DNA of 64,000 bases from Owenia fusiformis (taxonomy: Eukaryota > Annelida > Polychaeta > Sabellida > Oweniidae), in assembly GCA_903813345.2 (NCBI GenBank), contig CAIIXF020000011.1, forward strand, positions 31,302,166-31,366,165. Reading direction: 5' to 3'. The position numbers and the translations under genes were made by a program. The first letter of the stretch is position 1. Every line of letters starts with the position of its first letter. Positions 1 to 64,000 of the stretch are shown piece after piece. The notes under the pieces were generated by a model. That model ran no database searches. It worked only from the letters and a program-made list of their open reading frames with translations, and was not told the DNA's origin.

Positions 1-330
1 CAAACCAGATGTACTTCAAATGTTCACACATGTAACATGGTAAAAAGTCCTAGACCTCATTATTTTTTCGGTGGCCATCTTGCATTCTGGCAGCCATCTT
101 GGAAGTTTAAAGATAAATCTTGTCATCACGATTTCAGGAAAACCAAACGGATTTACTTCAAATTTTCACACATATTACATGGTAAGAAGTTCTAGCGCTA
201 ATTAACCTTCGGTGGCCATCTTGCATTCTGGCGGCCATCTTGGAAGTTTTTTGGATAAATCTTGTCATTGTGATTCCAGGAAAACCACTTTACTGATTTT
301 CTTGAAACTTTTACACATGTTACAAGGAAG
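1..330 (-). repeat. 145-bp tandem repeat array, left copy (minus orientation)
   Basis: About two units of a repeat that is also found at 2780-3490, here in the opposite orientation. Each unit carries the paired words GGTGGCCATCTTGCATTCTG and GCAGCCATCTTGGAAG, then a line ending in CATGTAACATGG. The left edge is cut by the window, so the true copy number is unknown. The sequence that follows (about 330-540), with the words AGGGGCAAAAGGCA and ATATTGATATAAACA, matches in reverse complement the stretch just past the right-hand array (about 3500-3580). The inverted relationship therefore extends beyond the array itself. Confidence 0.8.
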
Positions 331-540
331 GTTACATGCTACCTTTAATATTGATATAAACAGGGGCAAAAGGCAGTAAAGTGGGGTTACACAAGGTGGT
401 ATTCTAAGGAGAATGTTATCTATTTTTCTGTATTTTAAACCACATAATTTGACATAAATGCATATTTGGTGTATGATATCATGTTTTATATTGATAGAAA
501 CATGGACAAGAGGCGCTACAATGGAGTAACACATGGTGAT

Positions 541-1793
541 ATTCTAAAATACATATTTTTACTCTGCTTCTGTACTTTATACCACTTAAATGCATTTTGT
601 GTATGACATCGATTGATTTTTAGAATAAATAACTATATTTCATCAAAAGATTATTGAAAACGTCAAACATTTCTTTGAAATCCATTATTGCACAGTGATT
701 TTTGAGAGCGAAATGTATGCTAAATTGGCCTTGATCTGAGTATATAACGGAATTAAAGCTCTTTTAAACGAAAATGTAAATGTGTGGAAAACCTTTCACT
801 GTGCATCATGTCAACAAAATGTTCTTCATGCAGTTGAATTATCTTCTGGACAGGTGATCACACAGAAGGAGAGACCTGCGTATCATATCCTTACTAAATA
901 TAAACAAAAATGACAAATGAGAAAGGAATAAAGTGTAAAGCAACCTAGTGGGAAAAGCAAACTGTAAAGTGTAAAACTGGCAAACAAAAATTAAACCTGA
1001 ATATCCCAAGATAATAATCTAATATGGGATTAAAATTGAAAATAATGATATCCAATACTCATAAGATCAAAAATAGTTGTAGATACTATAGTACTCATAA
1101 AAGCTGCAGATAACGTTTCTTCATCGGGAAAGCAAGCTGTCTCTTAGTCAGATATTAACTAACGAGCTGGTTCAGATCACCAACATGTCAAACTATGTGA
1201 ATGGGCTCTGTATCCACAATGTTGCGAGTTCGAGACACATGTGCTCTTTGCGTTTAAAAATCAACAAAAATCACTTAAACCTGCACTAAAACTGTGTGTC
1301 AGATCGATATAAGTATAGGGTTTGGAAACTAATTGTACCAACAAAAAGAACTTAAAAAACACTGCTACAATATCAACATAAGATTTCAATAGTAGTGACG
1401 ATGCAGAAACATGCAAAATGTCACCACACCTTGTTAAGTATACAGTACACATTAACTACTGAACAGTGTCAAGATAAACGTTCGAAGACTATATAATTTA
1501 ACAGTCATAAAAGTAAAATAAACCTGTTTATAAAGTGGTCTTAACAAGACTAGAATTTAACAGTCATAAAACCTAAAAAAAAATATACCAGGAAGGGACC
1601 ATTGTGAATGTAAATGTATAAAGCACGGATGCCATAGGAAACGGAACAAAAGTTATAACAGAACCTAGCATGGAGAAAGAATAACTGGTAAATTGTAATA
1701 AAAATAGTACAGATCATGATCTAACATGACATAGTATGCCTTACAACTCATCCTCCCTAACATTATTAAAGACTACTAAAGTATATTATAGTG
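541..1793. other. Spacer without recognisable gene
   Basis: A+T-rich stretch between the left 145-bp array and the foldback element. I see only short chance reading frames and a small duplicated phrase, TTTAACAGTCATAAAA, near 1498 and 1556. It may be internal sequence of a larger mobile element bounded by the inverted arrays, but nothing here is recognisable as coding. Confidence 0.4.
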
Positions 1794-2264
1794 ATCCACT
1801 CGATTATGCTGGTTACCTAAACGGTTTGTTTCGGTAACAAAATGTGGGAACATCGAAGGTATGATTTTTCCTTTCACACTTTGTAGGCAGAATTCCCACG
1901 ACATTTTTTCTCACAAACGTGTATCAGTATCATATGTTTAAGAAAGTGTGCATATTTGCAAACAAATAGTTCAGAAGACAACATAATCGTACATTTAATT
2001 CCTCACTTAAGTTACATAAACGGTATTTCGAAAAAAACAGTTCAGATCTGCACTTTTAACCCAAACCTTTATGTAACTTAAGTTAGGAATTAAATCGACG
2101 ATTCTGTCGTCTTCTGAGCTATTTTTCGCAAACATGTACATTTTCTAAGACATATGATACTGATTCACGTTTGTGAGGATTCACGTTTGTGAGGATTCTG
2201 CCTACAACGTATGAAATAAGGAATAAGGACAAATCATACCTGTAATCGAGCGGATCACCAGTGT
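1794..2264. mobile_element. Palindromic foldback element
   Basis: Two long inverted arms meet near 2030. The left arm starts with GATCCACTCGATTA and the right arm ends with TAATCGAGCGGATCA. The arms share, in inverted order, the words TAGGCAGAATTC / GATTCTGCCTAC, TCACAAACGTG / CACGTTTGTGA, ATCATATGTTTAAGAAA / TTTCTAAGACATATGAT, and TTAATTCCTCACTTAAGTTA / TAACTTAAGTTAGGAATTAA. Within the right arm the phrase GATTCACGTTTGTGAG is duplicated in tandem. No internal coding region is present. This is the structure of a foldback or MITE-type non-autonomous DNA transposon. I could not assign a superfamily or a certain target duplication. Confidence 0.75.
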
Positions 2265-2283
2265 ATATACAGGGTGAGATAAT

Positions 2284-2780
2284 TCATATTATGGCATCAA
2301 CTTTGACAAGTTGATTCATCCAGTTGTCAGGTAAGAGATTTTCAGGTAATTCATTTTCTTCCTGATCTTCAACGTTTGGTGTAATGGTGTCATCAACTGG
2401 TTCATATTCATTGTTGCTCTCATCAACATCATCGTGCTGATGTGTTGGACAGTTCTCACACACACCTTTGCGGCACTTACATGAACTTCCACAAATGAGA
2501 TCCTGTTTCTTACAACTACATCTCATTGAGTCACACGCTCCTTTACAACTACAAGCAACAAGCTCCATTATTTCTTGTGGGGCAGGACCGTTTTCCATCC
2601 ACTTAATTTGTAGTTTATTCCCTTTGAATGTCCAACCATGTAATGTGGGGGATTGATAATCAATCATTGATTTGCCTGCGTTTCGCCAAATATAGGCCTG
2701 ATAGTTGGCTCTATTTATATGGAGAATGAGAGCATCCTTTGTTGGTGGTAAATGCTTTGACTGTATTTTATATTTATCTA
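2284..2780 (-). pseudogene. Cysteine-rich C-terminal fragment of a mobile-element-associated protein
   Basis: The minus-strand reading frame is open from inside the 145-bp repeat (about 2780) to a TGA at 2284. The methionine at 2665 is internal, because the matching frame continues upstream of it with PTKDALILHINRANYQAYIW. The visible part has a short GW..GNKLQIKWM segment, a PAP motif, and then a cluster of nine cysteines in CSCKGAC and CSCKKQDLICGSSCKC patterns, followed by an acidic tail. From general knowledge, this arrangement is the C-terminal end of a large family of multi-copy proteins seen in many invertebrate genomes, and the cysteine cluster resembles zinc-binding CXC (tesmin-like) modules. 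The upstream part is missing and runs into repeat DNA, so I read it as a truncated, probably non-functional copy. The family assignment is from memory. Confidence 0.55.
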
Positions 2781-3490
2781 CAAACTTCCAAGATGGCCGC
2801 CAGAATGCAAGATGGCTATCGGAAAGTTAATCAGCTCTATAACTTCTTACCATGTAACATGTGTGAAAATTTGAAGTAAAACTGTTACGTGGTTTTCATG
2901 ATATCATGATGGCAAGATTTATCTAAAAACTTCCAAGATGGCCGACTGAATGCAAGATGGCCACCGAAAAGTTAGTCAGCTCTAGAACTTCATACCATGT
3001 AACATGTGTGAAAATTTGAAGTTAATCTGTTACGTTGTTTTCCTGGAATCACGATGACAAGATTTATCCCAAAATTTCCAAGATGGCCGCCAGAATGCAA
3101 GATGGCTGCCGAAAAGTTATTCACCTCTATATTTTCTTACCATGTAACATGTGTGGAAATTTGAAGTAAATCCGTTTGGATTTCCTGAAATCGTGATGAC
3201 AAGATTTATCTTAAAACTTCCAAGATGGCTGCCAGAATGTAATATGGCCACCGAAAAAATAATGAGGTCTAGGACTTTTTACCATGTAACATGTGTTAAC
3301 ATTTGAAGTACATCTGTTATGTGGTTTTTGTGGAATCGCGATGACAATATTTATCTGAAAAAAAATCCAAGATGGCCGCCAGAATGCAAGATGGCCGCCG
3401 CAAAGTTAATCAGCTCTAGAACTTCTTACCATGTAACATGTGTGAAAACTTGAAGTAAATCCGTCTGATGGTTTACCTGGAATCGTGATG
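2780..3490 (+). repeat. 145-bp tandem repeat array, right copy
   Basis: Five units with a period near 145 bp, each starting near the word CTTCCAAGATGG (at about 2786, 2930, 3077, 3220 and 3367). Each unit continues with a second AAGATGGC or ATATGGCC word, a GTTAATCAGCTCTA-like segment, ACCATGTAACATGTGTGAAA and TGATGACAAGATTTATC. The unit is diverged by point changes, but all boundaries stay in register. It is the inverted counterpart of the array at the left edge. Confidence 0.9.
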
Positions 3491-3683
3491 ACAAGAAAGT
3501 GAGACTTCAGAATGCCACCTTGTCTAACCCCATTTTGGTGCCTTTTGCCCCTGTTTACATCAATAGAAGAGGTGTTTTCTTTAAGAGGGAAGTCTGTTCT
3601 TTCAAACGGTACAATCATTTTATGTGGGAAAGTACCGGACAACAAAACTTTTTTTCAGAGGGTCCAGATCAGGGACTAATAGA

Positions 3684-4100
3684 GTAAAAATGAAATTAGA
3701 GTCTATTTCACTGCTTCATTTCGTCAGTAGAACGGCAAAAATAAGAAATTTGGAGACCATTGTGCAATAATATATGGAAAAGTATATTCATAATGTACAT
3801 GAATGACATTTGTATATTTCAGATTTTTTAGTTTTTTGTGCAATAAGCCTGTGCCGTCTTGTAATTTGAAGAATTTCAGCCATGTTAATCTTATTGAAAA
3901 TAACATGGCAGAGAAACATCCAAATATAAGAGGCTACACACTTGATACGCCAAACTAGAAGCAATCCAAGATATACAAATGTCATTCATGTACATTATGA
4001 ATATACTTTTCCATATATTATTGCACAATGGTCTTCCAATTTCTTATTTTTGCCGTTCTACTGACGAAATGAAGCAGTGAAATGGACTCTAACTTTTTAA
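3684..4100. mobile_element. Inverted-repeat (foldback/MITE) element
   Basis: Arms of about 135 bp at 3684-3820 and 3972-4100 are near-perfect reverse complements. The left arm reads CACTGCTTCATTTCGTCAG ... GAATGACATTTGTATAT, and the right arm gives the reverse complement, ATATACAAATGTCATTC ... CTGACGAAATGAAGCAGTG. The 150-bp spacer has no gene. Short reading frames inside are by-products of the palindrome. Confidence 0.85.
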
Positions 4101-7044
4101 TGGTTTATACATTACATGGTTGTTGTACAGGTTATACACTGTTATTATCAAAAAACATTGTGTGACACAAAATCAGGTAATTATACATGTAATGAATAAA
4201 GGACATATTACTTTAAATGTTCTTAGAGTATTAGTACAGTAATGTGCATTCATCATGAGAAAAAATACACGCTGTAATATGTGTGTGAGAAAAAAATACA
4301 CGCAGTAATATGTGCATTGAACTCTGTAATCGCTTTCAAAATTCAAAAACTCAATCTAGTATTTAGATTAAAACACAAGAATTTCAGTATTTATAGTTTT
4401 AAGTCTCATTTTCCAACTTTTTCAATTTGGTAAAATTTACTTTTCCTTTTTTTACCTTTTCCCAAATCTAAAAATAAATCAATACTAAACTTTATGTATG
4501 CTCACAAGTTTTATAAATAGGTTCCCTGTATCATGTTTTATAAAATTGCTTCATTAAAATAAATTATAAAATAGGCATTAAAAATACAAAATGACAACAT
4601 GACACAATGTTTGTATTACGTAAACATAAATAAAATGTCCATGTATATAATTGAACAAAATGCAAAAAGAAGAAAGATTTATTTTAATTCATATTCTCAA
4701 AGGAGTTTAAAATACTGAATAACTAAACCTACCTAATACAGAATTCTGTCCTCGCACCCTGTTGCTGATCTATCTATATTTATCCTAATGTGGACTAAAA
4801 AGATTTCCTCTGTTAAAAATGAGCCTATTATCCTATAATACACTACCTTTTAATTGTTCTACCATCAAGTCAGTGTGTTTGAAATTCTGGAACATTATAT
4901 TGTATAGATGAACAAACAAAAGTGAAAAGCAACACCCTTGATCAATTGGTGTGGTAATACAGGATTCCATAAAACCCTCTCATAACTGCGTAAGTGCTGG
5001 ATCAATCAGAATAAACGCTAGATACTGTAAAACATGTCGAAGGCAAAATCAGATAAACCTAATAGCCTGTCCAAATAACTTGTTTCAATATTCAAATATT
5101 TTTGGCTCATATCATTCCATGCTACATATGTAATTTCTAAAAATCTGAAATCTATTCCAAGAAAAAATATGTTTGGCTCATATCATTCTATGTCATAATT
5201 TCTAGAAATCTGAAGTTTACTATTCCAAGAAAAAAATAACATGTTTACAATTTATGTGTTCATTTTTCTATAAATGTGGATATCTTTATCTGTATTAGGC
5301 TAGTGTAATATTGAATTTATTAGGAAGTGTATCTCTGATAGAAGTAATTCCGAATTCACAACATTGCATGAATGAGGCTTCATGTCTTACAGTATGAGCT
5401 GGAAATAAAGCTTCCGATACCTGACATAAACATATACCTGACATAAATGGCACTCACATTAGAAATTACCATGGTCACTAAATAACAGCACTCCATTGAT
5501 AGCCACCCTGCTTGTGAGTTTGATTAGTTTCTCACGCCAGTGTTCTAAAATCATAATTTTTAACAAAAAAGTAAAACTGAGTGAGAAACACCATACCCAT
5601 AAACGTCTGGCAACCTGGGAGTTTATCAAGTTATTCAGTAGAATATGAGTCAGAGTTATCATTTTTATCTACATGTAGAGAATAAAAATGCCCAAGATTT
5701 CTAGAACAGATGAGTTCCCGCACAGTATCATGGTCTTCAATATGGTTCTCATGGTGGTCTTATAAGGTGGTACAAAATGATACCACTGAGACCATATTTT
5801 TCAACTTTAGTAATACCTTTAAAGTGGAACAACTCTATAAATGGAACACCTCAGTAAGGGGAACACTTTTCCAAGTCCTATTACCCATTAACAAGATGAA
5901 CATCTGTAAGTGAAACACCAAATTAGAACACTATTTCGAGGTCCTGAAGAAGTTCTATCATATAAAACTGTTGCAGTTTTTTTAAAAAAAAAGATGAAAC
6001 AATTTAATCAACCAATTTACCTATTATTCAGCTAGTTTGAGTCAGTATTCAGTTATTGGTTTCTCAAAGTACACCAAATACAGTATAGCAGCCCAGCTTC
6101 AATCATGTAATATTTTTTTTCATTCAAAAATGATATAAGAAATCGAAGAGATACAACACTTTGACATAAAATATATCCAAATCATTGAAAATTGATCTCC
6201 TGATTGGTCAAATAAAACCATGTGGTTAAAATGGGGCACATGGGAGCAAACGTAGAGCTTTATTATTCCCTTATTTCCACCTATTGGCTTTTATGATGCT
6301 TCTGCTACCCATCAATTCTGACAGACTCCATCCTATACCCTAACAAAAAAATAATTGGCAATATTCAAATTCCTAACACCCCAAAGAAAATCTACTAAAA
6401 ACACAATTTTCTTAGGTTCTTATAAATACTGTCTCATGAATTCCTCTTGGTTGGTTTTATACTTTTATGTTTCGTTGACAGTATGTGAAAATTTAGTTTC
6501 TATGATTTATATTGTAAGGGGAATATTGATTGCCTGTTTTATAATAACTGATTAAGCTGACAATTCTATGTCCCAATATCTTAAATACTGTTATCAAGAT
6601 TTATCTATATCCAAGTTATTGGTTTTTGGATGGAAATGCCTGTAAAGCATTCATTTATAACATTTGTAAGCTCTAATTACATGGATATAAGATACAGACT
6701 CAGTCACATAAATAGAAGACAGGAGCTGAGCTAAATTGAGGAAATTGGGGCTCCACATTCTTCCTATTTGAAATACTAAACTAGAATGAATTGTAATATT
6801 CATGTATTTGGTAATATGAAATATTTTACATTTCAAAACCAAGTAAATAATTTAAAATACTCATTTAAAATGGTGGTACAGTGGTTTTTCAAAACAGAAA
6901 TCAAAATCATTTAGCATAATGGGCAACATAAGAAAAACAAAGATAAACACCATGCAACACAAAATATGTATCTATATAACACTGACACACAACCTTGAAT
7001 GATAATGTGATATGTCCTCATATAAACTTGTATGTACTTATAAT

Positions 7045-7148
7045 GATGCCATAGATACACAAGGCATTTACATTTAATTTCACCACCTGCCATTTGTTAC
7101 AGACACCAAACACAAACCGCTGGACACCAACTGCCACCACAAAAAAGA
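7045..7148 (-). repeat. Dispersed repeat family D, copy 1
   Basis: The reverse complement contains GGTGGCAGTTGGTGTCCAG ... GTCTGTAACAAATGGCAGG, followed by GTGGTGAAATTAAATG. The same ordered words recur on the plus strand at 21836-21932, 23461-23580 and 49381-49510. All copies share a T-rich lead, a GGTTGGTGT-type middle and the core CTGTAACAAATG(G/A)CAG. No terminal repeats or tail are clear, so the class is unknown. Confidence 0.55.
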
Positions 7149-9050
7149 CTATAACAATATGTCAAAACTTGTGTTGATGATATAAAAATGGTATTAGGTT
7201 GACAATGACCAATGAAAATGGTAATAGGACCTATAAATAAAATATCTATCACTTAATTAAGGTGAATTTTTAAATTTTGTATTTGACTTATTTTTTGAAA
7301 AAAAAATCATATGCACACATCTCCATGTAACAGCTGCAAATGAACAAAAATTGCATGACAACGCACCAGTCCCATGTGTTATTCAATAACCCAAGGTTTG
7401 TGACATAATCCATCCTCCAAAGCAGGTATCCAGAATCCATACCTCCTTCTTACAGAAAGAAGATATTCTGGATTCTGGAGCCCTGTGCTCGGAGGGTGGA
7501 CATTATCAAGCCACATGTTAATACACCTACCTATGAATATATTGATTGGTTAAAAATATAAATACTGTATAAAAATATGTACTTGCTTATTTTGATATTT
7601 CCATTGTTAGTCTGAGAATACAATTCCACTCCCAAAAAGAAATATATTCCTATATTTACTATTTAGCACATGTAGACTATTTTACTTTCCTAATGATTAA
7701 ATACACCATGTCAGTTACTCTATTCTTCATTCAACATAAAGTCTTGATTTAAATTACATATTCCTAGATGTCTCCTGATTCTAAATCATCCGTAATTCCA
7801 CCACATCTCATATTCATTTCCTAAAACATGAAAACTGAGTTATTTTATCCTCAAAATATATTTGGTCGTGATATCTTATTGCATGATGCAGGCATAGTTA
7901 ACCGCAGACTCATATGTTTTTGCACCTGGTTCCTTCAGCTATTCCCAAATGCCCGAACAATTCCGTTGCGACTTTTTGATGTTCACATGCAATCGTATAA
8001 TCCTACTGCATTAACTAATTTGCTTGTAATTATTGTTAAATTATAGAATGAATTATACCTCAATTAAAGAGCTTTAATAAACAACATCTGAAATTGAGAT
8101 TTGAAGCATTCTTTTAATTAAATAGTGTTTGACAATAATATATTCTAAGTTGTCTCTAGTATGAATTTCATAGATATACAGAGTGTACAAAAAGTACTTA
8201 TAAAATGCTTAACTTTTTCGTTTTATTATATTTCAGACACATTTTTCTCCAGTTTATATCATCAATTTAAAGACTACTGGACTATGAAAGTATAAGTAGT
8301 ATGTGCATTGTGCATAGAAAAATGAATAGTAAAAATGTTACATCATTTTTATTAATCCATAGTGATCACCCTGTATTAACCCGTAAAGGCTTTGCTATTT
8401 TTCTTTTTCTAAATTGTTGAACCTCACCTTGAAAGTCGAAATACATATAGTACAGTCTACAGGTACTACATGTGCCATGTGTACGTAATTGCACAATAAA
8501 ATCCTTAATGCTACACGTGTTACAGCTAAAGTTGTAAGAATTATTACTATCATGTCCAACCTTTTTCAACTCATGAATGGAAAAGTATCGATACTGATAT
8601 TATTGAAGTAAAATGAGTATTTCGTCAAAACTGCTGGAATACCATTACTGTATTTGTTTATCTGTAAAAAATTTCATAAAAAGTTCAATAAAATGTATTC
8701 AATACAAGATGGTTAAATTGCTTCTAGAGCTCAATACTAAGAAACTTCCCTGAAAATTTTTAATTATATTCTATCGAGCAGACTGAAAATATGCTGCACA
8801 TCAGCCATGTACTGCCACACTGGTGACATGATGTGCCTTTTTCAGGTGCAATGAAAAATTATAAATAAAATCATATTTCTTAGAGAATGCAAGGACACAA
8901 GGTAATTTCTACATGTTGTACACATCTGTCACAGTCATAACAACCACCTGATTACCATGACAAATTATGGTTGTGTCAGATGTGTTTTCCAAAGCATATA
9001 AATCATATTCTTAAATATCATTCAGACAATACCATGTCTTTTGCAAAATC

Positions 9051-9187
9051 TTGATTTTCACAATTCCGTCCTAAGTTGGTCAAAATATCTTCATTTTTCA
9101 TTATTGATCCTGGGAGCGAAATTTCATTTTCACAATTCTGACCAAAAGTGGTCAAAATATCGTCATTTATCATTATTGATCCTGGGA
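9051..9187. repeat. Two-copy tandem duplication (about 64 bp units)
   Basis: Units at 9051-9115 and 9124-9187 share TTTTCACAATTC, GTGGTCAAAATATC-like and CATTATTGATCCTGGGA words in the same order. This is simple local duplication with no gene content. Confidence 0.75.
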
Positions 9188-9875
9188 TACAATTATGTTT
9201 GATCAAATGTGTTAAATGTAACCATACTTTGAAGAGATCTCTAAACTATAGCGAATTTCAGCTTTTGGCAGCCATTTAGAATTTTCTGATTCACCAATCA
9301 AAAAACGTAATTATGATTTATTCTAAAATTTCTTAAATTTTAGCATAATATAGCCATACTTTGAAAAGATCAAAAAATTATCGCGAAATCCAACATTAGA
9401 TGGCCATTTTGAATTTTCTGAAAAATGATACACTATTTGCAATCTACTCTGAATTGCCTTTCATTTGAATATAATAAAGCTATACTTCAAAAAGATCTAA
9501 AAAATTAACAAAAACTACTGTTTCCCTTTGTGTGGGTCGTGCCAAAATATAAAGAATATATGTCAAATGCATCTAATCTATGGATACCAAAATTACAAAC
9601 AGTAATATTCATTACTTTGGTTTAAAATGAAAATTCATCATCAAAAATCATGAAATATGGTGATAAGATTTTTGAAAAAATCCTGACCACCTCACATGTA
9701 TTTACATATATATAATTAGTATTCAAGTTAATTTTCAAATGGACAGCCTGATAGATAAAGGGCTTCACTGTATCCCAAACAAATTTCATTCATTGGGATA
9801 ATAACTGAAAACCAATCATGAGATTCCTTATTCAAGATACAGGTTATAAATCTAATGTATTTGGTGATCTTCTAT

Positions 9876-11026
9876 GTGCACCCTATGCAGACAGAGCCTG
9901 TGGGAAATATTGGGTGCGGCGCAAATGAGCGGAGGGTGCGGAGCTAACGGTCATTTTTGAATTTAAAATTGGGATATTTCTGAAACTAAGCCGTTTTGGG
10001 ACTTCAAATATACCAAGATATGTGTATTTGACACCAAATATCAATAAAATTGTGAAAATAGTATTGCAATTCATTTTATAGCGACGCAGTATGCCTTAAA
10101 CATTTCCCAGACCTATATATTTTGAGACTATCCTTTTAATACTGCGTCCCCAGCATTCATAAAAAATGGTGTTCAAGATACACTACCCATGCAAATTATA
10201 CTGCCTGGCTTCCAAGATGCAAAAATAATTTGTATAGATAGTGCAGCTTGAACATCATTTTTATGAATGCTGGGGACTCAGTATTAAAAGGATAATTTCA
10301 AAATATATAGGTCTGGGAAAGGTTTAAGGCACACTGCGTCGCTATAGAATGAATTGCGCTACTATTTTCACAATTGTATTGATATTTGGTGTCAAATACA
10401 CATATCTTGGTATATTTGAAGTCCCAAAACGGCTTAGGGGCGGGGTCAAAATATCAATGTTCATATGGAGACGAAAGTAATTTCGTTTGGACAACAACCC
10501 CCCCACCCCCCCCTAGACGAAAGCTTAGGTCACTTCAAAAAAACATTGGCATAATCGTATCCTATTTGCCGGGTTATTATTACGGTGAATTAACACACGT
10601 TCGCAATTTAACTGCATTAAACTCTTCAAAAGGAGGAGGGAAAAGTACGGAATTTATTTGAAAAATGATCGAATTATCGTCTTTATCTACCGATATTTTG
10701 GACCTATCACACAAAAAAGCTCACGAACTATTGAAAACAAGCCTTTTTATCAGAACATAGCGCCAGAAAAAGTGGGTAAGTCCAATTATTTTTTGTATAT
10801 CAGATCCGAATTATCGATGTTTTTTTGGTCAACGAAAGTGCCCAAAAACCCCCTCCCCCCTCGCGAAAGTACTTTCGTCTCCATATGAACATCGATATTT
10901 TGACCCCGCCCCTTAGTTTCAGAAATATCCCAAATTTAAATTCAAAAATAACCGTTAGCTCCGCACCCTCCGCTCATTTGCTCCGCACCCAATATTTCCC
11001 ACAGGCTCTGTCTGCATAGGGTGCAC
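9876..11026. mobile_element. Foldback element, interrupted by a nested MITE
   Basis: The outer ends are reverse complements: GTGCACCCTATGCAGACAGA at the left and TCTGTCTGCATAGGGTGCAC at the right. The left arm (9876 to about 10190) is complementary almost throughout to a right arm that begins near 10247 and is split into 10247-10436 and 10916-11026 by another element. The arms include CCGTTTTGGGACTTCAAATA, GACACCAAATATCAAT and CCCCAGCATTCATAAA with their complements. Before the insertion the element was about 670 bp. There is no coding capacity. Flanking target duplication is not evident, though AACTGAAAACCAAT occurs on both sides (9803 and 11029). Confidence 0.85.
10437..10912. mobile_element. 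Nested MITE with 3-bp TTA duplication, PIF/Harbinger-like
   Basis: A 476-bp insertion begins with GGGGCGGGGTCAAAATATC and ends with its complement GATATTTTGACCCCGCCCC. The terminal repeats extend about 40 bp, through TGTTCATATGGAGACGAAAGT. It lies between TTA at 10434-10436 and TTA at 10913-10915. Removing the element and one TTA restores the word CGGCTTAGTTTCAG, which is what the intact opposite arm of the host element shows in complement (9985-10005). The insertion site and duplication are therefore read directly from the sequence. A 3-bp TTA/TNA duplication with G-rich ends is typical of PIF/Harbinger elements; that assignment is inference. There is no transposase inside, and short frames crossing it are spurious. 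Confidence 0.88.
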
Positions 11027-11822
11027 TCAACTGAAAACCAATTTGCACCAAAATGAAAATGATTGAAATCATGATAAATTGGCTCTTAACTCAACTTACT
11101 TTCGTCAGTAAAGTGAAAGAGAGAATCTTCCACCCACATGAAAAGTCCTGGAGAGACCAAGTTGCTTGGTATAACAATTGTATTATAGTAACCAAGCAAA
11201 TGTAGTCTGCACCCATTTGATCATCTTATAGTTGATCACCCATTTGAATATTTGAGATGTAGATCTATCACTTTTTTGACACATTTCTCCGCCAGAATAT
11301 GTGGAAATTTTGCCCCCCCTCCAACTAAATAAGAATTCATGAAATCACTGATAAGTTTGTTATAACTTAATCTTACCTTGATTCTATCTTGATCATACTT
11401 CCAAATTCCAATACTTCCAAGTAAGCAGAAGGTCAAACGTCCTGCAAAAATATGCATTATCAAAGTACAAATATAAGCATAGCATTTATTTTTGGTCTGA
11501 GCTGTGTAAATGTCTTGTATGAAACCATTCAGTAAACGTCTATTTGTGTACTAAAAGGATAACAAGAACAGTATACAGTCAATTTCAATAACGGCATACA
11601 TGCTCTTTGGTGATATATTTGTACATGCTGCATTGTCAATATTTATTTCCTTACCTCTACCATTTTTATAAGTTACAGTGGCTGCCTTAGTCTCTTAGGC
11701 AATTTTGTGTCATTTTTGTAATTTTTTTATGAATATTGTAATCATGCACAGAGTGTTTCAAAAAGTTACACCCAAAATGTACTTCTTGCATTGTTAGAGT
11801 ATAATAAACCTCAAACCATTGT

Positions 11823-12417
11823 AAGTGAGGCTAATTTTTGAAAGTTTCAAGGAGTAGCCTTGCAACAGTCACACATTTGCAAGAGTCTAAAATTTCCACA
11901 AATCATCTTACCTTACCAAGGAACAACGAAGGAGCACGAAAATGTGTACTTCTTGCATTGTTAGAGTATAATAAAGCTCAAACCATTGTGAATTCTAAAT
12001 ATTTCATGTCCACCATTTTGTTTCCTGGAACTATTTTTTAGTCCAGAGTTATCTTCATTCATGATTCCATTGTTTATCATTCATAAAGCCTCTATCATGT
12101 ATCTATCATGATAATTACACTGTAATAGATAAAACATACAAGTGATAATCCATGCCACTTGGTGTAGTCACAAAACTTGCATGAGGATTAATCAGGAAGT
12201 CTAGAAGTAGTTCCGGCAAACAAAATGTGGACATGAAATATTTGGAATTTACAATGGTTTGAGGTTTATTATACTCTAACAATGCAAGAAGTACACATTT
12301 TCATGCTCCTTCGTTGTTCCTGGGAAAGGTAAGATGATTTGTGGAAATTTTAGACTCTTGCAAATGTGTGACTGTTGCAAGGCTACTCCTTGAAACTTTC
12401 AAAAATTAGCCTCACTT
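11823..12417. mobile_element. Long palindromic element
   Basis: Arms of about 210 bp (11823-12033 and 12208-12417) are near-perfect reverse complements. The left outer end AAGTGAGGCTAATTTTTGAA pairs with TTCAAAAATTAGCCTCACTT. Further pairs include AGTAGCCTTGCAACAGTC / GACTGTTGCAAGGCTACT and CTTGCATTGTTAGAGTATAA / TTATACTCTAACAATGCAAG. The 170-bp loop is non-coding. A piece of the arm, TGTACTTCTTGCATTGTTAG onwards, is also directly duplicated just outside the left end at 11778-11822, suggesting a rearranged or composite element. Confidence 0.85.
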
Positions 12418-12811
12418 CGCACTCTTCATGCTAGCTTTGGGGATCCATGCACCTCCAATTCATAGTTTGGAAAAATGCGTTTATGTGTGATGTTAACTTT
12501 GACATGTTTCATTAGTCAAGATACACAATTCATATACAAGGTAAACAGATTTTAAAAACATGTGTCTTTATCAAAAAAATATGGCAGTCATTTTTTGTAC
12601 TTTTTATTTAATATAGCGTCGCCTTAAACCTGAAGTTTGTTCTCTAACGTCCACGCAATTTATTTTCACTTTTATTTTAGATTACGCTTCGGATTCAACT
12701 TTTAAGGTTCAGCTGGAAAGTAACATTTTGATAAAAAATTGCCATGCACATGTTATTTTCTGGTACATAATTAAGTATGAAGGCATGTGTGTGTTTCCTT
12801 GCTTTTTTCAG

Positions 12812-13009
12812 GAAAGTATCATTACACTGTCTACTTTTAGTAAACCTGGATACAGGTCAATGGTATCTCCTGTGCTGTCTGGAAACTTTGAAAGAAAATT
12901 TGGAAAAATAGAAAGTGTGAAATATCAGAATTTCCTGGAGTTCCCATTGACGTCGACTTGGAAAGAATTTGAAAAATCTATGAGTGGGACTCCTTGTATA
13001 GAATTATAG
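12812..13009 (+). CDS. Possible exon of an unrecognised small gene
   Basis: A strong splice acceptor (GCTTTTTTCAG) is followed by 65 open codons beginning ESIITLSTFSKPGYRSM and containing SGNFERKFGKIESVKYQNF and TSTWKEFEKSM, up to a TAG at 13007. Residue use looks protein-like rather than low-complexity. The frame is also open upstream to 12617, including DYASDSTFKVQLE, so an earlier exon may be present. The true 3' end is uncertain: the exon may leave by a donor before the stop. I do not recognise the family. It lies just upstream of three short candidate exons at 13088-13768 on the same strand, but I could not find a donor here that joins them cleanly. Confidence 0.3.
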   Translation, partial: ESIITLSTFSKPGYRSMVSPVLSGNFERKFGKIESVKYQNFLEFPLTSTWKEFEKSMSGTPCIEL

Positions 13010-13087
13010 ATTCTAAACGATTTATCAGTTCCACTGGTTGATGAATATTGCCGTATGCATACATTTTACTACATTTTAACAAAATAG

Positions 13088-13138
13088 GAATAAGGAAGAA
13101 GATGTTAGGCCAAACTTCGCCCCGATAGCTCAGAAAAG
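13088..13138 (+). CDS. Candidate exon A of a small unknown gene
   Basis: The segment lies between an AAAATAG acceptor and an AAAAG|GTAAAA donor and reads NKEEDVRPNFAPIAQK plus two bases. The product is hydrophilic and not recognised. The next acceptor, TTTTTCTGTCCACAG, is only 29 bp downstream, which is shorter than animal introns normally are. Either this is an unusually small intron or exon A is not spliced to exon B. The pyrimidine tract before this exon is weak. Treat as tentative. Confidence 0.3.
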
Positions 13139-13167
13139 GTAAAATTTATCAATTTTTCTGTCCACAG

Positions 13168-13205
13168 TCCTTGTAGCCACTTTAATGAGTTGCACAAAAT
13201 GGCAA
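13168..13205 (+). CDS. Candidate exon B of a small unknown gene
   Basis: A good acceptor (TTTTTCTGTCCACAG) is followed by 38 bases that, in the phase left by exon A, read S-PCSHFNELHKMA plus one base, then donor GTAATT. The one-base remainder is the phase needed by the terminal exon at 13671. This phase agreement across two junctions is the main support. The function is unknown. Confidence 0.33.
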
Positions 13206-13495
13206 GTAATTATTGGAGCTACTCACTTATGATTGTCACAGAGTAAAAGTGAAATGGACTTTTGAAGTTGAAGTCCCCCCCCCCAAAGAAAGTTCAATGA
13301 CAGGTCTTAGTACGATGCAACACATTAGGATAGGATCGGATGAAGTTAGATATATGAAAGATAAGACAAGAAAATACTTAGGTCTTACTTGAAAAGTGTA
13401 CATCCGTTACTCGTCTTACTGATTTCGTCCACTAGATCTAAGTGATAAGTGAGGCTAGAGTTTGCAAAAACAAAATTTAGAATTTACCGCTGATC

Positions 13496-13512
13496 ATAGT
13501 GCGCATGCGTCA
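13496..13512. promoter_or_regulatory. NRF1-like palindromic GCGCATGCGT site
   Basis: TAGTGCGCATGCGTCAT contains GCGCATGCGT, close to the animal NRF1 consensus (YGCGCATGCGCR). CpG is otherwise sparse here, but CpG-containing words cluster around it (GTCGTTCAGTGCGATCG just downstream and ACGCCACGACGTC near 13874). It falls in the proposed last intron of the small gene. It might mark a promoter, but no transcript start is visible. Confidence 0.35.
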
Positions 13513-13670
13513 TAGTATTAGTTGTCGTTCAGTGCGATCGTTTCTTTCCACTAGACCCGGGATGTATTGACTAAGAACCTTAGTATTGAGTATAGATGGT
13601 GCTATCTCCCCTCTCTATAGATATCAATGAAAGTTATATAGATCTAATAAAAAAGTATCTTTGTTTATAG

Positions 13671-13768
13671 ATGTCGTCCTAGCATTATGTGCAGCTCAGA
13701 CACAGCACAAGGCCAGTGAGATTCTGTTTCCGTACAACATCAACTATGAAGAAACGGATTTGGAATAA
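13671..13768 (+). CDS. Candidate terminal exon C of a small unknown gene
   Basis: After the acceptor TTGTTTATAG, and with one base carried over from exon B, the frame reads N-VVLALCAAQTQHKASEILF, then PYNINYEETDLE and a TAA. An AATAAA at 13764-13769 overlaps the stop codon and another is at 14060-14065, so a polyadenylation site is plausible nearby. The sequence looks like the compact C-terminus of a helical protein with an acidic end, but I do not recognise it. The upstream exons, and hence the start of the protein, are unresolved. Confidence 0.4.
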
Positions 13769-16700
13769 ATGTTCAGGTTCTTCCAAAACAGAATTCTTTT
13801 CCAATACAATACCTGAGTATTAGTAAGAATTTTAGTGCAGCTTTGGTTATGTAAGAACGATTTTCGTGATTACGCCACGACGTCTTAGCGTAATGACATT
13901 TCAGAGTGATTTGATTGGTTAAAAATGACCTCATACTTCCAAATAAGGTTAATGACATCATTATTTTACAGCTGTTTCAAAATCGGAATTTATCCAGTTT
14001 TTACGTTCATTTTCCGTGGTCTTTGACCGTTTTCCAAAGTTACAAAGGAAAATATTGTAAATAAATGATAAAAGAAACAATACAAGTTAATTGTTCGTTG
14101 TTAAAAAACCGAAACAACAGTGAAATCAACCATAAAGAGGTAAGTAGATCTACACATAACTGTTTGAAGCAAATGTGAAAGTGAAAAAATTTTCAACAAT
14201 GATATAATCGGTGGGTTATATTTGCATTTTACCACTACTAGTGTACGTTAGACAGTGTTAGGACTAAGAGTCATGGGGTTTAGGGCTAGCATATATACAT
14301 GGGCAGGACCCAGTATATCTATGTTTTTTGAGTTTAGCTGCTCAGTCAATGAAGTAGGCTAGCTGTTGGTTATCAACAAGTGTCATATGCACGGCATACT
14401 AGGCCTACATTACCTGCATTTATTTCTTGCAGCCAGAGCATGATTGTGATGAATCATGTATTCACTTTGTTAAAATGCATATCCACCCGTAAATGAAAAA
14501 ATTATGACCTCTATTCTGATTTTCCAGGAATGACAGCGAATTCAATCTCTAAGCCTATAGAGGACAGGGATGCAATGTCGTCCATGTAGGTAATTGTCTA
14601 AGTCGGAAGGCCTGCATTGAGTGTCTGACAATATACGTGGATGACATTGCCTCCCTGTACTCGATCGATTTAGAGCTCCCAGTGCTGACAATGATACCTG
14701 CCTTCTTAACTTATCATTGGCCATCTATCAAAATCATGGGCTTTTAACCATGATCGAAATATATGTTCGTGAATTACAATAATATGGAAATCTGATATTG
14801 ATTTGTTTACCCTTGTCTGTTAGATTTTATATGTCATGTGAATTTAGGGTGTACAATGTATTTAAGAACCCTCAAAACAAAGATGAGGTCTATACTTTTT
14901 AGTATACATGTAGACTATAATTAAAAAGGTCATACTTATATGTATAAGGATCCGTACATCTCATAGTTACGACCCGCTTTATCAAATGGATAAGATGTAT
15001 GATCGCACTCTCATCAAAAATGTAAGGAATGAAAATTTTAGAGAATCAGATATGCTTTTTAGTTTGGATCTAATCACAGAATAATTTTATGTTTGACAGA
15101 AGTAGTCAAAAAAGAATATGTGGTTTTGTTCCCTGCTCTGTATCCTTGACATATTCCTAAAAAACAATATGGTCTTTGGTTAAAATTGCCTTCTTGAATA
15201 ACGAGTTTCAACTGGTTATTCCATTGATCTATTAGAGCATTTAAGGAGTGTTAAAAAAATGTGGATATTTTTGCCTATTCATACAAGTGATTGTGACGCA
15301 GGTTAGGCACATGAGTTTTGCCCTTGAGTGAGTTATTGAGATCAATTTAGTGGTGGACTACATTATCATCATGAAATTTAAAGAAATGGTGCCAAAATAT
15401 TTTCTAGGATATTATCAAAAGTTAAGATCTTCCATTAGGTTTTACAAATTACTCTCAGGGGTAGAGGCTCTTACAGATTTAGTATTTGTGTCCTTTCAAA
15501 CTTTGGGATTATTTATGAATTTAACAATTTTTCTCTCTAAAATATATATATTGCAGAATCTAAGTATATATCAGTGGCTCATTTTTTATGTCTTTTGTTC
15601 AAGAAATTTATACAATGTTCTTTATTTCAATTTATAGGCCTTTCATTGAAGAATTAGTTTTAGGAAGAATTTGTGAGAAGGGAGTTAAATATTGGCTGCA
15701 GCTTTTCTATAGTTATCATCATTGAGAACCTTGTCGCCATTATAATCTTACAAATAGATTTTTGAATCATGATAGGTTATTTTGCAAAAAGAACATAATT
15801 TAACTGATTAACTGACCAATCATTTTTATCAAGCCCCCTAATTTTCTCACAAATATAAAGCCTCATACAGACTGTTAAAAAGCAGGCATTGGCCAGTGCA
15901 GTCCATCCTTCAAGATGGGGGGGGGGGCTTAGCTTATTTTTCTCATCATATACTAGTATTCATATTTGATAAAATAAATCAACTTGTTTAACTAGGACTC
16001 TATATATGTAACAGGTGATTTAGCAATAACGATAATTAGAAAATGTGAATTATATACATTCATTTGTAATTACTTTCGATAAGATATTTGAGAGCATATC
16101 CTGTTTCAAAATTAAAGGCGAACTTATCTAGAAAGTACAGACATCAACATCTATGAATGGATAAAAATCATATAATATATTATATTTTTATTCCAGAGTG
16201 TGAAGGTGCTTTTTATGTTCTGAACACTTTAATTTAAACGACTGATAGCCTTGGGCCAACCGAATTTTGTATATTTCTATTTCTGTGTGAACCATATATG
16301 GATTTGGTATACTTTTTTAACCTTTTATAATCTGGATATTTTAAGGTAAATATTCTTACCATAAGGTTGATTTACTAATTTTAGAAGTTACTTAATTTTA
16401 CAATCTGATTCACTTATTGAGTCAACTGTTATCAGTTACTACTTTAATTCAGAGTTGATGACTTTAAAATCCAGCAATATTTGAAATGTTGTCTCTCCAG
16501 TCTGTATGCTTCAACACTGATTTCTCTCAAGTGATCAATTTGGGATAGTGTTTGTTTCTTGAGCATACTCTTGATTTCAACCTAATTCCACTTAAGTCCA
16601 CTCTATTTCTATTTTGAAATATGACTCTTATGACCTCATGAGGTTGCAATGTTTGGTCAGTCTGATTTCATCATATAATTCTGCGGTTTTGTTTGTGGTC

Positions 16701-19700
16701 AACGAAGAATTCTGGCTCATTGAACTCCATCACTCGCAAACCACAAAGTGCCTACTGGGAATAAATCACATCAAATCATCGGAAATAAACAGTTATTTCA
16801 AGGAGTTGTAAACATAATAAACATATTGTAGTTTGTTAAATTAATATTTGATTGGTTTATAGGGGTTATATCATTTAGGTCTTTTTAGATATTGCCATAA
16901 ACGCACTCTCCTTTATTTTTTTACATATTCGGAAATCATTATATCTGTTTGCCCATTTGTTCCAAAAAGAGAGAGACTTAAGAAATATAGTTAGCCCCCT
17001 ATTGGCAAAATCTTATGATCAACCATTAACTAACCTAGGCGTCATTGTTGTATTTCTTTTAGTTACATCATGTTTCAAGTTTGTCAAATAGTCATTGAGA
17101 TTTTACTCAAGAGCTTGATATATATTAAAAATAGTTAAACATTGATTTAATTCATCATATCCCATAGATAAAATAATGGGATGGTCAAAGAATAGAAATG
17201 AAAATAGAGTAGATAAAGCATAATATTAGATAGGAATAAAGAAAAACGGACATATATAGAATGTTCTTAGTTGCATAAAAAAGCAAGAAAAATAGACAGT
17301 CCTTTTTAATCTAGAGAGAAACAGGAAGATTAGCATGAAAAATGAGAAATTTTAAAAATGGAATAACTTTGCAACTTGATGTTAGTTTAAGTAAACTCTT
17401 GAATACATTATCGCTTTTGTACTTGTAAAAAATATTCTATTTGCAAATCATCAACAAATCTTGCAAATGGGACTTCGTAGAAGTTCTATATTTAAAATAT
17501 GTAGTGTTCAAACAAGTTGAAAATAAAGTGCAAGCTGTCAAAAGAGTATGACATCATACTTGTACTTGTCAATTAGTTATAGCAATAGGAAAACTTTAAT
17601 TTAAATCTACTAACCGATAGGCTGTGCATAATTGATCTAGTTATACTTTATCATAAAGATAAACCGCAGACTAACAGAAAAGGTAAGATATCACGATGGG
17701 ACACCTTGACTAATATATTTCTAATGCATGTTTATCTGAAAGGGAAGCATTCTAAGTCAGATTTCCTATTTTTCGAAATGAATAGAAAAATAAATAGATA
17801 TGTAATTTAATATTTTTCGAGCGAATCATACTAAATTGATGATTACATCTAGCTTTATGTTCATTTTATGTCATAAAATCAACAAAAAATGTCAATGGGT
17901 TGAAATCACACCTCTCATTGTAAAACTATCGAGGGATATCAAAATTGTTCTGCTAACTGATGGTGCCACTTTAAAATTCGACTTGCTTTGAGTTGTAGTC
18001 ATAGTCTTGCGCTCATTTGAAAATGGTGTTGAGTTTAAAATGTAAACATAGTTTTGTTGATATATGTGGTAGTATATATTCTATACATTTATTATATAAG
18101 GTGTCAATAGAACTCTAGTCTGGACTTTGGTAATTGCATATTACTCATGTGATTCCACTTAAGTTGTTAAAATAGTATATGTTAAAATGTGAAGTCATGA
18201 ACCACTTAAGTACATTGTGTCTTCTGAGTTTGAATCATACATTTATGTTGCAGGGATTGCTCTATATCCTTGATCGTCTGGCTGTCTGTCCAGGGTCGCT
18301 TGATTCTGCAAATGTATGTTGTTTTTCAAAAATAATCAATTTAAGTCATACATTTGTGTTGATGTTAAAGTTAGATCAATAAACTTGTGACTTATGATTC
18401 ATAGGTTTTGTAGGGAAACAGCTGACATCATTTCATTTTCTGGTCATGTTTATGAGAAAACGTGTGACATCATTTCAGGCAATATTTATGGTTAGAAAAT
18501 GTAATTTTATTTCAGCTCTTGTATTTCAGTCCTATCCTTATGCTGGAGCAAACTGTGGTGCACTTAGATATGATCAAATTATTTCATGTACGATTTTAAA
18601 AAAACATGTGACCTCATTTCAGCTCATGTTAATTTGAACATGTGACATAATTTCAGGTATAGCTGATTTGAACACTTGACATCAATAAGTTAGTATACTT
18701 GTGACATCTTTATAAGTTTGATGTAAACCAAAAACTCAAACTTGTCTCATATTTGAAGGTCAAGGTCATTTAAGGGCGAAATTAGAAGGTCACTTTTGAT
18801 AATTGCTTCAATTACTAGATGCCTATTGTCAGCTGAAGAAGATGAAACTTTGGCATGATTATGAACCAAATTTCTCATGAGAGTGAAAACTCACATTTTA
18901 CCATGATATACCATGGCAATTTCCAATTTTCTATGTCCTTTAAGAAAGTAGATACGATGAGTATCAGAACTTGAAACTCGACATTTATTTGAAGTTATGT
19001 TTTAACTTATAATTGAACTTCAGTATCAATAACTTTAATAACTAAACATATGTGACGTGCGATCAAAGGTTAAGATTCTGGGTGCCTCTATGACATGTGC
19101 CCTGATCATGATGGGTTGTAAGACCCTGGGACCAAGTCAAGATGCTCTCTATTATATATATATATAGTAAAACTTTCATTTTGTGGTATACTGTTTGAAC
19201 CTTGAAATGCTGTTCTACTTAGGAGCAGTGTTTTCCTTTCATAAAAATTTACCTCACACCGGGGAAGGCTGTTGGTAGTTCGTAAGTTTCAATCATCTTC
19301 TGGTCATATTCAATATCTACCTGTATAAAACCATCGGAAGGCGGATAAGGTAAACATCGCCAGGATGTCCTAGTTATTGAGGTTCATAATACATAAGTTC
19401 ACTTGAATCTGGAAAGTGTTCAACTTGCAGAGTAGGTGTGTTTTTTATTTACTCTAGTTTCGTTTTGATTTTCATGGAGAGTTGGGGACTCCAAGACTAC
19501 TATGTAACAACGCTGCCAGTCAGGGTAACATATAATAAGACTCAAGCTAATGTTACAGCCTTAACAATAAGACAGGCTTTAAAGTCAATTCATATTTTGA
19601 GATGTTCATATTCACACATTCAGGTTTTCTTAATCCTGTGAACAAATGAAGACTATGACATGCATCATTTGTTCTCATGTCAGGTCTAAATACAGCAAAT

Positions 19701-19707
19701 ACAGTCT

Positions 19708-19865
19708 TAGTGAACACCTCTCTCTAGTGAACACTTGTCTCTAATGAATACCCTTCTTCCACATACAGAATTCTGTTTAAATTACCCTCTCTGTAGTGAA
19801 CACCTATCAACACTGAATGTTTTTCTTGGCAAAAAATGTTTAATATGAACAGGTTTTACTGTAGT
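19708..19865. mobile_element. Small TA-flanked element remnant with GAACACCT words
   Basis: The left end ACAGTCTTAGTGAACACCT and the right end GAACAGGTTTTACTGTAG are roughly inverted (complement CTACAGTAAAACCTGTTC). Several internal AGTGAACAC words recur. Ends of the CAGT...AACCTG...GAACACC type are, from general knowledge, typical of pogo/Tigger-related Tc1-mariner MITEs. The copy is decayed. Confidence 0.4.
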
Positions 19866-21611
19866 TAAAAAACTATTCATGATGCGTGAATACCTTGAAA
19901 AGTGAACACTTGCAGTCCCAATTGTATTTATCATAGTGGGTTATACAGCATCCACTTTTTCTAGAAGAGTCGAACATTAGAAGAGGGATTTCAAAAAATT
20001 AATGAGGATTTACACTGAACAGGGAAAACTGCATCTATAATTAATTACTGGTTATTGTCAGATTAAACCAGATTTTCATTGTTTACAATGTGAGGCAGTC
20101 TTACTTCTGAATAAATATTATATTTTTGTTTGACATTTTTACGAGCAAATAAAAAATTTCATCCTGTGATATAAGGAATTATCAACTAATCATGCATCAA
20201 TATATTTAATCACAACATAACCTGAAGCACTCCATATAATATTAGTTAACACTGAAAAAAAATAATTCAAAATTTTGTTTTCCAATGTTTATTCAGAACT
20301 TGGTCAAACTTGACTACTATTATTGATAATTGATAATTGCGAATTATATACAGGTGTTTGCTGATTGAGTGTCAATGATGCAATTACAATCAATTTAAGT
20401 TCATCACATAATATTATCTTCCCTTCCTCCAAGGCTAGGATTTGGCAAACGATGCTTCAATATCCTAGATGCGAGTCAGTAGATATAATCTTGATTTAAG
20501 TCATTAAAAATTCAAAATTCAGTCAAACTGATGTCATATTTGGAATCTACATGTAAAATTACATCTAGAAATATGGTTTTGAAAAGAGTTTATCAACTTT
20601 GAAAATTTAATTTTCTTTGAAAATGTGACTTCTAGGTCGGGAGATTCCCCATAGCCCCCATGTTGTAATATCACAAAAAGGGAAATATCTTTTCTTGTGT
20701 TGGGCAGATAATATTTTCTTTCACTGGACATTTTTCAATTTGTATAACTATCAGATACATAAGGGTAATATGAATAGTGAACCACTAAAACTGATGAATA
20801 TTCAAGTTTAATGGAATTTTGTAATACCCTGCCATGTTATTTCCCCCGAATCAGCCACCTGGTGGCGAAACTGGTAACTACCTACTCGCATCTGAGTATT
20901 TGGTTGAAATTTTTTATGGGGTCTCTACCAATCATAATAATGATAACGAGCAGCTTGATCAAAAGAAAATTTCCAAAAATGAAACACCCTGTTTGTAGGA
21001 TGGGATCTGGAAAGTATCCATGTCTTAAGTATAAGCTGTTTTTTGTTCTGTACTTATTGAAAATTCATATATCACAATGACAGGAGTGACCTGAATTGCC
21101 CGCCTCTGGTTGTCAGGATGTTATTACCTGGGAATGAAATATCACTGTACCCTGGTTCCTAATCATGAAATAGAAACACATTTAAGCAAAATATGCATAA
21201 AAGGAATTAACAAGCATAGAGTTCATTTTCTAGATTGTACAGAAATGCAAGATATTGGTGTATAGTAGTCCATTTGTTCAAGAAAAATGGTACAAAAGAG
21301 CAAAGACTGCAGGATATGATATAAGCTTAGGCTGGTAACATATTGATGATATAAAAAACATGATTAGATGACTCATCTTCATCTACAGCATACTTACTAC
21401 ATGTATGTGTTAAATGTCCTCCCTTACTGTCTTTTATTGTGTTGTGTCCCTGAAATTTAATTGACCACTAGGGGCCAGTTTCACAAAGATAATATGAAAT
21501 CTAAATGTTATGATATCACTGTAGTTACAAGCCATTTTGAAAAGCAGGAATCCTCACATTGAGTGTGACTGATGATGATAATTAGAGCAATTATTTCTTG
21601 ATGATTGAGTA

Positions 21612-21757
21612 TAATGCCTTGGTCACATTTGCTCTGATTTTTACTACGGCGCCTGGCTGATTGAGTATTTTGTTCAAAATTGAATACAATATTGAACACA
21701 ACACTCAATCGGCCGGGTGCCAGCCGATGGATGGGGGCAAATGTTACCCAGGCATTA
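21612..21757. mobile_element. 146-bp hairpin MITE
   Basis: Ends are TAATGCCTTGGTCACATTTG at the left and CAAATGTTACCCAGGCATTA at the right. The middle folds further: GGCGCCTGGCTGATTGAGTA pairs with CACTCAATCGGCCGGGTGCC. The whole element is a single imperfect hairpin with no coding content. The TA at each end could be a Tc1/mariner-type duplication, but I cannot assign the superfamily. Confidence 0.7.
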
Positions 21758-21835
21758 CAGGGCAAGCTACTTTAAGGATAAAAATTTTATTTTATGTCCC
21801 CATCAGAAAGGTGTGATATATTGTTGTAGTCTCAA

Positions 21836-21932
21836 ATTTTTGTGGGTGATGGTTAGTGTTTGGCATTCACTGGTTGGTGTTAGACATCTGTAACAAATGA
21901 CAGGTGGTGACATTTTGTGTGTGCCTTTGTAT
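21836..21932 (+). repeat. Dispersed repeat family D, copy 2
   Basis: Contains GTGGGTGATGGTTAGTGTTT, TGGTTGGTGTTAGACATC and CTGTAACAAATGACAGGTGG in the same order as the other family members. Confidence 0.55.
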
Positions 21933-22524
21933 GTTTATTCTTCTGTTCTCACCCTAAAATGATTACTGAAAATCGAAGTTATCTGATAACATGCAGTCCT
22001 TTATTTCCCACAAAATGTATGATTCAGAAAGTTCTGGAATTTTGACAGGTTCAAATTGGTGCATATCATGCCTAGATAGTCTCTCTATTACATGTTTATG
22101 CTACATTATATATCCCTAAATAATGAATGAACAACCTGCTATATGCGTTTTAGTATAATTTAAAGTACAGACTACACACCTATTTATTTCATTTCTCTAG
22201 ATGTTCTTTAGTTTCAGCCAGTATTGCCTTTTAGAATATGGTACCTTGATATTTAATGTATAGGCAAATTAGCTCATAGTAATAATTTGTGTGACCCGCC
22301 TAAGGTAGACTGAGGTGGCAGCCTTCCTGCATCATTTCCTTTTTAGATGCTACTTTATCATAATATTTAAAATGCAGTTCAGTAAAACATCTCAACTTGA
22401 ACTATTTTTCATATTCACTGCCTCAGTTATATCCCTCCATTCATTTCCATGTTAAATGATCTATTTCTTTTAGAGCTGAACACCTAACCTGAGCACAGAG
22501 TTAAGTTTTAACTGATATCTGAAT

Positions 22525-23080
22525 CAGGCCTGTCAACTGTCCCGCAATTTGCGTATTTGTCACGCATTTGCTGAAGAATTTGAAGTCACGCCAGTTTTTT
22601 TTGCGTGACAGAAAATGTCACGCAAATACGCATTTTATCTGGTAATTGTCACGCAAAAATATTTCTGTAGAAAAATTTCTAAAATAGATCGTCTACACAG
22701 CAAAAATACGAACGCCGGAAAAAAAATGTACGCATTTCGTTCGGACTTTTCACGCGAATTACGTATATGTCACGCATTCCGTTCGAAATTTTGTATATGT
22801 CACGCATTTCGTTCGAAATTTTTCGTACCTACCCCCCCCCCCCCCACTCCCCCCCCCCCCCCCCCCCCCCCCCCCGTTGACGGATGTTTGAAACGCGAGC
22901 GTAGCGAGCGCGAAAAATTTGAGGTGTTCAAAATTTGGCAAGATGTCCTAAAATTTAAACCAAGGTGTTCAAAATTTGGATCAAGGTGTTCAGATTTGGA
23001 CCAAGGTGTCCACATTTTGAGGGGAGGTGTTCAACATTTCCAAGTCACTCATGTTAGGTGTTCCCAAGTTGACAGGCCTG
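22525..23080. mobile_element. Poly-C MITE copy 1 with 6-bp duplication CTGAAT
   Basis: A 556-bp element starts with CAGGCCTGTCAACT and ends with AAGTTGACAGGCCTG, so the terminal repeat is about 13-15 bp and begins with the palindrome CAGGCCTG. It is flanked by CTGAAT at 22519-22524 and 23081-23086. Internally it carries TGTCACGCATT and CACGC words, a long interrupted poly-C tract (22832-22875), then GTTGACGG(A/C), ACGCGAGCGTAGCGAG and several CCAAGGTGT words. The long 22615-23154 reading frame is only the repeat plus poly-C (a proline run) and is not a gene. CAG-type ends suggest hAT; a 6-bp duplication would be compatible with a hAT subgroup or with another superfamily such as Dada. Confidence 0.88.
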
Positions 23081-23460
23081 CTGAATGGTTAGAAGATTTT
23101 ACAGTGTGGCAGCCCCACCCCTATAGCCGGTGGCCATCACACACCAGGTCATAAATTAATTCAAACCCATTGTGCCAACATTTTCTCAACCAAACAGCAA
23201 GCAGAAGGAAACATGTTTCAATAATGTTGAATCTAAGTCAATACTGGGTCATTGATGTTGTCGAAGAAAGGACCATAGAAAATAGTCCTTCTACTGAAGA
23301 CCTTGCTATGGTTTGCTTGAAGTGATTTCAGAGGTTTAAACTTCAGCGGTATAGACTAAGCTATATCTTTCAAGAAGCAGGTAAAAGAATGCAAGGGGTA
23401 ACCCCTTTTTGCTTAGTCCAAAGGTTTTTATGTCACCACCACAAGTGTTATGGTCTCCAA

Positions 23461-23580
23461 CTTTTTTTGTGGATGGTATTTTGCGGTTGGTGTTCAGCAG
23501 TTGGTGTGCAGTGGTTTGCATTCAGCGTCTGTAACAAATGGCAGATATTGACATTTTGCATGTTATGCCTTATGTCTGGA
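23461..23580 (+). repeat. Dispersed repeat family D, copy 3
   Basis: Contains TTTTTTTGTGGATGGTATTT, GGTTGGTGTTCAGCAGTTGG and GTCTGTAACAAATGGCAG, followed by ATATTGACATTTTGCATG. It matches the other family members in order and spacing. Confidence 0.55.
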
Positions 23581-24890
23581 TACAACCATCATCAGCTTTG
23601 GCTTTACAAAAACAAAACATTCAATGCTTCCTGTTTTTTGTTATTATACATGTACATTGCATGTTTTGAGACATTTCAATGAACTTTGTGGAATTTATAA
23701 AATTTGTGCAAATTCTTAAGGTATTGTTTTGATAGAATTCCTTGTGTGATTTCATGTGGTCTTTACTAGCACCACCCCGTTTGTCTATAGATGCATGCTT
23801 TTATAATAATTTATAAGTTATTTACTTCCGTGTGCGCTTTATAAAGTTAGGAGGTCATAATGACATTGATTGTAGACTACTAAGGGCAAAGTGACCCTGT
23901 TATGATTTATAAAATGTCAACTGATATGATCTGATAGAAAAATATGTTAAAGTAACCGCACAGGCGAATATACAAGAATATATAGGAACTTATAAGTGTT
24001 ATTATTTATATATACTCTAATTGATAATCAGTTTATTGAGAATATTAGAGTAATTGTGAGGATTAAATTTATGTCTGAGCAACTGGACATTTTAATTGCA
24101 GTTAGGTGAGAATATTAACTTCGGGCAGTTTACTCATCCGGTCTAGAGACGTCATAAAACAGGATAGCGGCTTCCAAAATATCAGAGACAGTCTATGCTT
24201 CCCAGGATATGACCTTACTATTAATATCTTGCCAAATTAACGTAAATGCATTCATATCTAGAAGTTCAGTGTCAACATTGATGTTACCTTTTTTAGTACA
24301 TTAGCATATGTTTTTACTGTCTATGTCAACATTAGGGTTAGGTATGTTTCAAAATTCTCAACGAAATTGAAATATGAAATGTCAAGAACTGGTGAAAATG
24401 TCTTAATATTTGATGATTTTACCAAATGGGTAAAATTAGGAAAAGCAAATGTTCAGCTGGATGAATCTAGTAGAAACAACTTACAATAATAATATGATAA
24501 GTATAAAAATGTATGATTTCAGTCCAATTGAAGAGGGGGGAGGTGAAAAAAGTGTACTTATGTTGTTCAAGCCATAATATTACATAAAATATAGAAGACT
24601 TTATTAGGTAATATAGAAGACTTTATTATGTAAAATACCATAATCAGATTACAGAAACTAAAGGACAGAGAGGATTCTTGCAGTGCAAACAGTTATTATT
24701 GCAAGAAATCAAAATGAATTATTACAACTGGTGCGATTGGAACAAGATAAACAGCACATTCTATTGTTGGTGAGATGTATGACGTTTCCCTTGCAGTTTC
24801 ACAATATACCATACGAACACTCTCTTAATTTTCTAGATTCTCTCTTCAGATTCAGAATATATCAGATATGTTGGTATGACTTATATATCA

Positions 24891-25160
24891 CAGGCCTGTC
24901 AACTGTCCCGCAATTTGCGTATTTGTCACGCATTTGCTGAAGAATTTGAAGTCACGCCAGTTATTTTTGCGTGACAGAAAATGTCACGCAAATACGCATT
25001 TTACCTGGTAATTGTCAAGCAAAAATATTTCTGTAGAATTTTTTTTAAAAAGATCGTCTACACAGCAAAAATACGAACGCCGGAAAAAAACGTACGCATA
25101 TCGTTCGGACTTTTCACGCGAATTTCATATATGTCACGCATTCCGTTCGAAATTTTTCGT

Positions 25161-25194
<34 letters not shown>

Positions 25195-25369
25195 TTGACG
25201 GCTGATTGAAACGCGAGCGTAGCGAGGCAAGATGTAATAAAATTGAAACCAAGGTATTCAAAATTTGGATCAAGGTGTTCAGATTTGGACCAAGGTGTCC
25301 ACATTTTGAGGGGAGGTGTTCAACATTTCCAAGTCACTCATGTTAGGTGTTCCCAAGTTGACAGGCCTG
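24891..25369. mobile_element. Poly-C MITE copy 2 with 6-bp duplication ATATCA
   Basis: A 479-bp copy of the same family as 22525-23080, with identical ends CAGGCCTGTCAACT and AAGTTGACAGGCCTG. It is flanked by ATATCA at 24885-24890 and 25370-25375. The poly-C tract is an uninterrupted run of about 32 C (25161-25193). Relative to copy 1, the tract is shorter and about 40 bp after the GCGTAGCGAG word are missing. The different 6-bp duplications in the two copies fix both the element ends and the duplication length. Confidence 0.9.
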
Positions 25370-25420
25370 ATATCAGGTATGATATTTTATTATTCAAAGC
25401 ATCGCTTTATAACTGGTACA

Positions 25421-26443
25421 ATTACAGTAAAAGCTGGGTAATACGAATGTCATTGATAAAGGCTAAAACGTCCAGATTAGGAGGTGTTCATATTTCGAGG
25501 TTTTTCCAAAATCATTGAAGAAATATAAATGCAATATTAACACCACATAAGACCAAATAGGTTTATAGCATTCCAAAATCCGATCTGATTCAAATAAATT
25601 CAGTCATGCTAGAAAGACCAATAATGATGTTGAAGATTGATATCATAACAAATTAGTGTTAAATTAAAAATGTTTGAGCAATTTTGTGAGAAATAAGTGA
25701 TATTTTATTTATAAATAGTGTTCAGATTTGACAGTTCTTTTTAACATGTTGTCATTGGGAGGAGAGAATGGGACCTGAAAAAGTGTTCAGATTGGAAGGT
25801 GTTCCTATTAACCAGGTGTTCAGATATATAGGTTTACACTATACAGGTTTCTCCCCCTCTAAGTTGGGGACAGTTTTCATGTAAAAAACATCTAGGGAGT
25901 ACATAAGATAAGATCTCCACATAGAAAGTTATGTTTAAGTAAGCACTAAATGGTTTCTATAGTTCAAAATAACAACTCCTCCACAGGTGCTAATAGCTTT
26001 GTATTGGAATGGTATTTATATTATCTGCAGTAAATTAACTCCCTTTATAAACAGCAATATTAAAAAAGAATACAATGACAGTAAGTGTGTATTCCATAAT
26101 CGAAGGAATCACTACATACAATTACATGTATTCTATTTACAACATCTACTTTGGGTTGAGGTGAATTGCTTCCCTAAGAGCGTAAATCTTGCATGTAGTT
26201 TCTGGACCCCCCTCACCTGTTTCTCTTCTTTTACTCTTGAAGCGTGTCTCATGCATCAAGTGGGGTAAAGAAAGGAGGGTTAGAAGCAAGACTATAAGTC
26301 GGGGAATCTGGTATATCTTGTATATCTGAAAACCTCTATAATCCGAACACTTATCAATCTAAACACTTTTTCTCAGTCCGTTTGTACATTTTGAATAAAC
26401 TTGAAATGTGAACACCGACTAATCCAGGTTTCACTGTAGTTTT
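25421..26443. mobile_element. Decayed TA-flanked MITE or MITE cluster
   Basis: The left end TTACAGTAAAAGCTGGGTAA and the right end AATCCAGGTTTCACTGTAG are approximate inverted repeats (complement CTACAGTGAAACCTGGATT). The interior holds GGTGTTCA, GGTGTTCC and GAACACTT words. A second possible right end, AGGTGTTCAGATATATAGG followed by TTTACACTAT, lies near 25818. It could be one element of about 1 kb, or one element of about 420 bp next to a fragment. From family knowledge, pogo/Tigger-type Tc1-mariner ends look like this. Confidence 0.4.
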
Positions 26444-28184
26444 TGTCATCTTACTTCAAAAAGTTTCAGTTGCTCCAATTTGTATTATAACCACTGTGGA
26501 AGTCAAATGTGTTGTAATGTTAGTTGTTCAGCATAAGATATTACTGACATCACCATTATTGATTGACTTATTTCCTGTACTATGAGTTTTCCTCAATAAT
26601 CTGCCAGTAAACTGACCTGAAAGTGACCGATTATATCGCCCCATGAGTCACTGAGCCATAAATGACCAATCAGTGATTTTACCAAGAGATTGAAATTCTC
26701 ATTGTTCCTATTTTTAAATGAAAATTAGGATCAAAATTTGAGGATTTTGTGAGACATTTAGGACAAATTATAAGTAAATATTTAACATGTTACAATATAA
26801 TAAACATGTAAATCATATCTGTTGAAATAATGAGCCCCTTGCAATACACATGTACTTTATTCTCACAAGTTAGTAGAGATTTGCAAGGTCTCTTTTAACA
26901 GCCCACAATAATATTTTCATGAAGTTCTGCAATTTATGACATCATACAAAAATAACATAGCATTCATGAATGTAGATACAAAAATTATTGTAATATTCTA
27001 TGCTCTGAAAGGTCAAATTGTCCATAAAATACCATCCTAGCATTCATAAACCGTCATGTTGTGTCTATGCATATTGCTATACCAAAGCATAAACCTTGAA
27101 ATGATATGTATAGTTTACATACATGTTTCACAGTGATCTTTTGAATAAGAAAAAAATCATGAAAAATAACAATTTAGCCTTCTTTAGTTCGAATAGAGAA
27201 TGTTTCACAGACTTCAAAGAGCAAACATTTTTTCCACACAGGCATATATTAAAAATGCAGTCAAAATGTGATGTTTTATTGGTCAACTCGACGTTATTAT
27301 TATGTATTTCAGCGAGTTAATTGACATGATTTAGTATATTAATCGGCCATTTAGCTTTTATTTTTATCTTTGAAGCAAAGATGGTGCAATAATTTACGCT
27401 TACCAAGAAAAAGACAATCATACGCTACAAAAATAATTAATGGTGAATTATATTGATTTACAATATTTTTCACTGAAGTAAGTAAGACGCATGTAGCGCG
27501 TATAGTGCACCTGATACCAGATTGCTGATTGCAATTTTTAGATTAAATATCAAGACTTACATCTTTGGAAATGGAAATAAAGTTGTAGGTAGCGCTGATT
27601 AATTAGAAATAAAACAAGGTATGTAATTATTATTAGTGCTCTTACTTTTATAAAAGATCATAAAAATGCATGTTTATTGAAACTTAGAGAGAAATGGCTA
27701 AAAATGATGTTTTGTAAATCATGCGACAATTATCTCCTGGGGATTATTTCTCAAAGGGTGCTAAATCGTAATTTTACCTGTTTTGGTCGAAGTACATGTA
27801 TCTGAGTTTTCAGAAGGGTAACATGTAGATTTCAGATTTTCAATAGGGTGCATCGCCCAGTTGCTAAATGAATCTGGTAATAGAATACCAAAGATAGATA
27901 GTAATCCAGATTCACTCCGTCATGTTTTCTTCTTGTGAACTATTGAGATAAGTCGTCTTGTGAATTCTGTGATATTGAAGATATAGCAATAGAGTGATAT
28001 ATTGAAGCAGAATTCTGAATGGCAGATTGTTTTGTAAAAAACGATAATGTTTCTAAAACTGAGTTAAGTAGTTATTTATTACTAGGAGTACAGTAACCAA
28101 GTTGTATAAGTTGTAAGTGTTTATCTGCTAGGATGTTTTTAGAATAAGGTTGAGTATGGAAAATTTGACGGAACCACATTCAAT
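26444..28184. other. Intergenic DNA upstream of the phosphatase gene
   Basis: A+T-rich sequence with no gene I can support. I see no TATA box, CpG cluster or recognisable promoter motif that would place the phosphatase transcription start. Confidence 0.4.
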
Positions 28185-28396
28185 AGACCATTCCAATAAA
28201 CCCTACGACTTATACTATCATATTTTGGCTAGATTGAGGATGTCATAGGTTGTAGTTTTTCAAAATTAGCAATAAGTTAATCCTATTTTTGCATAGCCAG
28301 ATTGCTACTTACAACCAATGACATCATTAATCTAGCCAATATATCATAGTTTCTCTGGTTATCAAAAGGTGGCAGGCTTTATTGGAAAGGACGTCT
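28185..28396. mobile_element. 212-bp inverted-repeat MITE
   Basis: The left arm AGACCATTCCAATAAACCCT pairs with the right end AGGCTTTATTGGAAAGGACG plus TCT. Further inward, TTTTGGCTAGATTGAGGATG and TCATAGGTTGTAG pair with CTACTTACAACCAATGACATC and ATTAATCTAGCCAATATAT. It lies 420 bp upstream of the first phosphatase coding exon and may sit in its 5' flank or 5' untranslated region. Confidence 0.7.
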
Positions 28397-28816
28397 TATC
28401 TGTGTGATTTTTGGAGACCTACTATTTAGTGCTATTTTTAAGGTTTAAAGACTAGTGAAAATCTCAGAGGCTCTGAAAAGGAGAAAGAACTTAAAGAGAG
28501 GATGCAAAAGCATTTAGCAGGCTTGCAAATAGTATACTTGCAGGTAAAACTAAACCAGGATGTAAATAGATAAACTTCATATGTATTTTCAGGTCTCACA
28601 TGAATAACTAACTAAAGTAGTGGTTGCATAGAAGAACGATGAAGGTGGGGAGAACAGAGTGCTATATTAACAACACAACAATGGATTCAGCCGCAAACCT
28701 ACCACATATAAACAGTGTTGGATATTGGGAACTCCATTAATGGAAGCTATAGGAACGTGACTTCATTTTTTGTTTGATTATTTTATGATTTTGGAGGATA
28801 TACTGAGACAACGCTC

Positions 28817-28963
28817 ATGAGCAAGTTTTTGTTTGCGACTTCACAGTTTTGTGGTAATCGTAAACAAGAGATGGCAATAGCGTCATCAAAGACTAGTAGC
28901 GTCACCTGGGGATCAATTGACGTTGGGCTTCTAGCTGTTGCCTTGAGAAATGAAACTGATAAG
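28817..28963 (+). CDS. DUSP8/16: DUSP8/16-like phosphatase, coding exon 1
   Basis: 49 codons end at donor AAG|GTAGGT, phase 0. The ATG at 28817 is the first after an in-frame TGA at 28775, so it is the likely start if translation begins in this exon; a later in-frame methionine at codon 19 (28871) is an alternative. Residues 31-49 (WGSIDVGLLAVALRNETDK) correspond to the opening helix of the rhodanese-like domain in vertebrate DUSP16, where the equivalent segment starts within about eight residues of the initiator. The first 24 or so residues are therefore an extension relative to the vertebrate proteins. They are polar and show no clear signal peptide despite the short KFLFATSQF stretch. A MITE lies upstream at 28185-28396 and a 44-bp-stem hairpin begins 23 bp past the donor. 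Confidence 0.82.
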
Positions 28964-31793
28964 GTAGGTTTATTTTCATATTATTTACAAAACAAAATGT
29001 TGAGATTAACAAATTTTCGATGTATTCATACATCTTCATCAGGTTTATGAATATATCGAAAATTTGTAAATCTCAACATTTTGTTTTGTTTTTAACACTT
29101 ATTAACATATTACGTTCATACTATTTGATAGAAACTGTGGTCCTTCAAAGATTACTCTTCCCCTTCTTGACCAGTTTTGGACATTTTAGACAAATATTGT
29201 ACACTATGGAGAACTATACATTGGAAATTTATAATGTAAAGTACAGAAATGTAATATGATCTGCTTCTACATTTTGTGGGATCAATATAAAAACATGGTG
29301 AGCTTCCTACCTCAAGTACTACCATAACCAACCCTTCCACCAATCTCATAAAATATTTATCTGAAATTATCTAAGAAATTGCAGTTTCATGAATTCCTCA
29401 GCTGAAACATTTGCTTGAAGGAGCATTTGATAAGAACTGACCAAATATCGAGAACACTAACTTTTAACCGAGGGAAATTCTGGCAAAATGATTTTTGGCA
29501 CGACTTTACTGATGGAATAAGGGCGATCAATTCCACTTGATGTAAGCTACAGCAATGATGTCATAATTTAATTCCAACACCACAGGCAGCTAGGGTCACT
29601 GTTAGGTTCAAGAGATAAAATTCCAACAGGTTTTACGTTTCATACTTATTTTTAAAGATTTTAGATCACCTGGTATACTTTGCTTGATTGGCATGAATAT
29701 TGCAGATATGGCTTGTAGTACATGTACATTATCCATACATAAGTTAAAAATAGTCTAGCCACTAGCCATTGTGAGCCCCCCCCCCAGAGCTCCCCCCCCC
29801 CCCAGAGCTCCCCCCCCCAATACTAAACACTTCCCCAAAAGTGTGATATGGTGGTGAATTAGGGTCAACAGTCTTGCCAATAAGGTGTTCAATATCTGAG
29901 TTTAATCATGTGAGAGAATATTTTCATATTTTCTCAGTTCTTGGCTAATGTAATTCTTTTGATACTACTTTAAGTCAATGGTTTTCGGGAATTTTGGGTC
30001 AGATGTACGCATGGCAAAAAGTTCAGATTTGAGTGCCTATTAATTTTTCCAAATTATTCAAGTCAGCTTTACTTCTATTTATATGCTTAATTACATTTAC
30101 ATCTTAATGCTTATTCAGCAATTTTGGTTGGCCAAAGCTCGAAACATCTTTGTAATAAGACACACCTGTCAACAAGGAACAGTTTTGACCAATCTGGAGA
30201 GCTTGTTCCTTGTTTGCAGGTTTTACTGTAGTTTATAAAGATATCTGATTCAGTTCAAGTTTGAGTACACGTGAAGCTGGCTCAATCCGCTACAGTGCAG
30301 GGAGTAAGTGACAAGCTTAAATATTATAATTTTACACTGAAGCTGGCTTATCTAAGTAATATTTTTCTATTCTGTTTTGCAGTTGTCTAAATCTAAAACA
30401 AAATGTCAGGATTATAATAAGTTGATATTTATCAAATCGGATACAAATTTTATACAGATCATATACTGTGCAATGAGTCATCGTTCCAAAATACCCTGAT
30501 ATAATTATGATTAGGGTGTTATATCATTGACACAAACCAATTATAAATAATAGATTACAACCATGTTCCCATCGGAATAATCTGTGAGAATAGTCCATGG
30601 AATAATTTACTCGTTCCGCATCAGGATTAGGGATAACCAAGGTATGAAGATTTCATTGAAAATCAAAGTCATTTAGCGAGTATGATTGAAAATCAAATTG
30701 ATAAGCGAGTATGTACTGGAACATCACACATTCCGATACATGGAAAGAACTTCTTTCAATCCCAGGGTCGATATTATTGATAAATGCTGTATGCTGTCCC
30801 CATTGTGAGGGTGATGCTTTTCTAAAATAGATTTGTTGCAATAAGGGACAATGACTCCCAGGGGACATTTCCTTTCACTTTACTTCATCACTTTCGCAAT
30901 CTCTGAATCCCAGATATATAAAATTCACAGGCGTTGTCTAAAAACCATAATGCACTTTTTTGTGTTATCAAAAATACCTTATTTGGTCGATGAATGCTCT
31001 GAAGAATAGTTGAGAGGTGGACTGGTTGTAAACAAGGTTGTAAATAAACGAGAAACTAGATCCTATTAATAAACATTTGACTCTTGAATGAATCACACAA
31101 GTTGAAAAAGTTTGTTTATCTGCAGGTGATATTTTCTTGAATGTAACCCAAATGTTGGACAGGGCAAAGTGCATCTGAGAAAAAAAGTATTACATTGTTA
31201 TTCATAGTATAAAAGATCTATCTTCGCATACTATGTTCAGACAGTGGTACCCAAGTGAATGAAGATGTAATAGGTCTACAATCATGCATTCATTTGATAG
31301 CTTATATTTGACTTATGTGATATATTTTTTTTGTAATGTTAGGGTATGTAAAAGAGGGGAGAGATATATAGTGGTAGATATGAACCATGTGTAAACCAAC
31401 CTAGATAGTCTGGTTATACAAGCCCTTTACTCATGACCTTCCCATGACACACCTGAGTTCTGAGCTCAAGTGAATGGTGGTGAAATAGATAAGAGGGGGT
31501 CTATTCTATAGACTTGAAGACTAAACTAGTATATGGCACTGGCGGATCCAGAAGCTATCAATCAGGGCCCACATTTCGAGTCAGAAAAAATCTTGAGGCC
31601 CCTAACACCAAAAATTAGGCCCTTTTGAAAATTTAAGGCCTAATTTTGATAATTTGGCCTTAATTTAAATGCAAGGCCTAAAAACTTTAAGTTTAAAAAA
31701 CTTTAATAAAGCCCCTTCAAAAGAAGATGCCTTCGCCATGTGCTCATTTTAAATAGTAGCCATTACCGTACTTAAAAGTTGGTCTGTTTTTAG
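28964..31793 (+). other. DUSP8/16 intron 1
   Basis: The donor is GTAGGT and the acceptor is GTCTGTTTTTAG, phase 0. The intron holds a hairpin at 28987-29089, C-rich runs at 29778-29818 (three blocks of eight to thirteen C separated by AGAGCT), one half of a GGTTTTACTGTAG-type element end near 30226, and a GGCGGATCCAGAAG-led fragment rich in AGGCC words at 31546-31700. No coding exon could be supported in it. Confidence 0.75.
28987..29089. repeat. Near-perfect intronic hairpin (about 44-bp stem)
   Basis: The left arm ACAAAACAAAATGTTGAGAT ... AAATTTTCGATGTATTCATA pairs with the right arm TATGAATATATCGAAAATTT ... CTCAACATTTTGTTTTGT with only about three mismatches. The loop is about 15 bases (CATCTTCATCAGGTT). 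It starts 23 bp after the exon 1 donor. It is probably a tiny foldback element, but in the transcript it would form a stable stem next to the 5' splice site. Confidence 0.85.
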
Positions 31794-31904
31794 GTGATGC
31801 TTATGGACAGCAGATCATTCCTAGAGTATAACGCATGTCACATTCTGCAAGCTATCAACGTATGCTGCTCAAAGATTGTTAAACGTAGACTGCAAGCTGA
31901 TAAG
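31794..31904 (+). CDS. DUSP8/16: DUSP8/16-like phosphatase, coding exon 2 (docking-motif exon)
   Basis: 37 codons between acceptor TTTTTAG and donor AAG|GTGAGA, both phase 0. The exon begins VMLMDSRSFLEYNACHILQA (residues 50-69), the DSR-F-EYN signature of the rhodanese-like domain of MAP-kinase phosphatases. It ends INVCCSKIVKRRLQADK (70-86). The basic run K79-R80-R81 flanked by hydrophobic V78 and L82 is the kinase-interaction motif, which in DUSP8 and DUSP16 binds the acidic common-docking groove of JNK and p38. The CCSK context is closer to DUSP8, and QADK recalls the QQDK of DUSP16, so I do not choose between the two. Placing the whole docking motif in one phase-0 exon means that skipping it would keep the frame. 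Confidence 0.95.
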
Positions 31905-33795
31905 GTGAGAGAGGCTAAGTTGTTTGGACACTGTTTCATAGGATTCACTAATTGTATACTTTGGTAAGTTTGGTCGGTAGGGATATTGTGAAGACCTTTG
32001 TCTATTGGTCTGCTCTTCTGCTCCTTGGCAATATCCGAAATGCTTGATGCTAGATGTACATTTATAATGGTAAATGGTTTTCAAAATTGTCATAACTTCA
32101 AAAAAGACAATGATTTTAGTCTTATATTTGTATATACCTTCTCTGCGGGTCAACCATGACTCCGTGAAAATGAGATGCTTTACGATAGATTGAAGATGAT
32201 TAGATATAACACCCAGGTGGTAAATCTACAGTTTGTACTTTAAATCAGTCTTGTGCATACCTTATTAAGAATTCATGATCGTCACGTTTAAATTATGGAA
32301 TTACCAAGAAATCAAGTAATTTGATGTGAACTTGATACTCTAAATCATACAGAAACCCCATTGATATTTCACTTAGATTTACTGGAATATAAATGGCATG
32401 GAATAAGCATGAAAAGAAGTACATGTATATTTTAAGCGTGAGTTGTTTGGCATTCCTGTTTTGTGAGTTGAGGCGCTATCATATCATACCTACGTCTTAC
32501 AGAAAATCTGTGTTGAGGTGGTATACTGTAATTAGATCAAAGGACCCTGACCGCTTGAATGTTGGGTTCACTTTGATGAAAATCAGTCCGAATATTTCTT
32601 GATATTTAAAACGTGGCTTAAATCCTATGACAATGGCAGATATACATGACTGACCAGTCACACCTTATTTGCAATATATGGGGGGGGGGTTAAAAAGTTT
32701 AAATAACAATTTTTAATGCTTTTGTGATTTTTACCACAAAATCCCTTGGTGAGTATTGTCAATGTTTTGACAGCTAATGATGCCCCAGTTGGTCATACAG
32801 CTGCAAGTGAATCTCCCTAAAATTCAGGAAAACGGTATCTAAAAACAGCAAACTTTATCAATGTAATAGTCTGATGCTTTTGCATTGGGAATACCACTGA
32901 TCTGACATTACTTGTCAAAACAAGGTGATCGGATACATGTTCTCAGGAGGTGTTCTAGATATACCTGTATCAGGTTGCAACTTCGTCATGGTGGTGATGT
33001 TTTGAAACTAAAACTAGCATTGAAGGGGGTGGAAGAAGTAGCCTCATAACCAGGGAGGGCTAGAGGCAAGATGTTACCTCCCCAAGTACCTCCCAAAAAA
33101 TCTATATCTGCTTGGTTGAATTAATTTTTTTTTCAATTTTTTAGTTTTTGGCAAATTTTCATGTCCCTCCTTCAAACATTTTTCATACATTTATCAGTGA
33201 AGTTTAAATTTTTCTCAATCAATATTATCAATCATATTGATTATAACAACAATTCCATAGATCTAGTATCTGATATAGACATTGTCACTTAAAGGGTTGG
33301 TACAATCAACAGTTCGGGAATAACAAAGTTAGTTTCGTTAGGGGAGGGGGTAATTGATGGTTTTGTTAGCGAATGGTGTTGATTTTGTTAATATTCAGAA
33401 AAACAAATCAACACTTCAAAATTTCGTTAGGGGAGAGCAGGTCAAACCAAATAGCAAAATGAACTTTGCTATATATATGCACAACTATTAAGGAATGTAT
33501 TATTTCAACTTTAAAAATGTATAAGCTGTTTTATAGTATAACTAAGGAAAACTTGAGACCACCATAGACTTTTCCACAAGAATGTGTCATCACGGAGCCA
33601 AGTCATACCTGAAAATAACTGATCCCACTGTTATGAAACTGGAATAAATCGTCAGACCTTGTGACCACCACGAGTTTGAGGATAGTACTAAGCTGTCGGA
33701 AAAAAAGATCCGTATTTATGTTCCTGGTATTTAAATTCAGATATTTCATAACCATGATTCAGAATCTTATTCTAATGAGTAATGTTTTCTTGTAG
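31905..33795 (+). other. DUSP8/16 intron 2
   Basis: The donor is GTGAGA and the acceptor is TTTTCTTGTAG, phase 0. I see no gene inside. There is a run of ten G near 32680 and a locally repeated TTTCGTTAGGGGAG phrase at about 33335 and 33422. Confidence 0.75.
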
Positions 33796-33970
33796 ATCTG
33801 TGTGACAGATCTCATCCAACAGAACTGTGAGATGGATATCGATGATGACATGACAATCATCGTCTATGACCAGTGTACGTTTGATCATCTCGCTCTCACA
33901 TCCGAGAGTTTCTTATGGGTGCTGCTCACTAAGCTTGCTGAGAAGTTCAGCAATGTGTCACTTCTTAAGG
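33796..33970 (+). CDS. DUSP8/16: DUSP8/16-like phosphatase, coding exon 3
   Basis: 58 codons plus one base between acceptor TTTTCTTGTAG and the strong donor AAGG|GTAAGT, so the following intron is phase 1. The residues (87-144) complete the rhodanese-like fold: ICVTDLIQQN, then MTIIVYDQCTFD with the VVYDQ strand conserved in DUSP8/DUSP16, then ESFLWVLLTKLAEKFSNVSL leading to the LLKGG turn. The active-site cysteine of true rhodaneses is not expected, since this domain only binds kinases. The split glycine codon is completed by exon 4. A GGCCCGTAGC-ended MITE begins 51 bp after the donor. Confidence 0.95.
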
Positions 33971-34020
33971 GTAAGTTCTAAAACTGATAGCAGTCTCGCA
34001 TCAAGCCTTTGCCCCCTCAC

Positions 34021-34205
34021 AGGCCCGTAGCCAGGGGGAGGGTTCGATGGTTCAAAGGAACCAAAAATTCTTTAAAAAATCATGCAGTTTTTCATCATCC
34101 CGATCACTTTTCAAATGATTTTGGGTCGAAGTTGTCAAATGTAAACCCTCCTATGGAGTATTTTGAAAAGTCAACCACCCCCTTGGCAAAAACTTGCTAC
34201 GGCCC
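34021..34205. mobile_element. GGCCCGTAGC-ended MITE, copy 1
   Basis: The 185-bp element starts AGGCCCGTAGCCAGGGGGAG and ends CTTGCTACGGCCC. Flanking octamers CCCCTCAC and TTCCTCAC agree at six of eight positions, fitting a decayed 8-bp duplication as made by hAT elements. The interior (AATTCTTT, TTTTTCATCATCC, CACTTTTC) is shared with the copies at 45696 and 46779. It sits just inside intron 3. Confidence 0.75.
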
Positions 34206-37200
34206 TTCCTCACCTCGACCTCTACTCCTAACTGCAGAAGTTAGACAGGGACTTGATGCAAGACTAAGCTAAAGATTGAAATGTGTGAGTCTTCCTTCAA
34301 ACCCCTGTATCTAACCTCCCACCATTGTGTTCGTCACCTACCAAACACACAATTGATGTCAAACTAATTAATTTGAAAAACAGAGTCACAGGGTCGGTGG
34401 ATATGGAAATATAGTTGCAGGAACATATACATGTAGTTATTGCAGGCATACTGCATAGATGAATAGGTCATATCCAACTTGGATTAATAAAGTAAAGTAT
34501 ATATGTGTATATGTATCTGTGTAGGAGGGAAAATGAGAAACTGAACATTGTAATTGTAATCAGTACAAATTCTAGTTTGAGATCACATTGAAAATGAAGC
34601 CTGCTTAGACTAGGAGTACAATTATTCCTTCCATTGTTTTGCTGAATGACAGTTTAAAATTACTTTTTCTTATTCCTTTCATCGGGGTTCCTTGTTTTAG
34701 AATGCTAGAATGGAGTTAAAGTCACAAGAGATTAGTAAAAAATTTGCAGGTGTTTGCATTTTTTAACATGGAAGTCGATGGCAGGTCAAAAATTCAAGGA
34801 ACTAACAAAAATGATTCAAGAAGTGTTATAATATTCATGTATAAGTCAGTTAGACTTGGTTCTTTTGAAAATTGCTTCATATTGTCATAGATAAGTGGTC
34901 TCATTAGAGAAGTGTTCCGTCAAATAGGGTTAACGCAGTTTCAGATTTTATTGTCATCATTTTGACTGAGCCACTTAATTTTTTGAACATCTTAGTTCCT
35001 AAAAAGAACTTCATGGTAAATAGCATTTGAAATAATTTCTATATGTTAACATAGACTCAGGATGAACATCAATGTATACTTATGTGTATAAGGAAGATTA
35101 CAATTTTCAAATATCTTGAGAATCCATTAAGATGCAATATTCTCTGTTGTCTGGTAAGTTCATAATGATAAGTGAAGCTAACATATTGATTAGTGCTGCA
35201 TATTATGTGACTCAGTATTAATTGGTTAGAGCATGAATATTCATAATTGACCGCGATCTGGTAGAAACTGGAAATATGACCTTCACACATATCTGATCAA
35301 AGCATAAATTGTCCCAGTTTTCCTAGATTCTGATTAGATCATTGTGGACATGTGATGATTTGTGAGGTGCATCGTGGGAATGAGTTTCTTGTGGAGGAAT
35401 GTTTGTTTTCATGCTCCAGATGTAGAAATGTTATTTATCAGATGCATTATTGATTGTTAGATCTATGAGTCATCAATAGATTTAACATGATCCCTACTTC
35501 TAATATAGCATTACATACCGCTACATACATTGCAGATGATTTTATTGAGATAATATGAAACATAAATGTAAACCTGCAAACCATGGACTGCTATGTATAG
35601 AACAACACAGTCCTGGTTGAGGATAAGGGGGGGGGGTGAACAATGGTGAATGGGAACCACTGGGGTAAAGCATGGTCAGAAGTAAAAAAATATGTACAAG
35701 GGTTATATGTACATGGCCGATGGATTTGTTAGGATGTGAAACAAAATCAGGAACAAAATATAACTCACATTCACATTTCTGGGCTATCAATATTACAATT
35801 TTTGTGGAAATGAGAGGGGAAGAATAGAAACTTAGATATAAACATTTTGATGTTAGTCTAAGGGTCTAAATTATTCTACAAACCACATTTTATTAAACAA
35901 GAAATTCCAAAAACGATCTTTTAAAAGAAATTAACTTTGTATATCTATAACGCATCTTTATTAGAGTAGAATGTTGCTCGGCTCTGGGTTTGAGGCTATA
36001 CCAAGCCCAGGGTATATTTGTATAGGTTTAATTCTTCCAAGATCATATAGATGGCTCTTATTACCACAAACCCAAAGCTGCATTTATGGTTTTCTTGCTT
36101 ACAATACTCTATCTTGATAGTAGCTTTAGGGAAATAATAGAGACTATGTGAAGGAGGATTGCAGATGAAAGGCACACTTAGAAATTCCAATACATACAAT
36201 ACATGCTAGATTATTCCATTGGGATACAATACCACAAAATCAATGTATGTGTTAGGGATAGCACTTCTTAGTCCTTAGAAAGTGGTAGACTCCATGATGG
36301 ACTTCATTCAACAATGGATGCTGAGGAAAAGAAGAATTAACATTTATGATCTCAAATGAATACCTGGTTAGAACTGTGAACTATGTGTAATGTAATGTAT
36401 ATACTGCTGTACTTACTTACATTATTTACCATGAGTTTACCCATATACCAGTTGTCAATGTTCATTATTTTATTCGCAACATCTACCCCAAAACAGAAGT
36501 TTGAAAGTGAGGCGGGGATAAAAGAGTAAATAGTTAGGGTAGTTGTTAGGAGTTGATTTTTACTCTGCGAGATTAATATTTATACTTTTTGAAAGGTAAT
36601 ATTAAACAGTAGGTATTAAGCTTGATGATAGATCATGACAATAGGTTGTAATAATGTTACAACAGAAATATTGCAAATTTTTACTTTTGTAGTTTATGAT
36701 AAAAACATGTTCAGATTAGATTTGTATTTCTGTAGCCTGGTTCTTTCCTTATAGAGATGCATTGAATAATGAGCTACTGGGAAACCTTTCTTTGTCAAAA
36801 TGACAAATAAAGCAGAGAAGTTTTCAGCTCTTGACTTCTTGTAAAATGACAATTTTCTTGAATTAAGGACCATGCACTATTTGATTGATCACCCTTCTAA
36901 GTGGACGTATCAGATTCAGAGATTTAATACATGTGAATGTCCAGATAATTGCTGCATTCAATAGTTTTATCCATATTTTTTTTATTGTGCCCTGGATTAC
37001 TGAATCCCTTGTACTAAATATCATGATGGTTATGTTTTAAATCATAAATTATTGCTGTGAAAGAATGAAATCAGCAAGCAAAAATATGTAGAAATATAGA
37101 GGAATCTCTAAATTATATGGAAATGAAAGAAAAACAGATAGTTCATTCAAATTTTAGAGAGAATTGCGGGGGAATAAGCAGGAGCAGACGGACTTTTAGA

Positions 37201-40200
37201 GCAAGATGCGTAGTATGAGTCATCTAGTTGATTGTTAGCTATTGTTTAAGCTGACAATCAAAGTGGCAGAGAAATCATTAAAAAAGATGGGAATATTAAT
37301 CTTTGTATTGTTTTTCCTGAGGTATATGACAAAGGTGTGAAATGGATAGTTAGCACTCAATTTATTGGCTATGAGGGTACTTAGCATTTCAGCAACTGTG
37401 ATTTCGAAATATCACTTGGTCTTATTTTACTAATTTCTCTCTAAAATCTGAATGAATTATGTGATTTTCTGCGATATTTATACAGTTTAGAATGTTGACG
37501 ACATTCTTATTTAGTTTATCCTCACTCATTTCACTCTTCATCATGCTATTCTGCATTTTAAAACATGGCTTTAATTCGACACCTTTTGTTATCAAACAAG
37601 GCTTTTCATATGACACTTGCAGAGAATGTGTTTAATGCAGAATGTATGTCTAAGGCAAAAATATGTGTCACATGTAGATATATGCGTCTCATATGTGTTT
37701 AATGCATAATACATGTACTAGATTGTATGCACAATTAGTGTTTCATGTACAAATGTCACTTATAATGCAGAGTATTGTCTCACATCTGCTTCTAAATTTA
37801 TTCGTTTTGGAAAAAATGGTTTTGTGCAGAATTTGTATTTCCAGAATAGAAGAGAAATTGCCCACACTATAATCATCTGCAATTATATGCATTGGAGAAA
37901 AACAATTTCTTCTCTGTAATTTGATAAATGTGTTATGTAAAAACCAAGCAGATAAAACAAGTCTATGTTATCTCAAAGCACAGCTGAGAAATAATTTACG
38001 TAGGTCGATGTAATATTTTAACTAAGAATAACAATCGATCAAGTTGATTGATGGAAAATATAAAACTTATCGGAATATCATTCTTCAAAGATAAAATCAT
38101 GTGTCTTATGTAGAATATAAGCCTCATACAGAATATGTGTCTTATAAATAATGTTTTGTGCTGGATTTGTGTCTTATGCTGAATGTGTGTCTTATGATGA
38201 ATTGGTCTTCTGTAAAATAAATGTTGCTTGCTGTTATGGTATCTTATGAAGAATGTTTCATGTTACTGTTACACTTAAATGTCTTTTACGCAATATGGAA
38301 AATGAGAAAATGTACTTAGAACATGAACCTGGCTCATAAAAACCTTATATAGGCTCATAAACCAGATTAAAAAGCTATTTTTGCAAAAAGATTTGAAGGG
38401 CGGGTGCTTTTGAGAATTTGGAAAAATCTTCTTTGGGCCTACCTCAGAGAGATCTACCAGCAAGGCTCCAGGGATCTGACAGAAGGTTACTGGTCAGTAT
38501 GTCATCGTGGCAACAAAATGTTATTTATATTTCTTATGAAGTATGATATGGTCCCAATCAAAGGTAATGGCAATAGCCAGTAGATCAGTCCTGGCAATGA
38601 CCAGTAGATCATTGGAAAAGGATGTGATGGGGGTAACTGAAAAAGAACCTTCTTTCTTGGCTGCCTTAGGGCAAATGCTTTAGATCAGTTCATGAGAGAT
38701 AAAACTTCAGGGTGGCCCTGTTTTAAAATACAAAATTAACTCATTATGAGTGAAATATCCAAAAATAACTCGACCAAAATTTAGTAAATATACCAAATTG
38801 TACAAATATACCCAACAATTAGTAACTTCAGTCAAATTTTATTGAGATATCACATTAAATTAAGTTTGAGCAGACAGACTTTTTAACCACAGGTTGATCA
38901 GTATATTCACCTGTGCTAACGAGTTATGACTCATCATCTCAGGTAAATGTTACCTGAGATCTACATGTGTAATATTAACTCTTACCATACTGTTGAGATA
39001 TTGGAATTATAGATTTCCAATACGTGAAACTCCACAACAATAATTGACTCAAGGATATTAGATTGTGTAAAGTAATATTTTAATAGGACTTTCCTTAGAC
39101 GCGGAAATGTCTCAGATTGATACATTACTATTTGTCGGTTTTTCAAGAGGTTTCTTTTAGCGTTTTAAAGTCAAGGAGAATATATCTTGTTTCGAGAACA
39201 ATAGATGGCATGTGTAAAGAAATATTATGTCAACTCTGAATAGATATACAGATTGGCTGATTTGGAAGCATGCTATATTTGCAGGAAGCTATTAAAAATC
39301 ACCATTTTCAACTGCCAATATAAGAATAAAATATTTTGAGACAATTCTTGGTTCTCTGCCATTGTTTTTTAATGTTTGCCTAGTGTTCAGTTAGAATTTA
39401 AGTAATTTTTAAAACAATTTCTAATTTACCTGATCTTGTTAAAACATTTGTGAACATTTTCTTAAAGGTCACTTATGCATGACATGAAAACAAATGTTCT
39501 GAGATTTGTTTTTTTCTATTGATTTTGTATCCATATCAATGACCCTCTCAAGACCCTTTAAACGAAGAACCATGACTGATGGCTTAAAGCAAAAAAACCC
39601 TCAAGCAGTTTGCAAATTTCCGCAAGTCAATACAATTCTTCTAAAGATTTAAGAATGTTAACAGGCTTTATAGACTACCTGAGTTGACCCATTGTTTTCA
39701 TATTAATTAATCAATTCTGAAATATCAAGAAATATCAATCCAAATACATGAGTCATCATTTTAATGGGAAGCCTGTTTCATCGATAAACAGAATATTAAA
39801 CAGAAATGGAAACTGTGCAGCCAACCTTTGTAGTTTATGTGCCTTGTTTCTTTGATCTTCATCATATTTCTTTGCTTTCCAGAATTGAAACAGTTTATGA
39901 TTTATCCTGTGACTTGTTAACGCAATACTTCTTGATTCTATATTATTTCTAATCAGAATTTCTAGATTTGAGTGTATTAACGTCATAAAGGAAAATATTG
40001 TTAGATATTTGTTTATTTAATGAATTGAACATTGCAGGGCATATAGAAATAATAATCGCAAAATTACAATCGAAATGATTATGATTAGTCGGTCTTTTAT
40101 ACCTTTGTCTGATGCAATCTCGATGCTGTAATTCCACCACTTTGATGACATTGTCTAAGGCTTTGTCATAATTAGTTCAGCGATCTTGTATTTTATGTCA

Positions 40201-41487
40201 TGTATTGATACAACTCATCAATGAAAAATGAAAGCCCCGTAGAGAATTAAACTATCCCAGCGATGAATTAAAGTCTATTGACTGTTTATTGAAGAAACTT
40301 GTAAAAATTATGAATTATTTATCACTCGTTTTTTTGTTATCGTAAAGTGTGAAAATTGTTCTGCATTTGTTATCACTTTCATCAAGATTTCTCTCGTTTC
40401 CATGGAAATATAAGATGTATCAATCTTTGTAAGGGCATCAAAAGCTGTTTAATGAATTCTGATGCAAGCTTCCTGATGGTATTAAATGTAACAATAGTTG
40501 AATACCAGTCATCTTCGAAGATTGACAGCTGACACGAAAAATGGCAAAAATCCGTTGTGAACATTTTCCTATATTTTAAAAACTATTATTGACAAATTGT
40601 AAATTTTTTATAACAATAGTCTTATTCAACCATTTTTAAAATTGGAAGTTAACACGTAAAAATAGCAACGATCCATCGTAAATAGTTTCCCTTCTTTCAA
40701 AAGTTATTATTGACAAATTGTAAAGTTATTATTATAATATTGGATGTTAATTCATCAAGCGTTGGCTAGTCTCAGTATGCAGTGGGAACCAATATCAGGA
40801 TTAAAATGGTGGTGTCAGTTGTTTAGAGAAACTTTGACATTATATCACCTGAGGTATTGTGCTAAACACACTTCTATTCTTTCTCTAGAGGTAACCAGCT
40901 AAGAGCCTAGAGCTTAGTAGTACTATAACTATGTTCTTTTAATGAAACAACAGCAAAAAATTGAAAACGGTAGCTTTGAGAGTCTCTGGTATATCATAAT
41001 GCACCTGATCTGAGCTTCAAAAGAAGATGCAGCTTTTTCTAGAGTATTCCTTAGAACAATCATCATACTCCTCATAATCATTTCCTTGCAATTTTCTTGA
41101 TTGAACTTTGTCATTACAATTGTGATATCACAATCATTTCCTTACAATTTTTTCATACAATTATTTCCTTCTAATTTTTCTTTTGATTAACACTATGTTA
41201 TCACATTTGTATCAATACAAGTACATGTATATCCTTACAATATTCTCCATACAATATTAACTGCGTTTGATGCATCATCACAAGCTATTAAAACAATATC
41301 ATTAAATTATGCAGAACTAGGTCAATTGTTCTTTTAGAAGATTCTTTTGAAGAGGATTATGCTATTTGAGTCATTGAATAGGTAATAAGCTGTCCAAAAT
41401 TTGGTTGTATCGTGAAAGAGAATAAATAATTAAAATGCATAGTTGTTGGCCATGAATGAGTGTTTCAATTTCTGACAAACTCAACAA

Positions 41488-41858
41488 TACCCTTTGCATT
41501 CGTTTGACTTCACTTCTTAAAAGAGAGCTTCGTCTTCACTCTTTCAAACTAAAATAAACCTGTGAACTCACCGCGCCAATCAGTGATCGTCGGCCAAATT
41601 TGACCGACATTCTTTATATGGTCATTCCTTCTGACGTCATCGTTGAGCCCGGAATTGACCAATGACATGCACATATTTAATTAGAACGCATTTGGCGTAT
41701 GTTTCTTCAAGCTCGCTGACTGGTGGAAGGTCAGGGCGTAGGTCAAAAGTGATTTACCCAAACTGTCACCGGTGCCCGTCGTGGGGGCGGGGCTAATAAA
41801 CTGTAATATGGTCTCTACTAGGCAGAGTGTAGTTTAACTAGACTCTGCACGCAGGGTA
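41488..41858. mobile_element. 371-bp element family M, copy A, 9-bp duplication
   Basis: It starts TACCCTTTGCATTCGTTTGA and ends CTCTGCACGCAGGGTA. The inverted ends are short (TACCCT, with TGCA slightly further in). The exact 9-bp duplication ACTCAACAA lies at 41479-41487 and 41859-41867. The interior is more G+C-rich than the surroundings and carries AAGAGAGCTTCGTCTTCACT, CACCGCGCCAATCAGTG, GACGTCATCGTTGAG and GGGGGCGGGGCTA, with two CCAAT words. There is no coding capacity. A 9-bp duplication is seen in some Mutator-like and Merlin-like elements, but neither can be asserted from these ends. Confidence 0.92.
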
Positions 41859-44800
41859 ACTCAACAAGCAAATCAAGCTCCAATTCTGCTTAAAATAATT
41901 GTAAATTAGAAAATCATCTTTCATATTAAAAGTTGATGAGATAATCATGATAAAATAGCTACCCTTATTGGGAAAACCACAAATTAATGCATGCCAGAAC
42001 CCTAAATGAAATAAATACCCATGTATTACATTGATTATAATATGTGCATGATGTATGCAAATAGAAAACAGTACATAGGAAATGAAGAAAACAAGTGGGT
42101 TTGAAATGTATTAATTAGTGATTGTATTATTATAATCATAGACAGGAAATCAAACAATATTAATTATTTATAGTATTATGTTGCCTTTAAATAAAATTTT
42201 ATGGTTTTAACAACAAAAATTTAATGACAGATTTTGCAAACTTTTGACTTCTCCGTGGCATCTGAAGACATTTTGAGTTCTTTGATGATCATCACATGTT
42301 TGTATTTGAACTACTAGCAATGTTTTAGAAAAGAACTCAGAATGCTCAAAAGGGGTCTTCAGTAGTATTTGGGATTTCAAGCCTCTGTAGAATCATTTAT
42401 ATGAAACACCTGAGGCCTATCAAGGAGTTAAATGAGTAGAGTGGATGCTTCCTGGCTGAGGGGGCTCTCTTTCAGGAGATAATGGGATATCCCTTAAAAT
42501 TGGCTTTTTAATTATGACATCACATGGCCTCATCAACAACAAACAAAGATAGTGTGGCTTCATTTAGCCATTCAATAACCTTAGATAAGTGAGTGAATTG
42601 TATATAAAGATCTCCTTGGTAAATCAAATTAATTTCTGAATCCAGCTCCTTTTGCAGGGTTAAGACATCTTATACTTAATGAAAATATTATGTAAGATTG
42701 TTATTAATTTGTGGTTATTAGTGACCACAAGGCTGTACCATTAATAACAAAGGTTGTCCATGCTTGTACTATATAGACTGCTAACTAGCCATTGTGGGAT
42801 CCACAGCCTTTACTATCCTTTTGGAATAGTTCAGACTGTGGGATACTGACTGTAATAAATGTTTCCTTTAACCCTAAAATGTACGGACCAATCAAATTAT
42901 TTACAGAGTTCTATTGACCATGAGTATCATGGGAAGGCATTACCTGCAGTTGCATGATTACATAAGCAGACAAAGCCTAATGAGTGTGACCAAAAACAAT
43001 GCCCTCCCAAATAATCCAAGTGTTGACATTTGCATGATAATTATTGTTTAAAATTCTAAATTGGAAAACAATAAGAAAAAAGAAGTATGTCAACATTATC
43101 ATAGTTATTAATTTTCAATATAAAAACAAGAACCATCAAGATATATAAAAGTTTTCCACATAATGAATTCATTGAATTAAAGTTTACAAAGGGGAAAACA
43201 GGACGGTGCATTCTTAGGCACTAATTTATTCCTCCATATACACTGATTTACTTGGAGAATGCACTGGCTAGGAACATGTTCTGCATCATGATATATCAGA
43301 GTCTCTCAAAAACGTTAGATAAAGAGGGACTCTGATAAATCAGAATGCTAACTAGCCATTCTGGTTTGAATATTGAACAACCCAACATTGTGATCTGGCT
43401 AGTATCATTAACATCTTGGTGAGGTCATCCATTTATTTTTAAGGTTTCTAGTAATGTGGAAACCTGTGCAGTGTTTGAAAATACACTTTTATGACCTTTG
43501 TGCAGCAGGGGTTCATTAGCAATGAGCTTTCAAGAGAATGATATGCTAATTCCAAGATTTCAGATTCTTTTTTGGGAGAACAACCAACACATCCATTTGT
43601 TTAGTTCATTATTAAGCTAATGATATTTTGGGGTGATTAATGATTATTATTTAGTTTGCTACATTTTTCTGAGTGAACAAGTTCAATCTTTTCACATCAG
43701 ATTTTTATGGTGCACCCTTGTGGCTATTCTGATGTTGACCTGGTCAAAACTTCACACTTAGCCTATATGTGAAGTTTGGATGATATTTCATATTAATATT
43801 TTACACTGAAACACTAATCAGAGTCACACTATTGTTCATTATTAATTACTACACATATGCATACAGGTGAGAAAATAACAGATTTCGCATCATATAATTT
43901 ATAGTTGTAGGGCTTCATGTTATAATTAAAATTAAGAGGTAAATAAAATGTTTACACATCCGGTATGGTCCACCCTTCGGGGCTTTCTGTTTTACCATAT
44001 TTGAAGTGTTGATGCTGTATTTGATCATAAAATATGCAAACCATAATGCTTAACAAGCTGCTATAGAGTGCACTGTATTACTCAGTAAACAAAATTCCCC
44101 GTGTTTACAAGTTTTCTTCCAAATTTGTAGTGACGTAAAATGTTACGTCAGATGTAGCGTAGAATTGACTTGCACGAATCAGCTCACTGTAAGAGATGCT
44201 TCCTTCATGACTCATGTTGGTATTTAAAGTTGCAGAATTCTCCTTTCTGTACTCAAACAAAATTACAGTAATTTTCATGCTTTTTCCAAAGATTTGCAAA
44301 GAAGACAAGATATTTAATGAGATTTGCTGTTATTTGATTTAAGATTGACAATTGAATAATGTTAAAATAGGAAAAAGTATGCTTTTTCAATTTAAAGAGT
44401 GTGAATTTTAATTTTCATTATGGAATCAATTAGTAGGGCATCATACTATATTGACCTAAACTTACCCTAGTCTATTCCAGGCACATGAGTGTTAACCTTA
44501 TGCAAAATTTGGAAAAAATCTTAAAAGTAGACTAAATGTCCCTGGATGAAATACCATGGTGATAATTTTATAAAATACAAAATAGAGTGAAAATTAGTGA
44601 AATTCTCAAAGACTAAAGTAATTGGGAATGTAGCTAACATTTTAATCCAATAGAGGGATCTAACAAATCCTGGTAGGACATTAAGATTTTAAAGAAACTA
44701 TCTATAGTAGCTTTGAGTGGTAGAAGATTTTAGGGAAGGTAGCTGAAAGTTAAAGGTAAGTGATGTAAAGAGGCCAAACAGAGGGATACTCTAAGATGTA

Positions 44801-45695
44801 ATGGTGGGTTGCGGAGGCTGCATCTTCCTCATCTTTAAGCATTCCATCCTCAAATCTTGAGTTCATGAAAAGTCTGGTGGGGACTATACATGCAGAGGAA
44901 ATACCGACACTAAGTTGGATGTTTAATAGGATTATATAGGGTTTATCATGGACCACTAATCCTAATCCAGCCATACTAATCTGAACTAGGGGTTGATTAA
45001 AAGTTTATACTTATGACAACATCACATTGAGGAGCAACTCTTATCCTTCTATCAGTGAACAGGCTGATTTTGTGGTGCCAATCACAGGGTGCCTAGTTGA
45101 GACAGGATATACATTGGAGACACAGGATATGGACTAGTTGGTGTTCTTCCTATTAGTCTATGATAAGTAACATAGGATAACAGACCAGTAAGGGAGCCTA
45201 GTTTACCATGGCATAAGATGATAAAACCACCTTGCTGATCTTACAAGATTAGACGAATTTATCTTACCCAAAACAGTAACAAATAAACCAGGCTTTGCCA
45301 CACACAAATTTGGTTTTGACAAAAAGGTTATTTTCAAAGATCCTAGTGACATCAACTGATCAACATCACCATATGAATAATATTGTTATAACATACAAAG
45401 AAGGGGATGAAATAAAAGCCATATCTAAAACTTGGAAGTACGTAATAAAGAATTTAAGTCATATCTGAAACTTGGAACTAAGCTCTGGATAAAACTCATA
45501 TTTTATAGCAGAATAAAATACTCACTATCAGACAGTTTGCTGTAAAAGTTGGGGTAATGGTCCTGGATTGTATCATGGAGACAAATGAAGATTCTGGTGG
45601 TAAGTAATATTATTAACTGATAAGTGCCAAGATGAAAATACTATAGTAAGTCAAGCCATCTATAATATAATTGTAGTAAGTATCAGCATAGAACA

Positions 45696-45882
45696 CAGGC
45701 CCATAGTTAAGAGGGGGGAGGGTGAGCTGGGGGAGTGGAAGCTCTCCCTGGCTAGAAATTCTTTCAAAATCATGATATTTTTCACCATTCTGAGCACTTT
45801 TCGCATGATGTTTTAGCCAAAACTGTCAAAAAGCTCCCCCCTTGGCAAAAGCTCCCCCTCTTTGTAAATGCTGGCTACAGGC
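45696..45882. mobile_element. GGCCCGTAGC-ended MITE, copy 2
   Basis: It starts CAGGCCCATAGTTAAG and ends CTGGCTACAGGC. The flanking octamers are ATAGAACA (45688-45695) and AAGGAACA (45883-45890), six of eight identical. It shares the TTCTTTCAAAATCATG, TTTTTCACCATTCTGAGCAC and AAAACTGTCAAA words with the other copies. Confidence 0.72.
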
Positions 45883-45972
45883 AAGGAACAAGTAAAGTAC
45901 AAGTATAAAAAGGAGGTTTAGCTACACATTTTAAGAGAAGTTGTACATGTGAACATAATGTATGTAATAAGT

Positions 45973-46343
45973 TACCCTTTGCATTCGTTTGACTTCACTT
46001 CTTAAAAGAGAGCTTCGTCTTCACTCTTTCAAACTAAAATAAACCTGTGAACTCACCGCGCCAATCAGTGTTCGTCGGCCAAATTTGACCGACGTTCTTT
46101 ATATGGTCATTCCTTCTTACGTCATCGTTGAGCCCGGAATTGACCAATGACATGCGCATATTTAATTAGAACGCATTTGGCGCATGTTTCTTCAAGCTCA
46201 CTGATTGGTGGAAGGTCAGTGCGTAGGTCAAAAGTGATTTACCCAAACTGTCACCGGTACCAGTCGTGGGGGCGGGGCTACTAAACTGTAATATGGTCTC
46301 TACTAGGCAGAGTGTAGTTTAACTAGACTCTGCAAGCAGGGTA
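45973..46343. mobile_element. 371-bp element family M, copy B, 9-bp duplication
   Basis: It has exactly the same length and ends as copy A at 41488, in the same orientation, with roughly a dozen base differences by eye (for example GATCG/GTTCG, CTGACG/CTTACG). It is flanked by GTAATAAGT at 45964-45972 and again at 46344-46352. The high similarity indicates recent activity. It lies between two GGCCCGTAGC-ended elements. Confidence 0.93.
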
Positions 46344-46778
46344 GTAATAAGTGCAATCAGAGGGATTACTGCCCCCCCCCTCTTCATTGGTTTTCCCAGG
46401 GACCTAATTTTAACTATTTACCTTACTATTAGATTCAATTAAAGGTGAGAACTAATCCCCATAGGACCATCATAATTTCTACAAGTTTGCTTGCATATGA
46501 TTTCTCTGAAAACATGTAGCTTGACCTCCCTATTGATGCAGTAGAGCAAATAAGTCTTGCAGGAAGCACTTGTGATCCTACTTTATACCTCACAAACAGA
46601 TGCAAAGGGGACCTCAATTTATGTTTAGGGTTTAGAACCAGTAACATATGATGTATATTCCAAACACAGGGGTAAAGACATCATCCGCAATGTTCCTTTC
46701 TATTTTACTCATTTCTCTATAAAGGAACATAGTAGATGATGTCTGGACCCCTGCATTTGGAGGATGGATAGAGTGTAC

Positions 46779-46977
46779 ATGCCCGTAGCTAGGATTTGCC
46801 AAGGGGGATTCAGTTTTCAAAAATTTCCAGGGGGTTTCACATTTGACAATTTTGGCCCAAATATGGCTAAAATCACTTGAGAAGTGCTCAAAATGGTGGA
46901 AAAAGGATTTTGAAAGAATTTTTGGCTGGCGCGAACCCTGCGAACTCCCCCCCCTGGCTACGGGCCAGGTGTAACAT
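46779..46977. mobile_element. GGCCCGTAGC-ended MITE, copy 3
   Basis: It starts ATGCCCGTAGCTAGG and ends CCTGGCTACGGGCCA. Internal words such as TTTGACAATTTTGGCC and GAAAGAATTTTTGGC place it in the opposite orientation to copies 1 and 2. The flanks GAGTGTAC and GGTGTAAC are a diverged possible 8-bp duplication. An open minus-strand frame across it is an accident of the element. Confidence 0.75.
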
Positions 46978-49380
46978 ACTCTTCCACAACTCCCCTCCAC
47001 AAGAAGTACTATGAAGGTGGGAGGGTGACCAGAGAGTGTACAAGCCACTTGTTACCGTAATATGTTTCATTTGCCAGATGACATGTGGAATTTTTGGATT
47101 TTACCACCATTCAAACACCTAGAGCTATTATATTTATATCCCCACCCTGGATATTTTTTTCAATAAAATGACAAATTAACACTTTGATTTATATTTAGTA
47201 TGAATTATTTAGATGAATTCAGATGACAGATCAAGCTTTCAAATGAATAAAGATCGCATTGTTTGATAATAGAAATAATATCTAATTTACACTTTGGAAA
47301 TATCTCTTTCTCTTTGATAAGATTTCATAAGTTCTTGTTTAAATTGAAAAAATATGTGAAAATGTGACACATTTTCAAAGGAAAAAGTGAACAACATGGA
47401 GATGATAGTCTAAATCATATTGAACTGATAGAAAATGATGTGTTTCATAGAGAAATTGTGTAAAATAGGCATGAATAGATAGTGGTTTGAATCAGGGGTT
47501 TAGTTGTCTTATTAGCTGAGTCATCCTGAATTATCTCTAATCACTGATGAACTAATGATCTTGCTCATCTTTAATAAACATATTGTTTAGAAATTGAGAC
47601 AATTATTGTATTTGATCATCTTGAAAATAATGCAGTGAGATATTTTAAGTGAAGTATGAGATTTTGTGATGAATCTTGCCAGAGCAGCTTGGTCTAATAT
47701 GTATGTGTCATTTTTGTGTAAAAGAAATTTTGTTTATTGGTTTTTATTCATAGACTCTCAATGTGGGATCCCATAATCTTTTACAAGTTTGATTTTCAAT
47801 CATGAAAATTTCAGTCCTTCAAAATCCAAAATGGTGGAATTCAGAGCCTGTATTATCTCTGGAAGGATATCACTCACAAGCATGAAAGAGAGACTCTGAT
47901 AAATCAGAATGAAAAATATTAGAAATTCAAATAATACAAGTATCATTCATATTCATTAATGTCTATTTGCAATAATGTGTTATAATGGATACATTATACC
48001 TTGAGAATCTAAATCTGAGATTCATTGAACTTCCTAAAGAAAAAGCAGTAAGGGGATCCCCGGATCCTCATTTTTGCCAAAAATTTATAATTTCACCTTC
48101 TGGTTTTTCTCTGTTATTAAATGAAAACTGAACACTAAACATATTTCAGAGAAAGTAAACAAAACAAAACAGACATATAAATAGAAGTGTCATATATGAG
48201 ATCATTAATGGTTTCAAATGTATGACATCATGATCTCTTAAAAATTCATGATGGAAAATTTTCGGAAAATTTATTCTTAGAAGGTGATTGAATTTCAAGG
48301 AAATTATGTAAATAAATAAAGGTTGTGGTTTTCAATTAGAAAAATGTCTATAAGATTCAAAAATAAAAATGTCTGAAAGTGACAATTTCTGTATAGTTTC
48401 TCAGACTGAATTAGAAAGAAAGGGAGGGGTAGTCTTTGTTCAAGACTGTGGGCCTCCCCCTTATCCAAGGGCTTGTAGGTAGACTAGGGAGGGGTTCAGG
48501 GTTTTGATATAAAATCCCTAAATTTGAGAATGCTGGACAGATGGCAATCCCTCTAGGCAAGCACCTTCAAAAAGAGATATAATTTCACAATTAGTTATTA
48601 TTATGTTACATGACTAACCATTTGTTCACCTTATTGTTTTCCTTTAATTTTTCATCCATCAAAAATAAATGCTTTATAATTATTCATTTTGCAACTGAAA
48701 GATGAGTAATCTTGTGGTCCCCGGTTTTGTCAGTTTGGCCATGAGCATCTGAGTTAAAAACCTAAATTATTGTGTGATTAGTCCTGCATCAAGCCCCATA
48801 CACACCCCCAAGACTAATGTGTCATATCATTTATTTACCAAAGGTCTGTAAGATATGTATTAACATGGATCTGTATATCTCCTTTGGGCTCCCCAGGGGG
48901 AAGTATATGTGTTGAGTCACTAACAAAACTAACCCATTTCTTTTTTTTTCAATTACATCGTATTAACACTAACATAATGACTGAAAGTAAAGCCACCTCT
49001 GAGTATCGTCAGTTCAGTATACAGGATATGTGAAATTATTCTGGTTGGAGGAAATAATTATAGCATGGAGTATAGGAAGAGGGGTAGGGGCAGAGAACTG
49101 CTATGTCTTAGCATGGACTTTCACACCAATGGTCTTAGGCCAAATCGAATAAATCTTTGTTGTGTTCAAATGTTATTGAGTTTAAGGTAAACATGAAATT
49201 AGTTGAAACTTTAAGCCTACATGTTAGAAAGTGGGCCGGTATGAAGCAAGAGGAAAATGTGCACTCGCGTCAAAAAGAACTTCAGTGGTTTCCTTTAGCT
49301 ACATTTTCTTTGCCTCGTTCAAGATCCTTGCTCTAGCATGGTCAGATGCCATAAGTGTTGACATAGGGTTATATTCTTCA

Positions 49381-49510
49381 ATTTTTTTGTTGATGGTCTT
49401 CGGTGGTTGCTGTGTGGTGTTTGTAACAGCATTTGGTATCTGTAACTGCATTCGGCTGTTAATGTCTGTAACAAATGGCAGGTTGTGACATTTTGTATGT
49501 CCATGCCTTG
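49381..49510 (+). repeat. Dispersed repeat family D, copy 4
   Basis: Contains TTTTTTTGTTGATGGTCTTC, GGTGGTTGCTGTGTGGTGTT and GTCTGTAACAAATGGCAGG, followed by TTGTGACATTTTGTATG. It has an internal partial duplication of the CTGTAAC word. Confidence 0.55.
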
Positions 49511-50364
49511 TCAAATTATGCTGGAGGATATATAGCAGCAAATGCCAGAGTTCGCTATAGGACACAGCAAGACATATGACTAACAGTTAATAATATAAAA
49601 CTAATCTCTCTAGAAATATGACTAATTTTAATAGGTCATGATTTGTGCATGTATTATCTTACATTACTGTGCATAATGACTCGCATGCATCAGTCATGCT
49701 AGAATGAGACAATCAGCTTTATGCAATTATCAACCTGATTATACAGCATTTATTTATGAGATTTTAAACAATGGAATTTTGTCCATTATGACAACCATCA
49801 CATTGTTCTGTGTAACATCTACCCTGTGCACAGAGTCTAGTTATTATAAACTTCAGACGAGGACCAAGCTTTCTTTAAAGAAGCGAAGTCGCATGAATGC
49901 GAATGGTATCATGTTACATCAAGCAATATGTTAGAACTGATAGAATGTTATGATGTCCTATGATGACTTCTACCTGATGGTTAATGAAGTCAATCCTATT
50001 TTTCCTAAGAATCTAGACAATGAGATCTTTCCCTGAGCTCAGCTCTTTTAAGAAACAAAGTTGTGTTAATGAAAGGGTAATGAGAACTAAGGTCTTGTTT
50101 TAGAATAAAAAACAAAAGAAATAGTAATTGGAAGTTATTTTTTCATTTTAGTCAAAAATTATGACGATGTGGACATCATTGTAAAACCATCTTTGGGAGT
50201 GCCGTTGGGATGAGCTAAGGTTTGCACATGAGTTTTTTTATTATTAGTTTTTCTATTGCCTCTGTTACCAGTTAGACAATCAAAATATCTGTCTGATATA
50301 AGTGTTTACATTTCTTGGTGTTCACTTGATGAGAGGTGTTCACATTGCTAGATTTTAGTGCACA

Positions 50365-50568
50365 GAATTAGGTGGTGCATTGAATTAAGTGGTGCATTGA
50401 ATAAGGTGGTGCATGGAATTAGGTGGTGCATTGAATTAGGTGGTGCATTGCATTAGATGGTGCATTGAATTAGGTGATGCATAGAATTAGGTGACACATA
50501 GAATAAAGAGGTGTAAAGAACTAGTTGATGCTTAGGATTAGGTAATATACAGAATTAGGTGATGTTTA
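50365..50568. repeat. 17-bp minisatellite, about 12 units
   Basis: A 204-bp array of twelve 17-bp units with consensus GAATTAGGTGGTGCATT. The first half is nearly perfect and the second half is progressively diverged (for example GAATTAGGTGACACATA, GAACTAGTTGATGCTTA), while the 17-bp register is kept throughout. It lies in intron 3 of the phosphatase gene. Confidence 0.92.
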
Positions 50569-53500
50569 GAATCATTTTCATGTAATCAGCAGCAACTATA
50601 GATGATTCAGCTACAATAACAAATGAGTTATAAACCAAGGCCCAATCATTTTATAATTGCTCAAGCTACCTCATTCACATGTCTATATTTGGCTTGAGAA
50701 TCTCAGGTAAAAATGTTTTGATAGTGAGTCAATCTTAAGAAAAATGGACCAGCGTCTACATTTACCAGAGTTTACAATGCCTGCCGAATTAGTTTCCACA
50801 CTCTTTGGCTTATGACTAATACATTTGCACTTGTGTTTCCATGTTCTCAAGTAGACTAGGCCGACCTACACCAGTTGTGGTTGGGCTATCTTTATAATTG
50901 TCCAGATTTTCCATTTTAATTTGATATTTTAAACTTAGGTTTGCTTTTTCATACAGTCCAGTAAAATATGCGGTTTTGGTCGGTTTTTAAGGTGAGGGTT
51001 AACCAAAGATGATTGTATTTAAATTCTTTGATGTCAAAAAGAAAAGCTCCTTAAATACAAGATACACCTATAAATACTTTTTGACATATATACCACCTAC
51101 ACCCTCTTAAAGTGACCATTAATAATTTCAGCTATCAATATTTGAACATTGGTCATCATTGTTTTTTTAAAATGAAAGTGTAATGAAAAAAAAGTTGGTG
51201 TGGTAGGTGTGTTATATTTTTTGTACACTAAGTTATCTGTCAAAAGATCTTAAGTCTTCCTCAAAATCTTTTGAGAAATTATGTGAAAAAATTTGTGAAT
51301 TTTGATTTTTTTTCCTTATGTACCTGAAATAAGATAGACAGATATCTTGAGTTGTTCTATTTATGAGTAATACATGTATACTTACCTGTGTTTATCTAGC
51401 TTAGTTAAATATATGCTTAAGGACAAATCGAGACCTTGAAATATTGGATTATAGTATTTAAGTCTCATATATCTTACACTGTTTCATTTAACGCCATAGC
51501 AAAGTTGAAACATATTTCAGAAATTGATGAGTTTAGTGATTTTAATTTTGTAGAAATCAGAAATCCATCAAATATTTCTGTTTTGCAAATAGCAAATCTT
51601 TTTGTAAAATAAAACTCATAGAAGGACATTGACCTAATCACATCAGAAGAAATAAATCTTAATGTTTCTGAGTAGCCAATCCTTTTTGAGCCATTGAATA
51701 AAATAGTTTAAATATTTCAAAAGATAATATATGCTAAATATATATGCAAAGAGTGTTCAAGGAACTATACATTGTTTGCTGGTGGGCGTTAAGACACTAT
51801 TCTCAATGCCAAGTCCCTGGGCATTGTTATATAAAATTATCCGTTTGCTCTATTTATTTATACATTTATTTCTCTCTTAAATTTGAATGAAATGTTTGAT
51901 TTTCTTACAATTCTATACAATTTTGAGAATATACTCCTAGTTTATTTAGTTTATTCCTTGCTAATTCCACTCTGTTAAAGTTTATTTTGCGTTTTGAAAT
52001 GTGACTTTTATCAACTGGATTTTTTCGTAGGAGGAACAAGTGCTCAAATTATATAAAACTCTTTGATAAACTTAGTATGACTAATAATCATGCCCACTCT
52101 TTTGTACAGAGTTCAAGTTCATGTTACTATTTTTATGATTAATGATCCAGGTTTTAAACTATGAATTTCATCTATCCAAATTGCAGATATTTTCATATCA
52201 AACTATGATCAGGGAAATTCTTTCAAGATCATGCAGGTTTTACCATTCTGAGCAATTGTCAAGCAGTTTTGGCCCTGGAAATCTTTCTTATACATCGGAG
52301 TTCGCATTATTACTTAGCCTTGTTTTATAAAATGATATTTTGGAAAGATGTTAGTTTAATTGAATTGTTGTTCCTGACTAATATCTTCTTTGAGATGACA
52401 GTCATAATGTTATTCAAGTCAAATCTCAGGTTTATGAAATCTATTAAAGATATGCATTGTTAGTAATAGAGCTGTGAATTTATGGCAAGCTCTGTCTGGA
52501 GCTCGTGTAAAAATGATTTTTCACATGTACATGTATGTAAACTTATCTGCAAATTATCTGTAAGTTATATAGACAAGAGAAATGCATCATTTGCAAGATG
52601 TGTGGATTTACAATTTACGAGTCTGAAGCTTACAAAGGAAAGTGATTTTTTCATTGAGCAGCAAAATCCTCTGAAGTGATGGGGTGATAAACTTTGTTCT
52701 AAGTTCGCCTGAGGATGAGTCAATCACGCAAGTTAACTAAAGAACTCTGCATTTAGTAATCAAGCTACTCTACTAAGAACAACCACGAAGATAAATCTTA
52801 CTTTGGCCATAGTAAAATCCAAAATAGAATGTAAAAGATTGAAATTGCAAAAAAGTGAAATGTTAGGCTTGTAGTCAAGGCTATAAATTATATACAAATA
52901 TGAGACAATCTGGTGTTTTTCAAATTTTAGAGAGAAATAGTTTGGAGTAAGTATGAGAAGATGGAGATTTGAAGAAAGGGTAAACTATGACTTAGTTAAA
53001 ATTAACACACTCAGAAGAATGCTTTTAGCAAAATATCTTTTGAGTTACTTGTGTGATATATCATGATTTTCGGATGCAGTTTTTCAGAAATATCCAAATG
53101 ATTTCTTAGAACTTGATAACATAGCTATTGTTCTGACCATGAAGGAAACCTTTCTATTTTTAGTTTCCTTACAGGAAAAAGTGTTTTGATTAATGAAGCC
53201 AATGAGATACCTGCATTGAGACTCCATTTATTTGTGTCAATTGAAATGTTGACATATCTCAAATCATTTGCCTTTGTGTAAGAATTATCAACATAATCAT
53301 TCACTTACATATACATTATACATGTATTCACTATTTTCTAAAGAATGGCATTTTAGGCTCGGAACACACTGTAGCCTTGTTTCAAAATGCTGGGCATGAA
53401 GAGTAGATTTTGTGAGGAATATAGTACATAAGCATCTTACCTACGATCTCATTTATATAGGAATGCAAGAAAATTAGATATTTTATTTTGAATTAGTTGA

Positions 53501-56500
53501 AAAGTTGCCCAAAAGGCGCCCATGACCAGAAAATCATGTATGTAAGTCTCATCTGGCTGTCTATGATGACTTCATCTATTCGTTTTGCTAGTTTAGTCAT
53601 TTATTTGATAATTAGGCCAATTAACTTTGGACTTTGAGCTGCCAATGTCCTTATATGCATAATATGAATCGTTTACAAAAGGGAATGGCTGCACTCAAAA
53701 AGTTTTGCAAAGGAAAATGTTCGTTTTAAACTTGCTTTTTAATAACCTTGAAAAATTATATTTAATTCACCATACTGAACCCTTATTGTCTGTTTTTGAA
53801 AATGCATATATATATATTAGAATATCATAAACAAGTTGAGTCAAGTTAAGTGAACTTTCTGAGACAATAAGAAAATTCATGGCAAAATTGAACTTTGCCC
53901 AACCCTACAATTTGATTATCTGAGTCACTCTGAACTGGACATATCATGAAAAAGTTTCATGCTCAATTGAACATTAGTCATTCTTTCTTTCAATTCCAAT
54001 TTCTGTCAGAATTTAGAGCTTTGCAAAAGTCTGACTTGGTTTCTGAAAAAAAGGTTGAGGGGGCTAGTATCTCTATCTCAGCCTACAGATTTATTTATCA
54101 TCAGAAGGCAGTTCTTCATAATCCTTCAGAAGTTTCTGGTTCTGAGTTTCTAAGTTTTCAGATCCTACTTCAACCTCTACAATCCAGAAGTTGTTACCTT
54201 GAGTGACAGAGCCTACTACATGAAGTATATGAAGCTCTCTTTTAAGAATCAAAACACCATTAGAAAGGCTATTTTTGGTCTTGCATTTAATTCAGTAGAC
54301 ACTGATTTCCAACGATCATCAGGTTGTATTCATTAGACTTCACATGTTATCTGTGTTAGCAATAATAGAATTGGAGCCTTATTTTGATTTGACAATTACT
54401 CTTATCCCCCTTGATCAATGCAATTGATCCTTTTGGCTTCTGTTGGAACATATATGGAAATACTTACAATACCATACTTCCAGACCCTTGTTAACCATTT
54501 GTTTTTGTCTACACTTGTATTATGGCTGGCAGTAGAGCTGGTAGATTGGTAGTCCAGCACTAAGCCTCTTATCTCCCCAATTTTCCTACACATGATGTGT
54601 GTGCTTGTATTAGTAGGGAGGTGGAAACTTAAGTTTTATGTTGTCCCTTGGGTGTGGACAATATATTTTAGTGATGACTAATTTCAGTGTAACAACAAAT
54701 GCATTATATTTTACGAAATTCAGTGACCAAGGAGATTCATTAATACCAGAAAAATTCCCTAGAGTACGATTTAGAAAAAATCAGTAACTAAATGCATGCT
54801 TGTTGACTTTGTATATCACGTTTTCCGCAATTTAAAAGAATAAAAACATAACATCGTATCCAAGGTAATACAGTATTACATCCTTGATTGTTTAAGCTAA
54901 ATGGCCAATGAAAACACATCAAACAACTCTGCATTCCTTGAGCGTTGTGGATTAGAGTAATTGCATTTGAAATTGATAATCTTAATCTATGCTTATAGAG
55001 CCGAAGTGCTGTAATTGGATGATATATCAACGAGGAATAATGAAACGCTGTTGACTCATCTCCTCGTTAAAATCAGATCATTTTCTCCCAATTATGCACT
55101 TATGATATTTCTACTAATTATAGCTAAGAAGGAATTAAGAAAGGAATTATTAAAAAGGGTTTCAAACATCAATTTCTAATTTTGGCGATTAAAGTTTTGC
55201 AAAATAGCCCATCAGATTTAACTATATTCCTTTGCATATTTGCTAGTTCTGCTTACTATGTTCTTAACAGAGAATGAGGAAATGTTTTTGATAGCAATTT
55301 GAGTGAGGCAGAAGGGGAAGGAGCAAATTAAAGTGAGGTACTGTGCCTCATTTTAAAAGTTTATAGTGAGCATCTTGCCTTGAAGAATCACATACTAGTA
55401 ACCTTCATGGTCTCTGGTTTTGAATGGTCTGAAACTGCAACTAGGAAGTAACATGAATTTAAATGATTTTGAAAGTCACGATACCTAAACTATTTAATTA
55501 CATAAATGCACTCTAAGAGCTAAAGAAATCATTTATTTTGAGAGAAGTACACCTCGGAATGTATTTAGAACAAAAACATATAGAATAGAATTGCAAAAAG
55601 CTTTCCAAATGCAAGTTGGTAAGTGCATGTAAAATATTCATGATTTTTTTTATTTTGAAATAGAAATTCGGAATAATGTTACTTGAGTGGTGTCATTTAT
55701 TGATAAAGATCAATACAATTAGATTAATTTCCTAGTTATTGTAAAAAATTTATACTCTTTCTATAGAAACATTTTTGGCTTGATTTGCATGTAGACTTGC
55801 AGTCGCCTTACTGCATTGATCAGACTATGACTGATCAGACAACAATTGTACTTGAAGGTATGAAGATGACACACAGTTATGTTTTAAATGCAAAATAACG
55901 TAGATATCAGTGAAATTAACAAGGAATAAAGATAACAGGCATGGAATCAGCCCTTTAAATTGTAAAGATATTCCAGAAAATCAGGGTGTTCATTCAGATT
56001 TTAGGGAACTTTGGTGGAATGAGAATGATCATTATTAAGATATTTCAAGCATTTTTGGCAGAGCTCATCCTTCCCATTACAACATATGATTTGAAATGCA
56101 TGGATTTGCAAATATTTGTCATTGGCATTTTTGTGATGTTAAAGTTTATGGGCTCGTTTTGTGAGCGCATTTTGTTCTTATGAAGTCATGGTCAAGATGT
56201 CTCCTAAAAGAAAACAAATATTACTGTTTTGTTTGTCTTATCTATCTTAAAGGTGTGTAGTTGTTTGCATCTTGATTCACAAAGTTGCTCCAACTTATTA
56301 CAACTTGGAAGTCAAAGATGGTAGTTTGGATGTCATTTTGATTTAACATAGTCCCTATTGCTGATGTGTTTATTCAAGGGGTAAAAGAGGCTTTGGGGCC
56401 CATTGTGAGGGAACATAGCTTTTTATAAGTTCATTTCTAGTGAAGAAAGACAGTGATGGTTAAGTATCAGAATTGGGGGAATCATCTCTTGCCCATGTTA

Positions 56501-56581
56501 TAACCTTTGCATTCCTTGGACTTTACTTTTCACTTCCTAAAAGAGAGCTTCGTACTTAATAACTAGACTGGGTGCAGGGTA
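56501..56581. mobile_element. Family M element, internally deleted to 81 bp (copy C)
   Basis: It retains the left end TAACCTTTGCATTC and CCTAAAAGAGAGCTTCGT, then jumps directly to the right end AACTAGACTGGGTGCAGGGTA. About 290 bp of interior are missing relative to the copies at 41488 and 45973. The flanks CCCATGTTA (56492-56500) and CCCATGATG (56582-56590) share the first six of nine bases, consistent with an older, mutated 9-bp duplication. Confidence 0.78.
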
Positions 56582-58195
56582 CCCATGATGTGTATTGCAT
56601 GATTCTTGCATAAAGCCCCTTCTGTAACAGATTTCTTCAACATGTTTGAGGGAAAGAACAAGGGAAATACTCAGGACTCAATGCAGGACTAGAGATCTTC
56701 ACATTGATGGGATTAATTTAATCTGATTATCTGTCTTGAATGTTTAGTTTACATGATCAAGGGCTATATGCTATGACTATAATAGCTGCATACATATTAC
56801 ATTCATATATATTTACATCCTATGCATACATATTGATTTTGGTCTCTGGATTGGAGTCCGTTTGCTATATAATATACATGTCCATGCATTAGGGTCAGGG
56901 ATCAACTCAATAGAACATGCAATAGTAATCTTTTACTGTTATGGCAATTTTTTAATAATTGTGTAAAATTATAATTCATAAAATAAGAAAAAATAATTTT
57001 TGTGTGATACATTTTATTTTTAAATTATATTTTATATTATGATTAATATTTAAATTTTATATCATGATTATGATTAATATATTTAGCCATTCCCTTGTGA
57101 GACTGAATAATCTTAAGTATATTATTCAGGCTAAGGTATAATATACTTATATGTATATAGGGCAATGATATAGTAAACCCCTTGCTTAAAATTACTTTAT
57201 TCCATCTTTAGTCATATAATATCATTTCTCTTTAAAATGATTATTTTCCTATTTTTCTTGTAATTTGCAAATTCTTGAAATCACGATATTAAGTTTGTTT
57301 CTTGCAAAATTCAGTTTTTCCTCATTTTGCAATTTAAAATGATCAACTTATTGTTTTTTATGTTAACTCCAAGATATACAGAGCATGTTTGTATTATTTG
57401 TTTGCACTCACACCGTCATGAATCAACTGGTCTAAATTTTGGACTTTTAAAAATGGCTTCGTGCAAATGATACATTTTTCCAAATCAATTTTTACCAAGC
57501 TAAATCTCAAAGGGAATTTGAAACTTGACTTGAATTGAGTTTTAATTTATGCAGCAGATGTTTAGTTTAAACAAAACTTCTGGCATTGTTCGGAGTTCAA
57601 ATCAATTGTTTTTGGCATCAGCTGTTCGTTGGTCACATGCTCATTCAGCAATAGTCTTATCCTAGCTGGTATGAGTCATAATATCATCAATATGTACAGT
57701 TATGATTATTGCCTTGAAATGTAGTCTCCAGCATATAACCGTATTGATTTATCCACAGGATCTAACGCCAGGTACATTGATTCATCTTGAATAGGCTAGA
57801 TTTGTGTATTGTATTGGTTTATTCGGGATTATGAAGCACACGGCAATGTGGCAAAGAAACCACACATTATAAGAGTCATTGGAGAAGCCAGAGATCTGAA
57901 TATTCTGTGTGATCTGATTGGTTATCAGGGAGTGATTCATAGAGTTTGATAATGGATCTAGATCAGTCATCTAAGGCTACTCACACTACACATGGTGTCT
58001 TTAGTAGGTTAGAACACTAGAACATTATACTCTCACTGTACATAGAGTTTTCTATTTTTATACAGTATATTCTTGGAGATTTTATACAATTTACTCAAGA
58101 ATACTGACTATTTTGTCAGATTAGGAATTTTCTAGCAACTTCAGGATTTGTAGCGGCTCAATAGGAGGCATAGCATCTGCTCAAATATTGTTCAT

Positions 58196-58376
58196 ATGCA
58201 ATATAACACTACTAGTAAACAATGGGGTACATCAACAATGTATACACCTTCTAGTATCATATTATCTAAGAGTATACTCAGGGACATACAAGGAAAAGGT
58301 GGCTCACGTCGAGATCAATCCAAAATGAAGCGACCAATGAAGATTTATAATCATATAAAGTTAAAATTAGGCACTG
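58196..58376 (+). CDS. Candidate alternative first exon for the phosphatase
   Basis: An ATG opens 60 codons plus one base that run into the strong donor ACTG|GTAAGT. The phase is exactly the one needed to join exon 4 at 62427 and give ...KLKLGT-G-GFLEFQ. The encoded 60 residues are basic and polar, including SKSILRDIQGKGGSRRDQSK and MKRPMKIYNHIKLKLGT, unlike the hydrophobic A+T-rich chance frames nearby. The frame is closed upstream by TAG at 58151. If used, it would make a protein without the rhodanese-like/docking domain but with the linker and catalytic domain. The chance of phase agreement alone is one in three, no promoter is visible, and I do not recognise the peptide. Confidence 0.25.
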
Positions 58377-61300
58377 GTAAGTAAAATAATGTAAATTCAT
58401 TGACTTGATATATTTCATTTGGTATGTTGTTTTCTTTGGTATGTTGTTTTCTAGAAAGCTTATGGTCTATGTTCTAAGCACTGGAGGGTATACTTTTATT
58501 TAATGTTGTATGAAATCTGAATTTTTTTGTGTAACACTGTCTTTGCATTTGTTTTGATTTATGTAGCAACAGCGCATAATAAGGGACATATTGTAAATAT
58601 ATAAGAGCGTGATATGTTGCATTTAATATTATGTATGTATTTGAAAAAATCATACAATTTAAGATGGCTCTAATTAACACATATTCGGCATCTCATAATT
58701 AATTGACTTTTCTTTATCATCGGCACAGTATAAATATTGCAATGTGAGGGCTGAAACAAATTGTTGCATATGAGATAGAACCCGTCAGTGTAGTGTCACT
58801 CTTGTTACCAATGTATACATATATTATTTCCTTAAGTTTCAGTCTCCAGACATTTCTATATATATTGACTTCTTCGTTTACTTTACATGTTGTTAGATTC
58901 ATTGCTACTTTCTAATTTTCATTTTAAAGCATGATGTTTTATTCAAGGGATTCACAATGATTACATATACTACCTGAAAATTATTACATGTACATGTACA
59001 TGTATATTGATAGAGCCAGACTGACAGGTGCAAATTTAGATATATAATTAGAGATGTTCCAATTTGGATGTCACTTTATTTGAGGCAATTTGGTCATCAT
59101 TAATAGATTCATTAACTTTTTGTAGCTTTTCCAAATGTTTTTGAGATATTAAAGAAAATCTATCTTTCTCTGTTTTTCATATTAAGATAATCACATTGAA
59201 ATAACAGAGAGAATTGATTTTAGAATTAATGCAAATATTGGATCTATTTTTAAAATGATCTCAATATAATTCAAATAAAAAATGAATCAATTTTCAACAT
59301 TCAGTGTTCTAAATGGGTGAAACCACTAAACGAGTGCAATTTATGCACGCCAGTGATGTGAAGACAGTTGCACATGGCAAATGTGTGTCATTAATATCCC
59401 ATTCATTGAAAAGAAATCACTTAAAAGTATGAGTAATCGTATAAAAAATACAATGCTTTTAATAACCCTTTATCATTGTGCTAATATTTTGTATTAATAT
59501 TTGTGTGTTTTTTCATGCAGTGCAAACTTTTGGGTATTTTTTTATTTATTTCCTGAGTTCTTTCCTGTTTCTTATTAAAAACGATATGTGTCATGTGAGT
59601 GATACTTTGTGAGGGGCTTCAGAAAAAGAATGTGTCATAATCCCCATGGAAAAAATGAATTAATTTCAACTTCTAAAGCCTCTTCAGATTTTAATTATGG
59701 ACCGAGTGTCAACCTCTTTCTTTGTGAGACGTCTTTAAAACGGCTAATCACATTCTTGATTGAATTTTACTGCTTGAGAGTCTACAAAAACGTTAGAGTT
59801 AATAGAAAGGCATTTGATATTATAGAACTTAAAACATCAAAAAGAAACATTAGTAATGTTACAGAATAAAGTATATTCTATAAAACAATTAGTGGCTTAG
59901 TGGTATTATTATTTGCAATTGATGAAAACGGATGTTTACCTGTTGATAAAATGATATGGTGTTAACATAATAAAATGCAAAATAAAATTGGAAATAGTAT
60001 AATTTGCTTAAAATAAAATAAATACACATGTTGTCAATTCTCAAATTGATATAAATATGCAAGACGTTTAAACGTTTAATTCAAATTCCGGAGAGGAATA
60101 TTGTGAAATATGCATAAGCAGTTGGCAATTTTTAGATTAAGCTTTGTAATCTCTATAATTATACATTACTAATCTAGTTATGGATTATGTTATTCTACAT
60201 CCAATGATGTCATCAATTAATTAGTCGGCTCTGTTGCGGAAGGAAATTGCTGATGACGCAAACTCAGGAGTTTTGATCAAACTATTGATAGCGATTGTGC
60301 TATTTATCATTTGGTAGATTACGGAATACAATATTAAGTGGAACGATACATCTCATAGTAGTAATTACTGTAGACAAAATTCACTTTATAAAAAAGAAAC
60401 CAAACTATTAAGAAGGATGTTTCTTTGTATTTTGTACATTTCATTATATATATATACATTATACGTTTTATTTATTCATGGCACCAAAACTCAGTGGTAG
60501 ATTTATTCTTTATTTCTGAATTAATCCATTCCCCCGGTAATAATCAATTCAAATGGGATGTTGTTTTAAAAATTAACCTAAAGTGGTATGTTCCATCATT
60601 TTTAATATGATTACATACCTTTTGATTGATCAGGTCTATTACATAACTGACATTCACATTATCAAATAAAAAGCATCTCCTGTTTGAAATAGTTCCCTGA
60701 AATATAGAATTCGACTGATAATTATATGCACACACTTTGTTGTGACATCACAATGTCTCATTAATCAAGCAATAGTAAACAAATTAAACAAGCAATAGAT
60801 TTGGTTGTCAGGTTGTCAAACAAGCAAATCCATGTTGATTTTCTTATTGTCATTCATGCAATTTTCAGTTCCTTCCCTGACTGTAAATGTAAAATCGTTA
60901 AACATGTATGAACTGTTAACTATTGTTTAAATATTCATAATAATGTTGGGTTCTGCTGACTAATTGTTTGTTTTAATTATGCTTACACAAAGACAAATTT
61001 CTTCTGTTACCTATTATCATCGATTTAATTTTTCCGATTGTTATAATTTCATTGAGTAATAACTCAAAAAGAGCAGAGTAATGATTGATTTGAATTGATA
61101 CTCATGAAACCAATTAGGCACTTAATATATAAATGCAGGAAAATCATGCGGTTTAATCAAATTTTAAAGAGAAACGGCATGAAATGACATGAGCAGAAGG
61201 AAAATTCCAACACGGGAGTTTCATTGATCTAGCCAGATAAAAGGGATTAGATAGGATTCGATTAATAGCAATTGCGATCCCTTAAATGCCTTAATAGAAA

Positions 61301-62426
61301 AGATAAATTGTGTTTTATATGCATTATAGATTTTTACACCTTTCATTTATTTCTTTATTGTGCGAAAAACTGATACCTTGACGGTGACACATTCCAAGAT
61401 CTTGACCAAAGAAATAGATTAAATAGTATGAATTTGTCTTTTCCTGAACCAAATTAAGGTCATCAACATTAACCTATAACCAGACAGGAGACATTAATCT
61501 ATACATGTATATGTTCAAGTAGCTTGTGTACATATAATACATGAAGTAAGTTTATGACTTCAGTAAAGTAGGTAGGCAGGGTTAACTTGAAAATAATGTG
61601 GGTTATCGAAAATCTGAGGTGATAGAAATAAAACAGTAAACAAACAATTATCTTTTAAATTACATATTATTCTGACTATGTTACCTATAAGGTGCAGAAT
61701 TTCCAAACGTTGAGGTAAACAAAAATACTGTTTTCTAACCGGACTAGACAGGATTTCCACTTTGTACTAGATTGTTGACTCATTCATTTCTAACCAGTTT
61801 CAGCTTTCTCTCTTTCCCATTGAGAAAAACTCCGTCTGCTAGACAAGCTTGGAGACAGTTCGAAGAAATCTATCATTTTTTGATGGAATTTTTGATTGAA
61901 ACATAAAGAAATTGGCATTGTTATTGGTTATTTTATGACAAATCAAACGGCAGCGGCTAGCAGCTAGGTTTTTGGCGATAAATGGCTATTATAAAAATAG
62001 GCTGTTTATCATGGTTACCGTAGCAATGCTATGAGTCATATTTAAATAGCCAAACGTAAACAGAGTAGTGTTTTAAGTTTTTATAGCTAGGCCTCAATGG
62101 GAGAAGATACTAATTCATTCAGTCAGTCTGTCAGTCAGTGTAGTGCGAATGGTTGGTGAGATCAGACCATATTATAGGAGAGCTTATGAACATTTGGATT
62201 TATCATTGCTTATGAATGAGAATTAAGATATGATGGTTTGTCAGTCAGGTAGATAAATTCAATTGTATCTATTGTTATAATATATAAATAAATGTTTTTT
62301 ATTGTTTATTTATTTTCTGTAAGTAGTTTGTACAATATTTAGGTAAATTTATTATAGTAAATTATAAAATTCAAAATAATTATAAACTTTTATTATTAAT
62401 GATTGTTTTCTTTTCATGTTTTCCAG

Positions 62427-62608
62427 GTGGCTTCTTAGAGTTCCAGGCGACGCATCCCTCGTTATGTGAGAGTAAATCGTCATCCAAACATGCACTGACC
62501 TCAATGTCTCAACCATGCATGCCAGTAAGCAATATCGGACCAACCAAGATTCTGCCATTCCTTTATCTAGGCTCACAAGTAGACGCGCTTAATCAGGACA
62601 ATATTCAG
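62427..62608 (+). CDS. DUSP8/16: DUSP8/16-like phosphatase, coding exon 4
   Basis: The acceptor is TGTTTTCCAG and the donor is CAG|GTATGG. Two bases complete the split glycine codon, then 60 codons follow, ending in phase 0. GGFLEFQATHPSLCE (145-159) matches the GGF.EF...P.LCEG hallmark at the end of the rhodanese-like domain of DUSP8/DUSP16. SQPCMPVSNIGPTKILPFLY (172-191) then LGSQVDALNQDNIQ (192-205) enter the dual-specificity phosphatase domain. The next expected residues (a NGI.YVLN-like strand) are not found in the remaining 1.4 kb, so the next exon lies past the right edge. The catalytic Asp and the HC(X)5R loop cannot be assessed. Confidence 0.96.
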
Positions 62609-64000
62609 GTATGGGTTTCACAATATTATTTTTCCTTTCAGAAAGGGGATCGTGGAATTGAGGAACCTCCTTTATTCTTGACAGATCAAGAACAATTTAA
62701 TTCATTAAGCATTAGGTGAGCCCATTTTGAAACAGGCCTCATATCAGATACAGTTTTTCTCTTGAAAGATTTAAAACGGCAGATATAAATGGAATTTACA
62801 GGATTATATTTGCATATTTGAAATGTGTCACAAGAGTTACATGAGATTTTCCCAGATTTATTGCAATTCGTTCACACCTTCCTTTAATTTGTGAATCTAA
62901 TCAAAGAATTAGTCATCTCATCATCGGTGACACGACACAGGAAAAAATAATCTCTGAAATGAGGGAATTAGTCATTTCATCACTTTTTAAGCTTCTTAAC
63001 CCCGCAGAAGTAGGCATTCATATTATTGCATATCAATTTTTTGTTTTGAAGAAGGAAATCCTAAAGATTACCCATGATGTGAAACAAAACTTCTATTTTT
63101 AATTGTTTTAAAAAATGCTGGGAAAATATTTTAGAGGAAGTTTTTTGGTTAGATGGAAATGTTCAAAGGGAAAACCACAGTTAGTCATTGTTGTGGAATA
63201 TCTCTAATTTTATTTTAATTAGCAAGTTTAATTTGGTTTATCTAGCATTATAACAATGGTTATTAAAGTCAGTATCAGAAAGGCTTCATCAGCCGCAATT
63301 TGTCATCTAATGAAGCCATTATGAGAATATTTTGTGATGAAATATGAAGATGTTAACGTCACATATTGGTGACTAATGCCATAAAAAATTCTTCAAGGTG
63401 GGATGCCCATCAGTGCAGTTATCTTGTGAGTTACAAAAAAAGAGTACCACATAACAAAGAAATATAAAAAATTCAGGCAGTTTATTTTTTTAGTTTTATA
63501 ATATTTTGAATAACAATTTCTGATTTGCAATTGAACTAAAAGGCTCAACAAATCTAATGTGGTCTGATGATGATAAGAATCAAAATAAGAAGATGCTATT
63601 TCAGTTTTATAAATAAATAATGTATCTTTATGAATAGCAGTTTAAGTCAATTAATCAACCATTCAAGGTGAGAATATATATATATGTATTTCCGTGTGCA
63701 ATTGTATGGAGTCTTACCCCTCGGGAATAGACATTGCACATGGCTTAATATCTAATGTGAAACTAGAACATATCCATGTTTAGATCATTAAAAAAATTCA
63801 ATCTGATTTTTATTCTTAGGAGACAATTGAAATTAACATTAACATATCTATCATTGAACACATCATTGCAATGGCCAAAAATTTAATACAAAAAATTCTT
63901 CAGTATGAGGTGAGAGTCACTCTGATCCTGAATTCTGATCTCTGGTCTACGAAACCTCATTACATTAATTACCCCTTATTTACCCCATATCTTAGCAAAA
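62609..64000 (+). other. DUSP8/16 intron 4 (partial)
   Basis: The donor is GTATGG and no matching acceptor with phosphatase coding sequence is present before the window ends. The sequence is A+T-rich with a short (TA)n run at about 63673. No other feature is seen. Confidence 0.7.

Follow-up and report, generated by a model that had tools for sequence, protein, structure and literature searches.

Full-length elements and their relatives in the window

The 64,000-nt stretch of DNA analysed here (the window) holds two full copies of a transposable element, each 371 bp long, starting with TACCCTTTGCAT, ending with GCAGGGTA and differing from the other at 12 positions (Table 1). The first-pass annotation had described these two copies as equal in length, with TACCCT...AGGGTA ends and perfect but differing 9-bp duplications (ACTCAACAA and GTAATAAGT), and all of this is exact. 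Its remark on a G+C-rich, CCAAT-containing interior also holds, with a G+C content of 0.45–0.46 in the copies vs 0.33 in the whole window. The inner segment of the first copy contains several CCAAT/ATTGG boxes, a CRE-like TGACGTCA, a GC box and GGGGCGGGG, all read by eye; these motifs are putatively promoter-like, or may be protein binding sites required for movement. Some of them are also kept in an older subfamily of the element. The window contains in addition two diverged short relatives and a probable ancient full-length one, the last adjoined by a simple-sequence tract with long C runs at 22818–22876.

Table 1. Copies of the 371-bp family and their parts in the window
Feature	Position	Strand	Remarks
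Full 371-bp element, copy 1	41488..41858	+	Genome search and reading of the window
5' arm of copy 1	41488..41537	+	Element positions 1–50, the maximum kept in scars
Inner segment of copy 1	41538..41827	+	Positions 51–340, absent from scars; no ORF
3' arm of copy 1	41828..41858	+	Positions 341–371, kept in scars
Target duplication of copy 1, left	41479..41487	.	9 bp, ACTCAACAA
Target duplication of copy 1, right	41859..41867	.	9 bp, ACTCAACAA
Full 371-bp element, copy 2	45973..46343	+	Arms 45973–46022 and 46313–46343
Target duplication of copy 2, left	45964..45972	.	9 bp, GTAATAAGT
Target duplication of copy 2, right	46344..46352	.	9 bp, GTAATAAGT
Diverged old 81-bp scar, same family	56501..56581	+	Duplication CCCATGTTA/CCCATGATG, 2 mismatches
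Diverged old scar	49820..49908	-	Near-duplication GATGTAACA/GATGTTACA, three extra bases on one side (by eye)
Probable ancient full-length relative	23020..23403	-	5' end TACCCCTTGCATT; 3' end not definable

Genome-wide copies and target duplications

The genome assembly (498 Mb in 525 contigs) was searched for the 371-bp unit. The best-scoring 40 copies, all retrieved with a single query and so biased to young copies, are spread over eleven large contigs, and most are 371 bp long with 1–10 differences from the consensus, supporting the recent mobility proposed in the first-pass annotation. TACCCT...AGGGTA ends are present in 39 of these 40 copies and an exact 9-bp duplication in 38, with 39 different duplication sequences in all. 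As a control, mismatched pairings of left and right flanks gave a 9-bp match in 2 of 1,560 cases, both due to loci L040 and L041, which have one duplication and flank in common. The 10th flanking base agrees in 8 of the 40 copies, which is the chance level. Target preference is weak and palindromic, with T/C two bases before the duplication and A/G two bases after it. The same 9-bp duplications were found in a random sample of 5' termini and are not confined to the best 40 copies. The first 21 bases of the element, allowing up to 2 mismatches, occur at 4,467 genomic sites (reversed control, 0). This search and the flanking 9-mers, which the first-pass annotation had proposed as a check, revealed neither a lack of 9-bp duplications nor homology extending past TACCCT/AGGGTA.

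A duplication of fixed length, here 9 bp, that follows no sequence rule is the mark of cut-and-paste integration. The 371-bp family is a non-autonomous cut-and-paste DNA transposon, present in many copies and active until recently. It has the properties of a MITE: a length of 371 bp, no coding capacity, a 6-bp terminal inverted repeat (TACCCT), a 9-bp duplication and thousands of termini. Further forms are a 373–378-bp subfamily, very abundant scars of 64–95 bp, and an older subfamily (L136–L143, and 23020–23403 in the window) that measures 336–379 bp in the copies measured and is ~30% different in its interior (ACTCTTTCAGTTTACAATAAAT). This older subfamily keeps the layout and the CCAAT boxes of the 371-bp element, and the architecture is therefore old. 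Mariner-like elements (CAAGGGCCGATC or CAAGGGGCGATC, TA target) lie inside family copies at L088 (199–826) and L089 (1554–4241); the broken family copy at L089 belongs to a tandem array that repeats every 1.18 kb.

Collapsed copies with insertion-specific joints

The short scars, of about 80 bp and with joints specific to each insertion, are a new point that is invisible from the two full copies. The sizes of random 5'-terminus loci are bimodal, at 64–95 bp or 371–378 bp. In a structure-blind sample of 14 loci taken by order alone (L053–L066; a small sample), eight were scars of ~75–82 bp and six were full copies of 371–378 bp. A large share of the insertions in this genome, roughly half of the copies, are scars without the inner ~290 bp. 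Each scar consists of a 5' arm of at most 50 nt and a 3' arm of ~31 nt, from about position 341, lying between mostly perfect 9-bp duplications. An exact-pattern search for this arrangement returned 767 places (control, 0), and 52 different joints were found among the 100 scars listed of these 767, a count that rests on exact patterns and so bounds the visible trimming. In the listed scars the 5' side matches the consensus to position 50 at most, the two that reach 51 being at chance level, and the 3' side resumes mainly at 341–343. The joints are blunt, show 1–4 bp of microhomology, or carry filler partly copied from nearby sequence (GTCTTC, CTTC, TTAAC). Twenty sampled scars had 19 duplications and 19 joints in one-to-one correspondence. 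Divergence from the consensus in the sampled scars is ~1% in the 5' arm and ~4% in the 3' arm, whereas almost every insertion has a joint of its own.

The joints that recur were compared by their duplications. Seven occurrences of GTCTTAGTGTAG, the most frequent complex joint, were examined. Apart from point changes, all carry the duplication TCATAAAAC, and the 30-bp flanks are identical wherever these were read; a derivative with six extra bases has the same duplication. The joint pair GACTGTACT likewise goes with one duplication and the same flanks. With one duplication and identical flanks, GTCTTAGTGTAG is therefore a single insertion multiplied with its host repeat, and the same holds for GACTGTACT; the constancy of duplication throughout, and of flanks where read, rules out GTCTTAGTGTAG as a travelling lineage. 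The simple joint GTCTTCGTCTGTAG, which needs only the copying of GTC, occurs with four different duplications, and some scars with simple joints such as this one may have been re-mobilised. Since the complex joints checked are each tied to one duplication, each was generated a single time per insertion, and the short form seems not to be a travelling lineage.

A few copies are of intermediate size (130, 163 and 249 bp), and none occurred in the random sample. L141 consists of exactly positions 1–50 followed by 172–371, with perfect duplications; L090 consists of positions 1–74, filler and the right arm; and L087 of about positions 1–82, a piece of a second family (below) and then the 341 boundary.

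Break points and the inner segment

Each 8-base terminus of the element was compared with the interior at all positions. For the 3' terminus the closest internal match lies at position 342 (6/8 bases, in the right orientation), and position 50 is one of the two best internal matches to the 5' terminus (6/8 bases, also in the right orientation). Both break points of the scars thus lie at most 1–2 bp from the internal sites that best resemble the ends of the element, the matched inner and outer pairs being CACTCTTTC vs TACCCTTTG and CACTCTGCC vs TACCCTGCG. A nested insertion was rejected as the origin of the inner part, as its flanks, CTTCGTCTT and TAGTTTAAC, form no duplication. A pattern search for independently inserted inner segments, which sees starts at 51 and not at C50, returned none, and 270 kb of fetched DNA outside the known full copies contained no solo inner segment apart from 3' fragments at two loci, L051 and L146, of which the second adjoins a diverged copy with its 3' arm.

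A second family with the same behaviour

The foreign piece inside L087 led to the discovery of another family, here called family B (L111–L118, L052 and L087), whose ends (CATTCTGGTATGCCAG and GGCTATCGCGATG) are unrelated to those of the 371-bp family, family A. A script detected 9-bp duplications in 6 of 7 family B copies, and inspection by eye showed one in the remaining copy as well. All copies are short, at about 80–115 bp. The 54 joints compared comprise 43 different ones, and neither arm extends beyond a sharp limit of 45 nt. Twenty-two of the 23 complete 3' arms of family B are joined to a 5' arm of their own family, the remaining one being L087, a chimaera with family A; no full-length family B element was found among these 23. 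At L052 a family A scar with the duplication CGGCTATCG sits within a family B scar, and that A insertion is therefore the younger of the two. The same behaviour in families with different ends argues that it is due to the transposition machinery and not to one sequence.

Search for a transposase

The first-pass annotation rightly named no superfamily. A 9-bp duplication speaks against the P superfamily (8 bp) and against hAT, which was rejected on its required 8-bp duplication, and it allows MULE, Merlin (in which 9-bp duplications also occur) and possibly Academ; the 8–11-bp range of MULE/Mutator duplications includes 9 bp. Kolobok and piggyBac were rejected because they require a TTAA duplication, and the duplications here are 9 bp and not TTAA. 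KolobokP has excised direct repeats, but with TTAA duplications (PMC9587614), which do not fit the scars, and it was rejected as a model for them.

TACCCT ends were absent from all eight MULE loci (PF10551) in the flanks read, about 10 kb for five of them and 1.5 kb for the others, with the sole exception of a scar on L081/L069 that is unrelated and has a duplication of its own. Three of the MULEs (L080, L082 and L083) have ~110-bp inverted repeats starting with GGT and 8–9-bp duplications; two of these copies share 97% identity and have 617-aa open frames. Four weak partial matches to the IS1595-type domain (PF12762) lacked the element ends in the flanks read. At 13 P-type loci (PF21787) the ends were absent within 1.5 kb of all and within ~3.7 kb of four; a diverged family A copy lies near one of the 13. 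One of these loci, L119, was joined by reverse complement and its seam is clean in neither orientation, and the 9-bp duplication candidates listed at the joined P-type loci are chance noise. One PF21787 sequence (L120–L123 and L132–L135) is 99.5% identical over ~5.1 kb across two contigs and has a 591-aa open frame; on the left it lies within tandem repeats, and definite ends were not found for it. Two exclusion patterns, combining the known 5' part with another interior and passing ~32% and 42% of interiors, yielded no coding copy; they returned nested mariner-like insertions, rare internal deletions and the older subfamily. The longer autonomous relative sharing these ends, for which the first-pass annotation had suggested looking, was thus not encountered among the transposase loci and exclusion-pattern matches examined.

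Origin of the scars

The observations to be explained are full-length insertion with an exact 9-bp duplication, the loss of ~290 bp between fixed points, and joints specific to each insertion. We consider the scars to be probably (roughly 0.6) donor sites that were broken at two fixed internal points and healed by end joining. A candidate transposase would move the ~371-bp non-autonomous element; it or a partner would break the element ~50 and ~31 nt in, at sites resembling the outer ends, and cellular end joining would rejoin the remaining arms at the donor. This joining may be of a pol-theta-like kind, because microhomology and templated filler occur at the joints. In the simplest form, which is less certain, the cut would be a very long P-like stagger, with one strand cut at the terminus and the other deep inside. 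The departing element would then keep complete 3' strands and could insert at full length, and the donor would be left with 50- and 31-nt single-stranded arms, so that the full-length moved copy and the donor arms would both follow from staggers of 50 and 31 nt. Double-strand cutting at pseudo-ends would account for the resemblance between inner and outer ends no less well than a P-like stagger. The one-sided copies L141, L090 and L087 may reflect partial gap repair by copying before joining.

Alternatively, the ~80-bp form might be a MITE subfamily of the usual kind, with an internal deletion and its own mobility, whose centre varies for want of constraint. Its two complete outer termini and perfect 9-bp duplications are what such a subfamily would have, and the GTCTTCGTCTGTAG class, with its four duplications, behaves like one. 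Arms so close to the consensus (~1% and ~4%) are nevertheless hard to reconcile with a joint that changes from insertion to insertion, any complex joint checked that recurs does so with an unchanged duplication and, where flanks were read, unchanged flanks, and the recurrent joints fit microhomology or the copying of the adjacent GTCTTC; we regard this explanation as unlikely. Little weight can likewise be given to abortive gap repair after ordinary excision, in which synthesis on the sister chromatid would copy a little of each end before end joining. Internal deletions with filler are known to arise in this way, and the intermediate copies are of the kind such repair would produce, but random synthesis lengths should yield a continuum, whereas the random sample is without intermediates, the breaks are concentrated at 50 and 341 with hardly any beyond, and the limits of family B are equally sharp.

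Another proposal, that two pre-cut end fragments are integrated and then joined, so that scars were never full length, would suit family B, with its 22 of 23 3' arms on their own 5' arms and with full-length elements not found. It is very improbable, given that full family A copies are abundant and that the one-sided L141, with its perfect duplication, is easier to derive from a full insertion. A solo LTR of a retroelement would account for the ~370-bp length and the promoter-like motifs, and was rejected as practically inconceivable on its ends, which are TACCCT...AGGGTA and not TG...CA, and on duplications of 9 bp and not 4–6 bp. Donor breakage at two fixed points followed by end joining thus remains our preferred reading. 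It is possible, although we hold this only tentatively, that a novel kind of transposase is at work, one that makes 9-bp duplications, cuts the donor 30–50 nt inside the element and leaves barcoded scars of ~80–90 bp in two unrelated families, one of them known from scars only.

Relation to known systems and significance

In the P element one strand is cut at the terminus and the second 17 nt farther in, and the duplication is 8 bp (PMC7776569). Elements of the P superfamily, including the THAP9 type, resemble the present family in moving by cut-and-paste and in having left and right ends that differ. Their donor break falls within the element, which allows its ends to remain behind, and is mended by end joining or copying, as would be the case here on the preferred reading. 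The P element differs in its duplication (8 bp in fly and zebrafish vs 9 bp), its terminal inverted repeats (31 bp in fly or 13 bp in zebrafish vs the 6-bp TACCCT) and its cut (17 nt vs the 50 and 31 nt suggested here). The scar boundaries at 50 and 341, which as plain sequence carry no strand polarity, are compatible with long staggered donor cleavage.

MULE/Mutator elements (MuDR, including TIR-poor forms) typically have duplications of ~9 bp, as found here, but the MULEs of this genome have other ends, with ~110-bp terminal inverted repeats beginning with GGT. Merlin elements, related to IS1595/IS1016, share duplications of 8–9 bp, but the four weak PF12762 matches are without these ends in the flanks read; 8-bp duplications have been described for Merlin (PMC10045372). 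MITEs in general are likewise short and non-coding, with terminal inverted repeats, fixed duplications and many copies. Known MITE families keep a single internal deletion joint, whereas the joint of the short form here is particular to each insertion. By analogy only, V(D)J coding joints also combine two site-specific breaks with imprecise joining, trimming and filler; here, by contrast, there is no RSS and the retained parts are transposon arms.

Most cut-and-paste excision footprints consist of a few bases and are soon unrecognisable. Here the footprints seem to be 80–90 bp long and to keep their duplications intact, which would make emptied insertions countable and datable, and thousands of end-joining events of the germ line, each with starting ends that are known, could be read in a single genome. 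If true, the long internal cut would be an extreme extension of the 17-nt stagger of the P element, and would point to a transposase class not yet linked to its elements.
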